Origin: Sulfurimonas sp.
GTDB taxonomy: Bacteria; Campylobacterota; Campylobacteria; Campylobacterales; Sulfurimonadaceae
Direction of reading: 5' to 3'
Length of the DNA: 64,000 nt
NCBI GenBank assembly: GCA_016744115.1
Contig: JADGEZ010000006.1
Coordinates: forward strand, 1-64,000
Shown here: positions 1 to 64,000 of the stretch, one piece after another
Numbering within the stretch: the first letter of the stretch is position 1
Layout of the letters: each line of letters starts with the position of its first letter
Notes under the pieces: generated by a model
Databases searched by the model: none
What the model was told of the DNA's origin: nothing
The model's input: the letters and a program-made list of their open reading frames with translations, nothing else
Translations under genes and position numbers: made by a program

Positions 1-225
1 ATCTTAAAGTTTATGAAGGTTTGGTTATGGGAGGTTTTGAGTTTTTGTCATTGAGTGCTTAAGCCCCCCCCCTGTCATTGGGTGCTTGACACGGAATCTA
101 GTTCTCAGGCTAGATTCTGAATTGAGTTCCCAATGACGACACATCAAATTCCAATGACGGTTTTCAAATTTAGAATTTAGTAGCCTAGATTTTCATTAAG
201 TCACTTCTAGTAAAAAGTATTAAAT
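1..225. other. intergenic stretch at window edge, no gene seen
   Basis: I see no convincing coding region here. The stretch holds one copy of a dispersed palindromic repeat (annotated separately), with a second, outer pair of GTCATTG / CAATGAC ends nested around it at about 47 and 151. The neighbouring GTPase gene ends at 226 on the minus strand, so this is its downstream region. Any gene to the left lies outside the window. Confidence 0.6.
74..137. repeat. dispersed palindromic repeat, copy 1
   Basis: The ends are GTCATTGGG and CCCAATGAC in inverted orientation. Inside is GCTTGACACGGAATCT, which is the reverse complement of the AGATTCCGTGTCAAGC block in the copy at 14786-14852. The repeat therefore occurs in both orientations in this genome. 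It is intergenic, non-coding and able to form a hairpin. I do not recognise a named family; a REP-like or MITE-like origin is possible. Confidence 0.7.
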
Positions 226-1200
226 TTATGTTTTACTTGTCCATTTTATTCTAAAATACAAAAAATTGAATTTTTCAACTAATTGCGGTACATCATTATT
301 TATTGATTCTCCGATAAATATTAAAATAGATGGTTCAAAATATTCCTCTAATTCTTCAAATGAAACATTGCCAAAGGAGTAGTTAATTACAATAGGCTTA
401 GGTACATCTTTTACTCTTACTACACCTTTAACTCTATAAATATTTTTTGGAAGTGTTTTAAGTACTTCATCAAGGTTCTTAAACTCTATATCATCTTTGA
501 GATAAACAACTCTTTGGGTAATTGAGTCTTTGATTGTATGATCTTCATGTTTGTAATCTTTTGCTAATCCAACAATTTCATCAATTTTGTAGATACCCTC
601 AAATAATTCTTTACTCAGTATTCCTTGTTCTGCATGCTTGATAACATAGCTATTAAATACTTTTTTTCCTGTAAGAGTATTTTTAATATCAAACTCTTCT
701 TTAATCTCAATAAGATCTTTTTTGACTACTTCTAACTCAGACTCTGTAACTAAATCTATTTTATTTAAGACGATAATATTTGAACCACCTATTTGATACT
801 TAGCAGTAGAATTTTCTTTATATGAAGATATATTTTTAGAATCTACAACACAGATAACGCCTTCTACTGAAACACCAAGATTTTGTAAGGATAAAAATAT
901 AGGAAAAGGTTCCGATGCACCTGAAGTTTCTACAAAGATTATCTCTGGGTCATACTTATTTATAATTTCGATAATACCGCTTTCAAATTCTTCCGCTAAT
1001 TGGCAACATATGCAACCCTCAGATATTTCTAAAACTTCACTATATACATTACTAAGTATATTGCCATCTATGCCAATGTCTCCAAATTCATTTACTACAA
1101 TAGCGACTTTTTTATCAGAAAAATGTTTTTTAACGGTGTTTACAAGCATAGTTGTTTTACCAACACCTAAAAATCCTGTAATAATAAATGATTGTATCAT
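226..1200 (-). CDS. CobW/YjiA-family (COG0523) P-loop GTPase
   Basis: G3E-type metal-chaperone GTPase. The Walker A motif GFLGVGKTT lies at residues 9-17. The family's GCxCC metal-binding motif appears as EGCICCQL near residues 61-68. The NKID guanine-specificity motif is near residue 145, and a CobW C-terminal domain follows. At 324 aa the length is normal for COG0523. Members of this family deliver or insert zinc, cobalt or other metals, or maturate nitrile hydratase; the substrate cannot be told from sequence. The gene stands alone, convergent to nothing visible on its left and separated by about 150 bp from the por cluster, which has the same orientation. It could serve a metal enzyme elsewhere in the genome. 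The family is secure and the metal is unknown. Confidence 0.9.
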   Translation of the reverse strand: MIQSFIITGFLGVGKTTMLVNTVKKHFSDKKVAIVVNEFGDIGIDGNILSNVYSEVLEISEGCICCQLAEEFESGIIEIINKYDPEIIFVETSGASEPFPIFLSLQNLGVSVEGVICVVDSKNISSYKENSTAKYQIGGSNIIVLNKIDLVTESELEVVKKDLIEIKEEFDIKNTLTGKKVFNSYVIKHAEQGILSKELFEGIYKIDEIVGLAKDYKHEDHTIKDSITQRVVYLKDDIEFKNLDEVLKTLPKNIYRVKGVVRVKDVPKPIVINYSFGNVSFEELEEYFEPSILIFIGESINNDVPQLVEKFNFLYFRIKWTSKT

Positions 1201-1354
1201 GCTAATGCCTTATGAATTGATTGTTCTTGATTGGATGTTAATCAATAAATTATTTCGTAATTCTTTAGTAAACTTAAAGATATAGGGAAAGAATTTTAAT
1301 AATGTGCTGGGTTTTATAGCTAGAAGATAACTGCACCAAAGGTACAGTTAAAGG

Positions 1355-2062
1355 TTAAGAATTAGTGCCTTTTGGAGACTCTAACATTTGTTGGAAACCA
1401 ACTTCTTTACACCACTCCTCAGTTAAATCATAAGCTGCAGATGCAGTTTCAAGATTTTTTTGAATGAGTTCTTTTTTCTTTTTGAACTTTTTCTCAATGA
1501 CAGAATCAAGAGTAGCTGTACCACCTGAAGCTGTATATTTTTTAAGAAATCTATCTTTAATACCCTCTTCAATAGCAGGCTTATTAACAGTTCCTAAAGC
1601 ACCAAATAAGGCACCTAACATTGCCATATTTGTTGCAAGTTCAGTTCCTGCTTTATCAATCGCAAATTGCGTAAAGTCTCTTGTTAGAACTTTTACATTT
1701 AAAGCATCCAAAATCTTTTTATCAACATCAGTTAAAAGATCTCTATCACTGTTGATGATAACAAGACCATTTTCTTTGATACCTGCATAAAAAGGCATAG
1801 TATATGATTTACCCATAGTAATAACTTGTGGGTGAAAAATCATAACGATATCAGGATAAATAACTTCCCCCCTATCATAAATAGGCACAGTTCCAATTCT
1901 TGCATAACTCTCAGATGGAGCCATACGCTTTTCAGCACCAAAAAATGGGTTAGATACAGCGTAATAACCTACTGTATCTGCGGCAGTTGCAGCGATATGT
2001 GCTGCAGTAACTGCACCTTGTCCACCAAGCCCTGGCATTCTTATTTTAATTGAATCTTTCAT
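1355..2062 (-). CDS. porG: pyruvate:ferredoxin oxidoreductase, gamma subunit
   Basis: Gamma subunit of a 2-oxoacid:ferredoxin oxidoreductase, which forms the interface between the thiamine and CoA-binding parts of the complex. The N-terminal PGLGGQGAVTAA motif (residues 10-21) is diagnostic of this family. The 235 aa length is slightly longer than common PorG because of a C-terminal helical tail rich in Lys and Glu. It is the last gene of a five-gene operon and abuts porB at base 2062. With its partners it would reversibly convert pyruvate + CoA to acetyl-CoA + CO2 and, in autotrophic Campylobacterota, run in the carboxylating direction. The choice of pyruvate over 2-oxoglutarate rests on the beta subunit. 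Confidence 0.85.
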   Translation of the reverse strand: MKDSIKIRMPGLGGQGAVTAAHIAATAADTVGYYAVSNPFFGAEKRMAPSESYARIGTVPIYDRGEVIYPDIVMIFHPQVITMGKSYTMPFYAGIKENGLVIINSDRDLLTDVDKKILDALNVKVLTRDFTQFAIDKAGTELATNMAMLGALFGALGTVNKPAIEEGIKDRFLKKYTASGGTATLDSVIEKKFKKKKELIQKNLETASAAYDLTEEWCKEVGFQQMLESPKGTNS

Positions 2063-2931
2063 TATAAAAGCCCCTCTTCTTTACATTTTTTCAAGTGTGC
2101 TTCTGCTTCTGGTGAAATATATTTGTAAGATGCAAATCTATCTTTATCTTGATCCTTCATCTCTCCTAATCCTTCATTAGCACTTAGACCAATCTCAAGG
2201 ATACAAGGAGTATAAATATTAAGATATGTTGGACCAATTTCTCTAGCAATTAAAATTGCTTCTCTCACTGCTTTTGCAACTGCTTTTGGTGCAGAAGCTG
2301 TCATGTTAATAGAATAATGACAACCAGAAGTTGTAGCAAGTTCCCACATTTTTACTTTTTCAAACTTTTTACCAGTTGGAGCCATTTTGAAAACTTGACC
2401 TTTTGGAGTCATTCCTGATTCTTGACCACCAGTATTTGCATATACTTCATTGTCAAAACAGATAGTTGTAATCTTTTCTTGCCTAAAGAACGATTGAAGT
2501 GTATAGTCAAGACCAATATCAACAGTAGCACCATCACCAGCTAAGACAACAACATCTTTAATTCTATCTGGAAATCTCCAAGTTAGTGATCTTTTGATAC
2601 CAGATGCAACTGCATTTTGGTTACCAAAAAGTGAATGCACTGTATGAAGTGCGATGTGTGGGAACATTAAAGAGGTACAACCAGTTGAATTAACAATGAT
2701 AGTATCTTCAGGCGTAGGAAGTGCTGATAATACATATCTCAGAGCAGCAGCTTCTGGACAACCTGCACATAAAGAGTGTTCTTCTAGTAACTCTTTTGTC
2801 TCTGGAAGTTCTTTAATACCACGAGGTTTATCCATCTTCTCAGCCCATGTAGCATTCTCTTCGAGATCGATGATCTCTTGAGGCATAATGTCTCTGAATT
2901 CAGGATTAATTTTATAAATATCTATTGCCAT
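2062..2931 (-). CDS. porB: pyruvate:ferredoxin oxidoreductase, beta subunit (thiamine diphosphate-binding)
   Basis: This subunit carries the TPP site and one 4Fe-4S cluster. Cluster cysteines are visible in CAGC (residues 55 and 58), TGC (about 85) and TPC (about 240). The Mg-TPP motif is GDGATVDIG (about 132-140) followed by DNEVYANTGGQ (about 160-170). The GDG...DIGL and DNE.Y.NTG forms resemble pyruvate-type beta subunits rather than the 2-oxoglutarate type, which favours pyruvate as substrate. At 289 aa it is normal in length. It lies between porA and porG with almost no spacing, consistent with translational coupling. An alternative reading as a 2-oxoglutarate or other oxoacid enzyme is less likely but not excluded. 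Confidence 0.85.
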   Translation of the reverse strand: MAIDIYKINPEFRDIMPQEIIDLEENATWAEKMDKPRGIKELPETKELLEEHSLCAGCPEAAALRYVLSALPTPEDTIIVNSTGCTSLMFPHIALHTVHSLFGNQNAVASGIKRSLTWRFPDRIKDVVVLAGDGATVDIGLDYTLQSFFRQEKITTICFDNEVYANTGGQESGMTPKGQVFKMAPTGKKFEKVKMWELATTSGCHYSINMTASAPKAVAKAVREAILIAREIGPTYLNIYTPCILEIGLSANEGLGEMKDQDKDRFASYKYISPEAEAHLKKCKEEGLL

Positions 2932-2932
2932 C

Positions 2933-4135
2933 TTATGCTCCTTTTCCTGGGTTAAGCACTTCCATTACTTCTTGGATAATTGCTTCTGCTGGTAAACTCA
3001 TACCACCGGCAACTCTGGGTCCACCAATAATGTTTGTATCAGATTTTCCATAAAGTGCAGTTTTAACTTCTTTTTCTAACCAACCAACAACATTAAACTC
3101 AGGTACCCAAGCATGCTTAACACCTTCTAAAGATTTAATAAGTTCTTTTGTTGGGAATGGTCTAATAGTTCTAAGTTTAATAACTTTAGATTTAATTCCA
3201 AGTTTTGCAAGTTCTCTTTGTCCTTCTTTTGCTTGATGAGAAGCAGTACCACAAGTGATGAATGCGATTTCAGCGTCTACATCACCACTTTCATGGAGAA
3301 GACCTTTTAAGAAATGCTCTGCATAAGGGCGTGATCTCTCTACTGCTGATCTCACTTCCCACTGCCAAGAAGCATGTGTAGCATATGAAATATAGTTAGA
3401 TTTCATTACAAATGGATCTCTTAAAAAACGCCCTGGAGGTGTTTCAGAATCAATCGGAGGTAATGGAGACTTATAAGGTTCATAAGGTAAAAGTGCAATG
3501 TCATCATTTGGAAGCATAACTGATTCTCTAGTATGAGATACAAAGAAACCATCAACTACTGTAACGATAGGCACATGCACATCAGGCTTTTCAGCTACAA
3601 TAAATGCTGCAATAGACATATCAAATAGTTCTTGTACATTTTCAGCATACCAAATCATACAACCAGTTTCTAACATGAATGTTACTTCAAGATTATCAGG
3701 TTGAATTGTAAGTGGCGAATTAATACCACGAGCCATTAAGATAAGCTGACAAGGGATTCTTGTACCAGACCATTGAGGAAAGTTTTCCATTGCTCTTAGT
3801 GTACCTGGTCCTGAAGTTGTAGTAATGGTTCTTGAACCTGACATTGCACAACCTGCAACTTCAGACATTACACCAAATTCATTCTCACCTCTAAAATACA
3901 TACCAACATAACCCTCAGCCCATAGTTCACCGATAAGGTGTGCTGCTTCTGATTGTGGTGTAATTGGGTATGATACAGATGCATCTACTGTACATCTTTT
4001 AACCGCTTCTTTTAAAACTTCAGAACCAGTCATAAAATGTTTAGTTCTAGGAGCTTCGAAAAGCATATGGTCTGCTGTAACCATAGTTTGTCCAGACCAG
4101 TTTTTTGTTGCTGTCATATCACTGCGTTTACTCAT
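2933..4135 (-). CDS. porA: pyruvate:ferredoxin oxidoreductase, alpha subunit
   Basis: Alpha subunit holding the pyrimidine-binding domain of the TPP site. The segment SYPITPQSEAAHLIGEL (about residues 55-72) and the ExEFGVMSEVAGCAMSGSRTITTTSGPG stretch (split over about 80-110) are typical of PorA and KorA. A C-terminal transketolase-like domain near residues 275-390 carries the RPFP segment. The 400 aa length matches four- or five-subunit enzymes. The gene sits second from last in the A-B-G block, directly after the CODH-beta-like subunit. The complex is cytoplasmic and exchanges electrons with ferredoxin. Orthology to the Campylobacterota por cluster is inferred from order and motifs. Confidence 0.88.
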   Translation of the reverse strand: MSKRSDMTATKNWSGQTMVTADHMLFEAPRTKHFMTGSEVLKEAVKRCTVDASVSYPITPQSEAAHLIGELWAEGYVGMYFRGENEFGVMSEVAGCAMSGSRTITTTSGPGTLRAMENFPQWSGTRIPCQLILMARGINSPLTIQPDNLEVTFMLETGCMIWYAENVQELFDMSIAAFIVAEKPDVHVPIVTVVDGFFVSHTRESVMLPNDDIALLPYEPYKSPLPPIDSETPPGRFLRDPFVMKSNYISYATHASWQWEVRSAVERSRPYAEHFLKGLLHESGDVDAEIAFITCGTASHQAKEGQRELAKLGIKSKVIKLRTIRPFPTKELIKSLEGVKHAWVPEFNVVGWLEKEVKTALYGKSDTNIIGGPRVAGGMSLPAEAIIQEVMEVLNPGKGA

Positions 4136-4150
4136 TTGTTTCTCCTTTTC

Positions 4151-4720
4151 CTATAATTTTAGTTCTGATTTTACTTCTCTAGCTATTTTGATAAATTTCT
4201 CAAGCTCTGAAGAGTGTTGATCCCTTAATGTAGCCATAGCATCTTCATGCCCTGATAGACCACAAATCGCAACTGTATAACAATCTGTTTCAGCTCTTAC
4301 GATTTTTAAAGCAACATTTGCATAATGACAGTGAACACCGATAAATATCGCTGCTTTGATGTTGTTATGCCAAATTGTTAAGTTTGGATGATTTGGATTT
4401 ATTTCAACCTCAGCATCAATTTTTGGATACTTTGGTCTATAGTCATACATTGGAATCATTTTACAATTAAGCACTTCAGCCATCTCTTTGATGAGTTTAG
4501 CTTTTTTCTTTGCTTCTTCATTGTAAGCATATAATACTTGTGGACCAGGGAAAATAGTTGCATTTTCGCTTGTCAACATAACTTTTGCAATTTCTCTCAT
4601 TGCAATCTCTTCATCAACCACATCTTCTAATAAAAGTGCTTTTCCCTCTGGGGGTGTAATTACACCCTCATAAACAGCCGTAGGATACGGTGAATAATAC
4701 GCAGGACCTTGGTTTGCCAT
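4151..4720 (-). CDS. additional POR subunit, resembling CO dehydrogenase beta / acetyl-CoA synthase epsilon family
   Basis: A 189-aa protein between the ferredoxin subunit and porA. I recognise it as the extra subunit found in five-gene oxoacid oxidoreductase clusters of reductive-TCA organisms such as Hydrogenobacter (PorE/ForE-like), usually annotated as CO dehydrogenase beta-subunit family. It has a Rossmann-like alternation of helices and strands, for example TIFPGPQVLYAY (about 55-67) and AAIFIGVHCHYANVAL (about 125-140), consistent with a DHS-like nucleotide or CoA fold. There is no signal peptide or cluster motif. AGGAGA stands just before the ATG. Its catalytic role is unknown; a structural or CoA-related role is possible. 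Assignment is from memory of the family and from operon context. Confidence 0.65.
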   Translation of the reverse strand: MANQGPAYYSPYPTAVYEGVITPPEGKALLLEDVVDEEIAMREIAKVMLTSENATIFPGPQVLYAYNEEAKKKAKLIKEMAEVLNCKMIPMYDYRPKYPKIDAEVEINPNHPNLTIWHNNIKAAIFIGVHCHYANVALKIVRAETDCYTVAICGLSGHEDAMATLRDQHSSELEKFIKIAREVKSELKL

Positions 4721-4774
4721 AAGTTCTCCTATAATTTTTTTTTTACAATAACTTTAAATAAATCTTTTTAAAAT

Positions 4775-5002
4775 TTATCCTTCGCCAACATTAGGCATTT
4801 CCATTGTAATACAGTCTCTATTAAGCATGTCTGTACATACATACACACAAAGTGCACAACCTTTACATCTATCAATATCTACCCAAGATGTATTTCCAGC
4901 CTTATCGAACATTAGCGTATTCGCCTCTGGACAATACAATGTACAAGTGTTACACTTATACTCAGCACACATGTTAGAATCTACTTTTGCTACATAATAC
5001 AT
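4775..5002 (-). CDS. porD: pyruvate:ferredoxin oxidoreductase, delta subunit (2x[4Fe-4S] ferredoxin)
   Basis: Small 75-aa ferredoxin-like electron-transfer subunit. It has two cysteine sets: CxxxxCNTCTLYCPEA in the N-terminal third and CKGCALCVYVC in the second half, enough for two 4Fe-4S clusters. The first set has irregular spacing compared with a standard CxxCxxCxxxC. It is the first gene of the minus-strand por operon, with the ribosome-binding site AGGAG before the ATG. It would pass electrons between the TPP/cluster core and soluble ferredoxin. Placing delta first and the CODH-beta-like subunit second gives the order D-E-A-B-G. Confidence 0.8.
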   Translation of the reverse strand: MYYVAKVDSNMCAEYKCNTCTLYCPEANTLMFDKAGNTSWVDIDRCKGCALCVYVCTDMLNRDCITMEMPNVGEG

Positions 5003-5359
5003 TATTTACTCCTATAGTGACTTAAACATAGTATCAGATTTGATTAAAACGATTAATTTTCAAATCTAATAGTTTTAGGATGTAGCTTATAAATATTATA
5101 GATAAAAATCCTAAGGAACAAGTATTATACTGTTCATTAGAGATTTTTTTCAGCTACATTTTATGTTTTCAGAGAGGATTTTACTTAAATTACCTTTTAT
5201 TTTTCCTTAATTTAAGATGTAAAAATATTTTATAAAATACAGATTAATTCAAAGATATATTAGGTCTAGCGTGCTGTTAATTAGATGCGATAATAATTAA
5301 ACTTATATTTTAACTTTAAGTTGCTAGAAGAGGATATAATAAGCAATCAAGGAGATAAA
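5003..5359. promoter_or_regulatory. divergent intergenic region: por operon and small acidic protein
   Basis: This stretch of about 357 bp contains no gene and lies between divergent transcription units. An 8-bp inverted repeat, AGATTTGA ... TCAAATCT with a 16-nt spacer, occupies 5036-5067, about 35-65 bp upstream of porD, where an operator would be expected. A second pair, TTAGGAT ... ATCCTAA, lies near 5078-5114. AT-rich boxes are abundant, so I do not assign exact -10 elements. No regulator is recognised from the sites. Confidence 0.4.
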
Positions 5360-5719
5360 GTGAGTGAACAAGCAAATATACTAGCACAGATGCAAAACTT
5401 AGTGATGAATATTTTAAAAACAGGATCAGCAAGTCAAGAACAAGGTGATAAGATAGAAGAATTAGAGTTTTTATTATTTGAGCAAAATGCCTTTAAAGAG
5501 ATTGAACATCAAGAGTATTCTTGTCAAGGAGAAGAGATTGCCAATCTTTTTTTTACAGGAGATCATGAAAGGGCTATAAGCAAAATGAGTGAGTGTGAAA
5601 TTTCAGCAGAAGATTTTTTTGGTTTTATAGAATATAACTATGATGAAGAACCCTTAACAGAAATGTTTACAGCAAAATTTATTGAAGATATAAATATTGC
5701 CTTAACTCAAAAGTTTTAA
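5360..5719 (+). CDS. hypothetical small acidic protein
   Basis: The ORF track starts at a TTG (5321), but GTG at 5360 is in frame and follows AAGGAGAT with good spacing, so I place the start there, giving about 119 aa. The protein is acidic, mostly helical and has no signal peptide or membrane segment. The first 50 residues could form a coiled coil (repeated Q, L, E). No domain is recognised. It is convergent with purL, and the two share a bidirectional terminator. Likely a conserved cytoplasmic protein of this group; its function is unknown. Confidence 0.6.
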   Translation: MSEQANILAQMQNLVMNILKTGSASQEQGDKIEELEFLLFEQNAFKEIEHQEYSCQGEEIANLFFTGDHERAISKMSECEISAEDFFGFIEYNYDEEPLTEMFTAKFIEDINIALTQKF

Positions 5720-5746
5720 AAAGATATATTTATCATATATCTTTTT
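5718..5746. terminator. bidirectional intrinsic terminator between the acidic protein gene and purL
   Basis: AAAAAGATATA, a 7-nt loop, then TATATCTTTTT: a perfect 11-bp stem with A and T runs on both sides. It overlaps the stop codons of both convergent genes and so could end transcription from either direction. Confidence 0.8.
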
Positions 5747-7949
5747 CTATTACACCCTTAAAGGTGTTGAAATAACTCTCCTTTAAATCGTCCATAGAGA
5801 TAGAAATATCATTTATTTTGACAAGATCTCCTCCGACTGTTCCGATTTTTTCAACTGACATAGATTCTTCTAACATTTCTTCAAAAGCTTCACAGTTTTG
5901 AGCTTTTACTTCGATAATAGCACGACTCATTGATTCTGCAAAAATATCTCTTGAATCCGATGTACTCATCTCTACATCACAGGATAAACCTGAAGTTGCC
6001 GCCATCTTTGCTAAAGCAATAGCTACCCCTCCAGAACTTGCATCTTTTGCAGACTCAAGAAGATGTTTTTTGTTTGCTTGTATCACTAAATCCCAAAGCA
6101 TTAACTCATTTTTGTAGTTAATCTCTCCAAGTATGCCTGCCACAGTACCACAAATCTCTTTCATGTAAAGTGAAGCACCAAACTCTGATTTTGATTCACC
6201 TACTAAGTAAAGTGCGTTGCCTTCTGCTTGAAACGAAGACATTAAGACATTGTTTTGATCATCATTAACACCCACAGTTGCAATAGAAGGAGTTGGAAAT
6301 ACTGAAACGCCATTTGTTTCATTATAAAGTGAAACATTTCCACCGATAACGGGAGTAGTAAGTTCTAAACAGGCTTCTTTTATCCCTAAACAACCTTGAG
6401 CAAACTGCCACATAACTTCGGGATTTTCAGGGTTACCATAGTTGAGACAATCTGTAACAGCTAAAGGTCTTGCCCCACTCATAGCAACATTTCGACCAGC
6501 TTCCATAACCGCAGCAGCTGCTCCACCTTTAGGGTCTATGTAGCAATAACGCACATTACAATCCGCACTCATCGCTAAGGCTTTAGAGTTTTCTTTAACA
6601 CGTACAACCGAAGCATCAAGCATCCCACCATTTTTAATAGTGTTGGTTTGTACCATAGAATCATACTGCGTATATATCCAAGACTTATCTACAACTTCCA
6701 TAGATTTTATAAGTATCTCAAATGCTTCTTGATTAGAAACTTTATCAAAATCATCAATACTAATATCTTTAAGTCCCTCAAGATATTTTGGTTTTGTCAT
6801 AGGACGGTCTAACTCAGGGGCTTCTTCACTTACTGGATTTACTGGAACCTCAGCACATTTCTCCCCTTGCCAAAACAGTTCCATATTTCCAGTATCGGTT
6901 ACTTCGCCGATAACAGCAGCGTCTAAATCCCATTTTTCAAATATATCAATAATCGCTTGTTCTGAACCTTTTTTAGCACACAAAAGCATTCGTTCTTGAG
7001 ATTCACTTAACATAAAGTCATAGGGAGTCATATTTTCTTCACGAGCTGGAACTTTATCAAGGTGCATAATCATACCAGCACCCGAACGCCCTGCCATCTC
7101 AAAAGAAGAAGATGTAAGACCCGCTGCACCCATATCTTGGATACCTACAACATGATCTGTTTTAAAGAGTTCCATACACGCTTCTAAGAGTAGTTTTTCA
7201 GTAAAGGGATCTCCCACTTGAACTGTAGGGCGAAGAGATTTTGATTCCTCTGTAAAACTATCAGAACTCATAACAGCTCCACCGAGACCATCACGACCTG
7301 TTTTTGCACCAACATACATGACAGGATTACCAACACCATCCGCGCGACCATAAAAAATCTCATCTGATTTTGCGATGCCTAGATTAAAGGCGTTTACTAA
7401 GATGTTACCATTATAACATTCATCAAAACTTACCTCACCACCGATGGTAGGCACACCCATACAGTTACCATAAGCACCTATACCCTCAGTTACACCACGC
7501 ACTAAATATCGTTGATGTGAAGCAGTCTTGTCATCATTTAAAACATTCCCAAAACGAAGAGAATTAAGTGAGGCTATAGGTCTTGCACCCATAGTAAATA
7601 CATCACGCATAATCCCACCAACACCAGTAGCAGCCCCTTGAAAAGGTTCTATAAATGAGGGATGATTATGTGACTCCATCTTAAATACAGCCGCATATCC
7701 ATCACCAATATCAATAACACCAGCATTTTCTCCAGGACCTTGAATAACCCAAGGAGCAGAAGTTGGAAAACCTTTTAAATGTACTTTAGAGGATTTATAA
7801 GAACAATGTTCACTCCACATAGCCGAAAATATTCCAAGCTCAACAAGATTTGGTTCACGACCTAAAATCTCTTTAATGTGTATGTAATCATCTGAAGAAA
7901 GTTTATGTTTTACTAATTGGTCTTGGATGTTTTCTAATTCTTGGCTCAT
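5733..7949 (-). CDS. purL: phosphoribosylformylglycinamidine synthase, small-type PurL
   Basis: FGAM synthetase subunit of purine biosynthesis. It converts FGAR + ATP + glutamine-derived ammonia to FGAM. The 738 aa length is that of the small PurL that works with separate PurQ and PurS, and no glutaminase domain is present; PurQ and PurS must be encoded elsewhere. Typical segments are WSEHCSYKSSK (about residues 45-55), GPGENAGVIDIG and KMESHNHPS (about 70-97), and the second AIRS-like half with SMSGARPLAVTDCLNYGNPE-type sequence (about 490-510). Its upstream leader contains two hairpins (separate feature). Transcription ends at the shared terminator at 5718-5746. Confidence 0.97.
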   Translation of the reverse strand: MSQELENIQDQLVKHKLSSDDYIHIKEILGREPNLVELGIFSAMWSEHCSYKSSKVHLKGFPTSAPWVIQGPGENAGVIDIGDGYAAVFKMESHNHPSFIEPFQGAATGVGGIMRDVFTMGARPIASLNSLRFGNVLNDDKTASHQRYLVRGVTEGIGAYGNCMGVPTIGGEVSFDECYNGNILVNAFNLGIAKSDEIFYGRADGVGNPVMYVGAKTGRDGLGGAVMSSDSFTEESKSLRPTVQVGDPFTEKLLLEACMELFKTDHVVGIQDMGAAGLTSSSFEMAGRSGAGMIMHLDKVPAREENMTPYDFMLSESQERMLLCAKKGSEQAIIDIFEKWDLDAAVIGEVTDTGNMELFWQGEKCAEVPVNPVSEEAPELDRPMTKPKYLEGLKDISIDDFDKVSNQEAFEILIKSMEVVDKSWIYTQYDSMVQTNTIKNGGMLDASVVRVKENSKALAMSADCNVRYCYIDPKGGAAAAVMEAGRNVAMSGARPLAVTDCLNYGNPENPEVMWQFAQGCLGIKEACLELTTPVIGGNVSLYNETNGVSVFPTPSIATVGVNDDQNNVLMSSFQAEGNALYLVGESKSEFGASLYMKEICGTVAGILGEINYKNELMLWDLVIQANKKHLLESAKDASSGGVAIALAKMAATSGLSCDVEMSTSDSRDIFAESMSRAIIEVKAQNCEAFEEMLEESMSVEKIGTVGGDLVKINDISISMDDLKESYFNTFKGVIEKDI

Positions 7950-8000
7950 TGTTTTGTGTCCTAAAAGAAATTTTCTTAAAAGACTTGTTTTTGTAGCTTT

Positions 8001-8046
8001 GGAGGAGGTGTATAGTCTCCCTCTCCTATAATGGTTTATCCATTAT
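8001..8046 (-). promoter_or_regulatory. structured purL 5' leader (two hairpins)
   Basis: Upstream of purL the minus strand can form ATAATGG-ATAAA-CCATTAT (7 bp) followed immediately by GGAGAGG ... CCTCCTCC. Neither is followed by a T run, so they do not look like intrinsic terminators. They do not match a purine or PRPP riboswitch that I know. Possible RNA-level control of purL, based on hairpin-forming capacity only. Confidence 0.35.
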
Positions 8047-8099
8047 CAGCATCAGTCTTTTTAAAGAGGGATTATATCTAAGAAGTAGTAAAAATTAAT

Positions 8100-8672
8100 T
8101 TAAAATTTAAAAATAATACTTATATAAGTTGTTACAATACTATCATAAGTATATGTAATATCATTTTTTAAATTTGTAGCACTTAACTCTATCAACTTTA
8201 CGCCTAGTTCTAAATCCATTGTTTCATCAAGATGAAAGTTAATACCTAAATCTCCACCAAAATAAGAATCAGATATAGAGCGGACAAAGCCATCCTTATC
8301 AGCATGCTTCATATCCGCCATACCGGTATTTACACCTAAGAAGAAATTTATCTCTTTTGAGATATTGATAAGATACTGCAACTCTACACCTATCATATAA
8401 GCATAATCAAAATTATTTATCTTATTGTAACGAGCAGAGAGAAACAATCTGTAATCTTGCGTTTGAGCACCTATCTTAATCCCTGCATGTGAAAAATTTG
8501 TCTTTTTATCAAAGATCGACGCTCCACTCTTATCCATTGCATATACATCAAAGCTATTATAACCTGCTTCGATTCCAATCAAAGAATAGGATTTTTTATC
8601 AAAAATCTTAGACTCTCCAAACATAGGTGTTAATCCTAGTAGCAACATTAATACTAAACTTTTTATTTTCAT
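8100..8672 (-). CDS. predicted outer-membrane beta-barrel protein
   Basis: The first about 20 residues (KIKSLVLMLLLGLTPMFGES) form a Sec signal peptide. The rest alternates short amphipathic strands with turns (YSLIGIEAGYN, YRLFLSARYN, INFFLGVNTGM, MDLELGVKLIEL) and ends in aromatic IIFKF, the usual C-terminal signal for outer-membrane insertion by BamA. At 190 aa it fits an eight-stranded barrel similar in style to OmpW/OmpA-like porins. It lies 9 bp after the lipoprotein gene on the same strand, so the two are probably co-transcribed and may act together at the cell surface. The specific function is unknown. Confidence 0.65.
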   Translation of the reverse strand: MKIKSLVLMLLLGLTPMFGESKIFDKKSYSLIGIEAGYNSFDVYAMDKSGASIFDKKTNFSHAGIKIGAQTQDYRLFLSARYNKINNFDYAYMIGVELQYLINISKEINFFLGVNTGMADMKHADKDGFVRSISDSYFGGDLGINFHLDETMDLELGVKLIELSATNLKNDITYTYDSIVTTYISIIFKF

Positions 8673-8681
8673 TTTATTTCC

Positions 8682-10478
8682 TTAAAATTCATCTAGAACA
8701 TTTGCTCTATCCATACTAACGGATCCTGCTTCATCTCCACTGTTTGAAACATAAACCATAACATACGCTACATTATCGTTTGTAGTAGAATACACAGTCT
8801 CATCAGAATGTATATGTACATCCTCACTTGTATTAAAAGAAGCTACAAAATTAGCATGTCGATACCATTCTACAGTGTCTTGTATTTTCATATAAAAAAT
8901 ATAAGGTGAATGATCAGCACCTACTCCTACATTTTTCGAGCTTACATTTGGTTTAACTCCATTACCTCGAAGCGTTACTTTACTTGCCTCACCTATTCTA
9001 ACAGTAGTATCATCTTCATGGTTCTTACCAAGCAAGTTCACCCATAGCATCACAGCTTTACCTACTAGATAATAATCATATTCAACACTAATTTTCATAT
9101 TACCAGAACTTGGAATAATGAAATTACCTTCTTCCTCAGGATTGACAGTTCCTGACCATTCAGTGTCTTCATATGTTCTATCTTGTCTATGATTATTTCC
9201 AATAGCAAATCCAAGCCCAGAAGTAGTTTCACCTGTATAATTTTCAACAAGGTCCACTACAGAATCACTATTTTTCTCAATACTCCACTTTCCAGAAGCA
9301 GGATAGGTATAACCTTTCCCAAAAGTCACTAAATAATAATTTTCATAATCTTCAATATCACGAAATACATTAGTCCTTGTTGTAAAATTATTATAGGTTG
9401 AACTTAAAGTAGCATTCGCTTGAGTTGAAGAAAAATATAGAAAATTGCTCTCATTAGTAGCTGTTCGTGAGCTATCTTGTGCATATCCAGCTAACATTCC
9501 CATAGAAACTGATGGATTTGTATTAACACGATTGTTATATCTATCTCTAACACTCAGAACCCATGTTTCAACAAATTTTGCCTCATCTTGTTTTTCTTCA
9601 GATGTTCCTGCATATGATAAACTAATCGTACTAGGTGGACCTGATAAAACTATTATATTAAAGACTGAGCTTATAGTTCTTTCTTGATTTTTTGTATCTT
9701 TAAATTTTGCTTCTACTTTTAGAGGGATAACTCCAGAGATAGTATTTGCTTGTACTTTCATAGAAACAAAGTTCTCTGCATAAACTGTTAAAACACTTCC
9801 TCTATTATCTTGGTTATCTATTAGAGTCCCTAAATGAGGGCTAAGGATTTCTACTTTTAATGACACCATATCACTATCTTCTAGCGAAGAACCTGTATCA
9901 TCATTTAGAAAAAAAGAAAAAAGTTTGTTACTCTCAAGAGGAATAACGAAATCATCAGCACTTTTTATACCTATCTTGTATTCAGTTGGTGTGCCTTGTA
10001 TTTGAGGTGCTGTAATTTTAATGGTATAATTTACAGTCTCGCTGAGATTTTCGCTATGATAAAAGCTAAATATTATATCACTAGTATTTGTAGTAAGATT
10101 TTTAGGTGCTGTATATTTAAATTTTGCATGTCCATTTGTGACCGGAACGGTTGATTCTTCAAATACACCGATATCTCTTCCTTCTCTAATTTCATCAGGA
10201 TATATAATACTTACATTACCATCTTCATAAGGGCTGTTCGAAGAATCAATGACTGTTATGTCTATCTCAATTTCCTCCTGACTTTTTGTTACTATAGCTA
10301 TCTTTTGTACAAAGACTAAACTTACTTTACTACTTCCATCAACTGATTTATTATCATCAACTGATTTATTATCATCAACTTTTTTATCATATGTGTCACT
10401 ATTGTTACTTCCACCACATCCTATTATAAATAAAATTGATATAAACACAAGTATAATTTCTCTTATCTTTAGCAACAC
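8682..10478 (-). CDS. large surface lipoprotein with Ig-like/invasin-style domains (predicted)
   Basis: Lipoprotein signal peptide with lipobox FIIG-C, acylated Cys at about residue 21. A short acidic linker with the repeat VDDNKS follows (about 33-48), encoded by an 18-bp tandem DNA repeat. The remainder is strand-rich and resembles bacterial Ig-like domains, with sentences such as IDITVIDSSNSPYEDGNVSI (about 73-92) typical of invasin/intimin-type repeats. I do not recognise a named family. 598 aa. It is followed by the beta-barrel protein gene. A role in adhesion or envelope structure is an inference. Confidence 0.5.
   Translation of the reverse strand: MLLKIREIILVFISILFIIGCGGSNNSDTYDKKVDDNKSVDDNKSVDGSSKVSLVFVQKIAIVTKSQEEIEIDITVIDSSNSPYEDGNVSIIYPDEIREGRDIGVFEESTVPVTNGHAKFKYTAPKNLTTNTSDIIFSFYHSENLSETVNYTIKITAPQIQGTPTEYKIGIKSADDFVIPLESNKLFSFFLNDDTGSSLEDSDMVSLKVEILSPHLGTLIDNQDNRGSVLTVYAENFVSMKVQANTISGVIPLKVEAKFKDTKNQERTISSVFNIIVLSGPPSTISLSYAGTSEEKQDEAKFVETWVLSVRDRYNNRVNTNPSVSMGMLAGYAQDSSRTATNESNFLYFSSTQANATLSSTYNNFTTRTNVFRDIEDYENYYLVTFGKGYTYPASGKWSIEKNSDSVVDLVENYTGETTSGLGFAIGNNHRQDRTYEDTEWSGTVNPEEEGNFIIPSSGNMKISVEYDYYLVGKAVMLWVNLLGKNHEDDTTVRIGEASKVTLRGNGVKPNVSSKNVGVGADHSPYIFYMKIQDTVEWYRHANFVASFNTSEDVHIHSDETVYSTTNDNVAYVMVYVSNSGDEAGSVSMDRANVLDEF
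10338..10380 (-). repeat. 18-bp tandem repeat within the lipoprotein gene
   Basis: ATCAACTGATTTATTATC occurs twice in perfect tandem plus a 7-nt partial third copy. It encodes the VDDNKS linker repeat. The unit is a multiple of three, so copy-number change would lengthen or shorten the linker without breaking the frame. Confidence 0.85.
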
Positions 10479-10556
10479 ACATCCTTTTTCTAATTAATAA
10501 TGGCTAATTGTACACTTCATTTTATATGTTATAACTTAAATTAATGAAATGAACTC

Positions 10557-10889
10557 TTAATCCTTAGTGATAAAGCCGATTATATAATATGTTTCTTTGT
10601 TTTTCAGTTTATTTACACTTACCTTAAACTTATCGCTAAAGTGTTGTACTTTTTCATGAGCTTCTTGTGCTAACTCTTTGCTTGATGCTTCTATCTTTAT
10701 TTTAAAACAGTCTTTAGAATTTGAAAGTGCTACAAAAGAGCCATCTACTTTCAAATGATCGTGTAAATCCATGATGTGTTTTTGTATTTTTTCATAGCCT
10801 GATGTATTTTTTTCTATTTTTCCAAGTTGTTTTACTAGAGCCTCATTTGGTGCATACCCCAATTGTGTTAGCATTGCCTCTCTTTGCAT
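10557..10889 (-). CDS. conserved hypothetical protein
   Basis: A 110-aa soluble protein with no signal peptide or membrane segment. The N-terminal 45 residues are helical and charged; the C-terminal part alternates strands (KIKIEASSKELAQEA, ETYYIIGFI). I do not recognise a domain. AGGAG lies upstream of the ATG. It is a single gene, divergent from the HDOD gene across about 127 bp. Its style suggests a Campylobacterota-specific conserved protein; function not assigned. Confidence 0.55.
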   Translation of the reverse strand: MQREAMLTQLGYAPNEALVKQLGKIEKNTSGYEKIQKHIMDLHDHLKVDGSFVALSNSKDCFKIKIEASSKELAQEAHEKVQHFSDKFKVSVNKLKNKETYYIIGFITKD

Positions 10890-11016
10890 AATCTATTCTC
10901 CTTTTTTATTTGTGTTTTGAAAAATAATAACACTTTTTTGTAAACATTCAGTAGTTATTAACAAAGATTCACTATAATATTACAAATAACTAAATTCTAC
11001 AATTAAAGAGAGCAAT

Positions 11017-11820
11017 ATGACTGAAGCAATACTAAAAAAAATAAAGCAGCTACCACCACTTCCAGAATCTGCGATGCAAATAGAGGCAGTTTATCAAGAT
11101 CCAGATAGTAGCTTTAGAGATATGGTAAAGATACTAGAAAAAGATCCACTTTTAACTGCTGATATATTAAAAGCTGCTAATTCTCCTCTCTATGGTTTTT
11201 CTCGTGAGATAAATGCAATCAGTCAAGCTGTTGGTTTGTTTGGTATGGGTACTGTTCGGGGATTTGCACTTGCAAGTATAGTGAAAAAAAGTTTTTCACT
11301 TGACTTATCCCCTTATGGGATCAATAATGATATGTTTTCTGCATTATCTAAAAAACAGCATGCTTTAGTTACCTCATGGTGTATAAGAAAAGAAAATAAA
11401 CTTCTTGGTGTCTTGTCTCCGGCAGCATTTCTTGTTGAGATTGGTAAAGTTCTTATTGCCCAACAGATTATTTTTGATAATAAGCAAGAAGAATTTCGTG
11501 ACGCACTTGCTGCACTTGGAAATGTTGAAGAGGCTGAGCGTCAGGTAGTTGGAACTGATACTCCAGAAGTATCTGCTACTATTTTTAAACAGTGGAAATT
11601 TGAAGAAGGTCTGGTTGATGTACTTGCTCATTGTATGGCACCAGATGAGGCTGAAAATCCTGATAATGTTAAACCATCTGCTATTTTAAATGCTGTTCGT
11701 TTAGCTGTTCCTATAAATAGTGTCATTACTGAAGCTAGCATTGAAGAAGCCAAAGAAGTTATAGAGAAGTACGACTTAAATCTTGAAGCTTTTGAAGTAA
11801 GCATTGAACAATTCAAATAA
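11017..11820 (+). CDS. HDOD-domain protein
   Basis: HDOD domain (a catalytically altered relative of HD phosphohydrolases) over most of its 267 aa. The typical opening LPPLPESAMQIEAVYQDP (about residues 12-30), KDPLLTADILKAANSPLYGF (about 44-63) and ISQAVGLFGMGTVRGFAL (about 69-86) are visible. Such proteins act in signal transduction, often with cyclic-di-GMP, chemotaxis or stress pathways, and usually lack the metal-binding HD pair. GAGAG before the ATG serves as ribosome-binding site. The rnr gene starts 9 bp after its stop in the same frame, so the two are probably co-transcribed. Confidence 0.88.
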   Translation: MTEAILKKIKQLPPLPESAMQIEAVYQDPDSSFRDMVKILEKDPLLTADILKAANSPLYGFSREINAISQAVGLFGMGTVRGFALASIVKKSFSLDLSPYGINNDMFSALSKKQHALVTSWCIRKENKLLGVLSPAAFLVEIGKVLIAQQIIFDNKQEEFRDALAALGNVEEAERQVVGTDTPEVSATIFKQWKFEEGLVDVLAHCMAPDEAENPDNVKPSAILNAVRLAVPINSVITEASIEEAKEVIEKYDLNLEAFEVSIEQFK

Positions 11821-11829
11821 ACATCTCAC

Positions 11830-13770
11830 TTGAAATCTTTACTTATAAAGCTCACTCTTGGTCTGAGTGAGCAAGACATAACTCCTGATGATGCAATCCT
11901 AATAAACAGCTTTTTACTCAAAAAATACCTTACTCATAAAAATAAAATATACAAATTTAACTCTAAATATAGAGTAGGAACTCTTGGTTTAGTTCAAAAA
12001 GGTACGGCTTACTTAAATGTCATTGGTGAGCTTACTCGTGACTTGTTAATTGGCGAGGGTGATTTACTCCAAGCTACCGAAGGTGACTTAGTTATCTCAC
12101 AAAGACTTCTTGGAAAACGAGGAACACCCTGTGCAAAAATCATAGAAGTCCTTGGTCGTGCTGTGAGTTACAGCGTAGGCTATATCATTGTTAAAGATGG
12201 AATAAATTCTTTAGTAGATTTGAGAAATGATTTTCCAACTGGGGTTGAAATATCTCCTGAGGAATTAAACTCTTACGCTAAAGGCGATGTATTTAAAATA
12301 GATAACTCTAACTATAGCATCATGGAAAAACTAGGCAATATGAGTGAGCCTCAAGTGGATGAAAAAATAGTTTTAGCAAAGTTTAACAAGCATGATGAAT
12401 TTGAAGAAGATGTACTAGCCATTGCCTCTTCTTTTAAAGCAGTTGAGGTATCTAAGTATCCAAAAAGAAAAGACTTACGAAAACTTCCCTTTTGTACTAT
12501 TGATCCTGTAAGTGCTAAGGATTATGATGATGCAATTTATTGGGATGATAAAGAGAGTACTTTATATGTAGCTATCGCTGATGTGAGTGAATATGTAAAA
12601 CCTTTTGGTGCTTTGGATAATGAGGCGATATATAGAAGTTTTTCTATCTACCTCCCTCATCGCTCCATCCCTATGCTTCCTCGTCAGCTTAGTGAAACCT
12701 TATGTTCTTTACAGCCTCATGTAGATAGACTTTCCTTTGTATTTGAGATGAAGCTTGATTTAAACTCCTTAGAAGTTACAGAATCTAATGTATATGAAGC
12801 GATAATCCATTCTGATAGACGATTTAACTATGAAGAGATTGATCTCTTTTTTGAGGGTAAATTAAAGGGTACAAATGAAAAAGAAAGAGAAATATTTGAG
12901 TATATCACTCAACTCAGAGTTCTTACAGATGCCCTTAAATCAAAAAGATTAAAAGTAGGTTATGATTTTCGCTCAAATGAGTTAGAGATGCAAATAGATG
13001 AAAATGCAAGGCTCGCATCTACTTCATACGCACAAGAAACTCCATCCCATGCTCTCGTAGAAGACTGTATGCTTTTAGCAAATAAAGAAGCAGCCAAACA
13101 GTTTGAAAGAGGAATATTTAGAATACATGAGTCTCCATCTCAAATGAAACTCCAAACACTCTATCAAGAACTAGCGGGAATTGGGATGTTTATAGATATT
13201 AAAAATTCTATAAAAGAAACTATTTCAGATATTCAAAAACAAGCCCTAGAGATGGATTTGGTTTCGGAGGTAGATACCCTTATCATCCGATCACAAATGC
13301 AGGCTAAATATGCACCATTAAATTCTGGACATTTTGGACTAGGATTTGAAGAATATACCCACTTTACATCACCTATTCGTAGATATTCAGACCTAATAGT
13401 TCATCGTTTACTTAAAGCCATAAACAACAATGACACAGAGGAAGGTTCTTATGTCTTGCGTAACATCGAAGCCCTAAGTATGACAATAAGTGAAAAAGAG
13501 CGTGAAGCTAGTGGTATAGAAGTTGAGTTTCAACAAAGAAAGTTTGCTCGCTGGGCAGAGGAAAATTTAGAAAAAGAGTTTAAGGCTAGAATAACTTCAA
13601 CAGACCCTGAAGTTAAAGCTCAAGTACACGATACTATAAGCGGAGCAAGACTCAATATTACTTCAGCTGGAGAAAGTGTACTTTTTGAAGATGTAATGGT
13701 GAGGATTGATAAGGTTGATTTAGCAAAGGCGAAAATATACGCATCAGTTATTGGAAAACAAAGTGTATAA
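11830..13770 (+). CDS. rnr: ribonuclease R (RNase II family 3'-5' exoribonuclease)
   Basis: Degrades structured RNA from the 3' end. The RNB catalytic signature DPVSAKDYDDAIYWDD, supplying metal-binding aspartates, is near residues 228-243. Downstream come YLPHRSIPMLPRQLSE and the GHFGLGFEEYTHFTSPIRRYSDL motif (split across about 500-522). The 646 aa length matches the short RNase R of Helicobacter and Campylobacter rather than the longer enterobacterial form. The start is TTG at 11830: the HDOD stop codon 12 bp upstream is in the same frame and no earlier start exists. The reading frame overlaps holA by 20 bp. Confidence 0.93.
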   Translation: MKSLLIKLTLGLSEQDITPDDAILINSFLLKKYLTHKNKIYKFNSKYRVGTLGLVQKGTAYLNVIGELTRDLLIGEGDLLQATEGDLVISQRLLGKRGTPCAKIIEVLGRAVSYSVGYIIVKDGINSLVDLRNDFPTGVEISPEELNSYAKGDVFKIDNSNYSIMEKLGNMSEPQVDEKIVLAKFNKHDEFEEDVLAIASSFKAVEVSKYPKRKDLRKLPFCTIDPVSAKDYDDAIYWDDKESTLYVAIADVSEYVKPFGALDNEAIYRSFSIYLPHRSIPMLPRQLSETLCSLQPHVDRLSFVFEMKLDLNSLEVTESNVYEAIIHSDRRFNYEEIDLFFEGKLKGTNEKEREIFEYITQLRVLTDALKSKRLKVGYDFRSNELEMQIDENARLASTSYAQETPSHALVEDCMLLANKEAAKQFERGIFRIHESPSQMKLQTLYQELAGIGMFIDIKNSIKETISDIQKQALEMDLVSEVDTLIIRSQMQAKYAPLNSGHFGLGFEEYTHFTSPIRRYSDLIVHRLLKAINNNDTEEGSYVLRNIEALSMTISEKEREASGIEVEFQQRKFARWAEENLEKEFKARITSTDPEVKAQVHDTISGARLNITSAGESVLFEDVMVRIDKVDLAKAKIYASVIGKQSV

Positions 13771-14731
13771 AAATGAGCTTGATACTGCTATAAAAACTGG
13801 GAAAGTTTCTAATAGTTTTGTTTTTTTTGGTGAAAGTAATTTTCTTGTAGATATGTATGCAAAAATGTTAATAAATATAGAACATTCATCTGTTTTATCT
13901 TTTTACCATGATGAATATAACTTTGTAAGTGCAAAAGCTCACTTATCGCAAGCTTCTTTGTTTGGTGATAGAAATATTCTTCTTATCAAAAGTGAAAAAA
14001 AAGTCCCAAAAAAAGAACTTGATTTACTCATAGAACTTTGTGAGAAAAACAAAGATAATATTTTTGTTTACGCTTATTATGGAAGTGATCATAAAACTTA
14101 CAATAATAAAAAAGCATTTGCTAAATTTTCCACTATGAGTGTAAGATTTTTTAACCCCAAGGATTATGAAGCACAAAATATTGTCTTACAAGTGGCACAA
14201 GAAAAAAATGTAAATATAGACAAATATTCTATTTCACATCTCTTAAATATTCACAATGGTGATGTAGCTCTTGCTTGTAATGAGATGGATAAGTTAAGAG
14301 TATATGACAGAGAGATTACAAGTAAAGATATAGAAAGTTTAGTTTTTGGACTTGCAGAAATTAGCATTGATGAATTTATCAAAAAACTACTTCATAAAAA
14401 AGATTTTAGAGATGATTTAGAAAACTTGCTTGAGCATGGAGAAGATGAGATAAGAATCATAACTGCTATAGCGTCTTACATAACACAACTCTATATGTTT
14501 AACATATATATACGAGTAAATGGCGCACCAAATGCACTAGAAATACTAGGCTACCCTGCTCCAAAATTTGTAGTAGAAGAAAAGTCTGCTTTATCACTAC
14601 GCTTTAAACCTAGTGCTTATTATAAACTGAGTGAATTGCTTTTAGAAAGTGAACTAAAAATGAAAAGTTCAAGTGTCGATAAGTCTGCTATTTTGCTTTC
14701 TTCTTTAATAAGAGTGCAAAAACTGTGCTAA
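13751..14731 (+). CDS. holA: DNA polymerase III, delta subunit
   Basis: Clamp-loader delta subunit, an AAA+-like protein without an active ATPase site that opens the beta clamp. Recognised from overall pattern: an N-terminal FFGESNFLVDMYAKML region in place of a P-loop (about residues 25-40), the middle lid region, and a C-terminal helical collar with LLLESELKMKSS (about 298-310). 326 aa, usual for Campylobacterota HolA. The start is TTG 13751 or GTG 13763, both lacking a strong ribosome-binding site; translation is probably coupled to rnr, which it overlaps. The rnr-holA arrangement also occurs in related genomes as far as I recall. Confidence 0.8.
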   Translation: MENKVYKNELDTAIKTGKVSNSFVFFGESNFLVDMYAKMLINIEHSSVLSFYHDEYNFVSAKAHLSQASLFGDRNILLIKSEKKVPKKELDLLIELCEKNKDNIFVYAYYGSDHKTYNNKKAFAKFSTMSVRFFNPKDYEAQNIVLQVAQEKNVNIDKYSISHLLNIHNGDVALACNEMDKLRVYDREITSKDIESLVFGLAEISIDEFIKKLLHKKDFRDDLENLLEHGEDEIRIITAIASYITQLYMFNIYIRVNGAPNALEILGYPAPKFVVEEKSALSLRFKPSAYYKLSELLLESELKMKSSSVDKSAILLSSLIRVQKLC

Positions 14732-14785
14732 TGAAGCACAGAGATTATAAAAGAACTCCAAAAAGTCATTCTGAACTCAAAAAAG

Positions 14786-14852
14786 TCATTCTGAACTTGA
14801 TTCAGAATCTAATATTTAAGGCTTTTAGATTCCGTGTCAAGCACGGAATGAC
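14786..14852. repeat. dispersed palindromic repeat, copy 2
   Basis: GTCATTCTGAACTTGATTCAGAATCT ... AGATTCCGTGTCAAGCACGGAATGAC. The ends GTCATTC/GAATGAC are inverted, and each half is itself a hairpin (TTCTGAA-cttga-TTCAGAA and TTCCGTG-tcaag-CACGGAA). An extra partial copy, GTCATTCTGAACTC, precedes it at 14766-14779. It lies between convergent holA and ilvC, where it could also stop transcription. Confidence 0.8.
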
Positions 14853-14891
14853 TATTGCTTCACAAGTTAAAGAGTTTAAAAGTTGTGTACA

Positions 14892-16037
<1,146 letters not shown>

Positions 16038-16045
<8 letters not shown>

Positions 16046-16769
16046 ACAAAAAGTATCCATCGAGTATAGATATAGAGGTTCAGTAGAACTTCCAGACAAC
16101 AGAGATGCTAAAGATGTGTTTTTTCGTACAAAACAAGCGTATGCAAACCGTGAAGAGATGAGTATCAATCTTGTTTTTACAAAAAATAAACTCTCAAAAC
16201 TTAGAACATATCAAAAAGGTGGTTCAGAAAATGAGTTAAATAATCTCAATCTTTACATAGAACTCGGCGAAATTTTAAGCTTTGATACAATTGATGCAAG
16301 AAAACTTAAAAACTCTATAGAAATTACAAATGATACTGCACATAGTAAGTTTAACATTACAAAGCGATTGAAACTCATTAACAAAAGACAAAAATCTCAC
16401 GCTACTCAAAACTATCTTTTTTGGGATATAGAAAATTTTTCTGGTATTTCTTCAATATTTAGCCAAATCATAGAGCCTTACCATATAGATGATACAAATA
16501 TTTTTATGGCAGCAAACCCTGACTCACTCTATCTAAAACGTGCCCAATGGGAGGCAAATTTATATGATTATGGCAAAACACTCAACTCTTTTAACTTTAT
16601 AAAATGTGGACATGGAAAAGATGTGGCTGATACTCTTTTACTAGAAAATTTTACGGATTTAAATCTCAAAAATGCAAATGTATTTATGCTTACTTTTGAT
16701 AGAGATTTAAAAGAAAGATTTACAGCATCAACACACAATAGCAATAACCTTTTTATAATGGATTATTAG
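16038..16769 (+). CDS. NYN/PIN-like domain protein (predicted nuclease fold)
   Basis: The C-terminal half looks like a NYN/PIN-type fold: NYLFWDIENFSG (about residues 126-137) supplies a D..N pair after a strand, GKDVADTLLLE (about 192-202) a second acidic patch, and VFMLTFDRDLKERF (about 215-228) a third. That distribution of aspartates is typical of metal-dependent RNases such as those related to LabA and Limkain. The first 110 residues are of unknown type. 243 aa, no signal peptide. Translation is probably coupled to the short upstream ORF. The enzymatic assignment is tentative, based on motif pattern alone. Confidence 0.5.
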
Positions 16770-16793
16770 CTTATGTAAACTTAATTATCTACT

Positions 16794-17558
16794 TTACTCT
16801 AAACAGTCGCTTATAGAGTAGAGTCCAATTTCTTTATCTACTAACCACGAAGCAGCTCGTATTGCACCTTTTGAAAATGTATTTCTCGAAGTTGCTGTAT
16901 GGTTTAACTCAATAAATTCCCCATCATTATAAAATCCAACAGTGTGACGACCAACTATATCACCACCACGAAGAGCCATAACAGCTATCTCATCTTTTGT
17001 TCTTTGACCGATGTTTCCATCTCTTCCACTTACTCGAACTTTATTTATATCTAAACCACGACCATGTGCAGCGGACTCACTCAGAGTTAGGGCAGTGCCA
17101 CTAGGAGCATCTTTTTTATGCTTATGGTGCATCTCTACTATTTCAATATCAAAACCCTCCAAAGCAGAGGATGCTTGATACACAAGCTTGTTTAAAAGAG
17201 CAATACCTAAAGACATATTGGTAGCATATAAAATAGGCATAACAGTACTTGCATCTTGGAGTAGGTTGAGCTGATAAGTATTTAATCCAGTCGTACCTAT
17301 GACTAAAGGCTTTGGAGTCTCTATAGCCGTTTCTAGTAAAGTTTCACAAGCATCAGGTAGTGAGAAATCCACAACAACATCACAAGCATTTAAAAATGAT
17401 TTCATATCTATCGTAATTAAAATAGAAGGATCAATAGAAAAATCAAGTTTATTTCTTACATATACAGTACTTACACTCATATCAGGAGTTTCTTTTAAAT
17501 CTTCTAAAAGTAATTTCCCAACTCTACCACTCGCACCAAATACACCAACTTTTATCAT
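16794..17558 (-). CDS. dapB: 4-hydroxy-tetrahydrodipicolinate reductase
   Basis: Lysine/diaminopimelate pathway enzyme reducing HTPA with NAD(P)H. The dinucleotide motif [10 protein letters not shown] lies near the N terminus, and the signature [16 protein letters not shown] supplies the catalytic His/Lys region near the middle. About 254 aa, normal for DapB. The ORF track begins 24 bp earlier; I prefer the ATG that gives [10 protein letters not shown] because it follows AAGG at suitable distance and matches family N termini. It is convergent with the NYN-like gene and divergent from rplM across about 270 bp containing a degenerate palindromic repeat. Confidence 0.95.
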
Positions 17559-17647
17559 CTTTATAGCCTTAATTTTTTTCATATATTATATTTATAGCAC
17601 AAATATACATAGTGCAAGCTAAAACAAACAACTATTTCATACAGCCT

Positions 17648-17693
17648 GTCATTCTGAATTGGTATGTTCTTTGGGTGTCAAGTTAAGAGTGAC
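17648..17693. repeat. dispersed palindromic repeat, degenerate copy 3
   Basis: GTCATTCTGAATTGG ... GGTGTCAAGTTAAGAGTGAC keeps the GTCATTC start, the GTGTCAAG core and the terminal GTGAC, but the middle is shortened. It lies in the dapB-rplM divergent region. Confidence 0.5.
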
Positions 17694-17760
17694 ATAATTA
17701 AGAGAGTAAAACTTAAACTTAAGATAACCTAAATTTAAGCTTTTATTAAGCATGAAAAGA

Positions 17761-17766
17761 TATACT
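17761..17766 (+). promoter_or_regulatory. candidate -10 element of the rplM-rpsI operon
   Basis: GATATACTT supplies TATACT about 60 bp before the rplM ATG, preceded by AT-rich sequence as usual for Campylobacterota sigma-70 promoters. The leader that follows can form a small hairpin (CTCAA ... TTGAATGAG), which may be relevant to autoregulation by L13, as known in enterobacteria; that link is speculative here. Confidence 0.45.
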
Positions 17767-17827
17767 TCCAACACTCAAATAGCTCTTGAATGAGAGGTAT
17801 TTAAATTAAAATAATAAAGGTTCAAGA

Positions 17828-18250
17828 ATGAAATTTACAAAAATTGCAACTTCTGAACAGATTGACCAAAAATGGGTTCTTATCGACGCTGAGGGTAAAA
17901 CTTTTGGTCGTATGATGACTGAAGTAGCTACTCTTCTTCGTGGTAAGAGAAAAGTTTGTTGGACTCCAAATATTGACTGTGGTGACTATGTGGTTATCAT
18001 TAACGCTTCTAAGGCTAAATTTAATGGTATTGGAAAGATTAAAAACAAAGAGTATTTCTTTCATTCTGGTTACTTCGGTTCAACGAGAAGTGTTAAAATG
18101 ACTGAGCTTTTAGAAAAAAATCCTGAGAAGTTATTTAAACTAGCTGCTCGTGGTATGCTTCCTAAAACTAAGCTTGGTGCTAAGATGATTAAAAAATTAA
18201 AAATTTATGCAGGTGCACAACATCCACACTCTGCACAACTAGCTAAGTAA
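17828..18250 (+). CDS. rplM: 50S ribosomal protein L13
   Basis: Large-subunit assembly protein. The segments KWVLIDAEGKTFGRMMTEVA (about residues 17-36) and RGMLPKTKLGAKMIKKLKIYAG (split, about 112-133) are characteristic. 140 aa, normal. AAAGG precedes the ATG. The conserved rplM-rpsI pair follows the usual bacterial order with a 12-bp gap. Confidence 0.98.
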   Translation: MKFTKIATSEQIDQKWVLIDAEGKTFGRMMTEVATLLRGKRKVCWTPNIDCGDYVVIINASKAKFNGIGKIKNKEYFFHSGYFGSTRSVKMTELLEKNPEKLFKLAARGMLPKTKLGAKMIKKLKIYAGAQHPHSAQLAK

Positions 18251-18262
18251 GGATTACACCAG

Positions 18263-18655
18263 ATGGCAATAAGAATATATGCAACAGGTAAGCGTAAAGC
18301 TTCTATCGCAAAAGTATGGTTAACTCCAGGTACAGGTAACATCACTATCAATGGTCTTTCTTTAGACGCATGGTTAGGTGGACTTGAAGCAAAAAAACTT
18401 CGCGTGAAACAACCATTGGTTCTTTCTAAACAAGATACTTCGGTTGATATCGTAGCTGCTACTTTAGGTGGTGGTTTTGGTGGTCAAGCGGATGCACTTC
18501 GTCATGGTATCTCTAAAGCTCTTGTTGAGTTTGATCCTTCTATTAAAGCTATCCTCAAACCAGAGGGTATGATGACTCGTGATTCGCGTGTTGTTGAGCG
18601 TAAGAAACCAGGTAAGCGTAAAGCTCGTCGTTCTCGTCAGTTTTCTAAGCGTTAA
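18263..18655 (+). CDS. rpsI: 30S ribosomal protein S9
   Basis: Small-subunit protein whose C-terminal tail reaches the P site. It opens with [21 protein letters not shown], contains [20 protein letters not shown] near the middle, and ends [11 protein letters not shown], the invariant basic tail. 130 aa, normal. Downstream of rplM in one operon; a weak terminator follows at 18678. Confidence 0.98.
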
Positions 18656-18677
18656 GAGTTCTTTTACTACAATTTTT

Positions 18678-18710
18678 ATCAAGGCTTTTTGTCTTGGTGA
18701 AATCTTTTTT
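18678..18710 (+). terminator. weak intrinsic terminator after rpsI
   Basis: ATCAAG-gctttttgt-CTTGGT, a 6-bp stem containing one T-G pair, followed after a short spacer by TTTTTT. It is placed as expected for the end of the rplM-rpsI operon. Confidence 0.45.
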
Positions 18711-18785
18711 ACTTTCTTTTTTTTAACAATCACTTTCTAACAAACTTTTATATATAATGTCTCAATTAATTTAGGATACCTTTAT

Positions 18786-19928
18786 ATGAAAAAAACTGCA
18801 ATATTTATTTTTATACTTCTCTGCGTTAGTGCCGCCTTACCGATAATTGGTAATCAGATTATAGAAGAAACCTTAGAGAAAAAGATTACTAAGTTAGAAT
18901 CTAAAGGGATGAACATTCTCAAAAAAGAGAGAAAGTCAGGATATTTTAATACCTCAAGACATTATGAAATTTTGCTTGATGAAACTAAATACGGTATAGA
19001 TTTAAAATACTCAAACATCCCTTTTACTGAAGCAGTCTCTTTAGATTTATATCCATTGTCTGTGCCTTTAAATATTTTAAACGATTTAGAAAAAAAAGAT
19101 AAAGGTTTTGCAAATTTTATTAAAGGGTTTGTTGCAGGTAAAGGGATTTTGTATCACATAAACTATAACCTTATGGATGCTAATTTTGATGGTTTTATTA
19201 AAGATATAGATGAGATTTATACTATGAAAAATAATTCAATTTTCAAGATAAGATTTTTAGGAGCTAGTTTTAAAGGAAATAGTGATGCAGGCTCTCCATT
19301 TCGTATTGAGACATTTGTAAAAAAAATACACTTACTTGTTGAAGATCGTAAAGATTTAATAGCATTAGATATAGCTAATATAGAGCTAAATGCTAGTGTA
19401 TATAGCATAAATGAAAAAGTTCAATTGGATTCTCAGGTATATTTTGAGAACATGTATTTGATCTCAAATAATAAAGATTTAAATATCAGTTCATTTGACT
19501 ATGATGCAAATTTCTCAAACATAGACATGAAAGCTTACAAAGAGTTTCTTGGCTCAAAACAATCTAAAAAAAACTTAGTAAAGCTGCTCTCACAAGGTGT
19601 GGATATAAACATCGCTAAATTATCTTTAAAAAATATAAATAGATATGGTAAAGATTTAAAGGGCTTTACACTAAGTTCTGATATGCACATCAAAGCAGAC
19701 AAAAACTTAGCTTTTAAGGTGCGAATTTCACCTCTTCTAGCCTTATCTAACTTAGAGATTGATTTTAAGTCAAAAATTTCTAAAAAGATTATTGATGAGA
19801 TTGTTAAAGATTCGTTTATACCAAAGAAGTTTATGAAATATCGTACTTCATCAGGTGATGATGTTGTTTTTGATTTTTCTTATGAGAGCGGTGTTTTAAT
19901 AGTAAATGGTAAAACTATTTTAGGCTAA
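18786..19928 (+). CDS. DUF945 (YdgA)-family protein
   Basis: Starts with a hydrophobic signal/anchor (KTAIFIFILLCVSAALPIIGN, residues about 3-23), then helical and strand-rich sequence with the KERKSGYFNTSRHYEI opening (about 47-62) seen in the DUF945 family. 380 aa; E. coli YdgA is longer. The protein is exported, probably anchored at the inner membrane with a periplasmic domain. Function is unknown in the family, with links to envelope or motility reported for some members. Its stop overlaps the start of the following solute-binding gene, so the two form one operon. Confidence 0.6.
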   Translation: MKKTAIFIFILLCVSAALPIIGNQIIEETLEKKITKLESKGMNILKKERKSGYFNTSRHYEILLDETKYGIDLKYSNIPFTEAVSLDLYPLSVPLNILNDLEKKDKGFANFIKGFVAGKGILYHINYNLMDANFDGFIKDIDEIYTMKNNSIFKIRFLGASFKGNSDAGSPFRIETFVKKIHLLVEDRKDLIALDIANIELNASVYSINEKVQLDSQVYFENMYLISNNKDLNISSFDYDANFSNIDMKAYKEFLGSKQSKKNLVKLLSQGVDINIAKLSLKNINRYGKDLKGFTLSSDMHIKADKNLAFKVRISPLLALSNLEIDFKSKISKKIIDEIVKDSFIPKKFMKYRTSSGDDVVFDFSYESGVLIVNGKTILG

Positions 19929-21442
19929 TGATGAAGACAATATTTTTAAGTATCATCCTTTTTACAGAGATATTAGCATCAACCTTGCATCTCGCTACAT
20001 CAGCAAATCCCTCAAGGTTAAACCCTATCTTAGCAACTGATTCATCTTCCTCAGTTATTGCAGGGTTTATATTTAATGGACTTGTAAAATACGATAAAGA
20101 CTCTTCAACTATCATAGGCGATTTAGCAAGTTCATTTTATTATGAAAATAATACAACTCTAATTTTTGAGTTAAATAAAAAAGTATTATGGCATGATGGC
20201 GAAGCTTTTAGTGCAAAGGATGTTGTTTTCACATACAAAACTCTCATCTCAGATAAAATATCTTCCCCCTATAGTGCTAACTTTAGATTTGTAAAAGATG
20301 TAGAGATTATTAACAATCACAAGATAAGAGTGACATATACAAAACCATATTTTAAAGCCTTAGAAACATGGATGATGGGGATAATCCCTCAACATCTCTT
20401 AAAAGATACAAAGAACCTAATGAGTGCAAAGTTTAACACAAAACCTATAGGAACAGGAGCGTATAAACTTCATACTTTAGAGCATTCAAAAAATATTGTT
20501 TTATCCGCTAATGAAGAATACTTTTTAACAAAACCAAAAATAGATAAGATTTCTTTTCATGTCATCGCTGATCCAATGACAAGATTTTTAATGTTAAAAG
20601 CATCTTCTTTAGATGTAGGAGCTATAGAGCCCATACAGTATGAGAGGCAACTAAACGATTCGTTTTTTGAAAACTTCAACATATACGAAGAGATAAGTCA
20701 TTCATACACATACCTAGGCTTTAATCTTAGACGAGAGAAGTTTCAAAATCCTAAAGTAAGACAAGCCTTGTCTTTAGCTATTGATAGAGATGAACTTGTT
20801 AAAATTTTATTTTTTAAACATGCAAAAGTTTGTACTGGTCCTTTTTTACCAGCTACAGCAGCCTTTAATACAGATGTAAAAGCACCCACTCGTGACATAA
20901 AAAAAGCGAAAAGACTTTTAAATGAAGCTGGGTATGATGCTAACAATCCCTTTGAATTTGAGATTGTCACTTCAAACTCAAGCAGTATTAGACCTTATGC
21001 TGCTCAAATATTGCAACACCAGTTAAAGCAGATTGGAGTTATTGTTAAGCTTAGGGTGATGGAGTGGCAAGCATTTTTAAACATGGTTGTATTTCCCCAT
21101 AAATTTGATGCTGTACTTTTAGGATGGGGTTTATCATCCACTCCTGACCCTTACCTATTTTGGCATACAGATTCTGATAAAAAAGGTGGCTTTAATTTAG
21201 TGGGCTATAATAATCCTAAAATTGATAAGATGATTGATGCTTCTCAAAGTATGATAGATAGAGATAAACTAGCTCTTATATGGAAAGATATGTTTAAAAT
21301 AATAGTAGAAGATAACCCCTATCTTTTTTTATACATTCCAAATTCTATTACCGCCGTAGATAAAAATATTAAAAATATACAACCAAGTTTAAGTGGTATT
21401 TGGCACAATCAAATTTTATGGGAGAAAGATATTCACAAGTAG
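19928..21442 (+). CDS. peptide/nickel-type ABC transporter solute-binding protein (SBP_bac_5)
   Basis: Periplasmic binding protein of the DppA/OppA/NikA family. A signal peptide covers about 17 residues (TIFLSIILFTEILAS). FIFNGLVKYDKDSSTI (about 47-62), LVWHDGE-like VLWHDGEAFSAKDVVFTYK (about 85-103) and KVRQALSLAIDRDELVKILF (about 274-293) are typical. 504 aa, normal. No permease or ATPase is adjacent. The last codons overlap the left attachment site of the mobile element: WEKDIHK and the stop lie on the element side of the 17-bp repeat, so the C terminus was probably replaced on integration. Confidence 0.88.
   Translation: MMKTIFLSIILFTEILASTLHLATSANPSRLNPILATDSSSSVIAGFIFNGLVKYDKDSSTIIGDLASSFYYENNTTLIFELNKKVLWHDGEAFSAKDVVFTYKTLISDKISSPYSANFRFVKDVEIINNHKIRVTYTKPYFKALETWMMGIIPQHLLKDTKNLMSAKFNTKPIGTGAYKLHTLEHSKNIVLSANEEYFLTKPKIDKISFHVIADPMTRFLMLKASSLDVGAIEPIQYERQLNDSFFENFNIYEEISHSYTYLGFNLRREKFQNPKVRQALSLAIDRDELVKILFFKHAKVCTGPFLPATAAFNTDVKAPTRDIKKAKRLLNEAGYDANNPFEFEIVTSNSSSIRPYAAQILQHQLKQIGVIVKLRVMEWQAFLNMVVFPHKFDAVLLGWGLSSTPDPYLFWHTDSDKKGGFNLVGYNNPKIDKMIDASQSMIDRDKLALIWKDMFKIIVEDNPYLFLYIPNSITAVDKNIKNIQPSLSGIWHNQILWEKDIHK
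21403..21419. repeat. attL: left copy of the 17-bp direct repeat bounding the mobile element
   Basis: GCACAATCAAATTTTAT lies inside the 3' end of the solute-binding gene and recurs exactly at 29435-29451. The integrase gene starts about 180 bp inside it. Perfect repetition at the two ends of the only foreign-looking block supports an attachment-site core. Confidence 0.75.
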
Positions 21443-21532
21443 TCACAACTCCCTATACAAGCCCCTTAACAGCGATACTTTAAGAATAGATTAAACTACA
21501 AATAGCTACAATAACGCATAAAATGTTACAAA

Positions 21533-21576
21533 AAAGTACACCTTAAAGTACACCTTTTTGTTTTCAAAAGTACACC
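21533..21576 (+). repeat. integrase arm-type repeats, left end (three AAAGTACACC)
   Basis: AAAGTACACC occurs at 21533, 21545 and 21567, all in the same orientation, just before the integrase gene. The same decamer recurs at 29380, with a variant at 29368, near the other end. The arrangement resembles arm-type binding sites of lambda-family integrases. Confidence 0.6.
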
Positions 21577-21597
21577 CTAGCAATTTAAAGGATTTTA

Positions 21598-22800
21598 ATG
21601 AGTGAATACATAAGCATAAATATACAAAATAAGGACTGCAAAGGGATGTTTCTTTTTGCTAAAAGTGAGAGTAAAGAAATACTAAATGTTAGTGAGGCAA
21701 ATAAACTTATAGGTAAAGTATTTAAAATTCAGTTAAGAACTAGAGTAGATGGAGTGAGAGGAAAAAAAACATTTTCTTTTGAAAAGCATAAAACTACTTT
21801 TTTAAAAGCTATTGAGTTTGTGGCAAGTAAAAGAACTGGAGCGAGACAAAAACTAAAAGAGGAGGGAACACTTAGAAAAAAGGTAATTAAAAAAGTGATA
21901 GACGCAAAGAGATTATTTGTAGATGAGATAGACCCATTCTTAGACACCAAGTCAATCGTAGTGAGAGACAATACTATAAGTGTTTATAAAACCGCCCTAA
22001 AAACTCACGCTAAACCATTGCATAAGATATTTATAGAAGATATTCAAATCAAAGATATACAAGATATTGTATCTAAGCTATCAAAGAGTAAAGCCCCTGC
22101 AACAGTCCAACTCTTTGAGCGTTCATTAAGAGTATTTTTAAAAGAGTTAAAAGTACCTATCGCCTCAGCGTGGAATGAACTCAAACTACCAATAGTAGAT
22201 AATGTTAAAAAATATACACTCAAACTTGAAGATACAAAAAGGATAATTTCTTGCATGAGAAACTACAGCGGTACTACAGTAGATGGAGAAACCTTTTATG
22301 TATTTGAAGAGGTTAGAAATATGTTCACATTCTTACTTACAGGTCGCAGAGTAAATGAAGTGATAGGATTAAAATACAGTGATATAGATTTAGAGAACAA
22401 AACTTTTACAATACCACCTGCAAGAGCTAAGGGCAAGGTAGAGTTAAAATTTAACATTGATGATAATCTATTACAAGCCATTCAAAGCCAAGCACGGATA
22501 AATAACATAGACCTAAGCAAAGAACTACAAGACAAAATCTTATTTGACTACTGCCGAGAAACACCACGCTATCACTTCCAAAAACTCTTAGTATCTATGG
22601 GCTTACCAAAGTTAAGGCTACACGACATAAGGCACATGTTAGCAAGTACACTTATACAAAATGAGGTAGCTATAGCAGATGTATCAGTAATGCTAGGACA
22701 TTCAAGTATAAAGACAACCGAAAAGAGATATGCGAACAAATCGCCAGACCAAGCAAGTCGAGCTACTAATGCTTTGAACAATATTATAGGGGGTGTGTGA
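21598..22800 (+). CDS. tyrosine recombinase / phage-type integrase
   Basis: Site-specific recombinase expected to catalyse integration and excision of the element. Catalytic residues are visible: Arg in LTGRRVNEVIGLKYSDID (about residues 247-264), HDIRH (about 342-346), HSS.. in VMLGHSSIKTTEKRYAN with His (about 370) and nucleophile Tyr (about 379). The N-terminal part contains a SAM-like core-binding domain (about 110-200). 400 aa, normal for this class. It lies at the left end reading inward and overlaps the next gene by TGATG. The ribosome-binding site is AAAGGA. Confidence 0.93.
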   Translation: MSEYISINIQNKDCKGMFLFAKSESKEILNVSEANKLIGKVFKIQLRTRVDGVRGKKTFSFEKHKTTFLKAIEFVASKRTGARQKLKEEGTLRKKVIKKVIDAKRLFVDEIDPFLDTKSIVVRDNTISVYKTALKTHAKPLHKIFIEDIQIKDIQDIVSKLSKSKAPATVQLFERSLRVFLKELKVPIASAWNELKLPIVDNVKKYTLKLEDTKRIISCMRNYSGTTVDGETFYVFEEVRNMFTFLLTGRRVNEVIGLKYSDIDLENKTFTIPPARAKGKVELKFNIDDNLLQAIQSQARINNIDLSKELQDKILFDYCRETPRYHFQKLLVSMGLPKLRLHDIRHMLASTLIQNEVAIADVSVMLGHSSIKTTEKRYANKSPDQASRATNALNNIIGGV

Positions 22801-23357
22801 TGAATACTAATAAAAAATTAAGTGTAGGTGAAAATCCAAAGGAGCTTTTAGAAGTAATAAAACAAATACACGGTATAGATTTAATTCGAGATTTTATTAA
22901 AAGTAGTAATAAACTAGCAAGAAGAAAGAATAAAAGTGTTAATAGTTATGTAAAGATTGCTATATATGTGTATGAGTTAGTACATCATGAGGGTTATTGT
23001 AAAACTAGGGCAATTGAAAAGGTGGCTGATATATATAGTCTTAAAGATAATACAGTTAGAAACCATTGTGCATAATTTGATAAAGAGGCTAAAGAATATG
23101 ATTTTTATTCTTTTGGTGTGTTCATTGATTTTTTACAACAAGGAGCTATTTCTCAGGGGTATCAAAATAATTCTACATATGAAATAATAAGACTTGCTTC
23201 AAGTCACAATGATATAAGTGAAAAAATAGGAAATACTTACTACTATAAATATAAGAATTTAACAGCTAATAAAAAAAAGAAAATGACTACTAGTAATATA
23301 TATAAATTTGTAAATCCATTAACTGAACAACAATATACTAAAGATGAACCATTTTGA
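22800..23357 (+). pseudogene. hypothetical gene interrupted by an in-frame TAA
   Basis: The 91-residue ORF from ATG 22800 stops at TAA 23073-23075, but the same frame stays open from 23076 to 23357 for another 93 codons (FDKEAKEYDFYSFGVFIDF...). Reading across gives about 185 codons. The first half is basic and helical (KLARRKNKSVNSYVKIA) and looks like a helix-turn-helix region near KVADIYSLKDNTVRNHC. The ATG overlaps the integrase stop, so the gene is translationally coupled. I take it as a nonsense-interrupted gene; a real short protein followed by remnant sequence, or stop readthrough, are alternatives. Function unknown. Confidence 0.55.
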
Positions 23358-23421
23358 TACTAAAGTTATACTAAATACATACTAATAATGTACTACTAAA
23401 CTATCAAGCCGATACCAATGC

Positions 23422-23454
23422 AATACCACTAGAAAAGCCCTATTTCGTGGTATT
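23422..23454. promoter_or_regulatory. inverted repeat before the excisionase-like gene
   Basis: AATACCAC ... GTGGTATT, a perfect 8-bp stem with a 17-nt loop, about 60 bp upstream of the excisionase-like gene. Possible operator or RNA hairpin; no T run follows. Confidence 0.35.
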
Positions 23455-23513
23455 TACTTAGTGTTAAAAATATGCAATAATTCCCTATAAATAACAATAT
23501 AGGAGCTTATCAC

Positions 23514-23723
23514 ATGATAACAAACTACGACAACTTAATCCCCCAAGGTGTACTCTTCAATCTTAGACAAATAGAAGATATGAACTTAATTAAAATGGAT
23601 ATGGCTAAAAAGCTTATCTCTAATAATGCACTAGAAACAGTACGCATAGGTACAAAACTTCATATCTCAAGAACCGAGCTGATAAGATACCTCAACGATA
23701 ACACAAGCCAAATATCAGCATAA
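23514..23723 (+). CDS. excisionase-like winged-HTH DNA-binding protein
   Basis: A 69-aa protein whose pattern DMAKKLISNNALETVRIGTKLHISRTELIRYL (split across about residues 30-62) matches small MerR-like helix-turn-helix proteins of the AlpA/Xis type. Such proteins bend DNA and direct the integrase to excision, or activate the element's genes. AGGAG precedes the ATG. Its position after the integrase and before KilA-N supports a control role. Excisionase versus transcription factor cannot be decided from sequence. Confidence 0.65.
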   Translation: MITNYDNLIPQGVLFNLRQIEDMNLIKMDMAKKLISNNALETVRIGTKLHISRTELIRYLNDNTSQISA

Positions 23724-23745
23724 GGCGGTGGCAACAGCTACCGCT

Positions 23746-23777
23746 TAGACTTCATACAAAACTAACTTATGAAGTCT
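23746..23777. repeat. stem-loop containing a 16-bp motif repeated at 28772
   Basis: AGACTTCAT ... ATGAAGTCT forms a perfect 9-bp stem (23747-23755 with 23769-23777). The motif TAGACTTCATACAAAA (23746-23761) recurs exactly at 28772-28787 near the right end of the element. A second hairpin, GCGGT...ACCGC, lies just upstream at 23725-23744. The role is unknown; origin, recombination enhancer or terminator are options. Confidence 0.45.
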
Positions 23778-23848
23778 TAGGGCTAGCTTCCCATACCCAT
23801 TTAGAGGGTAGATACAAATATTTGTAAATTTATTACAAAGTAAGAATA

Positions 23849-24628
23849 ATGCAAAATTTTAAAATAGACACCATCAACGGAAAAGATGTAGTTATAGATA
23901 TTACAAAACTGATTAGTGATGAGGTGCTTTATATAAATGCTACTAAGATAGCTAAACAATTTGGAAAAGATAAATATAATTTAAGAGATTATTTTAAGTC
24001 TACTGCTTTTTTAGAGTATGAAAATGCTATTTCTAAAGTGAGAAAAAACCACCACTTTAAAACAGAAGAAAAAGGCTTAAGATATTCTATAAAAGGAAAA
24101 TACGGAGGTACTTATCTTCATAGTGATTTAGTCATAGTATTTTTAAGATGGTTAAATGTAGATTTTGCCGTTCAATGCGATATGTACATCAAGAACACCA
24201 TCCAAGAGATACACAATGATAAAATAATTTCTAATGCAACAGCTCAAGCAAACAAAGAAAATACAGACTGGATACAAGCAAGAGAAAAAGCAACAGATAC
24301 ACGCAATAAGCTTACCGATGTGATTAAAGAGTTTTGCCAATACGCCCAACAACAAAGAGGCTCATTTTATAAAGATGGTAAATGCCCCTACTATGCAAAA
24401 CTTACAAGCCTGGTATATAAAGCCTTGAAAATTAAGAAGCCTAAAGGTACAAAGACTATAAGAGATGTATTTAATGGTGCGGTGGTTCAAAAGATAGAGA
24501 ACCTAGAAGAGATGCTAATAGAACTTTTAAAAAGCTACATACAGCAAGAAACAGAATATCACGAAGCTTTTAAAATCACTCAAGAGATAATCAAGTACGA
24601 AGTAAGCCTATTGGATGAGGTAGCTTAA
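23849..24628 (+). CDS. KilA-N domain protein
   Basis: The KilA-N domain spans about residues 10-115: LYINATKIAKQFGKDKYNLRDYF (split) and GGTYLHSDLVIVFLRWL are the hallmark segments. This DNA-binding domain is common in phages and mobile elements. A C-terminal helical region (about 120-259) contains a coiled-coil-prone stretch and YAQQQRGSFYKDGKCPYYAKL, reminiscent of phage antirepressor partners. 259 aa. It is the first of three closely spaced genes ending in rep, so may regulate replication or lysogeny-like control. Confidence 0.85.
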   Translation: MQNFKIDTINGKDVVIDITKLISDEVLYINATKIAKQFGKDKYNLRDYFKSTAFLEYENAISKVRKNHHFKTEEKGLRYSIKGKYGGTYLHSDLVIVFLRWLNVDFAVQCDMYIKNTIQEIHNDKIISNATAQANKENTDWIQAREKATDTRNKLTDVIKEFCQYAQQQRGSFYKDGKCPYYAKLTSLVYKALKIKKPKGTKTIRDVFNGAVVQKIENLEEMLIELLKSYIQQETEYHEAFKITQEIIKYEVSLLDEVA

Positions 24629-24952
24629 ATGAAAAAGCCTAATTATGTATCACACTATCTAGTGCTTAGTGATTTACTAGCAAACATTGATGTGAGAAAA
24701 CATAGCGATATTGTGTTCTATCTTACTTCACGAATAGAAAATATAAAAAGTGATTTAGTAAAAAGCGGTATTGAGTTTATCGAAGATGTTTCAAGGGAAA
24801 GTAGATACTCTCACTACAAGCCTTATATCTTACAGCCTACAACTGATAACCTCAACAAAGCAAAAGAATTGCTTAAAAAATATACAACTGATGAGGTGCT
24901 ATCTTTTTTAGAAGATAAGCCTTACTCAGATGAAAGTAAAAGGGGTTATTGA
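24629..24952 (+). CDS. hypothetical protein of the KilA-N/rep operon
   Basis: A 107-aa soluble protein, no recognised domain. It contains charged helices (DIVFYLTSRIENIKSDLVKS, about 28-47) and ends in an acidic segment. The start follows the KilA-N stop directly, with GAGGTAGC as ribosome-binding site, and its 3' end overlaps the rep start by 23 bp, so the three genes are probably translated together. A role in replication control or plasmid maintenance is only contextual. Confidence 0.6.
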   Translation: MKKPNYVSHYLVLSDLLANIDVRKHSDIVFYLTSRIENIKSDLVKSGIEFIEDVSRESRYSHYKPYILQPTTDNLNKAKELLKKYTTDEVLSFLEDKPYSDESKRGY

Positions 24953-25604
24953 TTCCCTAAACTTTAGTAGCGGTAACTTAGAAGCGTTATTTAAAAATGA
25001 AGAAAATTATAGCATAGAAGCAGTTAAAAGTATAGGGGTATTTGAACCTAAGCTATGGAAAGAAATCTTTAACAAACCATTAACAAAAAACATAGTAGAA
25101 GCTAAAATACTCCACACTACAACAGGTTTAACCTTGCCTATCAAACGCTTTTCAGTAAGCCAAACGAAACAGACGATAGAGTTTGCAGGGCTTCACGGTT
25201 ACAATGATAAATCTAAACACCTAAGTGAGCTACTTAAAGAGATATGGGAACATATACAAGACGAAAGAATAACTAGGTTAGATGTAGCGATAGACTTTAA
25301 AGGAATGATACCTCTAAGGGTTATTAAAAAGCTTTGTAAGGATAGAGAACCTTTTAGGTTTTGGAATACAACATACTACAAAACTAAAAAAGAAAAAAGA
25401 ACAAATACTCGTTTGAATATTAAGACTTACAATAAGAGTAGAAGAATTAATAATTTAACAGAGGAGGTAGAAAGATTAGAGTTTAGTTTTACAAGTCAAT
25501 ATTTACAGAATATTACTATTAAAAACTTAGATAAAGCGTTTCAAAAAATGGAGAAAACTATCAAGCGAATTAGTGACTTAGATGTAGAAATATTGTACCT
25601 CTAA
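24930..25604 (+). CDS. replication initiation protein, Rep_trans/filamentous-phage type (predicted)
   Basis: The central segment RITRLDVAIDFKG (about residues 108-120) matches the R-x-D-x-A-x-D-F signature of rolling-circle replication initiators of the Rep_trans / phage gpII-like type. LNIKTYNKSRRIN (about 165-177) resembles the conserved Y-x-K segment, and GLHGYNDKSKHLSELL precedes them. 224 aa is short for this family, so the C-terminal part may be reduced. It is followed at once by a long palindrome (25617-25678) that could be its origin. The presence of Rep explains how an excised form could replicate. I do not see an unambiguous catalytic tyrosine context. Confidence 0.6.
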   Translation: MKVKGVIDSLNFSSGNLEALFKNEENYSIEAVKSIGVFEPKLWKEIFNKPLTKNIVEAKILHTTTGLTLPIKRFSVSQTKQTIEFAGLHGYNDKSKHLSELLKEIWEHIQDERITRLDVAIDFKGMIPLRVIKKLCKDREPFRFWNTTYYKTKKEKRTNTRLNIKTYNKSRRINNLTEEVERLEFSFTSQYLQNITIKNLDKAFQKMEKTIKRISDLDVEILYL

Positions 25605-25616
25605 GTTATTAACCGT

Positions 25617-25678
25617 ACTTTTTCATCCAAAACCCCAACAAAGCCCAAAATATAGGGCTTAAAGAGGGGTGAAAAAGT
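25617..25678. repeat. 62-nt nested palindrome just after rep: candidate origin or terminator
   Basis: ACTTTTTCA ... TGAAAAAGT (9 bp) encloses ACCCC/GGGG and AAGCCC-aaaatata-GGGCTT. The structure begins 13 bp after the rep stop. Rolling-circle double-strand origins are hairpins near or in rep genes, so it is a candidate; it could also be an unusual terminator. Confidence 0.5.
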
Positions 25679-25783
25679 GAACGCTAAAAACAGCCCTAAA
25701 ATGAGCTTACAAAAGATAAGATAAACAAATATAATGAGTAAGAAAAAATCAATTAAAAACACAAAAGAATAAGTGAGGAATAA

Positions 25784-26056
25784 ATGAATAAAAATAGACT
25801 TAAAAAGCTAGAGGATTTATCAGGTGCAGAGGAAACAGAACCAACAAAGACTATTACATTTTCTTGTGACGATACAGATGGAATTTGGAGCAGAGAGGAT
25901 AATAGTATTATTACAGAAGAAGAAGTAGCAGTTTATACAACTGATGATACATATTTCGTAATACTAATAACCTGGACAAGTAATATTAAACTTACTGATG
26001 AGGTATCTCGTAGTCTTGAAGTAGCAGAGAAAAAGTATCTTAATAAAAAAGGATGA
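25784..26056 (+). CDS. hypothetical acidic protein of the mobile element
   Basis: 90 aa, very acidic in the middle (SCDDTDGIWSREDN, TEEEVAVYTTDD) with short strands near the C terminus. No domain is recognised, although small acidic phage and plasmid proteins that mimic DNA have similar composition. GAGGAATAA lies before the ATG. It overlaps the next gene at its stop (GGATGA). Confidence 0.55.
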   Translation: MNKNRLKKLEDLSGAEETEPTKTITFSCDDTDGIWSREDNSIITEEEVAVYTTDDTYFVILITWTSNIKLTDEVSRSLEVAEKKYLNKKG

Positions 26057-26058
26057 AT

Positions 26059-26514
26059 ATGGCACGAACAACAATAACAGATAAGATAATCACTCAATGC
26101 AAAGATTTATCCTCACAAGGCTTTAGTAACATTATGATTAGTAAATCTTTGAACATTGCAATAGCAACATTATCAAAGAATAGGAAATTAGTACAATCTA
26201 TTCAAGAGGGTAAGCAAGATTTAGCAACAAGAGTAACAAAAAGTATCTTAGATAGCCTAGACGAAAGCCAAGATAGGTTATTTATTGCTAAAAGATTAAA
26301 CCTCTTTAACCCTCAGATTAATATCAAAAAACCATCCAATGCAAAAGAAGCACTTAACAATTTATCAACAGCCATTAAGCAATATGCAGATGGAGAGATT
26401 AACGAGAGCCAACTAAGGACTATCGAGGCGGTTACAAATAGTTATGTTAAAGCTTATGAAGCTACAGAACTAGAGGAGCGAATACAAGCACTAGAAAAGT
26501 TAAAAGAAACCTAA
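26059..26514 (+). CDS. small DNA-binding-like protein (terminase-small-subunit or transposase-style HTH)
   Basis: ARTTITDKIITQCKDLSSQGFSNIMISKSLNIAIATLSKNRKL forms an N-terminal homeodomain-like helix-turn-helix (residues about 2-45). A long helical middle follows, then a C-terminal coiled-coil-prone tail (EERIQALEKLKET). 152 aa from ATG 26059, which follows AAGGA better than the ATG at 26053 given by the ORF track. Similar layouts occur in phage terminase small subunits and in plasmid partition or replication accessory proteins. There is no large terminase subunit here, so a replication or regulatory role is more likely. Tentative. Confidence 0.5.
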   Translation: MARTTITDKIITQCKDLSSQGFSNIMISKSLNIAIATLSKNRKLVQSIQEGKQDLATRVTKSILDSLDESQDRLFIAKRLNLFNPQINIKKPSNAKEALNNLSTAIKQYADGEINESQLRTIEAVTNSYVKAYEATELEERIQALEKLKET

Positions 26515-26537
26515 GAGGTGGCTATCACTCAAAAATG

Positions 26538-26850
26538 AGTAATGAGAAAAAGAGGGGGTAACGAATCCCCTCAAAAAGCTAATACAGTTCTACAAGGTAG
26601 CCGAGTATTAACAACAAGTTAATTGTTTTTAGAAACAAAAAAGTTTCCTTTATTGCAATCTAACCCCATAACCCACCATCTACAAAAGTATAGACCAAAA
26701 AAAAGCCCTCATACTAATTAAAGTACAAGGGCTTAATTGCAATAAAGAGGTAGTTATCCTCAAAACTATTAACTTGTTTCAGTAGAAGTATATCAAAATA
26801 TCATTTAATAGTCTAACGTGTACCGATGTGATACAGCTTGTAAAGAGATT
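26538..26850. repeat. tandem structured unit 1
   Basis: First of three imperfect tandem units of about 300 bp. Contents on the plus strand: GAGGGG/CCCCTC hairpin (26552-26572), TAATAC ... GTATTA stem (26581-26610), left arm ACAAGTTAATTGTTTTTAG (26614-26632), GAAAC-aaaaaa-GTTTC hairpin, CTTTATTGCAAT (26648-26659), then the predicted minus-strand small RNA. The right arms at 26759-26777 and 26736-26747 complement the left arms at 17/19 and 12/12 positions. Confidence 0.75.
26697..26780 (-). ncRNA. predicted small RNA 1 of a tandem family
   Basis: Minus-strand -10 box TATACT at 26787-26792, about 25 nt to the hairpin GAGG-ATAACTA-CCTC (26747-26761), then the terminator AGCCCT ... AGGGCT (26704-26733) followed by a T run. 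Predicted RNA about 84 nt. The start is estimated from -10 spacing. No ORF begins in it. Function unknown. Confidence 0.55.
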
Positions 26851-27150
26851 AGTAATGAGAATAAGAGGGGTTTATGAATCCCCTCAAAAAGCTAATACAG
26901 TTCTACAAGGTAGCCGAGTATTAGCAACAATAAGAAAACTCGATACAAGAAGTAACCCCCTTATATTACACTCTAACCCCATAACCCACCATCTACAAAA
27001 GTATAGACCAAAAAAAAAGCCCTCACATTAATTAAAATGCAAGGGCTTAAGCGTATGAGGTAATAAGCCTCCGAGTTTTCTTTTTGTACAAGCAAAAGTA
27101 TATCTGAATATTATTTAATAGTCTAATCTAATACAGTTTGTAAGTAAAGA
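26851..27150. repeat. tandem structured unit 2
   Basis: Second copy, close to unit 1 in its left half (GAGGGG/CCCCTC at 26865-26885; GCTAATAC ... GTATTAGC, perfect 8 bp, at 26891-26925). Its own left arm ACAATAAGAAAACTCG (26927-26942) pairs with the right arm at 27072-27087 at 15/16 positions. The arm sequence is unrelated to that of unit 1. Confidence 0.75.
27010..27090 (-). ncRNA. predicted small RNA 2 of a tandem family
   Basis: TATACT at 27097-27102 on the minus strand, a variable leader, hairpin GAGG-CTTATTA-CCTC (27057-27071), and terminator AGCCCT ... AGGGCT (27018-27047) with a T run. Inner terminator bases change together relative to copy 1 (CATT/AATG here, TACT/AGTA there). Confidence 0.55.
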
Positions 27151-27420
27151 TTAATAATGAGAAAAGAGGGGCGATTAACCCCCTCTCCTTACTAAAATAG
27201 CTTAGTTAAGTAACCAAGTATTAGCAATGTGATTATAACCTTTTCCAAGGTTTCAGCCTTTAAAATAGCACTCCCACCCAACACTACCCACTTTTACAAG
27301 CTAAAAAAAAAGCCCAACTACCCATAAAAAGTAGTTGAGCTTTGCAGTACTATAAGGTAATCAACCTTAGATTATAATCATCACGATAAAAGTATATCAA
27401 AATATCGTTTAATAGTCCGA
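27151..27420. repeat. tandem structured unit 3
   Basis: The most diverged copy. GAGGGG/CCCCTC is kept (27166-27185). Left arm GTGATTATAACCT (27229-27241) matches the right arm at 27369-27384 with one mismatch and a 3-nt gap. The left-side hairpin AAGG-tttcag-CCTT (27247-27260) has the same stem as the right-side hairpin of small RNA 3. Confidence 0.7.
27303..27384 (-). ncRNA. predicted small RNA 3 of a tandem family
   Basis: TATACT at 27391-27396 on the minus strand, a variable leader, hairpin AAGG-TTGATTA-CCTT (27354-27368), and terminator AGC(T)CAACTAC ... GTAGTTGGGCT (27311-27341) with T9. Both stems differ from copies 1 and 2 yet remain paired, which is the main evidence for structured RNA. 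Confidence 0.55.
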
Positions 27421-27422
27421 AA

Positions 27423-27568
27423 TTAACCCTCAAACTCTTTTTTAACCAATACAGCAATAATCTTACTCATTGTAATACCTCTTTTTCAGAAAGTATTTTA
27501 AGTCTCCTATGCGTTTCTTCGCTCACTCTCATATTTTTAACACTATTTAGTTTATTAATTCTTTTCAA
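27423..27568 (-). pseudogene. split ribbon-helix-helix protein gene
   Basis: One frame (TTG 27568 or ATG 27532 to TGA 27467) encodes MRVSEETHRRLKILSEKEVLQ*, the first half of an Arc/CopG-type RHH domain. A second frame, starting at an ATG overlapping that stop (ATGA, 27470) and ending at 27423, encodes MSKIIAVLVKKEFEG*, which looks like the second half. Joined, they resemble a full RHH antitoxin or repressor. Either a frameshift mutation, coupled translation of two peptides, or frameshifting. It follows the HTH gene on the same strand. Confidence 0.5.
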
Positions 27569-27576
27569 AAAATCCC

Positions 27577-27795
27577 CTACTTGCATATACCGCTATCTTT
27601 AAGCATACTTTTTAACTCTTTACAGTCTTTGTTTTCTATGTAGAGTTTAAGCCATGATGAGACCCAATACGGATAACCTCTATCATTTGTACCCCATCCA
27701 TTAACAGCATTATAAGAAGTATCAAGTATTTCAGCAAAAGATTTTTTAGTTAAGTTTGCCTTTTTTAATAATTCTTTAAATTTATCTCTATCCAT
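27577..27795 (-). CDS. small HTH-domain regulator
   Basis: 72 aa. FKELLKKANLTKKSFAEILDTSYNAVNGWG (split across residues 5-36) is a Cro/CI-like helix-turn-helix in which the recognition helix is followed by NGWG, similar to phage repressors of the HTH_3/bacteriophage CI group. The remainder is a short helical tail. Ribosome-binding site AGAGG. A minus-strand TATACT at 27829-27834 matches the boxes before the three small RNAs, so this gene may share their promoter type or repress them. Probably the element's master regulator. Confidence 0.65.
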   Translation of the reverse strand: MDRDKFKELLKKANLTKKSFAEILDTSYNAVNGWGTNDRGYPYWVSSWLKLYIENKDCKELKSMLKDSGICK

Positions 27796-28237
27796 TTATA
27801 ACCTCTATTTTTATATTTAACATACAAAAGTATATCATATTATATAAAAAAGATACAAATGTATTTATATTAAGTTCTATTTAAAATACATTAGTATATA
27901 CTTCTTGCATATAAAAAGTACATAAGTACTTAATAGGACAAAAACAATGAACAACAAAACCCAACCAACATAAAAAGAAACCTCAAAAGAAGTATCTAAT
28001 CCATCTTATAAAAGCATAGCTACATAAGAAAGACGATAGCAAGGCTAGAAGCGATTAAAAACAAAAGAGGGGGAAACAATGGAGCAAGTAATAAAAACAG
28101 CAAAGAAACCACCTTAGGTATGTTTTTTGTGTATATCGTATGATTAACTGATGAACACCTACAGCCGAGGTAACTTAAACTCAAAGTTTACCCTTAGCTA
28201 GGTACAGAAGAACCAAACCCAAATAAAAGAGGACACT
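27796..28237. promoter_or_regulatory. regulatory region between HTH gene and small plus-strand ORFs
   Basis: No substantial gene. It contains the HTH promoter box (27829-27834), AT-rich inverted repeats GATACAAATGTATT and AAGTAC-ATAA-GTACTT that could be operators, two very short ORFs with ribosome-binding sites (8 and 12 codons near 27947 and 28079), and a GGTAACTT ... AAGTTTACC stem near 28168-28193. This looks like a control region for divergent transcription. Confidence 0.45.
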
Positions 28238-28351
28238 ATGAAGATAAAAGTATTTACAACAAGCAACAGCTACAAAATAGTCAATGTATCAAATGAAGAT
28301 GATATTAAAAAGATAGCAGATAAATTTAACAGATGGGAGTATGTACTATGA
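28238..28351 (+). CDS. short hypothetical protein (37 aa) coupled to the next gene
   Basis: ATG after AAAAGAGG starts MKIKVFTTSNSYKIVNVSNE..., which ends with TGA overlapping the ATG of the following gene (ATGA). Too short for the ORF track. The strong ribosome-binding site and the exact coupling support real translation. No domain recognised. Confidence 0.5.
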   Translation: MKIKVFTTSNSYKIVNVSNEDDIKKIADKFNRWEYVL

Positions 28352-28704
28352 GTAAACAAACAAAACTAAAAAGGATGTACACCATGAACCAGTACTACAA
28401 GTATAAATACTTAGACTTAGAGATAAGAGCAGTAGAGGGTATTAATATCGTTGTAAATGAAGCAATAGATAACCTCTTAATTGATATTGAAAATATAAAA
28501 GGTAAAAAGGAGCGTATGACTATGATGTTAGATTTTATGCTAACTACAAGGGTACAAATGAATTTACTAGGTCGTGCCATATCTTCACTAGATGGATGCA
28601 ACAATACTTTTAACTTGAATGGGGATAAGTTGCCAAATAAACATATAAAACCTCACTCAGATAATGAGTTTAAGAAGCAGCACATAAAGTTTAGAGTTGG
28701 ATAA
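28348..28704 (+). CDS. hypothetical protein of the mobile element
   Basis: The ORF track starts at 28333; I prefer ATG 28348 because it overlaps the upstream short ORF's stop. About 118 aa, basic at the N terminus (SKQTKLKRMYTMNQYYKYKYL), helical in the middle, Asn- and Lys-rich at the C terminus. No signal peptide and no domain recognised. Probably an accessory gene of the element. Confidence 0.5.
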   Translation: MSKQTKLKRMYTMNQYYKYKYLDLEIRAVEGINIVVNEAIDNLLIDIENIKGKKERMTMMLDFMLTTRVQMNLLGRAISSLDGCNNTFNLNGDKLPNKHIKPHSDNEFKKQHIKFRVG

Positions 28705-29135
28705 TACTGATCATCTAGTAGAAAGTAATAGCTACTTCACTTTTATGTAGCTATTAGATGTAAATATCGGATAGACTTCATACAAAAAAATATTCAATAA
28801 CAAAACCCACACACTACAAAATCAAACCATCAATAGAAATCATTTAAGGTACTTTGGAGCTTTTTTTGTGTTGGGAGAGTGGCAAGACGCCCACAAAAAA
28901 ACTATTTATCATCTTTTAAAAGTCACCCCTTTTTATCTTACCGTAGGTACTTTGGGGGGAATTGTTAAAAAAGAGGGGAAATAAGGAAAAATCAACCCTT
29001 GATAATCTATCTCGTAGGTTTTAATAATATGAGCTACAATCTTGAATATTTAAGGAGTTTTAGCAAAAGTTTTTTAAACAGCTAATAAAACTTAATATGC
29101 TACAATCGCATACAAATAGCTATCAAAGGATATTT
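28705..29135. other. non-coding stretch with hairpin and repeated motifs
   Basis: No gene recognised. It holds a perfect 10-bp stem TAATAGCTAC ... GTAGCTATTA (28726-28756) directly after the preceding gene, probably ending its transcript although no T run follows. It also has the second copy of TAGACTTCATACAAAA (28772-28787), two copies of GGTACTTTGG (about 28847 and 28945), and G- and C-run patches. Possible origin or transfer-related DNA; nothing definite. Confidence 0.4.
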
Positions 29136-29333
29136 ATGCACACTATAAAATTACAAGTAGATGATACAATATACAATGATATTATAAAAAGCGGTGTAAA
29201 TATACAAGAAGAGTTAAAGAATGCACTCCATAAACTTATATATAAAACAGAGCATAAAATAGCAAGTGATATAAATCAATCCATGCAAGATATAAAGCAA
29301 GGTAAATCTAAGCCAATCTCAGAGCTACTATAG
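29136..29333 (+). CDS. antitoxin-like small protein, apparently orphan
   Basis: The ORF track starts at 29097, but ATG 29136 follows AAGGA at good distance and starts MHTIKLQVDDTIYNDII. The 65-aa product begins with a strand followed by two helices (VNIQEELKNALHKLI), then a tail with DINQSMQDIKQGKSKPISELL, a layout typical of RelB/Phd/RHH antitoxins whose tails bind a toxin. No toxin gene follows before the attR site, so it may be an orphan or a truncated module. Tentative. Confidence 0.5.
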   Translation: MHTIKLQVDDTIYNDIIKSGVNIQEELKNALHKLIYKTEHKIASDINQSMQDIKQGKSKPISELL

Positions 29334-29367
29334 TATTAAATGTTATAAAAGATATAAATCCATAAAA

Positions 29368-29389
29368 AAAGGACACCTAAAAGTACACC
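29368..29389 (+). repeat. integrase arm-type repeats, right end
   Basis: AAAGTACACC at 29380-29389, with the variant AAAGGACACC at 29368-29377, in the same orientation as the three copies at the left end. They lie about 45-65 bp inside attR. Confidence 0.55.
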
Positions 29390-29434
29390 TTTTAAAAACA
29401 CAGCTACTTTAAGCCCCTACAGTAGGCAAACCTT

Positions 29435-29451
29435 GCACAATCAAATTTTAT
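29435..29451. repeat. attR: right copy of the 17-bp direct repeat
   Basis: GCACAATCAAATTTTAT, identical to 21403-21419. The terminator hairpin of the ancestral gene junction starts two bases later, as expected if the element had been inserted between the solute-binding gene and its terminator. Confidence 0.75.
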
Positions 29452-29452
29452 T

Positions 29453-29491
29453 AAAAAAGAAAGCCCTTAACAAGGAAGAACTTTCTTTTTT
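29453..29491. terminator. bidirectional intrinsic terminator after pflA / ancestral solute-binding gene
   Basis: AAAAAAGAAAG ... CTTTCTTTTTT, an 11-bp stem with an inner CCTT-aac-AAGG, and runs on both sides. It would stop the minus-strand pflA/nuo transcript and, before insertion, probably also the plus-strand solute-binding gene. Confidence 0.8.
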
Positions 29492-29494
29492 ATC

Positions 29495-31858
29495 TTATAA
29501 ATCTTCCATTGAACTTTTGGCAAGATTTGCCCATGGGGATGAGCTATCGGCGTCTATAGACTTTTGGTAGGCTTCTTTTGCTTCATCGTTCCTCCAAAGT
29601 TTTGATAGTATTGAACCGAGTAAATATTTTTGTCTTGCTCTGTTTGATTTTTTTAGATTGACCTTGTCAAGGGAGAGGATTATATCCAAAGCTTTATCTA
29701 GGTTTTGCATATTTAAGTAAGCCTGATACATCGTAAACTCTACAAAAGGACTTTGAGCAAAAGAAGAAGATGAATTTTGAATTTTAGCAACCTCCTCTCC
29801 ATATTTTATGACAAGATTGTCATCTTTAATATCATTTCCCATACTCATTACTGATACATATCTCTCTATATCTTTATAATCTCTTTTAAATATTTTTTGA
29901 ATATTTACAATTGCTTTTAATAATTTATCATTTTTCTCTAGCCTTTGATAGGTATCAAATATAATTCTATATATATCTTTGTATTTTGAATCCTTTTCAT
30001 CTGCGATTAATAGCATTAACTCCTCTGATGCTTCTATAACATTACTATAATTCCCAGTTGCAAAATCTACTTTGATATACCTGTATAACCATAATTTTCT
30101 CAAATTCAAGTCTTTAGACTTTAAATTTCTAGCTGAAACCTCTTTTGATAAACTATAATTACCCCCCATCATAGAACATTCATATATCCCTTCATCCCAT
30201 TCGTTTGAAAGTGTAATATTATAATCATTTGAGATATTTAAAACCTCTCTACATTCTTTATTTTTTAATGCTAACTTCATAACAGCAATAGCTGAATCAA
30301 CTATAATATCCTCTTTATCTTCGTAAAATTCTGCGTCAAGTTCTATTATAGACTCTTTCATGTCCAATACAAGAGAATATTTTTTATTTTCAAACAGTAA
30401 CTTTGCCTTTTCATATACGGCACGATTTCCTATAGTATCAGTATCATAGACTTCTATGAGATTATCTAACTCTTGTAATTTCACTGAATAGTTTGCATCA
30501 TTAGTATCAAAAAAGAGAGCATCCTTTGCCACCTCTACCATCTCAATAAATAAGCCATCATCATATTGACTAATATAATCATTTAATGCTAAAAGTGCTT
30601 TTTGTTTATCCTCAGTTTTTGATAGCCAAATTGCTGTATCTTTTAATAAGTTCTCATATTCATCATGTTTATTATCCGTAGCATCTACTATTGATTTTGC
30701 GATTGCAGCAGCGGTACTGTACTCTTTTTCATCAGCAAATTTATACATCATATCTAAGGTATTTGCTAAATTTTTCATAAAAAAATCTGATTGAGTATTT
30801 ACAATTTTCATAATATACTCTGATGCCTTTGTTTTATTACTATCATGTATAACTTTATAATTTGCAAGTCTGTATGCAGCACTTAAGGCTATTTCAACCT
30901 CTTTAGTTTCATCTAGTGCTTTTTTATAATAGTACAAAGCTTTAGAAGCTCCACCATCTCTCTCTAGCATCTCTGCTTTGTAGATGTATGCCCATTCAAC
31001 TTGTATCGAATTTTCATGTTCATTAAATAATCTATCAAAAAAATAATCAGCATCACTACTCATACCCACTTCTGCATAAGCTTTAGCAACCAAGGCTAAG
31101 ACCTCTGGTATATTTTCATCTGAAGAGTATTCTCTTAAAAACTCTTTAGACAAAGAAATAACATTATCGTTATCATTTAATTTTGTATATATTTTAATTT
31201 TATAGTAGATAAATTCAGTATTAAAAAGTGAGGAAGGAAACTCTTCAATTGCCTCATCAACTAATTCTAAACATAGTTCATATTTTTCTTCCTTATAGAA
31301 TTTTTTTATTTTTAAATAATCAGTAACATCACCTACTCTTTTAAGATGGACAGGATTACCTTTTATATCTAAACTTCCAACAAAGGGTAGCATATTTGAA
31401 GCTGAATGGTAAGGAAAGTTTATCGCTTTTTGTGATGGATTTTCTTCTTTAATATATGGAAGTATTTCCTTATATCCTACTATCATCCAATGATCTGAAA
31501 TTTTTGCATTTGCTTTATAAACAGTTTCATCTTTTGTCATGTCAAAAACCATAGGATAGAGTTTAATTTTTTTAAAAGGGGTAATTATTAAAAAAAATGT
31601 GTCTTTTTTAATTTTATTTTTAATTTTGAAAAAACTATTTTGTAAATTTTTAATTTTAACTGAGGGTCTTTGATTAAATGCACATACCACTTTTGTAACT
31701 ATATCAAAGTCATCTATTATCTCTTGACAAAGAAAAGACTTAGGATTTTTTAGATGCAAGGTCGAATACTGTTGAAAATCCTCTTTTGCTCCGCTGAGAG
31801 TTATCTCAAGAGAAAAGAGATTCAAAGAGAGTAAAAAGAAGAGTAAATATTTTAACAA
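29495..31858 (-). CDS. pflA: PflA, TPR-rich flagellar motor protein
   Basis: Periplasmic component of the flagellar motor's medial disk, required for torque in Campylobacter. Recognised by a signal peptide (LKYLLFFLLSLNLFSLEI), a strand-rich N-terminal region, then tandem helical TPR-like repeats over most of about residues 185-787 (for example FIYYKIKIYTKLNDNDNVI, RARQKYLLGSILSKLWRNDEA). The 787 aa length fits C. jejuni PflA, and so does its position next to nuoN at the end of the nuo operon. It probably scaffolds PflB/MotAB. The gap to nuoN is only 26 bp. Confidence 0.85.
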   Translation of the reverse strand: MLKYLLFFLLSLNLFSLEITLSGAKEDFQQYSTLHLKNPKSFLCQEIIDDFDIVTKVVCAFNQRPSVKIKNLQNSFFKIKNKIKKDTFFLIITPFKKIKLYPMVFDMTKDETVYKANAKISDHWMIVGYKEILPYIKEENPSQKAINFPYHSASNMLPFVGSLDIKGNPVHLKRVGDVTDYLKIKKFYKEEKYELCLELVDEAIEEFPSSLFNTEFIYYKIKIYTKLNDNDNVISLSKEFLREYSSDENIPEVLALVAKAYAEVGMSSDADYFFDRLFNEHENSIQVEWAYIYKAEMLERDGGASKALYYYKKALDETKEVEIALSAAYRLANYKVIHDSNKTKASEYIMKIVNTQSDFFMKNLANTLDMMYKFADEKEYSTAAAIAKSIVDATDNKHDEYENLLKDTAIWLSKTEDKQKALLALNDYISQYDDGLFIEMVEVAKDALFFDTNDANYSVKLQELDNLIEVYDTDTIGNRAVYEKAKLLFENKKYSLVLDMKESIIELDAEFYEDKEDIIVDSAIAVMKLALKNKECREVLNISNDYNITLSNEWDEGIYECSMMGGNYSLSKEVSARNLKSKDLNLRKLWLYRYIKVDFATGNYSNVIEASEELMLLIADEKDSKYKDIYRIIFDTYQRLEKNDKLLKAIVNIQKIFKRDYKDIERYVSVMSMGNDIKDDNLVIKYGEEVAKIQNSSSSFAQSPFVEFTMYQAYLNMQNLDKALDIILSLDKVNLKKSNRARQKYLLGSILSKLWRNDEAKEAYQKSIDADSSSPWANLAKSSMEDL

Positions 31859-31884
31859 ATGCCCTTCCTTTTTTAGTTTAGTTT

Positions 31885-33393
31885 TTAGTATCCGCTATTA
31901 TACACAAAAGCAGTGATAAACTCTAAAAGAGGACTTACTGCAAAAATAGCAAAGATAGTTCCTATAGTAGCAAAACCAATAATAGACTTCACAACAAGAG
32001 AAGAATTGCCAACTATAATAGTCCCATCATTTTGCTCTAATGGTTCTTTCATAAACATATAAACTATTAGTTTAATATAATAATATCCTGCAATTGCAGA
32101 GTTAAGTGCCATAACTAAAGCTAAAACAGTATAGCCTGCTGTTACTGCTGAACTAATAAGATAAAGCTTACCCCAAAATAATGCAAAGGGTGGTAAACCT
32201 GCTAAACTTAGCATAAACAGACCCATAATCATAGCAGCAACTGGATTTGTTTGAATCATTCCTGAAAATTTCTCGTAAGAGTGATCACTTGATTGACCTG
32301 CAAGTAACTCTTTTTGACGAGACATCCATAACATTCCAAACGCACCTAAGTTCGTAGCACTAAATAAAATCCAATAAAGAAATAAAGCAGTATTTGACTG
32401 CGTTGTACCTATGAGGATAGCCGCCATTACAAAACCTGCGTGAGAGATAGAACTATACGCTAACATTCGTTTGACATCAGTTTGAACAAGCGCCCACATA
32501 TTTGACATAGTCATAGTAAGAACAACGATGATATAAAGAACAATCTCCAACCAAATAACGCCACTATGAATTAAAAATTCAAATAATCTCATTATAACTA
32601 CAAAAAGAGCAATCTTAGGAACGATTGATAAAAAACCTGCCATTGCAGCTGATGAACCCTCGTAAATATCAGGTGCCCATGTATGAAACGGAACAAGAGC
32701 TACTTTAAATCCAAATGCAGCTAGCATAAAGGCAGTTCCCACTAAAACAAAGCCAATATCAGCATAATTATTAGCAGCAAGAACACTCGCTATTTGGTTA
32801 ATCTCTACTGAACCTGTAAGTGCATAAAACACCATTGAGCCAAATGAATAAAAACCAGCAGCAAGAGCACCCATACTAAAATACTTCACCGCAGCTTCAA
32901 ATGATTTATCACGGTTGTGCATAGCAATGAGAGTATAAATTGCTAAAGAAGAGGTTTCAAGTCCAACAAAGATAAGAATTAAACTATCAGTTGCAACCAT
33001 AAACTGTAGTCCAGCAATCATAAATAAAAATAATGCAAAATACTCAGGCGTAGATGATTCATGAAAACTTTTACCAGATATTACTAATGGTAAAAAGAAG
33101 ACAGAAGCCCCCACGATAATAAGTTGAGCAAGAATAGCTAAACCATCAATGAGCATCATATCAAAAACACCCATAACCGTACCATCAGTTACAAATGTTG
33201 AAGCCGATGATAAAACAGCATTAAAATCAATAAATAAGAAAAGGATACTTAATGCCACGAACAATGTTTTGTCAAGTCCACCTTTAATAATATCTATCAA
33301 GATAATAAGAAGTGCCCCAATAACAGGTACAAGCATTGGAAAAAGAGTTATTAGATTTAACGACTCTAATGAAATATTTATAGGCTCTAACAT
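31885..33393 (-). CDS. nuoN: NADH-quinone oxidoreductase subunit N
   Basis: Antiporter-like membrane subunit of complex I. 502 aa with about 14 hydrophobic segments. FVGLETSSLAIYTLIAM (about residues 142-158) supplies the conserved transmembrane glutamate, and FKVALVPFHTWAPDIYEGSS (split, about 228-247) the lysine helix and the loop typical of the Mrp/Nuo antiporter family. Last gene of the nuo operon; start overlaps the nuoM stop. Confidence 0.95.
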   Translation of the reverse strand: MLEPINISLESLNLITLFPMLVPVIGALLIILIDIIKGGLDKTLFVALSILFLFIDFNAVLSSASTFVTDGTVMGVFDMMLIDGLAILAQLIIVGASVFFLPLVISGKSFHESSTPEYFALFLFMIAGLQFMVATDSLILIFVGLETSSLAIYTLIAMHNRDKSFEAAVKYFSMGALAAGFYSFGSMVFYALTGSVEINQIASVLAANNYADIGFVLVGTAFMLAAFGFKVALVPFHTWAPDIYEGSSAAMAGFLSIVPKIALFVVIMRLFEFLIHSGVIWLEIVLYIIVVLTMTMSNMWALVQTDVKRMLAYSSISHAGFVMAAILIGTTQSNTALFLYWILFSATNLGAFGMLWMSRQKELLAGQSSDHSYEKFSGMIQTNPVAAMIMGLFMLSLAGLPPFALFWGKLYLISSAVTAGYTVLALVMALNSAIAGYYYIKLIVYMFMKEPLEQNDGTIIVGNSSLVVKSIIGFATIGTIFAIFAVSPLLEFITAFVYNSGY

Positions 33394-34943
33394 TATTGTG
33401 CCTCCTTAGAAGTTCTAGTTATCACTATATCTTTTACAAGATTGGGGATTCTACTTTTAGCTTCGTCTGTTATAGATTTATCGTGCATAAGCTGTACTAC
33501 GGATTCTACGGAATTATTAATAGGATCTAAAACTGGTTTAGGATAAATCCCTAGCCATATAGTTATGACAGATAAAGGGATTAAAGCTAAGAGTTCTCTT
33601 TTGCTTAAGTCTGGTAAATTTTTATTTTTCTCATTTGTTACTTCACCAAAAAACATTTTTTTATACGCACTAAGCATATAGATAGCCCCAACAATGATAG
33701 CCATTCCTGCTAAAAGAGTTAAAGTATGTGATTGTTGATAAAATCCGATTAAAGATAAAAACTCACCCACAAAGTTAATCGTTAGAGGCATACCAACGGA
33801 CGCCATTAACATGAGACCAAAGATAGTTGCGTATCTAGGCATCACTGATGCTAATCCACCAAACTCTGACATTTGCTTTGTATGTCGCCTATCATAAATC
33901 ACTCCAACGAGTAAGAACAATGCACCCGAGACAACTCCGTGAGCTATCATCAAAAATATACTTCCAGTAATCCCCTCAACATTTAATGCAAAAATTCCAA
34001 GAATAATAACACCCATGTGTGAAACCGAAGAGTATGCAACAACTTGTTTAATGTCTTCTTGAGCATAAGCAACCATAGCTGTATAGACAATCATAATAAT
34101 CGCAAGTATAGCTATTGGAAACATAAAGAATGTTGCCGCATCTGGAAACAAAGGAAGAGAAAAACGGATAAATGCGTATGTACCCATTTTAAGTAAAATC
34201 GCTGCTAGTATCACCGAACCAATAGTTGGTGCTTGACCGTGTGCGTAAGGTAACCATGTATGAAATGGAAACATAGGTACTTTGACTGCAAAACCAATAA
34301 AAAAAGCAAGAAATAACCAAAGTTGAAAATTTTCAGGCAAGATAAGTCTATGCCAATCAAGAATAGCAAAACTCCAAACACCTGTAGCTTGATAATAAAA
34401 ATACGCCATAAAAAGCATACCTACTAACATCACCAATGAACCTGCAAATGTGTATAAGAAGAACTTAACAGAAGCGTAAATTCTCAAAGGTCCACCCCAT
34501 GCACCGATGATATATAACATCGGAACAAGCGATAATTCCCAAAATACATAAAAAAGAATTGCGTCAAGTGCAACAAAAACACCCACCATTGTCATTTGAA
34601 GCATTAAGAGTGTAATAATCATGTTTTTGACATTTTTAGTATCGCTCAAAGAGGCAATTCCTATCATAGTAAAAAATGCAGCTAAAACAACAATAAAAAG
34701 GGAAATTCCATCTATACCAACGATATAGCTAATTCCAAAAGCTTCTATAAGAGGTACTTGCTCCATAAACTGCATACCAGAAGCATCAGAATCAAAAGAA
34801 AACCATAACCATAAAGATAAGGCAAACTCTATAGTAGCAACAGACACACCATAAGCACGCATACTATCTTTTTGAATCATAAATCCAAAAATCCCAGCTA
34901 CTGCTGGAAAGAAAATTAAAATTGATAAAATATTATCTAACAT
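33393..34943 (-). CDS. nuoM: NADH-quinone oxidoreductase subunit M
   Basis: Proton-pumping antiporter-like subunit. 516 aa with about 14 membrane helices. The transmembrane glutamate lies in FYVFWELSLVPMLYIIGAWGG (split, near residue 133), and FAVKVPMFPFHTWLPYAHGQAP (split, near 222-243) is the signature loop. Located between nuoL and nuoN as in all nuo operons. Confidence 0.96.
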   Translation of the reverse strand: MLDNILSILIFFPAVAGIFGFMIQKDSMRAYGVSVATIEFALSLWLWFSFDSDASGMQFMEQVPLIEAFGISYIVGIDGISLFIVVLAAFFTMIGIASLSDTKNVKNMIITLLMLQMTMVGVFVALDAILFYVFWELSLVPMLYIIGAWGGPLRIYASVKFFLYTFAGSLVMLVGMLFMAYFYYQATGVWSFAILDWHRLILPENFQLWLFLAFFIGFAVKVPMFPFHTWLPYAHGQAPTIGSVILAAILLKMGTYAFIRFSLPLFPDAATFFMFPIAILAIIMIVYTAMVAYAQEDIKQVVAYSSVSHMGVIILGIFALNVEGITGSIFLMIAHGVVSGALFLLVGVIYDRRHTKQMSEFGGLASVMPRYATIFGLMLMASVGMPLTINFVGEFLSLIGFYQQSHTLTLLAGMAIIVGAIYMLSAYKKMFFGEVTNEKNKNLPDLSKRELLALIPLSVITIWLGIYPKPVLDPINNSVESVVQLMHDKSITDEAKSRIPNLVKDIVITRTSKEAQ

Positions 34944-34946
34944 CTA

Positions 34947-36872
34947 TTAAGCTCCTAAACCAGATAAAATAGCCTGTATTTCATCCAAATATCTTACTGT
35001 AAGCCCAAAAGCCACAGCAAGTGACAATATAGTCACTAAACCTATTACCACCCATCTTAGCATAGTAGATAAGTTACCACTTTGCATTACTCTTGTATTT
35101 TCCCCTGTATTATAAAGAACACCGGCTATCCCATCTACAGTAGCATCAACGATTTTTTGATCTATCTGTTTCCAAAATACAGTTGATAATTCTCTATAAG
35201 ATTTAACTAGATATTCTTCATAAAAGTAAGGGATATAGTATTGGTTAATCAAGAGCTTATAAACAAAACTATTTTCCATTTTACTTGTTCCATCTGGAAC
35301 TTTAATATCACTAGCCATATACTTTTTATAGGCAAAGAAAATAGCTAAAATTACAAAAAGTTGCGTACCAATTGTCATAATCCAGTAAGTAAGAGCTGAG
35401 TGAACATGGTACTCCGTAGCTGGCAAGAGTTGTGTTACCATCTCAAAGAAAGTTCCTTTCATAGTAAAACCAGCGATGATTGCTAAAATCAAAAGAGGAC
35501 TTATTGCAACTAACATGAACTTATACGCTTCGTGAGGATGAAAACCTAAAGAGGTATGTCTATCTTCACCGTGAAAAATAAGTGCAATAATTCTAAAAGA
35601 ATAAAAAGCAGTTAAACCCGCAGTAAAGAGAAGCACCGTATAGATAATAAAGTGATGATCAACAAAGGCAACTTCAAGTATTAAGTCTTTTGAAAAGAAT
35701 CCAGCAAGAGGAAAGATACCTGCTAAAGCTACAGATGCTAATGTCATCATAATCATTGTAGTTTTCATTGTTTTACCAAGTCCACCCATTTTAAAAGGAT
35801 CGAGTTCATTATTCATTGCGTGCATAACATTACCAGCACCAAGAAATAAAAGTGCTTTAAAGAATGCGTGAGCCATAAGATGAAATAATGCAACCCAATA
35901 AGCACCAAGCCCAGCAGCTGCAAACATATAGCCTAACTGCGATAGTGTGGAGTAAGCGATAACTCTTTTTATATCACGATTTACAAGTGCCATAGAAGCC
36001 GCAAAAATTGCAACAAAAGCACCAAGTGAAGCGATAAACAATCCTACATGAGGGATTAAGCTATATAACTCATTTGAACGCACTACTAAGTAAACACCTG
36101 CTGTTACCATAGTCGCTGCATGAATAAGTGCAGAAACAGGAGTTGGACCCTCCATAGCATCTGCTAACCAAGTATGCAAAGGAAACTGTGCAGATTTTCC
36201 CATAGCACCTATAAACAAGAAGATACCCATCCAAGTTAAAGTCTCTTGATCTAAAAATTGCATTGCTGCAAACGCTTCAGCATATTGTAATGTTCCTGTA
36301 TTCCAAAAAACAAGAAAGATACCAATTAACATTCCAAGGTCAGCAATACGGTTCATTATAAAGGCTTCATTTGCAGCCCAAGTAGCACTCTCTTTGTGAT
36401 ACCAAAAACCAATAAGCGCCCATGAACAAAGACCAACACCTTCCCAACCGATAAAAAGACCAGCAAAGTTATCACTCATAACAAGTATCATCATTGAAAA
36501 CACAAAAGCTGACAACCATGCAAAGAAACGGTTAAATGCTTTGTCATGATCCATATAACCAATCGCATAAACATGTACAATTGTAGAGACTAAGGTAACA
36601 ACCATCATCATAGTGACAGAAATTTGATCAACTACAAAACCAAAAGGGATATAAAGATTACCCGTTTGCATCCATGTCATCATCTCAACATGAACCACTT
36701 CCCCACCGCTAAGAATATGGTTTAATAATATACTACTTGCAACAAAAGAAACAAAGAGTAATAAACTAGGGATTATTCCAGCTATGGTAGTTTTTTTACT
36801 TGCCCCTAAGGTAGCAGCAAACATTGAACCTACAAAGGGTGCAAAGAGTGCTATATATAAATATATTTCCAT
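34947..36872 (-). CDS. nuoL: NADH-quinone oxidoreductase subunit L
   Basis: Largest antiporter-like subunit, with the lateral helix. 641 aa. FIGWEGVGLCSWALIGFW (about residues 140-157) contains the key glutamate; GKSAQFPLHTWLADAMEGPTPVSALIHAATMV (split, about 225-256) is the diagnostic loop. The C-terminal part (about 500-641) would be the long amphipathic helix with an extra membrane anchor. Confidence 0.97.
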   Translation of the reverse strand: MEIYLYIALFAPFVGSMFAATLGASKKTTIAGIIPSLLLFVSFVASSILLNHILSGGEVVHVEMMTWMQTGNLYIPFGFVVDQISVTMMMVVTLVSTIVHVYAIGYMDHDKAFNRFFAWLSAFVFSMMILVMSDNFAGLFIGWEGVGLCSWALIGFWYHKESATWAANEAFIMNRIADLGMLIGIFLVFWNTGTLQYAEAFAAMQFLDQETLTWMGIFLFIGAMGKSAQFPLHTWLADAMEGPTPVSALIHAATMVTAGVYLVVRSNELYSLIPHVGLFIASLGAFVAIFAASMALVNRDIKRVIAYSTLSQLGYMFAAAGLGAYWVALFHLMAHAFFKALLFLGAGNVMHAMNNELDPFKMGGLGKTMKTTMIMMTLASVALAGIFPLAGFFSKDLILEVAFVDHHFIIYTVLLFTAGLTAFYSFRIIALIFHGEDRHTSLGFHPHEAYKFMLVAISPLLILAIIAGFTMKGTFFEMVTQLLPATEYHVHSALTYWIMTIGTQLFVILAIFFAYKKYMASDIKVPDGTSKMENSFVYKLLINQYYIPYFYEEYLVKSYRELSTVFWKQIDQKIVDATVDGIAGVLYNTGENTRVMQSGNLSTMLRWVVIGLVTILSLAVAFGLTVRYLDEIQAILSGLGA

Positions 36873-36875
36873 CTA

Positions 36876-37184
36876 TTATCCTTTCATTGATGACATTTGA
36901 TCTAGGTCGATATTGCTATGGCGTTTATGCCATACAATCAACAAGCCTAATCCTACTGCAACTTCTGATGCAGCAATAGCGATTACAAAAAATGCAAACA
37001 TTTGTCCAGTTAAATCACCATGATAGTGAGAAATAGCAGCAAAAGCGACATTTACAGAATTGAGTAAAATCTCAGTTGCAAAAAATAGCAAAAGAAGATT
37101 TTTTCTCTTTAATACACCAATCAAGCCTATAGCAAAAAGGATTGTTGATAATACAAGATAATGATTTAATCCTATTTCCATCAT
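36876..37184 (-). CDS. nuoK: NADH-quinone oxidoreductase subunit K
   Basis: Small membrane subunit, 102 aa, three membrane helices. KNLLLLFFATEILLNSVNVAF (split, about 28-48) and FAFFVIAIAASEVAVGLGLLI (split, about 64-84) each carry a conserved glutamate of the proton path. Start overlaps the nuoJ stop (ATGA). Confidence 0.97.
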   Translation of the reverse strand: MMEIGLNHYLVLSTILFAIGLIGVLKRKNLLLLFFATEILLNSVNVAFAAISHYHGDLTGQMFAFFVIAIAASEVAVGLGLLIVWHKRHSNIDLDQMSSMKG

Positions 37185-37750
37185 GAAGTAACTCCTTTTT
37201 TGCTCTCTTGTATCGGCTCATCTTTACTAAGTGTTTGAGATACATCCATCTGCTTACTTGCTAAAACAATACCAGATATCATAGCAACAAGTAACATAAT
37301 TGCCGCAACTTCAAAAGGAACAAGATACTTAGTAAATAAGACCATACCAACTTCTTGAGTATTTCCAACTCCCTCAGTCATAGGATAAAGGGCAGTGATA
37401 TTATCACTTACCATTGGTGCTGCGAATATTAAAACAACTAAAACAGCTGCTAATACGCTTAAACCAAAGATAATGTACTTGTTTCCTTGTTTTTCTTTAA
37501 GTTCTCTTGTTGTGTCAAAAAACATCATACCAAAAGCATATAAAGCCATAACAGCACCAGAATATACAACGATTTGAACCGCACCTAAAAAGTCAGCACC
37601 TAGAATAAAGAAAAATGCTGATATAAATATCATCCCCGCTGCTAATGCAGTTAATGCGTGTAAGGCCTGTGATGTTGTAACCGTGATATAAAACATCGTT
37701 ATTGTCAAAAACGCAAACAGATAAAAAGCTATAGCTTCAAACATTCCCAA
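37181..37750 (-). CDS. nuoJ: NADH-quinone oxidoreductase subunit J
   Basis: Membrane subunit with five hydrophobic segments. ALHALTALAAGMIFISAFFF and VQIVVYSGAVMALYAFGMM (residues about 30-75) contain the conserved pi-bulge helix. 189 aa, including a hydrophilic C-terminal tail. Between nuoI and nuoK. Confidence 0.94.
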   Translation of the reverse strand: MGMFEAIAFYLFAFLTITMFYITVTTSQALHALTALAAGMIFISAFFFILGADFLGAVQIVVYSGAVMALYAFGMMFFDTTRELKEKQGNKYIIFGLSVLAAVLVVLIFAAPMVSDNITALYPMTEGVGNTQEVGMVLFTKYLVPFEVAAIMLLVAMISGIVLASKQMDVSQTLSKDEPIQESKKGVTS

Positions 37751-37755
37751 TCTCC

Positions 37756-38373
37756 TTAATATGATAGAGGTGTTTTTTTAACACTCTCATCTTCATGTGG
37801 TGTGATAGCACCAAAACCTTCAAACTCTTTTTGAGTACCATTTGCCATCATCTCTAGTGGAGTTAGCATACCAGTGTAGTCGATAAAATGCTCTCTTTGC
37901 TCCGAACAGTTTTCATACTCGCCACCGTGAGTAATAGCTAACTCAGGACAAACTTCAGCACAATATCCACAGAAGATACATCTCCCTAGGTTAATTGTAT
38001 ATTCGCTTACCTCTTTACGAGAATGCTCATCTATTTTTGTATCCATTTTAATACAATTTGATATACAAATTTTCTCACAAAGTCCACAACCAATACATCT
38101 CTCAGCATCAGACTCCCATAATCTCTTCATCTCATGAACAGCTCGGTATCTAGGACCAATTGGCATTTTTTCTAATGGATATTGAATAGTATGAATATCA
38201 AATTTAAGCATCTCACGCAAAACAACCCAAAGACCTACAAAAAGTTCAGCTCTAAAAGTTCTTCGCACAACTCTTGTAAACTTCGCCCAACCATCAGTAG
38301 GATATTCTGCAATATCTACTTTGAAGTATCCATCACTGCTTACATTTCTATCATTAAATGCTTCGTTTTTCAT
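37756..38373 (-). CDS. nuoI: NADH-quinone oxidoreductase subunit I (2x[4Fe-4S])
   Basis: Peripheral-arm subunit carrying clusters N6a and N6b: CIGCGLCEKICISNC and CIFCGYCAEVCPE (about residues 90-104 and 130-142). About 205 aa. I place the start at the ATG giving MKNEAFNDR, three codons inside the ORF-track start, because AAGGTGG lies just upstream. It would pass electrons from NuoG toward NuoB and quinone. Confidence 0.95.
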   Translation of the reverse strand: MKNEAFNDRNVSSDGYFKVDIAEYPTDGWAKFTRVVRRTFRAELFVGLWVVLREMLKFDIHTIQYPLEKMPIGPRYRAVHEMKRLWESDAERCIGCGLCEKICISNCIKMDTKIDEHSRKEVSEYTINLGRCIFCGYCAEVCPELAITHGGEYENCSEQREHFIDYTGMLTPLEMMANGTQKEFEGFGAITPHEDESVKKTPLSY

Positions 38374-38383
38374 CTCTACCACC

Positions 38384-39376
38384 TTATATCATTATTATTG
38401 CAGCAATGAGTATATTTACTACTGCTATTGGCATCAATACTTTCCAACATAACCACATCAACTGATCTGGTCTTACATCTGGCCATGCGGCTCTTGTCCA
38501 TAAGAAAAAGAAGAAGAAAAATGCAACTTTTCCAAGTAAGGCTAAAGCACCAAGCAAACTTCCATCTCCATATCCACCAAGAAAAAGAAGTGGAATTACA
38601 AAAGAGATAAAGAACATATTCGCATACTCGCCGATAAAGAAAAGACCCCATCTCATACCAGAATACTCCGTACCAAAACCATCAATAATCTCATGATCAT
38701 TTGCGATTAGGTGAAACGGTGTACGCCCAGTTTCAGCAAATGCAGCTATCCAAAATAAAATAAATGCTACAAATCCAACACCATAAAGGTTAAAAACAAT
38801 CCAACCATTTTCGATTTGATAATTGTTAAAATCAATCAAAGACAATGAACCAACCATCATAATCGGAGCAAGAATTGATAAACCAGTTACCACCTCATAC
38901 GAGATAAATACGGCAGCACCGCGAGCCGCTGAGAGTAAAGCGAACTTATTAGCTGACGCCATACCACCCAGAAGCGGACCATAAAGCCCAACTCCCATGA
39001 TACCTAGGATATATAAAATACCTATATTAATATCTGCAACAATAGGATGAACCGTATATCCAAAAATCTCAAATTCAGGTAAAAATGGAATCGCAGCCGC
39101 TGCCATAAACGCAGTTGAAGCTGTAATAACAGGTGCCATCTTAAAGATAGGAGCTACAACATTTGTAGGGATAATATCCTCTTTTGTAAAGAGTTTTATC
39201 CCATCTGCTGCAACTTGTAAAAGCCCAAACGGACCAACATTCATAGGTCCTAAACGACGCTGCATAAATGCAAGGATTTTACGCTCAAAATAAGTCCCTA
39301 TACCTGCTAACGCTGAGAATACAAGTAATATCACAACGACCTTTATAACCGTTTCTATTAAATATGCTACTTCCAT
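38384..39376 (-). CDS. nuoH: NADH-quinone oxidoreductase subunit H
   Basis: Membrane subunit forming the quinone site with NuoB/D. 330 aa, about eight helices. ERKILAFMQRRLGPMNVGPFGLLQ (split, about residues 31-54) and AETGRTPFHLIANDHEIIDGF (split, about 214-234) are highly conserved loops. Here the second has FHLIANDHEII where many homologues have FDLPEAESELV, as is common in Campylobacterota. Confidence 0.96.
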   Translation of the reverse strand: MEVAYLIETVIKVVVILLVFSALAGIGTYFERKILAFMQRRLGPMNVGPFGLLQVAADGIKLFTKEDIIPTNVVAPIFKMAPVITASTAFMAAAAIPFLPEFEIFGYTVHPIVADINIGILYILGIMGVGLYGPLLGGMASANKFALLSAARGAAVFISYEVVTGLSILAPIMMVGSLSLIDFNNYQIENGWIVFNLYGVGFVAFILFWIAAFAETGRTPFHLIANDHEIIDGFGTEYSGMRWGLFFIGEYANMFFISFVIPLLFLGGYGDGSLLGALALLGKVAFFFFFFLWTRAAWPDVRPDQLMWLCWKVLMPIAVVNILIAAIIMI

Positions 39377-39379
39377 ATA

Positions 39380-41872
39380 TTACACCTTTTGTATTGAAGC
39401 TCTTGCAAAACGGTAAAAACCGAACAAAGCCTCTGAATTTAATTTAGAATCAAATGAAGGGATAAGAGATATATCGCCTGTTATTTTATTATCACTAATG
39501 ATTGTCGCTGTTACTTCTCCATTTTCACTCTTTACTTTTACACTATCTCCAGCATTAAGCTCTGAATTAGCTAAAAACTCTTCACTCATGTAAATGCCAC
39601 TAAGTTCATCAAGATTTGTAGCTTTATTTGTAAACTCACTAAACTGTCTTACTGGATTTGCAAGATAGATTAAGTTTTCATTCTTCATTGATAAAGCTTC
39701 ATCAATCTTACTCACTTTTTCATCAGCTGAAGCTTTTTTAGCTATATTTTTCAACTCATATCCACGCATCTCTTCCCCTGAGTTGGTATAATAATCAGGT
39801 AAGGAATCAAAACTTTTTTCTAAAAAACCTTTAGAAGTCGGCAACTCAATCGTATAATCTATAGTATTTTCTTGGCTTAAACCAAGAGCATTTGCAATAT
39901 CATTTAAGTTATAGCCTCCATAAGCTATGGCAACATTAGTAGGGTTTACCCTTTTGTTGATAGAAGTAAGCGTTCCTTCTTGTTGATTTATAGCTGGCAT
40001 ATCTAAATCCCCATCTCCTAGGGCTGATAAAGTGAAATCCCCCTGAGTATTGTAAGCGATTGAGTAATCTCCAGCCTTATCGTCTAAGGTATTAATGAGT
40101 GATACACCTAAGGTATTTGTAAGCGTTGGTATCATTACAATTTTAAATGCTGAGTATTTTTCTATTAAGGCTACAAGTCTTGCACAATTTTTAGCATTTG
40201 GATGATTGTATAAATCAGCTCCAAGCACTAAAGAAAAAGTCTCTTTTTTCTTTAAGAATTTTTCTAAGGACTCTGTAAAAGTTTCAGCAGCTCCAAGGAG
40301 TGAAAGAAGTCTGTTATCATCAACTTCAACTTCTTTCCTTACTTTTTTAGGAAGCATTTTAGATTTCTCAACTTCTACTTCTTCCTCTTCGCCTGTTTCT
40401 TCGTTAAGTTTCATCTCTTTAACAATCTCAACTACTTTTTCTTTTATAGTCTCGGTAACTGTTATAGTTTTAGTAGAGTGAAATGAGGCTAAATAATCAA
40501 CTATTTCAGATGGTAGCTTTTCTTTATCTCCAAATAAATCGAGAATCAAATAAAGTGCTATCTCTTCTTGAAGTGGTTTATGCGAAATACTCATAATATT
40601 TTTACTCATAGAATCAACAATAGGATCACTTACTGGGTGAAAATATAAACCTGCACCCTTGTTTACTGTAAGTGAATTATTAAAAGCATACCTTGCATTT
40701 GGATTGTCTGTTTTAAGAGCTGCTCCAATGGAAACAATAAAGTTACTATTTGCCATCTCTTTTAAATCACTGCTATACAAACGAGTACCACTTAAAGTTG
40801 CATAATTTGCTAAAAATGTTTGAAATGATTTTGCTTCATTGTTAATAAGTTTGTATCCAAACTTCTCTTTTAATCTTTGTAAAATCAAGGCTTCTTCATT
40901 TGTGATAGTGGAAGTAAACTTGATTGTATCTGCTTTTTTAAAGGCTTCTATTGCAAGGTTAAATTTAGAGACTTCTTTTGTAACATCTTTATTTTGATAA
41001 TCAAAGCCATATCTACCTGCTCCACAAAGAGAAACATAATTCCATTCGTTCATGACACGGTAGATTTTATCCTCAGGATTTTCAATACTTGTATCTTTAA
41101 TCTCATAAGAGATTTGACAACCAGCGGAACAATGACCACAAGTCGCAGGGATTTGTTTTAACTCCCAAGCATTTGCCTTATACATAAACTCAGTATTTAC
41201 TAAAGCACCAACAGGACAAACAGTTGCACACTCTCCACAAGAGGTACAATCAAGAACATCTGTACCATTTGTAAGCCCAATAACAGACTTATTAAGCTTA
41301 TTCCACATTGCATAAGCATCTTTTGGCATCTCAGCCTTATACTCAGCATTAAGAGCGTCCGCACCACGAGCAATGGTAGTTAAAGAGTTATCCCCTATCA
41401 TATCCTTACAAGCTGTAACACAACGCTCACATACGATACAAAGACCTGGATCATAATGCAAGTGACCCCAATCATGAGAAGGTCTAGCAACATCTTTTAC
41501 AGTATAACTTTGTGAATCAACACCTAGTTCTAGCGTATAGTTTTGAAGTTCACACTCCCCTGATTGATCACAAACACCACATTGAAGAGGATGATTAACA
41601 TCATAAACTTCCATAATAGCACGACGCTCTTTGTCAATATTTTGAGTTGAAGTGGTGATGGACATTCCATCTTTACTTTTTGCATTACAAGCATAGGCTT
41701 GTTTTCCATCCACTTCTACAAGACATATACGACAAGCAAGTGTTGGGCTACACCTTGATAAATAACATATTGCAGGGATATAAATATCATTCGCACGAGC
41801 TGCATTTAAGATAAAAGTACCCTCTTGTGTTTGGATCTCTTTTCCATCAATATTAATTGTAATATTACTCAT
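39380..41872 (-). CDS. nuoG: NADH-quinone oxidoreductase subunit G, second copy
   Basis: Iron-sulfur subunit. N-terminal 2Fe-2S ferredoxin domain (CYLSRCSPTLACRICLVE, about residues 37-54), His-Cys cluster HPLQCGVCDQSGEC (about 95-108), 4Fe-4S pairs CIVCERCVTAC and CTSCGECATVCP, then CGHCSAGC starting a molybdopterin-oxidoreductase-like region. 830 aa. A Glu/Lys/Val-rich insert (EETGEEEEVEVEKSKM, about 490-505) is absent from the first copy. Adjacent to and overlapping that copy; the two probably arose by duplication, and which one(s) sit in the complex is not clear. Confidence 0.9.
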   Translation of the reverse strand: MSNITINIDGKEIQTQEGTFILNAARANDIYIPAICYLSRCSPTLACRICLVEVDGKQAYACNAKSKDGMSITTSTQNIDKERRAIMEVYDVNHPLQCGVCDQSGECELQNYTLELGVDSQSYTVKDVARPSHDWGHLHYDPGLCIVCERCVTACKDMIGDNSLTTIARGADALNAEYKAEMPKDAYAMWNKLNKSVIGLTNGTDVLDCTSCGECATVCPVGALVNTEFMYKANAWELKQIPATCGHCSAGCQISYEIKDTSIENPEDKIYRVMNEWNYVSLCGAGRYGFDYQNKDVTKEVSKFNLAIEAFKKADTIKFTSTITNEEALILQRLKEKFGYKLINNEAKSFQTFLANYATLSGTRLYSSDLKEMANSNFIVSIGAALKTDNPNARYAFNNSLTVNKGAGLYFHPVSDPIVDSMSKNIMSISHKPLQEEIALYLILDLFGDKEKLPSEIVDYLASFHSTKTITVTETIKEKVVEIVKEMKLNEETGEEEEVEVEKSKMLPKKVRKEVEVDDNRLLSLLGAAETFTESLEKFLKKKETFSLVLGADLYNHPNAKNCARLVALIEKYSAFKIVMIPTLTNTLGVSLINTLDDKAGDYSIAYNTQGDFTLSALGDGDLDMPAINQQEGTLTSINKRVNPTNVAIAYGGYNLNDIANALGLSQENTIDYTIELPTSKGFLEKSFDSLPDYYTNSGEEMRGYELKNIAKKASADEKVSKIDEALSMKNENLIYLANPVRQFSEFTNKATNLDELSGIYMSEEFLANSELNAGDSVKVKSENGEVTATIISDNKITGDISLIPSFDSKLNSEALFGFYRFARASIQKV

Positions 41873-44117
41873 TAGTCACTCTCACTATTTTGGATTTTTC
41901 AAATCTATACTTACTAGAATCTACCGCTATATCAAATGTTGGATTTAAGGCTATTGTTCCTTTTAAATCTTCATCTAATTTAAATGTCCTTTGGATTGTA
42001 GTTGAGCCAAAAGATATTTCTATTGTTTCGCCATCAGAAATTTTTGCAACTTGAGCAAACTGTGCTGAACCTCTTAGAGAGGTGTCACGCTCTAATTGTG
42101 AAGTTTTATTTGTATAAGCATTAAATTGTAATACTGGATTTGAATGATAAATAACCGTACCGTTAAACTCTGCTAAGTCTTCAATGTTTTCTAATTTACC
42201 ATCCATCTTACAATCTACTTCATCAAGAAGATAACCTCTGTTATCATCTCCATGAGCGGATAAAAAGTTTTCTAATTCATCAAAATTTAGTGCTTTAAAA
42301 CCAGATTTTTGGCTTAATAATTTCGTACAGTCAATCGTATTTTTATGTTTGATTGCACATACACTTGCTATATCATTTAATGTATATCCCTCAAAATCTA
42401 AGGCAACATTTGTAGGAAGAACTCTATTGTCAATACTTACAAATGTTCCCTCTTGTTGATTAAGTGAGGGGATAGAAAGATTAGCAAATTCTAAGGATGA
42501 TATAACAAAATTTCCCTTTGCATTATAGCCAACTACATTATCGACCATATCTTCATCAATATCTAAAGAGTTGATTAATGAAACACCTAAAGTGTTTACT
42601 TGTGATGGAACTACTACTACGCTAAAGGCACTATATTTTTCTATCAATGCTACAATTTTTGCAATATTTCTAGCTCGTGGATGTGCCATAATATCAGAAC
42701 CAATAATCAAAACATGATTTTTAGCACGGGAAAAAGATTGTATCATTTGACTAATCTCTTCTTCTCCTATATTACTCTCAGCACCAAGGTAACCTAAATC
42801 AAGGGAATCAAAAAATTCTTTTTCATCCTCATCTAAGTCAGCTTTTTTTACAATACCATTTGCTAAAAGAGCGATAACGCCCTCTTCTGCTCCAGCCTCA
42901 TATTTCATAAGCTGAGAAGCGGTGTTTTTCATTAAAACATCTTCAAGTGGGTGTGCATAAACAATTTTTGCACCATTGTGTTTTGAGGCTGTTGTGAGTG
43001 CGTATCTAAGAGCAGGATTATCAGTTGCAATCCTGCTTCCTATGACAATCGCTGCCTCACAAAGTTTAATAGCGTCAAGAGAACCACTATGATGTTTTTT
43101 ACCACTTATACTACTGTAAGCATCCATAAATGATGCAAAAAGTCGTGCATCTTCATTGAAAAGTTTCATTCCAAATTTTTCTTTAAACTCTTCTAATATA
43201 TACGCTTCTTCATTTGTAATCATAGAAGAAAAACGGATAGCCTTTGCCGATCTGATAGCTTTTATAGCCTTGTTTAAATCAGCTTCATTCTTACTTGCTT
43301 TGTTATCAAAGTCAAAGCCAAAACGACCAGCACCACAAAGGGAAGTGTATTCAAAATTATTTTTTACTCTGTATATAGTTTTATCGCCATAAATTCCAGC
43401 ATCTTTAACTTCATACTCTAAAGAACATCCACCTGAACAATGCACACAAGTAGCAGGAACACGAGAAAGCTCCCAAGCATTTGCCGTGTATTGAAAATCA
43501 GAACTTATCAATGCTCCAACTGGACACACCGCTATACATTCCCCACAGTAAGTACAGTCTAAGGTTTCAGAATTTTTAGGAATGATAGTTGAACTATAAC
43601 CACCAAATTTTATATCAATAGCATCATCACCAATCACCTCATTACAAACATGCACACATTTTTCGCATAAAATACAAAGTGCTGGATCATAATTAATCAT
43701 TCCCCAATTTTCTATCTTACGAGGTATATCTTTTGCTGCGAAACTTTGTTGTCCTACATTAAACTCTAAGGTTTTATTTTGTAAGTCACATTCTCCAGAT
43801 TTATCACAAACACCACACTCAAGAGGATGGTTTACATCATAAAGTTTCATGATATTTGTTCTCTCATGTTCTAAATCATTTGAATTTGTAGTAATCTCTA
43901 TACCCTCAGTTGGAGGAGTGTTACAAGAGAGTACAAAGCCCTCTAAACCTTGAGCTTCAACTACACACATTCTACATGATGCACATGGCGTAGTTTTTGA
44001 GATATAACACATAGTAGGGATATAAATGTCATTTTTGCGAGCAACTTGAAGAATAGTTTCCCCTTTTTGTGCTTCAACAGATACGCCATCAATTGTAAAA
44101 TTAACTATCTTACTCAT
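41865..44117 (-). CDS. nuoG: NADH-quinone oxidoreductase subunit G, first copy
   Basis: Same domain order as the second copy: 2Fe-2S (CYISKTTPCASCRMCVVE, about residues 37-54), HPLECGVCDKSGEC, CILCEKCVHVC, CTYCGECIAVCP and CVHCSGGC, followed by a molybdopterin-like domain. 750 aa, shorter because the acidic insert is missing. The first 2Fe-2S Cys spacing differs slightly from copy 2. Its 3' end overlaps copy 2 by 8 bp. Tandem nuoG copies are known in some Campylobacterota; a division of labour between alternative electron donors is an inference. Confidence 0.9.
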   Translation of the reverse strand: MSKIVNFTIDGVSVEAQKGETILQVARKNDIYIPTMCYISKTTPCASCRMCVVEAQGLEGFVLSCNTPPTEGIEITTNSNDLEHERTNIMKLYDVNHPLECGVCDKSGECDLQNKTLEFNVGQQSFAAKDIPRKIENWGMINYDPALCILCEKCVHVCNEVIGDDAIDIKFGGYSSTIIPKNSETLDCTYCGECIAVCPVGALISSDFQYTANAWELSRVPATCVHCSGGCSLEYEVKDAGIYGDKTIYRVKNNFEYTSLCGAGRFGFDFDNKASKNEADLNKAIKAIRSAKAIRFSSMITNEEAYILEEFKEKFGMKLFNEDARLFASFMDAYSSISGKKHHSGSLDAIKLCEAAIVIGSRIATDNPALRYALTTASKHNGAKIVYAHPLEDVLMKNTASQLMKYEAGAEEGVIALLANGIVKKADLDEDEKEFFDSLDLGYLGAESNIGEEEISQMIQSFSRAKNHVLIIGSDIMAHPRARNIAKIVALIEKYSAFSVVVVPSQVNTLGVSLINSLDIDEDMVDNVVGYNAKGNFVISSLEFANLSIPSLNQQEGTFVSIDNRVLPTNVALDFEGYTLNDIASVCAIKHKNTIDCTKLLSQKSGFKALNFDELENFLSAHGDDNRGYLLDEVDCKMDGKLENIEDLAEFNGTVIYHSNPVLQFNAYTNKTSQLERDTSLRGSAQFAQVAKISDGETIEISFGSTTIQRTFKLDEDLKGTIALNPTFDIAVDSSKYRFEKSKIVRVTNE

Positions 44118-44126
44118 ACCTGCCCC

Positions 44127-46160
44127 CTAAGCCTGAACCATAGCGATGTAGTAACAACGCATACAGCGATCAGCTTCACTCAAAGCTTCATCTTGCGTGA
44201 AACCTAGATTAACCTCTTCATTGTTATGTTTTCTAAAATCTGCATCAATTACAGAAGAATATTCACGAGGAAGTCCAGGTAACCAACCCGTTATTTTTTC
44301 TTTTTTATCATATACTTTAAGCTTGACTAAATGATCTTCCATAACTTCATCATCCGTTAAAGTAATCTCTCCAGTATGGACATATCTACTCATCACCGAA
44401 GCTGCTCGTTTTGCTTGACCAACTGCATTTACAATTGTCATAGGACCGTACTCGCAATCTCCTGAAGCAAAAACTCCCTTACGAGATGTAGTATAATCTT
44501 TTCCATTTGTTTTGATTGTAGCCCATGATGTCATATCAAGATCCCAATCCTCTGGTAAAAAATCTAAATCAGCAGATTGTGATACTGCAGGGATTAAATA
44601 ATCAAACTGTATCGTCTCAGAAGCATCCTCTATTTTCACTAATTGAGCGCGCCCCCCATTTGGATCGGGAACAAGCTCAAATTTATCTATGAGGAGTGAT
44701 TTTAAAACATCATTTTCATCATTCATAGTGTTTACAGCGGAGTAGAACATAAACTCTACACCCTCTTCAACTGATTCATGGTACTCTTCATAAGTAGTGT
44801 TACGAATAATGGTTTTTTCATCACGACGATAAATCATAACAACTCTCTTAGCACCAGCTCTAATAGAACATCTCACAACATCCATAGAGGTAAATCCACC
44901 ACCGACACAAGCAACTGTTTTACCAGTTAAATCAACAAAATCTTTATCAATTGCGTATTCTTTTTTCTCATCTTCTGTGAGTTTAATATCAAATTTTTCA
45001 TATAAGTTCACTTTATCAAGAAAATCAATCGCACCCCAATAACCTTCAATCTCTGGTCTTTCGTTATCACATCTTACTTTTTTAGATATTCTGGTACCTG
45101 AGGCTATCATAATTGCGTCATAATCTTTCTCAAATCTGTTCATATCATCCGCAGACACTCTATGATTTAGGATAAAGTTTACACCCATATCTTTAACGCA
45201 TTCAATATCTTTTAAGTACTTATCCCAAGGCATACGATACTCTGGAACACCTACAGTTACCTCGCCACCAAGAACAGGAAGTTCCTCATAAACATCAACT
45301 TCAATACCATCAGCCGCTAAATAATACGCAGTCGTTAAACCAGCAGGACCAGCTCCAATGACTGCAACTTTTTTGCCATTAGCAGGTTTTTTCTCTAAAG
45401 GATGAAAAAAATCATATCCATGATTAGTTTCCCAATCAGCACCTAATCGTTTAAGTGCCATGATAGAGATAGGATCATCGAGATTTGTACGACGACAAGC
45501 ATCCTCACATGGATGAGGACAAACACGACCACAAACATGAGCGAGTGGCATAGTCTGGCGAGTTGCCACAAGAGAATCATCAAAACGCAAATCTCTTACA
45601 CCCTCAATATAAGCAGGAATATCAACATGAGCAGGACAAGCATCCGTACATGGTGCAGTTATCTTAGCAATATATCCAATAGTTTCATCATAATGCTTTG
45701 ATGCTTTTTGATTGTTAATACAATCCATAAATTCATCTTCAAAATGCTCCATTAAATCAAGTATTGGATTTGGAACTGTTTTTCCAATCTCACACTTTGA
45801 AGTAATTTGCATACTTTTACCAATCTCTTTTAAGTGATCTAAATCAGTTACAGCACCCTCTCCACGAGCAATTTTATCTAGTGTGTCATATAAAATCTGT
45901 CCACCCCATCTCCCAGGTGCACATCTCCCACACGCCTCAGAATAAACCTGATACTGTGCAGCGTACTCCATCGCTAAACGGATAACATCCACATTTTCAT
46001 CAAATAAAGCAACACCGTCCCAACCAATAAAGGCTTTGGAATCTCTATGATCGTCATATTGTGCTGGTAAATTATATGCTGATTCTTCCCATTCTTGTTC
46101 TAATTTACCGACATTGTTTACCAGTTCACCATTCCAAGTAGAAAAATAGACTTTAGCCAT
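44127..46160 (-). CDS. NuoF-like/GltD-like fusion flavoprotein of the nuo operon
   Basis: Sits where nuoF would be. The N-terminal about 170 residues resemble the cluster-N3 end of NuoF: SEACGRCAPGRWGG (about 75-88) and SKCEIGKTVPNPILD (about 125-139). The third cysteine of the usual CxxCxxC is Gly here. Then a GltD-like domain: CTDACPAHVDIPAYI and CGRVCPHPCEDACR clusters (about 180-225), FAD motif GAGPAGL (about 265-271), NAD(P) motif VGGGFTSMD (about 395-403). About 677 aa from ATG 46160. It may take electrons from NADPH, ferredoxin or another donor instead of NADH. The donor is not known. Confidence 0.85.
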   Translation of the reverse strand: MAKVYFSTWNGELVNNVGKLEQEWEESAYNLPAQYDDHRDSKAFIGWDGVALFDENVDVIRLAMEYAAQYQVYSEACGRCAPGRWGGQILYDTLDKIARGEGAVTDLDHLKEIGKSMQITSKCEIGKTVPNPILDLMEHFEDEFMDCINNQKASKHYDETIGYIAKITAPCTDACPAHVDIPAYIEGVRDLRFDDSLVATRQTMPLAHVCGRVCPHPCEDACRRTNLDDPISIMALKRLGADWETNHGYDFFHPLEKKPANGKKVAVIGAGPAGLTTAYYLAADGIEVDVYEELPVLGGEVTVGVPEYRMPWDKYLKDIECVKDMGVNFILNHRVSADDMNRFEKDYDAIMIASGTRISKKVRCDNERPEIEGYWGAIDFLDKVNLYEKFDIKLTEDEKKEYAIDKDFVDLTGKTVACVGGGFTSMDVVRCSIRAGAKRVVMIYRRDEKTIIRNTTYEEYHESVEEGVEFMFYSAVNTMNDENDVLKSLLIDKFELVPDPNGGRAQLVKIEDASETIQFDYLIPAVSQSADLDFLPEDWDLDMTSWATIKTNGKDYTTSRKGVFASGDCEYGPMTIVNAVGQAKRAASVMSRYVHTGEITLTDDEVMEDHLVKLKVYDKKEKITGWLPGLPREYSSVIDADFRKHNNEEVNLGFTQDEALSEADRCMRCYYIAMVQA

Positions 46161-46169
46161 CAAATAATC

Positions 46170-46394
46170 CTATTTCTTTACTACGATAGTCCAATCGACT
46201 TCGTTAAATTTTAGTGAATTATAAAGTTCATATTCACACTCTTTTACTAAATCTGCACTACTTTGTATTCCAGAAAAATCGCCAATTTCAAAAATAAAAA
46301 TAAGCGTTTCATTATCTGCGTGAGTTTCTTTAAGAATCTCTTTCATTCTTCCTAAAAAATCTGTTTTTAAATGTCTTAAATCATATCGTTTCAT
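46170..46394 (-). CDS. small subunit replacing NuoE in the nuo operon
   Basis: 74 aa, no cysteine cluster motif, so it cannot be a normal NuoE thioredoxin-like 2Fe-2S subunit. The position (between nuoD and the flavoprotein) and size match the Campylobacter Cj1575-type protein. It has alternating strand and helix ([16 protein letters not shown]). The start overlaps the nuoD stop. It is probably a structural or docking subunit for the alternative electron-input module. Confidence 0.7.
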
Positions 46395-47632
46395 CTATCC
46401 ACTTCCCCAAAAACTATGTTAGTTGTTCCAATAATAGAAACAACATCTGGAATATAATGACCAGGTATAAGGTCTGTTAGTATCCCTGTATGCCAAAATG
46501 ATGGAGCTCGAAGTTTTAATCTATATGGGTATGGTCCGCCTTGAGAGTTGATGTAAAAACCTAATTCACCTTTTGGTGATTCAGTCGCTACATACACTTC
46601 ACCAACGGGCGGTCTCATCCCTTGTGTTACTAAAACAAAGTGTTGCATTAAAGAATAGTTTTGAGTCATAATATCAAGCTTTGGAGCTGAAATATACTTT
46701 GGAGAGTGAGCCATTAAGTCCGTTTGTCCCTCTTTGACACATCTCTCATACATCTCTATAGTTTGATAAAGAATCTTCGCAGATTCTCTCATCTCTTGCA
46801 TATAGATGCGGTAACGAGCAAAGTTATCTCCCTTATCAGACCAAGGCACATTAAACTCTACTTCATCATATAATTCGTATGGCTCTTCTTTACGAATATC
46901 CCACTTAAATCCAGATGCTCTTAACATTGGACCGCTGCAACCCCATGAAAGTGCCATATCTTTAGAGATAGTTCCAACCTCTTCCATTCTCATAAGCCAA
47001 ATACGGTTGGTATCGAGTAAATCTTCATAATCTTTAATATTTTGAGGTAATTTATTTAAAAATGAACGCAACTGATGGATAAAACCATCTTGAATATCTA
47101 AAGGAACACCACCAATGCGAATAGCTGCATGAGTAAGTCTAGCTCCACAATATCCCTCTATAATATCCATCAAATATTCTCTTTCTCTAAAAGCGAAAAG
47201 AAAAACCGTCATAGCACCAATGTCAAGTGCAGTTGTCGCTAACCAAAAAAGATGAGACATTAAGCGGTTAATCTCTAAAAGCATCATACGGATTACTTTA
47301 GCACGACGAGGAACTTCTAAACCTATAAGTTTCTCAACTGCTAAGGCAAATCCATAATTGTTTGAAGAAGAAGCAATATAGTCCATTCTATCAGTTGTTG
47401 GCATGAATTCATTATAAATCATGTTTTCAGCCATTTTTTCCATACCACGATGTAAATAACCAACATCTGGATGTGCTTTTACAATCTGTTCTTGTTGTAA
47501 GTGAAGCATTAAGCGCAACTGACCGTGAGCAGATGGATGCTGAGGACCGAAGTTTAGTACTAATTCGTTATCTTCTCTATCAAAAGTGATATTTTCAAAG
47601 AAGGGTGTTAATCTATTTTTTATCTGTGCCAT
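46391..47632 (-). CDS. nuoD: NADH-quinone oxidoreductase subunit D
   Basis: 49-kDa quinone-site subunit. [17 protein letters not shown] (about residues 28-44) supplies the His/Tyr quinone head-group region, and the C terminus ends in [14 protein letters not shown], the typical tail. 413 aa, separate from nuoC (not fused). Overlaps the NuoE replacement gene. Confidence 0.97.
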
Positions 47633-47643
47633 ATTTTACCACC

Positions 47644-48450
47644 TTACCTTTGTGGATCATCAACAATAACTGATGTCTTTTTATCAAATTTTGAAACTAG
47701 AAATACTCCACCATCTTCTTGATAGTTTTGTTCATTTTTTGCTTCATTACCTGTAATGTTCGTCCCCTTAGGTACTTCAAAACCTAAACGAGCAAAACGC
47801 TGTGAATCATAACGATCAACTCTCGCAGTATCACGAATTTCAGGGCCTATTGTCTCTCTTGCTTCTTTACCATAAATCTTATCTACCTCATACCAAGAAG
47901 CAAACTCATCACCTTCAAGTGGGTAAGTTTTAAGAAGTGGATGTCCTTGCCAATCATAAGGCATTAGAATTCTTTTCATAAAGGGATGATTATTTGCTTG
48001 TATTCCAAACATATCAAACATCTCTCTCTCACTCCAATCAGCACAGCGGAAAAGTTTTTCTACAGAATCAACCGCTTGTCCATTGTCTATGAAATATTTA
48101 ATGCGAATACGCTTGCGTTTATTCATGCTTAGCATTTGATAAAAAATCTCAAAAGTATTATCTTTAGCTAACCAATCAATCGCTGACATCTCTGAGAGTT
48201 GCGTATATTCTAAGCTATCTCTCATAAGCTCTAAAACACCGTAAATATCTTTAGCATTGATATAAACAACCATTTGCCCAACTTGAATAAAAGACTCTTT
48301 TACTTCAAATTTAGCAGAAATACTGGCTAAATCGGAGCTAAATACAGCGTCGGTATCTACCTCTTGCTTAGGGACTTGAGGAGATACATAAAATCTATCT
48401 GTATAATACGCTTTTGCTTGTACATCATCTTTAGCTTTATAGGCTCTCAT
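47644..48450 (-). CDS. nuoC: NADH-quinone oxidoreductase subunit C
   Basis: 30-kDa subunit. ERKMFDMFGI-like sequence appears as EREMFDMFGIQANNHPFMKRILMPYDWQGHPLLKTYPL (split, about residues 145-182), the family signature. 268 aa with an extended N terminus. Abuts nuoB at base 48450. Confidence 0.95.
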   Translation of the reverse strand: MRAYKAKDDVQAKAYYTDRFYVSPQVPKQEVDTDAVFSSDLASISAKFEVKESFIQVGQMVVYINAKDIYGVLELMRDSLEYTQLSEMSAIDWLAKDNTFEIFYQMLSMNKRKRIRIKYFIDNGQAVDSVEKLFRCADWSEREMFDMFGIQANNHPFMKRILMPYDWQGHPLLKTYPLEGDEFASWYEVDKIYGKEARETIGPEIRDTARVDRYDSQRFARLGFEVPKGTNITGNEAKNEQNYQEDGGVFLVSKFDKKTSVIVDDPQR

Positions 48451-48959
48451 TACATTAACCTTTTTGGTTTTTGTGATTTATTGGCAGAATTTGCACGAAT
48501 TTTTTTCTGTAATAGCATTACACCATATTGGAGTGTTTCAGGACGAGGAGCACAACCAGGGAGGTATAAATCAACAGGGATAACTCTATCTACACCTTGA
48601 ACTGTTGCATAAGTGTTAAACATTCCACCAGTATTTGCACATGAACCCATAGAGATAACCCACTTAGGTTCAGTCATCTGGTCGTAAAGTCTTTTGATAA
48701 ACTCTGAGTGTTTTTTAGTCAGTGTTCCTGCGACTATCATTACATCTGATTGTCTTGGAGAGGCTCTAAATATTGTACCAAAACGGTCAAAATCATATCT
48801 TGAAGCCCCTGCTGCCATCATCTCAATACCACAACATGCAAGACCATAAGTCATAGCCCATAGTGAGTTTGAACGACCCCAATTTACTATCTTATCTATA
48901 CTTGTAAGTGCAACGGGGAGTCCACCATCTTGTGTATAATTTACTTTATGTTGTGCCAT
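48450..48959 (-). CDS. nuoB: NADH-quinone oxidoreductase subunit B
   Basis: Carries cluster N2, the last before quinone. [22 protein letters not shown] (split, about residues 38-59), [11 protein letters not shown] (about 104-114) and [10 protein letters not shown] (about 131-140) hold the four cluster cysteines, including the tandem CC. About 169 aa. I choose the ATG at 48959 ([10 protein letters not shown]), which follows AAAGGAG; the ORF track starts seven codons earlier. It overlaps the 3' end of nuoA. Confidence 0.97.
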
Positions 48960-49330
48960 TCTAACGCTCCTTTTTTCCACGCATATACAAAACCAATTGT
49001 TAATAGAAGAATAAACATTAACATCTCAGCAAAACCAAACCATCCTAGAAGTTTAAAATCAACAGCCCATGGGAACATGAAAATGATTTCAACATCAAAG
49101 AGTAAAAATAAAAGTGCAAATAGATAAAACTGTGGAGAGATTCTATTTGGCTGTTTTGTTATTTCTGGTCCACATTCGTAAACCGATAATTTAATTTTTT
49201 CGCTATCTTTGCGTGCTAATGCACGAGAAGCTAAACGAGCGATTATTGTTGTCGCTGTAAATGCACCAAATGTAACTACAAATAGTACAAATACGCCAAA
49301 ATACGGATTTGCTGTAGCAATATGCTCCAT
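48941..49330 (-). CDS. nuoA: NADH-quinone oxidoreductase subunit A
   Basis: Small membrane subunit with three helices. [39 protein letters not shown] (split, about residues 50-88) is the diagnostic loop-helix, with the Cys and DVEI acidic pair. 129 aa. First gene of the 15-gene nuo-pflA operon. Confidence 0.96.
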
Positions 49331-49569
49331 ATAATCTACCTTTTTTAGAGAAACTAAAGCTCTTGAAGTTTAGTTCTTTTTATATTTGTTTCCTTGATGT
49401 TTTACAAACACTACAATGAGGTAGCCTTTGCCTAAGCGTATGCCAAGGAAAAACAGTTGCTTGAACTATAACTAAAAGAGTATTAAAAATAAGTTAGAGG
49501 AAATAGAAATAGCCTTAATGTGTCACTAATCGCAACACTAATTTTTTTAAGAGAAAATTGATGTGAAAA
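49331..49569 (-). promoter_or_regulatory. upstream region of the nuo operon
   Basis: About 239 bp without a gene between nuoA and the AAA+ gene, which lies on the same strand upstream. It must hold the nuo promoter. AT-rich boxes are present, but none stands out enough to place the -10. No operator is recognised. Confidence 0.4.
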
Positions 49570-51306
49570 CTATTTTTTTAAAAATCCCATAGATTTTTCA
49601 GCATCAAAATTTGCATTTTTTTCTCTTGAAATTTCTTCAATAAAGTCTTTTTGTGAAAATATTACTTTTTCTTTTACTGCTACCTTATAGGCAGTATTTT
49701 TTATAATAAGATTTATTTGTCCACCTGTCAACGAGTATTTTGCTAACTCGCTTAAATCAATATCATTTGCGTAAGGTGCGGTAGCTGGAAGCATTAGTTC
49801 CCATAATTTAAATCTTTGTTTTTCATCTGGTTTTTTAAATTCTATCTTATAATTAAATCTTCTTGAAAAAGCCTTATCAATATTTTCTAATAAATTAGTT
49901 GTAGCTATGAGCATACCTTTAAAGTTTTCAATCTGTTCTAAAAATATATTTTGCATTTGATTGTGCATCTGATCTGAACCTGTAATGTTGCCACTTGACC
50001 TTGCACCTAAAAATTGGTCTGCTTCATTTAGTAACAGTATTGGTTCTGATTTTGTTTTTTCACACAAGTCATAAAAAGTATCAAAAATTTTGCGTACATT
50101 TTTCTCACTTTCCCCTACATACATAGAAAGAATTTTTGAACAATCAAAGGCTAATACCTGTCTTTTTAATGATTTTGCAAGTGAATAAGCAGTCATTGTC
50201 TTACCAGTTCCAGCTGACCCATAAAAAATTATTCTAGCATCTATCCCACTTTTTTTATCTTTGATTCCCCACTCAACAAGACGCAAGACTACTTCTTTAT
50301 CAACCTGTCTCATTAAATTTTCTAGTGTTTCTTGCGTTTTTTCGTGCAAGACTACATCTTCTAGTGAAGTTCTAGGCTCTATCAACTCAAATATATCTTG
50401 TTCTTCAATCAAGACATTAAGTTTTATTCGTCTTACTTTTTTATTTTTTTGTGGATGAATGATACTTTGAAGCACCTCATCAACTATAAAAAATGCACGA
50501 GATATTCCACCAAAAGGGTTTAACATCTCCTCATAGTCAATAATCCCTTCATTGATAAGATTAGAACCATCTTCAAGTAAAGAGCGATTTTTAATTCTCT
50601 CATATTCATCTAAAGATATAAGTTCTATAAGTGCATTCATCTCACGCAAAGAAGCATCTGTGGCACTATATTCTTCACGCAAAAGAGCGATAAAAATAAC
50701 CTGTTCTTTTATTTGCATCTTTTTTTGTTTAAAAAATTTGTCTAGTACTAGTTTTTCTGCCGTTTGAGACACTCTCTCTTCTATCCGTTTTTCAAGTAAG
50801 TTCAGCTTTGTTTTAACTCTATCAATTCCTAGAGAATGTTCATGAACATTTTGACGAATTTGACTCATTTTTTGATATAACTCTATTCTGAAAAATTGGT
50901 CTTGCAGATATTCTAAATGATCCCCGTAAGGTTTAATATCTGGTAAATCTGATTCTAGCGTTCCATACTGTAGAAGTTTTAAAAATGATGGAGATAAACC
51001 AATAGAAGAGTTTAAAAGTTCCAGTGGCGTTACCTCGGATATTTTTATAGGAGTAAAACTCTGTTGAAGTAACCATCCTAGTTCTAGTAAACTTTTTATA
51101 CGCTCCAAATACTGTAAAAATTGATACGCATCATCACCATATAAGTCTTGTAAAAGATTTAACACTAAAGTATCATCATCACCTTTTATATAATTTTTGG
51201 CTAAATGTTGCAATATCTTTGCTTCAATTACATTACATTTTAGATGTTCAAAGATACTTGATTTTTCAATATTTTTCGCTTTTAAAAAATTGACTAAACT
51301 TTGCAT
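49570..51306 (-). CDS. AAA+ ATPase (central-domain type)
   Basis: The first about 330 residues are helical with a coiled-coil-prone region (about 140-200) and no recognised domain. An AAA+ module follows (about 335-560): Walker A YGSAGTGKTM, then EPILLLNEADQFL, where the first acidic residue of Walker B is Asn, then a sensor region IATTNLLENIDKAFSRRF with the arginine finger. 578 aa. Resembles COG0464-type unfoldases or remodelling ATPases. Conserved Glu remains, so hydrolysis is possible. No partner gene is adjacent; function unknown. Confidence 0.7.
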   Translation of the reverse strand: MQSLVNFLKAKNIEKSSIFEHLKCNVIEAKILQHLAKNYIKGDDDTLVLNLLQDLYGDDAYQFLQYLERIKSLLELGWLLQQSFTPIKISEVTPLELLNSSIGLSPSFLKLLQYGTLESDLPDIKPYGDHLEYLQDQFFRIELYQKMSQIRQNVHEHSLGIDRVKTKLNLLEKRIEERVSQTAEKLVLDKFFKQKKMQIKEQVIFIALLREEYSATDASLREMNALIELISLDEYERIKNRSLLEDGSNLINEGIIDYEEMLNPFGGISRAFFIVDEVLQSIIHPQKNKKVRRIKLNVLIEEQDIFELIEPRTSLEDVVLHEKTQETLENLMRQVDKEVVLRLVEWGIKDKKSGIDARIIFYGSAGTGKTMTAYSLAKSLKRQVLAFDCSKILSMYVGESEKNVRKIFDTFYDLCEKTKSEPILLLNEADQFLGARSSGNITGSDQMHNQMQNIFLEQIENFKGMLIATTNLLENIDKAFSRRFNYKIEFKKPDEKQRFKLWELMLPATAPYANDIDLSELAKYSLTGGQINLIIKNTAYKVAVKEKVIFSQKDFIEEISREKNANFDAEKSMGFLKK

Positions 51307-51316
51307 TTAAAACCTT

Positions 51317-52201
51317 TTATTTTATAAATGAATACAATAATTCTATCTCTTGTTTCCAAATAGTTTCATCAATAGTTTCTAAAACAAGTGGAATATCATC
51401 CATTCTTGAATCATTCATAATAAATCTAAACGCATCAAGTCCTATCTCGCCACATCCAAGTGAATGATGTCTATCTACCCTACTTCCAAGTGGCGGTTTA
51501 GAATCATTTATATGCATCCCCATTAAATACTTTGAACCTACTATAGCATCAAAATTTTCCCAAGTTTTATCATAAGTTTCACGAGTTCTTATGTCGTAAC
51601 CTGCTGTAAACATATGGCAAGTATCTATACAAACACCTACACGAGATTTATCTTCAATCTTGTCTATTATATATGCTAAATGCTCAAACTTATATCCTAG
51701 GTTTGTTCCTTGACCTGCCGTATTTTCTATAACTGCTTTTACATTACTTGTTTTATCAAGTGCAAAATTTATAGATTCTGCTATTAAGTCAAGGCATTCA
51801 TTTTCTGTTTTTTCTACAAACTCAGTATCTTTTTTCTGGGCGGCTTTAAATTTAACTAAATGACTTCCTGGGTGAAAGTTAAGCCTATCTAGTCCTAATA
51901 TCTCACATCTTTGAAGCTCATCTATAAAGGCTACTCTACTTTTTTCCAACTTCTCCGTGTCAGGATTCCCCAAGTTTATGAGGTAAGAATCATGAGGAAG
52001 AATATGCTTAGGCAGTATCCCACTCTTTTCTAAGTTCTCAAACCAAGTATCTATAGTCTTAGTATCCAAAGGTTTGGCATCCCATCTTTTTTGATTTTTA
52101 GTAAAAAGAGCAAAAGCTTTTGCTCCAATTTCCTCCGCATTTTTAACTGCATTAAAAACTCCACCACTCGCACTCGTATGTGCTCCTACAAATTTATTCA
52201 C
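51317..52201 (-). CDS. nfo: endonuclease IV (AP endonuclease)
   Basis: Base-excision repair enzyme cleaving 5' to abasic sites. Zinc-binding segments are visible: [10 protein letters not shown] (residues about 6-15), LNFHPGSH (about 103-110), [13 protein letters not shown] (about 155-167), [14 protein letters not shown] (about 188-201), MGMHINDSK (about 227-235), [11 protein letters not shown] (about 243-253). 294 aa, normal. Its ATG overlaps the stop of the upstream lipoprotein gene. Confidence 0.96.
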
Positions 52202-52665
52202 TTTATATCCTTGATTTTAAATATTATTTTGTTTTTTACATCTTTAAAGAAAATCTCTTTTGGATTAACTCTATACATTATGTCTACTGATTTTGTACTT
52301 ATTTTTTGTGTAAAACCATCTTCTGTTATAATCTTATTTTTAGCATCATATATCTCATTACCTAACAGTATATTTTGAAGTATATCATCGGGATAAGAAG
52401 ACGAAAGGTAGTCACTATTAAATCCACTTTTACTCATGCAGCCTTCGCTTGTACAAATCAAATGATTAATAGTAAATTTTTCTATTGGCTTGCCAGCTAC
52501 AAACAACTCTAACTCAATCGCCTTATCAGAACTACGAATATATCCAACATCCGCAAACTTCATCTTTAAAGATTTGATGATAATAATTTTAGTCTGCGTA
52601 ATTTCATAGTTTTTAATACTACATCCACTTATAAATAGCGTTAAAATCAATAGTATATGTTTCAT
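52198..52665 (-). CDS. predicted lipoprotein, Campylobacterota-type
   Basis: Lipobox FISGC-S near residue 15 after a short hydrophobic leader. 155 aa, mostly strands, a CTSEGC pair of cysteines (about 86-91). I do not recognise a named domain; small lipoproteins next to nfo occur in relatives as I recall. Overlaps nfo by 4 bp (ATGA), so co-translated. Divergent from tmRNA. Confidence 0.6.
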
Positions 52666-52705
52666 ATATGAATTGTATCGAGATTTTATAAAATATTTTT
52701 TATGC

Positions 52706-52711
52706 TATACT
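52706..52711 (+). promoter_or_regulatory. candidate -10 element of the tmRNA gene
   Basis: TATGCTATACTG supplies TATACT 15 bp before the mature tmRNA 5' end, preceded by an AT-rich run. The primary start would be a few bases upstream of the processed end. Confidence 0.5.
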
Positions 52712-52726
52712 GTTGTTTTAAATCAA

Positions 52727-53101
52727 GGGGACGATTTGGCTTCGACTGGAGTTGGTGGTCTATGATTGCATGTCGGACTGAGCATCTCCGTTATACGGCT
52801 CATAATTGCTTAAACGCAAACAATACAAATTACCGCCCAGCTTACGCAGTAGCATAAGTTTTACCCCCTCTTAGAGGACGGGCTGCTTCACCTATGGACT
52901 CTAGATAAATAGGACTCGAAGTATAACCCTTATGTAGATATATACAGAGTGTGTCTCGCCTTTGTATGAATTTAGAGGCTCGTTTTGTGTAGCTTTGCAA
53001 GTTGTGTGAAGCAAAATTAAATTTTAACAACTTCTCTAAACATGTAGATGTCACAGAAACCCAACTTTAGGACTGCGGTTCGATCCCGCACGTCTCCACC
53101 A
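52727..53101 (+). ncRNA. ssrA: transfer-messenger RNA (tmRNA)
   Basis: Rescues stalled ribosomes and tags proteins for degradation. The 5' end GGGGACG pairs with CGTCTCC before the 3' ACCA, including the G3-U wobble used by alanyl-tRNA synthetase; the T arm GGTTCGATCCC is intact. The tag frame starts at GCA 52816 and reads ANNTNYRPAYAVA*, ending at TAA 52857. The ANN...PAYA pattern agrees with Campylobacter and Helicobacter tags. About 375 nt. Confidence 0.96.
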
Positions 53102-53376
53102 TGACTCAATCTAAAATACTCCAAATCAATCTAACAAACCCTTAAATAACAGACTTTTTATGAAAAATCACTCTAATGTAATCTAAGTTATACTATAGTA
53201 AACTAATCTTTTTAGGGATAGATTTAGGGATTCATTATAATTTACTTTAAGCCACATTTTTGATATAGTTGATATAATTTTAGACATAAGTTGAATCTCT
53301 TTTTTGTGAATATTATTTCAACTACTTAAACAATTGAATTCATTATTTTTTTGTAAATTTGCAAGTGGCTCTCATA
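53102..53376. other. AT-rich spacer between tmRNA and glycan locus
   Basis: About 275 bp without a gene. No terminator with a clear stem and T run and no repeat of the tmRNA 3' end is seen within the window. It probably holds the promoter of the glycan locus. Confidence 0.4.
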
Positions 53377-53931
53377 ATGAATAACATAATTTTAAAAAAC
53401 TATTTACTTCTAACAGAAGATGAAAATAAAAATATTTTAGAAATAAGAAATTCTAAAAACATTAGATTAGCATCACTAAATGAAGATATAATTACCTTTG
53501 AAAATCATTTAAAATGGATAGAAAATAATAAAAAAGACAATGCAAATAGATACTATGCAGTATTTGAGGGAAATGATATAGTCGGAGCAATTTACATAAC
53601 TGGAATTAATACCATTAGAAATACTTGTTCTTGGGGTTTGTATTTTAAAAAAAATATTAATATCTTTACTTCATCAATTTGCACCTATTTGATTATACAA
53701 AAGATATTTTATGAATTAAAAATAAATACACTTCATTTAAAAGTAAAAAAAGACAACATTGCTGCATATAAATTTGACACAAGTTTTGGTTTTAAAAAGT
53801 ATGATGAACGAAATGAACAATATTTCATGTATATGAATAAAATAATGTGGAATGATAAAAAAAACACTTCTTCGTTTACTATATTACTAAAGAAAATAGA
53901 AAAAATACACTATAAATTTATAGAGGGATAA
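53377..53931 (+). CDS. GNAT-family N-acetyltransferase, PseH-like
   Basis: Opens the glycan locus. LEIRNSKNIRLASLNEDIITFENHLKWIE (split, about residues 20-50) closely resembles the start of PseH-type acetyltransferases that acetylate UDP-4-amino sugars in pseudaminic acid synthesis. Acetyl-CoA binding would involve the following strand-helix region (about 80-140). I choose ATG 53377 (MNNIILKN) rather than the TTG at 53359. About 184 aa. With the nearby aminotransferase it could acylate an amino sugar. Whether the donor is acetyl-CoA or an acyl-ACP from the next gene is open. Confidence 0.7.
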   Translation: MNNIILKNYLLLTEDENKNILEIRNSKNIRLASLNEDIITFENHLKWIENNKKDNANRYYAVFEGNDIVGAIYITGINTIRNTCSWGLYFKKNINIFTSSICTYLIIQKIFYELKINTLHLKVKKDNIAAYKFDTSFGFKKYDERNEQYFMYMNKIMWNDKKNTSSFTILLKKIEKIHYKFIEG

Positions 53932-53934
53932 TAA

Positions 53935-54192
53935 ATGAACATAGAAAAAACAATAGAAAAAATATTTTTTGAGGTCTTAGAACAAACAGATAGTAAGTTA
54001 CTTGTTGATACACTTCATGATGATGTACTATTGCTTGAGAGTGGTCTTGATTCTTTAGGATTTGCGATTTTAGTCGCTACATTAGAAGATGAATTGGATT
54101 ATGACCCTTTTTCTATGATGAAAAATGCAATTTATCCTTCAACTTATGGAGAATTTGTAAGAATTTATAAAGAGATGTATCCAAAGAAATGA
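53935..54192 (+). CDS. acyl carrier protein
   Basis: Small acidic four-helix protein. LLESGLDSLGFAILVATLEDEL (split, about residues 35-56) contains the DSL serine that receives phosphopantetheine. 85 aa, normal. It follows the acetyltransferase by 3 bp, with GAGGGA as ribosome-binding site, and overlaps the acyl ligase gene. A dedicated ACP in a sugar locus suggests an acyl group other than plain acetate is built and transferred here. Confidence 0.85.
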   Translation: MNIEKTIEKIFFEVLEQTDSKLLVDTLHDDVLLLESGLDSLGFAILVATLEDELDYDPFSMMKNAIYPSTYGEFVRIYKEMYPKK

Positions 54193-55523
54193 TAACAAAG
54201 AAGTCTATTTTAACTGAAATATTAACTATTCCTAAAAATAGATTAGCTTTAGTTTCAAAAACTAGAGAAATTTCTTATAAAGATATAGTAACAATTTATG
54301 AGAAAAATAAAGAATTAATTTCTTCTTTAGAAAATAAATGTATCGCTATACATTCATCAAAAAGAGAAGATTTAGCCCTTTTATTAGCGATTTTGGATGG
54401 AAATACTAAAAGAATAGTATTTATACCAGAAGATATACAAAAAAAGTATTTAGAAAAATATTATACGCAGGCTCATGTTCATTATGAAGTAAGCTTAGAT
54501 AATGATATTTTAAAATTAAAAATCATTCTTAATACTGATATAAAATTATTAAATGAAAATACTGAGTGGATAATTCCTACATCAGGAACAACAAGTTCTC
54601 CAAAATTAATATCTCATACTTTTGATAGTTTAACCACAACAGTAAAGAAAAATATCCAAGAAGGAGATTCTTTTATATGGGGATTAACATTTGATATATA
54701 TAGATTTTCAGGAATTCAGGTATTTTTACAATCAATATTAAGTGGTTCAAGGTTAATCATCAGTGAGAGTAATTTTTCAATAGATGAAACTATTAATCTT
54801 TTTGCAAATAATTCCTGTAATATAATCTCTGCAACACCATCTTTTTGGCGTAAAGTTCTTATGTCCCCAGCATCCTCAAACTTATGTATTTCAAATATTA
54901 CCTTAGGTGGAGAGATTTCAGATCAGACTATATTGGATGCATTAATCAGAAGATTTCCCGAGGCTAAAATAGTACATATTTATGCTTCTACTGAAGTAGG
55001 TGTTGGCTTTTGCGTCAATGACAAAAAAGGAGGCTTTCCTTTAGCGTATGTAATAAAGGGGATCAAAGAGGTACAAATAAAGATTATAGATAACTTACTA
55101 TTTATTAAATCCAATAAAAAAATACAATATTATTTATCTAAGGATAACATGTATAATGATCAAGGTTTTATAAATACAGGCGATCTAGTAGAAATTAGAA
55201 ATGATAGAGTTTATTTTAAAGGGAGAGAATCTGGTTCTATTAATGTGGGAGGCAACAAAGTGCATCCTGAAGAAGTGGAATTTCTTATATTGAAATCTGG
55301 CTTAGTCAATGAAGTAAAAGTATATGCAAAAAAGAACTCAATGATGGGTAATTTAGTTTATGCAGATATAGTGTTATCTAATCAAAAGCAAGATGAAAAA
55401 GTAATAAAAAAGCTTTTGTTTAAATACTGTAATAATAATCTTGATAGTTTTAAAGTACCCGCAATGATTAAAATCTTAAAATCTATAGATATCACTAACA
55501 GTGGTAAAATAAAAAGGAATTAA
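54189..55523 (+). CDS. AMP-dependent acyl ligase (ANL superfamily)
   Basis: Activates a carboxylic acid as acyl-AMP and loads it on CoA or, given the neighbour, on the ACP. TSGTTSSPKLISHTF (about residues 118-132) is the P-loop motif A3; YASTEVGVGF (about 264-273) is A5; NTGDLVEIRNDRVYFKGRESGSINVGGNKVHPEEVE (split, about 315-350) covers A7 and A8. The N-terminal domain is reduced: 444 aa versus about 500 usual. The ATG overlaps the ACP stop. Substrate unknown. Confidence 0.85.
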   Translation: MITKKSILTEILTIPKNRLALVSKTREISYKDIVTIYEKNKELISSLENKCIAIHSSKREDLALLLAILDGNTKRIVFIPEDIQKKYLEKYYTQAHVHYEVSLDNDILKLKIILNTDIKLLNENTEWIIPTSGTTSSPKLISHTFDSLTTTVKKNIQEGDSFIWGLTFDIYRFSGIQVFLQSILSGSRLIISESNFSIDETINLFANNSCNIISATPSFWRKVLMSPASSNLCISNITLGGEISDQTILDALIRRFPEAKIVHIYASTEVGVGFCVNDKKGGFPLAYVIKGIKEVQIKIIDNLLFIKSNKKIQYYLSKDNMYNDQGFINTGDLVEIRNDRVYFKGRESGSINVGGNKVHPEEVEFLILKSGLVNEVKVYAKKNSMMGNLVYADIVLSNQKQDEKVIKKLLFKYCNNNLDSFKVPAMIKILKSIDITNSGKIKRN

Positions 55524-55524
55524 T

Positions 55525-56247
55525 ATGAACCTTGTAATAGTAACTGGGGCTTCAAAAGGATTAGGTCTCTCAATTTGTAAGAACCTTTTAAAAAATAATT
55601 ATAAAATAATTGCTATTTCAAGAACTAAAAGTAAACAATTTATAGAACTAATGGAAAAATATAATGAGCAACTATTTTTTAAAGAATATGACTTTAATGA
55701 TATAGAAAATATCAAACATTTAGTAAAAGATATTAAAAAAGAGTTTGGTACTATTTATGGACTCATTAATAATGCAGCGGTAGGTTTTGATGGTGTACTA
55801 GGAACTATGCATGAAAGCGATATTTCCCAACTCATTAGAGTTAATACAGAAGCCCCCATTATATTGACTAAATATATATCAAGAGCAATGTTAGTCAAAC
55901 AAAAAGGCAGAATTATAAATATAAGTTCAATTATCGCATCAACAGGTTTTAATGGTTTATCAGTTTATGCGGCAACAAAAGCTGCATTAAGTGGTTTTAC
56001 AAAATCACTTTGTAGAGAATTAGGAAAAGCAAATATCACTGTAAATACTATATCCCCTGGTTATATGAGTACAGATATGACAAGTTCTTTACAAGGGGAT
56101 AAATTAGAAACTATAAAAAGAAGAAGTCCTTTGGGAGATTTAGCACAAGTTGAAGATGTTGCATCAATGGTAAATTATATACTAAGCCCTGATGCTAAAA
56201 ATATAACTGGAGCTAATTTTACAATCGATGCGGGAAGTACGGCTTAA
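55525..56247 (+). CDS. short-chain dehydrogenase, FabG-like
   Basis: NAD(P)-dependent reductase. VTGASKGLGLSIC (residues about 5-17) is the cofactor motif; NNAAVGFDG (about 84-92) and the catalytic INISSIIASTG...YAATKAALSG (about 130-160, Ser-Tyr-Lys) are intact; PGYMSTDMT follows. 240 aa, normal for 3-oxoacyl-ACP reductase. Together with ACP and ligase it could produce a hydroxyacyl group. Begins one base after the ligase stop. Confidence 0.88.
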   Translation: MNLVIVTGASKGLGLSICKNLLKNNYKIIAISRTKSKQFIELMEKYNEQLFFKEYDFNDIENIKHLVKDIKKEFGTIYGLINNAAVGFDGVLGTMHESDISQLIRVNTEAPIILTKYISRAMLVKQKGRIINISSIIASTGFNGLSVYAATKAALSGFTKSLCRELGKANITVNTISPGYMSTDMTSSLQGDKLETIKRRSPLGDLAQVEDVASMVNYILSPDAKNITGANFTIDAGSTA

Positions 56248-56284
56248 TGTTTGAAATAAAAATAAGTGATGGAGGAGTAATTAT

Positions 56285-57361
56285 ATGGTAAATATCACAA
56301 AAACATATCTACCAAATAAAAAAAAATATAAAGAATATGTGGATGAGATATATAATAGTGGCTGGATAACAAATAATGGTCCCTTAGTACAAAGACTTGA
56401 AAAAAGACTTGAAAAATATCTCGGTGTTAAAAACATAATCTTGGTTTCAAATGGTACTTCAGCTTTAGAAATTGCATATAGAACACTTGATATAAGGGAT
56501 TCCGCACTCACGACACCGTTTTCATTTGTAGCGACTACAAGCTCATTGGTTACAAATGGTATCAAAGCAATTTTTGTAGACATAGATGAAAAAACACTTA
56601 ATCTTGATAGTGAAAAAATAGAGAGATTTATAACTAAACACACAAGTGCAATAGTTCCTGTACATGTATTTGGAAACCCTTGTGATGTAGAACAAATCGC
56701 AAAAATCGCAAATAAATATAATCTAAAAGTAGTCTATGACGCGGCTCATGCTTTTGATGTAAAATATAAAGGTCAATCTATATTAAACTACGGAGATATA
56801 TCTACTCTTAGTTTTCATGCAACGAAACTTTTTCATACTATAGAAGGTGGTGCTTTGGTTATCAATGATGATAAATTAGCACAGAAGGCTAGGTATCTTA
56901 TAAACTTTGGAATAGAAAACCCTGAGTCTATTCCTTATCTAGGAACAAATGCAAAGATGAATGAGTTTGAAGCGGCTATGGGCTTGTGTATACTCGATGA
57001 TATAGCAGAAATAAAATCAAAAAGAAAAGATGTTGTACTTTACTATAAAAAAGAATTAGATGGTATCCTTAGGTTTCAAGAACAAAATAAAAACTCAAAT
57101 CAAAATTATAGTTATTTTCCAGTAATCTTTAAGAATGAAGAAGAGCTTAAAAGAGTACAAAAAGCTTTAAACGATGAGTTAATCTTTCCAAGAAGATATT
57201 TTTATCCATCACTTGATTCTTTAGATTATATAGAACCAAAACAAAATATGCCAATATCAAGGGATATATCAAAAAGAATCCTTGCTTTGCCTCTATACCC
57301 TGATTTAGAAAAAGAGATACAAGAACTTATAATAAAAACTATAAAAGAAAATATACAATGA
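56285..57361 (+). CDS. DegT/DnrJ/EryC1/StrS sugar aminotransferase
   Basis: PLP-dependent enzyme that aminates a keto sugar nucleotide. SNGTSALEIAYRTL (about residues 56-69) is the phosphate-binding region; VYDAAHAFDVKY (about 155-166) carries the PLP-contacting Asp; LSFHATKLFHTIEGGALV (split, about 178-195) contains the Schiff-base Lys. 358 aa, normal. GGAGGAG before the ATG is unusually strong, giving this gene its own efficient start. Confidence 0.92.
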   Translation: MVNITKTYLPNKKKYKEYVDEIYNSGWITNNGPLVQRLEKRLEKYLGVKNIILVSNGTSALEIAYRTLDIRDSALTTPFSFVATTSSLVTNGIKAIFVDIDEKTLNLDSEKIERFITKHTSAIVPVHVFGNPCDVEQIAKIANKYNLKVVYDAAHAFDVKYKGQSILNYGDISTLSFHATKLFHTIEGGALVINDDKLAQKARYLINFGIENPESIPYLGTNAKMNEFEAAMGLCILDDIAEIKSKRKDVVLYYKKELDGILRFQEQNKNSNQNYSYFPVIFKNEEELKRVQKALNDELIFPRRYFYPSLDSLDYIEPKQNMPISRDISKRILALPLYPDLEKEIQELIIKTIKENIQ

Positions 57362-58059
57362 CCATCGCAATTATGCAACCATATTTATTCCCCTATATAG
57401 GATATTGGCAACTGATAAATGCTGTTGATACTTTTGTTTTATATGATAATATTGAATTTTCTAAAAAAGGATGGTTTCATAGAAACAATATCTTATTAAA
57501 TAAGCAAAAAACTCTATTTTCAATCCCTTTAAAAAAAGATTCTGATAGTTTGGATGTAAGGAATAGATTTATTTCAAATGAAGCAGACAAACAGATTACT
57601 AAGATTCTAGCACAAATAGAAAATAGTTATAAAAAAGCACCCTATTTTAATGATATATTTCCCTTGATTAAAACTATTTTCATGTATAATGAAAAGAATT
57701 TATTTCAATATATTTATAACTCAATAATTTTACTATGTGAATATCTTGATATAAAAACAACTATAGTTATCTCTTCAACTATTGATATTAATCATAATCT
57801 AAAATCGCAAGAAAAAGTCATAGCTATAAATATAGCCCTAAATTCCACTCAATATATAAATCCAATAGGTGGAAGAGAACTATATGATAATCAAGTATTT
57901 CAAAAAGAAAATATACAGTTAAACTTTTTAGAATCAGATGTTCCAGTATATAAGCAATTTGATAATGACTTTATGCCATACCTTTGTATTATTGATATTT
58001 TGATGTTTAATAGCATAGAAGATGTTAAGAAGATGTTATCAGAATATGAGATGAAATAG
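57358..58059 (+). CDS. WbqC-family protein
   Basis: IAIMQPYLFPYIGYWQLINAVDTFVLYDNIEF (split, residues about 3-34) and KGWFHRNNIL are the family hallmark. WbqC-like proteins occur in O-antigen, capsule and flagellin-modification clusters next to aminotransferases and are thought to take part in acyl or amino-sugar transfer steps; their exact reaction is not well established. 233 aa, soluble. Overlaps the aminotransferase by 4 bp. Confidence 0.85.
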   Translation: MTIAIMQPYLFPYIGYWQLINAVDTFVLYDNIEFSKKGWFHRNNILLNKQKTLFSIPLKKDSDSLDVRNRFISNEADKQITKILAQIENSYKKAPYFNDIFPLIKTIFMYNEKNLFQYIYNSIILLCEYLDIKTTIVISSTIDINHNLKSQEKVIAINIALNSTQYINPIGGRELYDNQVFQKENIQLNFLESDVPVYKQFDNDFMPYLCIIDILMFNSIEDVKKMLSEYEMK

Positions 58060-58067
58060 GATTAAAA

Positions 58068-58784
58068 ATGCATAAACACTTAGATAAACATTTAAAAGCA
58101 TATACAGGAGATAATTTATACGATTTTGATAATACGATTCTGTTAAATTGGTATTCAAAAAGAATAGTAGAACTATCTAATTCTAATGAATCACTATTGG
58201 AATTAGGTTTGGGACATGGTTTTACTGCATTAAACTTTTCAATTTATTTTGAAAAGCATCTTATTTTAGATGGTTCAAAAGATATTATTGAAAATTTTAA
58301 AGCTAAATATCCAAGCTTTAAATCTAATATATGTGAAACATACTTTGAAGCTTTTCAAACAAAAGAGAGATTTGATTTGATTGTTATGGGCTTTATTTTA
58401 GAGCATGTTGATGAACCAGTTAAAATTATGAAATACTATAAACAATTTTTAAATCCTAAGGGTAGAATGTTTTTATCAGTTCCAAATGCTGAAGTTATGA
58501 ATAGAAAACTAGGTGAACTATCAGGACTGTTAGAAGATATTACTGAATTATCAGAAAACGATATTTTACTTGGACATAAAAGATATTATACGAAAAAAAC
58601 ATTTATAGATGATATTCATTTGGCTGAACTAGAAGTTATAAGTATAGAGGGGATATATCTTAAACCATTCACTACAAAACAGATGATAAGTTTAGATTTA
58701 AAGGAAAATATAATTGACTCATTGTGTAAACTAGGAGTTCAATATCCAGAATTATCTTGCGGAATTTTGGTGGAAGTAAAATGA
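58068..58784 (+). CDS. class I SAM-dependent methyltransferase
   Basis: LLELGLGHGFTALNF (residues about 42-56) is the SAM-binding motif I; FDLIVMGFILEHVDEPVKIM (split, about 103-122) gives motifs II/III with the EHV(D) hallmark of Methyltransf_11/23; GRMFLSVPNAEVMNRKLG follows. 238 aa. It resembles the second methyltransferase at 63202 in layout and in the C-terminal QYPELS/C segment, so they are probably paralogues. The acceptor is likely a sugar hydroxyl or carboxyl. Confidence 0.82.
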   Translation: MHKHLDKHLKAYTGDNLYDFDNTILLNWYSKRIVELSNSNESLLELGLGHGFTALNFSIYFEKHLILDGSKDIIENFKAKYPSFKSNICETYFEAFQTKERFDLIVMGFILEHVDEPVKIMKYYKQFLNPKGRMFLSVPNAEVMNRKLGELSGLLEDITELSENDILLGHKRYYTKKTFIDDIHLAELEVISIEGIYLKPFTTKQMISLDLKENIIDSLCKLGVQYPELSCGILVEVK

Positions 58785-59623
58785 AAATACTAATTATAGG
58801 TGGAACTTCAGCCTTGTCTATCTCTTTGATAAAAGTTTTGAAAAAAGAGCATACTTTAATAACAGCTGGAAGAAAAAACTGTGACCTATATCTTGATTTA
58901 AATAAAGATATTGATATTCGGAATTTTCCAAAAGATATTAATGCTGTCATACATGTTGCAGCCTCATTTGGAGGACAAACATATCTAAATTTTAAAGATG
59001 CAATTAGTGCTAATGTACTGGGTACTTTAAGAATATGTCAAATAACTAAAGAATTGAATATAAAACATTTAACTCTTATTTCTAGTATGTCTGTCTGTCT
59101 GTCTGTCTCTTCTCCTTATTACACACAATATGCTTTAACTAAAAAACAATCAGAAGAAATCGCAATATTATTTAGTAAAGAAAATAATATTAACTTGACT
59201 ATATTAAGACCATCTCAAATATATGGCAATGATAAAAGTTTTGCTAGAAATCAACCTTTCTTTTATCATATGCTAGAAAAAGCAAAGAATGGCGAAGATA
59301 TTTACATATATGGTAATCATGATGCATTAAGAAATTATATCTATGTTGAAGATTTGAATGAAATAATTGTACGAGTTATAAATAAAAAAATACTTGGTAT
59401 ATTTTATTGTGGAACAATGAAAGATGTGAGTTATTCGCAAATTGGAAAATCTGCCCATATTATTTATGGAAATGGTGGAGAAATTAAATTTTTAAGAGAT
59501 AAGGATGATATACCAGATAATATTTTTAATAAAGATAATGATTTATATGAAAAAATTAACTACTATCCAAATACAAGTATTGAAAAAGGTATTAAAAATA
59601 TACTTACGCAAGGGAAAATATGA
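58781..59623 (+). CDS. NAD-dependent sugar epimerase/dehydratase (SDR), with a TGTC tract
   Basis: Start placed at ATG 58781 (ATGA overlap with the methyltransferase stop); the ORF track begins 24 bp earlier. LIIGGTSALSISL (about residues 4-16) replaces the usual GxxGxxG; AVIHVAASFGG, TLISSMSVC and YALTKKQ (about 118-124, Tyr-Lys pair) are typical of extended SDRs. About 280 aa. The SMSVCLSVSS stretch (about 103-112), directly before the active-site region, is encoded by five TGTC repeats, so slippage would truncate the protein. Product sugar unknown. Confidence 0.8.
   Translation: MKILIIGGTSALSISLIKVLKKEHTLITAGRKNCDLYLDLNKDIDIRNFPKDINAVIHVAASFGGQTYLNFKDAISANVLGTLRICQITKELNIKHLTLISSMSVCLSVSSPYYTQYALTKKQSEEIAILFSKENNINLTILRPSQIYGNDKSFARNQPFFYHMLEKAKNGEDIYIYGNHDALRNYIYVEDLNEIIVRVINKKILGIFYCGTMKDVSYSQIGKSAHIIYGNGGEIKFLRDKDDIPDNIFNKDNDLYEKINYYPNTSIEKGIKNILTQGKI
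59088..59107 (+). repeat. TGTC x5 simple-sequence tract
   Basis: Five perfect tandem TGTC units followed by TCT, inside the epimerase coding region. The unit is not a multiple of three, so gain or loss of one copy shifts the frame. Such tracts drive on/off phase variation of surface-glycan genes in Campylobacter, Helicobacter and Haemophilus. Confidence 0.9.
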
Positions 59624-60585
59624 AAAATATTCTTGTTTCAGGGGCTAGTGGAATTGTAGGCTACGGTATTTTAAAGTCATTAAGAATGAGTAAAGAAAAA
59701 TATCACCTTATTGGAACTTCTATATATGAAGATTCAATAGCAGAAGCATTTTGTGATTTATTTATAAAAACTATACCCACAAGTGATGATAATTATATAA
59801 ATTGGCTTATTTCTACTATAGAAAAAAATAAAATTGATTTAATAATTCCTGGTATTGAAATAGATATGAAAGTTTGGAATAAAAATAGAGAAACGATTCA
59901 ACAAACAGGTGTTGAACTTTTACTAAATAAAAGTTCTTTGATTGAATTGTGTACCGATAAATGGAAATTTTATGAATATATGGAAGAACATACTATTTCA
60001 TATTCTATTAAAAGTTCTCTAGTATGTGATTATGAAAATCTAGTCAAAAATTTAGGAAAAACTTTATTAGTTAAACCTCGGTGTGGGTTTGGTTCACAAG
60101 GAATAGTTAAAATAGAAGATGAAAAAACTTTTAATTTATCTCAAAAAGATATTGGTACAAACTTAATGGTTCAAGAATATGTAGGATCGGATGATGAAGA
60201 ATACTCTTGTTCTGCATTTTGTGACGGAGAAGGTTCTTTTATAAGTTTAATGATATTAAAAAGAAAACTATCTAAAGATGGTTTTACTGAAAAAGCATTA
60301 GTTGTTGAAGACAATTCAATTTACCTTGCAATATCTGATTTATGTAAACATTTTAAACCATTAGGACCAACAAATTTTCAGTTTAGAAAATGTTCAAATA
60401 ATGAACTCAAATTATTAGAAATAAATCCTAGAATATCTTCATCGACCTCAATAAGAAGTGCTTTTGGTTTTAATGAGTCGATTATGTCTGTTGAATTTTT
60501 TCTTGATAAGAGGAAACTAAAAAAACAAATAACTAAAAAAGGTAGAGCAATTCGCTATACAGAGGATTTTATATTTTATGAATAA
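59620..60585 (+). CDS. ATP-grasp enzyme (CarB-like)
   Basis: An N-terminal Rossmann-like part (ILVSGASGIVGYGILKSL, residues about 4-21) precedes the ATP-grasp core: LLVKPRCGFGSQGIVKIED (about 149-167) and LLEINPRISSSTSIR (about 265-279, metal-binding Glu/Asn). 321 aa. ATP-grasp proteins join a carboxylate to an amine or similar; in sugar loci they are found making amide or peptide-like decorations. Overlaps neighbours by 4 and 8 bp. Substrate unknown. Confidence 0.8.
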   Translation: MKNILVSGASGIVGYGILKSLRMSKEKYHLIGTSIYEDSIAEAFCDLFIKTIPTSDDNYINWLISTIEKNKIDLIIPGIEIDMKVWNKNRETIQQTGVELLLNKSSLIELCTDKWKFYEYMEEHTISYSIKSSLVCDYENLVKNLGKTLLVKPRCGFGSQGIVKIEDEKTFNLSQKDIGTNLMVQEYVGSDDEEYSCSAFCDGEGSFISLMILKRKLSKDGFTEKALVVEDNSIYLAISDLCKHFKPLGPTNFQFRKCSNNELKLLEINPRISSSTSIRSAFGFNESIMSVEFFLDKRKLKKQITKKGRAIRYTEDFIFYE

Positions 60586-61270
60586 AATAGCATTTATATC
60601 AGATATACATGGTAACTATGAAGCCTTAAAAGAGGTTTTAAAAAAAATAGATAGTATGCAAATTAAAGAGATATATTGTTTAGGAGATGTAACAGGTTAC
60701 TACTCTCAAGTAAACGAATGTTGTGATGAATTAAGAAAACGAGATATTCCTGTACTTATGGGAAATCATGATTGGTATTTAGCTGGAGGTGGCTTTTGTC
60801 CAAGATCACAAAGCGTCAATGATTGTTTAGTGTATCAAAGAAAAGTTCTTTCTAATGAAAATCTTGATTGGATAAAAACTTTTTCTATTCAAATTGAAAT
60901 AGAAAATATAAAAATGGTACATGGTGGATGGGCTGATCCAATTGATGAATATTTATTAAAACCAACACAAGAATATTTTGAAAAAGTGCAAGGGAAATAT
61001 TTTCTCTCTGGTCATACTCATTTACCAAGGGTTGATGATTTTGGAGATAAAATTTATTGTAATCCTGGTTCTGTAGGGCAACCAAGGGATGGTGATGCTA
61101 GAGCTTCATTTGCTGTTTTTGATGAAAAATTTGAGATATATAGAGTTGAATATGATATACAAAAAGTTTGCCAATTAATGAATGTCGCTGGATTCAATGA
61201 TTATTATTATGGTTGTTTGGAAACAGGTGCAAGAAATTTATGTAAGCCAAAAAGGAGCAAGAATGTTTAA
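60578..61270 (+). CDS. metallophosphoesterase (YfcE/MJ0936-like)
   Basis: Calcineurin-like fold: FISDIHGNYEAL (residues about 6-17), CLGDVTGYY (about 34-42), LMGNHDWYL (about 61-69), MVHGGW, FLSGHTHLPRVDD (about 141-153) and the late NPGSVGQPRDGD, giving the two-metal site. 230 aa, normal. Probably a phosphatase or phosphodiesterase acting on a sugar phosphate or nucleotide sugar. Overlaps the ATP-grasp gene. Confidence 0.88.
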   Translation: MNKIAFISDIHGNYEALKEVLKKIDSMQIKEIYCLGDVTGYYSQVNECCDELRKRDIPVLMGNHDWYLAGGGFCPRSQSVNDCLVYQRKVLSNENLDWIKTFSIQIEIENIKMVHGGWADPIDEYLLKPTQEYFEKVQGKYFLSGHTHLPRVDDFGDKIYCNPGSVGQPRDGDARASFAVFDEKFEIYRVEYDIQKVCQLMNVAGFNDYYYGCLETGARNLCKPKRSKNV

Positions 61271-62225
61271 GTGGAAAAAGTTAGGAAAAATTTTTGACCC
61301 TTTAGAACAAAAAAATAAAAATTGGATGGAAATATATGCACAGTCTCCCAATGCGATAATTTTTGATGATTATATTAGAGTTTATTTTTCTTCTAGAGCA
61401 AAAGCGGATGAAAATGAACAATTTATAAGTAGACTAGGGTATATAGATTTAGATAAAAACAATCTTTTTAATATTCTTAATATTTGTAATAATCCAATAT
61501 TACCTTTGGGAGCATGTGGCACTTTTGATGAGTTCGGAACTTATCCAGTATCCGTTATAAAGGACAATAACCAAATTAAAGCTTATTATGCTGGGTGGAC
61601 TCGTTGTGAATCAGTACCTTTTAATGCAGCAATTGGATTAGCTTATAGTAATGATAATGGAGATACTTTTCAAAAAATTGGTCAAGGACCCGTACTGTCA
61701 TATACTCCTAATGAACCATTTGTTTTGGGAAGTCCTAGAATAAATAAGTTTAATGATATATATTATTTATGGTATTCAGCGGGAAGAGAATGGATAGAAA
61801 CAGATAGTATTCCTCAGCCTGTTTACAAAATAAGACTTGCTACATCCTCTGATGGATTAAATTGGACTAAAGAAGGCAAAGATTTAATAGCAAATGTTTT
61901 AGAAGAAAATGAGTGTCAAGCAAGTGCAGAAGTTTTTTATTATGAAAATAAATATCATATGTTTTTTTCTTATAGATATAATTTAGGATATAACGAAAAA
62001 AATCGTGGTTATAAAATAGGCTATGCATATTCAAGAGATTTAAAAAATTGGACTAGAGATGATTCTCAAGTAGGAATTGACATATCTGATGAAGGATGGG
62101 ATAATGAATCTATTAGTTATCCTAGTATTTTTGAGTTGAATAATAAAATATATATGTTCTTTCAGGGTAACGGTATTGGTAAAAATGGATTTGGAATAGC
62201 AGAACTAGAAAGTTATACAGGATAA
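61263..62225 (+). CDS. beta-propeller glycoside hydrolase-like protein, copy 1
   Basis: Start placed at ATG 61263 because AAGGAG lies just before it and MFKWKKLGKIFDP matches copy 2; the ORF track begins 81 bp earlier. About 320 aa. Repeated blades of the form AAIGLAYSNDNGDTF, IRLATSSDGLNW and IGYAYSRDLKNWTRDD resemble five-bladed GH43/GH32/GH130-type propellers. There is no signal peptide, so it is cytoplasmic and might act on a nucleotide- or lipid-linked sugar, or be a phosphorylase or a non-enzymatic member. Overlaps the phosphoesterase stop. Confidence 0.75.
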   Translation: MFKWKKLGKIFDPLEQKNKNWMEIYAQSPNAIIFDDYIRVYFSSRAKADENEQFISRLGYIDLDKNNLFNILNICNNPILPLGACGTFDEFGTYPVSVIKDNNQIKAYYAGWTRCESVPFNAAIGLAYSNDNGDTFQKIGQGPVLSYTPNEPFVLGSPRINKFNDIYYLWYSAGREWIETDSIPQPVYKIRLATSSDGLNWTKEGKDLIANVLEENECQASAEVFYYENKYHMFFSYRYNLGYNEKNRGYKIGYAYSRDLKNWTRDDSQVGIDISDEGWDNESISYPSIFELNNKIYMFFQGNGIGKNGFGIAELESYTG

Positions 62226-62227
62226 AT

Positions 62228-63181
62228 ATGAAGTGGAAAAAATTAGGAAAAATATTTGACCCTAGAGATCATAACTTAGCATCAAATTGTTTTGCATTTG
62301 CAAAATCTCCACAAGCAATTATTTTTGATGATTTTGTAAGGATATATTTTTCAGCAGCACAAAGAGATGAGAAAAACAAGTTATTAAGTCATGTAATGTA
62401 TGTTGATTTTGATAAAGAATTTAAAAATATTTTAAAAATTTCAGATAAGGAAGTTATACCATTGGGGGAAATGGGATGTTTTGACGAACATGGTATTTTC
62501 CCTTTAAATGTATATAAAGAAAATAATAGAATCTTAGCATACTCAACAGGGTGGAATAGAAAAGTCTCGGTATCAGCTGATGCATCAATCGGTTTTGCAC
62601 AAAGTTTTGATAATGGTGAAACATTTGAGAAATATGGGAATGGTCCCATTGTTACTTCTTCATTGAATGAACCATTTTTAGTTGGAGATGCTTTTGTGAG
62701 TAAATTTAATGATACATACCATATGTGGTATATATATGGACTAAGATGGATTAATGATGCTGATACAAATAACTCGGAGAGAGTCTATAAAATTACTTAT
62801 GCTGATTCAAAAGATGGTATTAATTGGAATAGAAATAGTAAATGTATCATTTCAGATGTCATAGATGAGAATGAATGCCAAGCATTACCTACTGTTATTT
62901 TTTATGAAAATAAGTATCATATGTTTTTTTCATATAGAGATGCTATTGGATTTAGAACTAATAAAAATAATGGATATAGAACAGGTTATGCATATTCAAA
63001 AGATTTGAAAAATTGGACGAGAGATGACTCAAAAGTTGGCATAGAATTATCAAAAGAAGGTTGGGATTCAGAAATGATGTGTTACCCATTTGTATTTCAT
63101 TGTGATGAAAAAGTGTATATGCTTTATAACGGTAATGAATTTGGTAAGAATGGATTTGGATTAGCTTTATTAGAGAATTAA
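62228..63181 (+). CDS. beta-propeller glycoside hydrolase-like protein, copy 2
   Basis: Tandem paralogue of the preceding gene: shared MKWKKLGKIFDP, IIFDDFVRIYFS, ENECQA..FYENKYHMFFSYR, GYAYSKDLKNWTRDDS and GKNGFG. 317 aa, no signal peptide. Three bases separate it from copy 1. The paired copies probably act on related residues of the glycan. Differences occur mostly in loops between blades, as expected if substrate specificity differs. Confidence 0.75.
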   Translation: MKWKKLGKIFDPRDHNLASNCFAFAKSPQAIIFDDFVRIYFSAAQRDEKNKLLSHVMYVDFDKEFKNILKISDKEVIPLGEMGCFDEHGIFPLNVYKENNRILAYSTGWNRKVSVSADASIGFAQSFDNGETFEKYGNGPIVTSSLNEPFLVGDAFVSKFNDTYHMWYIYGLRWINDADTNNSERVYKITYADSKDGINWNRNSKCIISDVIDENECQALPTVIFYENKYHMFFSYRDAIGFRTNKNNGYRTGYAYSKDLKNWTRDDSKVGIELSKEGWDSEMMCYPFVFHCDEKVYMLYNGNEFGKNGFGLALLEN

Positions 63182-63201
63182 ATTAATAAAAGGAAGATAA
63201 A

Positions 63202-63942
63202 ATGAAACGAGATTATAATAAAGAGATAGTTGATAATGAAAGAAAGTATGGCTATAGTTTTGATTATGATGTTATGCATCCATTTATGATTAAATCATTT
63301 AAACCATTTTTTAATACTAAAGGGTCTTTACTAGAACTTGGTTGTTTTAAAGGAGACTTTACAAAAAAATTTATTGAATATTTTGATGATATCACATGTG
63401 TTGAAGCATCCAGTGAAGCCATAGAAGAAGCAAAACAAAAAGTACCTTCAAATGTCAAGTTTATAAATAACTTATTTGAAAATGTAGAACTACCGAAAAA
63501 ATATGATAATATTATTTTAACACATGTCTTAGAACACTTGGATGACCCAGTACAAGTCTTAAAAAGAATAAATGACGAATGGCTAAATGATGGTGGTAGA
63601 TTGTTTTTAGTAACTCCAAATGCAATGGCAGCATCAAGACAAATAGCTGTTAAGATGGGACTTATCACTCATAACTGTGCCGTAACCCTAGCAGAGAAAG
63701 AACATGGACATAGAATTACATATACCTTAGATACATTAGAAAGAGATGCAAAAGAAGCAGGACTAAATGTAATTCATAGATCTGGTATATTTTTCAAAGC
63801 ATTGGCAAATTTTCAATGGGATAGATTACTTCAAACAGATATTATTTCAAAAGAGTATTTAGATGGTTGCTATGATTTAGGACAACAGTATCCAGAGCTT
63901 TGTTCTAGTGTCTTTTTGATGTGCGAAAAAGGTAAACAATGA
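63202..63942 (+). CDS. class I SAM-dependent methyltransferase, second of the locus
   Basis: LLELGCFKGDFTKKF (residues about 38-52) is motif I; YDNIILTHVLEHLDDPVQVL (split, about 98-117) and GRLFLVTPNAMAASRQIAVKMG (split, about 130-151) follow as in copy 1. 246 aa. GGAAG before the ATG. Its C terminus DLGQQYPELCSSVFLMCEK resembles that of the methyltransferase at 58068. Its stop overlaps the next start. Confidence 0.82.
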   Translation: MKRDYNKEIVDNERKYGYSFDYDVMHPFMIKSFKPFFNTKGSLLELGCFKGDFTKKFIEYFDDITCVEASSEAIEEAKQKVPSNVKFINNLFENVELPKKYDNIILTHVLEHLDDPVQVLKRINDEWLNDGGRLFLVTPNAMAASRQIAVKMGLITHNCAVTLAEKEHGHRITYTLDTLERDAKEAGLNVIHRSGIFFKALANFQWDRLLQTDIISKEYLDGCYDLGQQYPELCSSVFLMCEKGKQ

Positions 63943-64000
63943 AACAACTTGCACCAATAGGAATTGGTACATATAGTAGACTATCACATCTTAAAAAAAC
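63939..64000 (+). CDS. partial gene at window end (possibly glycosyltransferase)
   Basis: ATG 63939 overlaps the methyltransferase stop (ATGA) and reads MKQLAPIGIGTYSRLSHLKKT to the window edge. The pattern P-x-GIGTYSRLSHLKKT looks like the opening strand and helix of a family-2-type glycosyltransferase, but only 20 residues are visible. Continuation of the glycan operon. Confidence 0.5.
   Translation, partial: MKQLAPIGIGTYSRLSHLKK

Follow-up and report, generated by a model that had tools for sequence, protein, structure and literature searches.

Tetranucleotide contingency loci are typical of Haemophilus, Neisseria and Moraxella, and a genome bearing a phasome is expected to hold several tracts. 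In Campylobacterota, the known SSR switches are, to our knowledge, almost all poly-G and come from animal-associated species. The tract described here, five TGTC units in a gene of a Sulfurimonas sp. genome, lies within a stretch of 64,000 nucleotides (the window). The arrangement of the NDH-1 genes and the gene content would fit Campylobacterota. Its predicted mode of action, translational ON/OFF control by SSR slippage, is also that of the poly-G surface genes of Campylobacter and Helicobacter, whose repeat unit is a mononucleotide G whereas that of the window tract is a tetranucleotide. The CTGG repeat of lacI has three units, fewer than the window tract. It is likewise a short 4-bp repeat within a gene, inactivating upon gain or loss of one unit, and in P. 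putida some mutation spectra consist mainly of CTGG insertions and deletions (PMC3485313); it represents a mutation hotspot and not a selected switch.

The contingency loci of H. influenzae (lgtC and pgt1, with GACA; lic2A, lic3A, oafA and lex2A) resemble the window tract in that a glycan gene carries a four-base repeat in its coding part, where slippage would shift the frame; the GACA unit is complementary to TGTC. The GACA tracts count 8-38 units in lgtC and 5-16 in pgt1 (PMC2651432). The H. influenzae tracts are mostly longer, have been shown to differ between strains and lie for the most part close to the 5′ end of the gene (PMC2651432), whereas the tract in the window has five units, lies mid-gene and comes from one genome. 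A five-unit tract thus falls near the lower limit of the variable loci seen so far. In 77 Campylobacter genomes, no SSR with a tetranucleotide or longer unit was found and mononucleotide G tracts dominated (PMC6321876). As for mutability, 3-12 AGTC units make up a 'mutable' class, changing at 1e-7 to 1e-5 per division, and tracts of more than 10 units (more than 9-10 for tetranucleotides in general) the 'hypermutable' class that underlies phase variation; 'mutable' tracts are said not to arise by selection for mutability (PMC4235727). On this scale, which was established for AGTC and TAAA repeats and in different species, five TGTC units belong to the 'mutable' class and fall short of hypermutable length.

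Position and coding context of the tract

The tract and the gene that carries it are the following.

59088..59108, + strand: perfect period-4 microsatellite, TGTC x5 + T, within coding sequence (from reading of the sequence)
58781..59623, + strand: NAD-dependent epimerase/dehydratase (extended SDR), 280 aa, ATG start (from Pfam PF01370, E=1.6e-24, PDB relatives and homologue alignment)

The original prediction had placed TGTC x5 at 59088-59107 of the forward strand. This position is exact, and the perfect period-4 run reaches one base further, to 59108, for a total of 21 bp. The tract occupies codons 103-110 of the ORF and encodes residues SVCLSV after Met103; with five units the ORF is open, in agreement with the earlier statement that the gene is presently in frame. 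Five tetranucleotide units is exactly the PhasomeIt cut-off for an in-frame non-triplet repeat (at least five; PMC6321876). Given the residues SVCLSV and the codon usage of the local cluster, the probability of an exact repeat is ~1.3e-5, mainly because the CTG-Leu (1.4%) and GTC-Val (11%) codons are rare here.

The gene had been described as a sugar epimerase, and the PF01370 match indeed assigns its product to the epimerase family. The PDB relatives are UDP-glucose 4-epimerase, dTDP-glucose 4,6-dehydratase and MoeE5. The protein shares its active-site marks with a homologue from Acidobacteriota (see below): a GGTSAL Rossmann start, a pair of serines at 101-102 and the YALTK (YxxxK) motif at 117-121. 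By these sequence features, the protein is classed as an extended-SDR sugar epimerase/dehydratase. Every match to an NCBIfam equivalog (GalE, RmlB, RmlD, LegB and others) was far under its cut-off, so the assignment stays at the level of the family. The TGTC tract sits in a loop between the strand bearing the catalytic serine and YALTK. An AlphaFold model, poor (pLDDT 56) and built from a two-sequence alignment, suggests that strand 96-100 is joined to the YxxxK-bearing helix 112-134 by a loop comprising residues 103-111.

The epimerase gene is part of a larger array:

53359..63942, + strand: co-directional glycan/acyl-sugar biosynthesis cluster, running past the window end
58068..58784, + strand: methyltransferase, immediate upstream neighbour of the epimerase gene, whose start it overlaps (ATGA)
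59620..60585, + strand: ATP-grasp (carbamoyl-phosphate-synthase-like) protein, its ATG overlapping the epimerase stop (ATGA)

Besides the epimerase and ATP-grasp genes, the cluster contains genes for an acetyltransferase-like protein, a carrier-like protein, an AMP ligase, a FabG-like SDR, a DegT aminotransferase, WbqC, methyltransferases, a phosphoesterase and two GH32/43-like proteins. Beyond the co-directional run, a PIG-L-type deacetylase and a formyltransferase-like protein are encoded on the opposite strand. The predicted gene content identifies the cluster as one for glycan or acylated-sugar biosynthesis, and the overlap between the ATP-grasp ATG and the epimerase stop makes coupling of these two genes likely. 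The GC content of the cluster is 28%, as compared to 32% for the window, and no close relative of the epimerase or ATP-grasp gene was found in the phylum sample; on both grounds the cluster looks accessory. Thus, of the surface-glycan locus originally proposed, an epimerase-family gene within a sugar/glycan biosynthesis cluster stands, and an effect on the surface glycan may be supposed. The suggestion of a role in flagellin modification is unsupported. Three flagellin-domain genes map to other contigs (C11:7830-8240 and C64:12478-12888, on two separate contigs, and on C21 a third, longer gene), and the cluster showed no such gene, within the limits that the contig breaks of a 74-contig draft set to a linkage test. 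In the cluster, the aminotransferase and the epimerase match the pseudaminic/legionaminic equivalogs PseC, LegB and LegC only far below cut-off.

Predicted consequences of changes in repeat number

Reading frames were computed for tracts of 1-10 units. With 2, 5 or 8 units the frame is open over its full length (276, 280 and 284 aa, respectively), whereas with 1, 3, 4, 6, 7, 9 or 10 units a stop codon is met at 113-125 aa, 10-11 codons past the tract. The truncated products lack YxxxK, which occupies 117-121 when the frame is open, together with all downstream residues. Since the early stop removes this motif, slippage would act as a clean ON/OFF switch. The earlier proposal of on/off control by slippage is supported in part, a one-unit change being enough to yield an early stop.

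The following sequence of events can be envisaged. DNA polymerase slippage would add or remove TGTC units; as long as five units are present the frame is kept and the gene is ON. Gain or loss of one or two units would bring in the stop 10-11 codons past the tract and put Tyr-x3-Lys out of frame, leaving an inactive fragment of 113-125 aa, and the OFF cell would lack the enzyme. Synthesis of the ATP-grasp protein encoded downstream would probably decrease as well in such a cell, since the start of that gene overlaps the epimerase stop. A further slip would restore the frame, presumably making the change reversible in nature, and the surface glycan may be altered as a result. The slippage rate expected at five units is moderate, with a published class of 1e-7 to 1e-5 per division; the tract would then behave as a low-rate reversible ON/OFF hotspot and not as a dedicated high-rate switch. 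The tract thus has phase-variation potential, with the gene currently ON, and adaptive phase variation at this site is plausible from the sequence.

Origin of the tract

Expectations for the 2.05 Mb genome were obtained from a third-order Markov model trained on 468 kb of the Sulfurimonas genome. The model predicts 3e-8 positions of TGTC with at least five units and 0.012 positions of any tetranucleotide with at least five units. A pattern search of the whole genome found TGTC with at least four units only at the 59088 tract (2e-5 expected). In the sampled sequence, period-4 runs of at least three units occupied 33 positions, 10 of them in the TGTC tract, against 21.5 expected. With the tract set aside, the 23 remaining positions agree with the model. 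The runner-up runs in 608 kb read in detail were of 16 bp (TAAA) and 15 bp (AAAC), and no other tetranucleotide tract of at least five units was present in this portion of the genome. The length of the tract is far beyond chance expectation, and neither a chance product nor chance codon usage is retained as its origin.

The sole close homologue found for the epimerase is encoded in an Acidobacteriota MAG (JAISUT010000048.1, L009:6001-6828) and shows 47% identity over the whole protein. Searches among relatives, the genus, the phylum, viral contigs, plasmids and phages for close orthologues returned nothing beyond distant SDR similarity and no conspecific copy of the locus. Genes of the ATP-grasp and phosphoesterase types, as in the window, lie downstream from the homologue; a DegT aminotransferase gene lies two genes upstream of it. 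Across the tract, the two proteins have equal numbers of residues (SSMSVCLSVSSPYYTQYALTKK in the epimerase, SSLSAMIAATGHYYGQYAFTKK in the homologue), but in the homologue the DNA at the site is without a tandem repeat. Since the homologue has the same length without the repeat, five units are a functional length and yield a protein of normal size. Within this two-sequence comparison, only the window's lineage appears to carry the repeat, whose history may be one of substitution or of slippage.

The alignment also bears on the possibility that the tract arose in assembly or sequencing. The genome is a draft in 74 contigs, and an error of this kind would be conceivable; the 21 bp of the tract are far below short-read length, however, and at the site the two proteins agree exactly in reading frame and in length. 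We regard an artefact as very improbable and rejected it.

The residues of the loop are not conserved (SVCLSV in the epimerase, SAMIAA in the homologue). This would fit a neutral history in which the repeat expanded by local slippage in a tolerant loop, five units being held by selection for an open frame and OFF cells being lost. The shortness of the tract and the lack of companion tracts point the same way. Such a history leaves unexplained why the tract is intact, with rare CTG and GTC codons and no synonymous break, unless the expansion is very recent. We rate this account as possible, though less likely than not.

Reading of the tract and repeats elsewhere

A more demanding interpretation is that the tract is a true contingency locus, selected for switching, with cells alternating between two surface glycan forms. 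The type of gene, the clean ON/OFF frames and a length far above chance speak for it. So do the use of SSR switching for surface genes in the phylum (PMC6321876) and that of GACA in H. influenzae glycosyltransferases (PMC2651432). On the other hand, the tract has only five units, companion tetranucleotide tracts are absent from the 608 kb, and tracts of such size are held not to come from selection for mutability (PMC4235727). The poly-G tracts also speak against it: in a companion check of poly-G/C tracts of at least 8 bp, most were outside genes or at gene edges, and several lay within dispersed intergenic repeats. We consider a contingency locus doubtful, and it appears unlikely that a Campylobacterota-type bacterium, presumably free-living, should possess a selected, working tetranucleotide switch in a glycan gene. 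The description that we favour, with good though not full confidence, is that of a slippage-prone coding microsatellite in an epimerase loop within an accessory glycan cluster, predicted from sequence to be a low-rate reversible ON/OFF hotspot. Such a mutable-tract mechanism is compatible with either a selected switch or a neutral relic, so the confidences given to these readings overlap.

If the tract does switch, tetranucleotide contingency loci would arise in Campylobacterota-type bacteria too, and this one would have been caught early, at five units and as yet alone. Otherwise, it would exemplify a proto-SSR emerging in a tolerant active-site loop. The mechanism is a textbook one whichever reading holds.

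Some of the other repeats may be mentioned in their own right. Tracts of C8-C10 occur in dispersed REP-like intergenic repeats around 'gtcattgggtgcttgacacggaatct', at 64-72 in the window and at C3:184-193, C3:316-325 and C6:7555-7562 of genome G000; several repeats of this type are close to contig ends, and they supply part of the genome's poly-G count. At C65:5505-5514 (L051) of G000, a phage tail tape-measure-like ORF has a G10 tract immediately ahead of its start codon, where changes in tract length could alter translation. At C6:7085-7092 (L038), a long ORF carries a G8 tract in its 5′ portion, past a signal-like segment (WGGSSSSSSSG); this tract is possibly a further translational SSR.

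In 397 genomes of the phylum, TGTC/GACA with at least five units was found in only two other genomes, each time as a long array within the gene for a type IIG restriction-methyltransferase (PADLOC PDLC03610, Pfam Type_ISP_C). The arrays, GACA x29 at L063:6118-6233 (G217:C5) and x24 at L064:6184-6279 (G060:C1), lie near the 3′ end of the gene and come from two genera within one order. Of the three frames downstream of either array, one soon reaches a stop and the other two encode differing C-terminal tails, each ending in FPLYL. These arrays are candidates for a three-state phase-variable specificity switch, as judged from their sequence.
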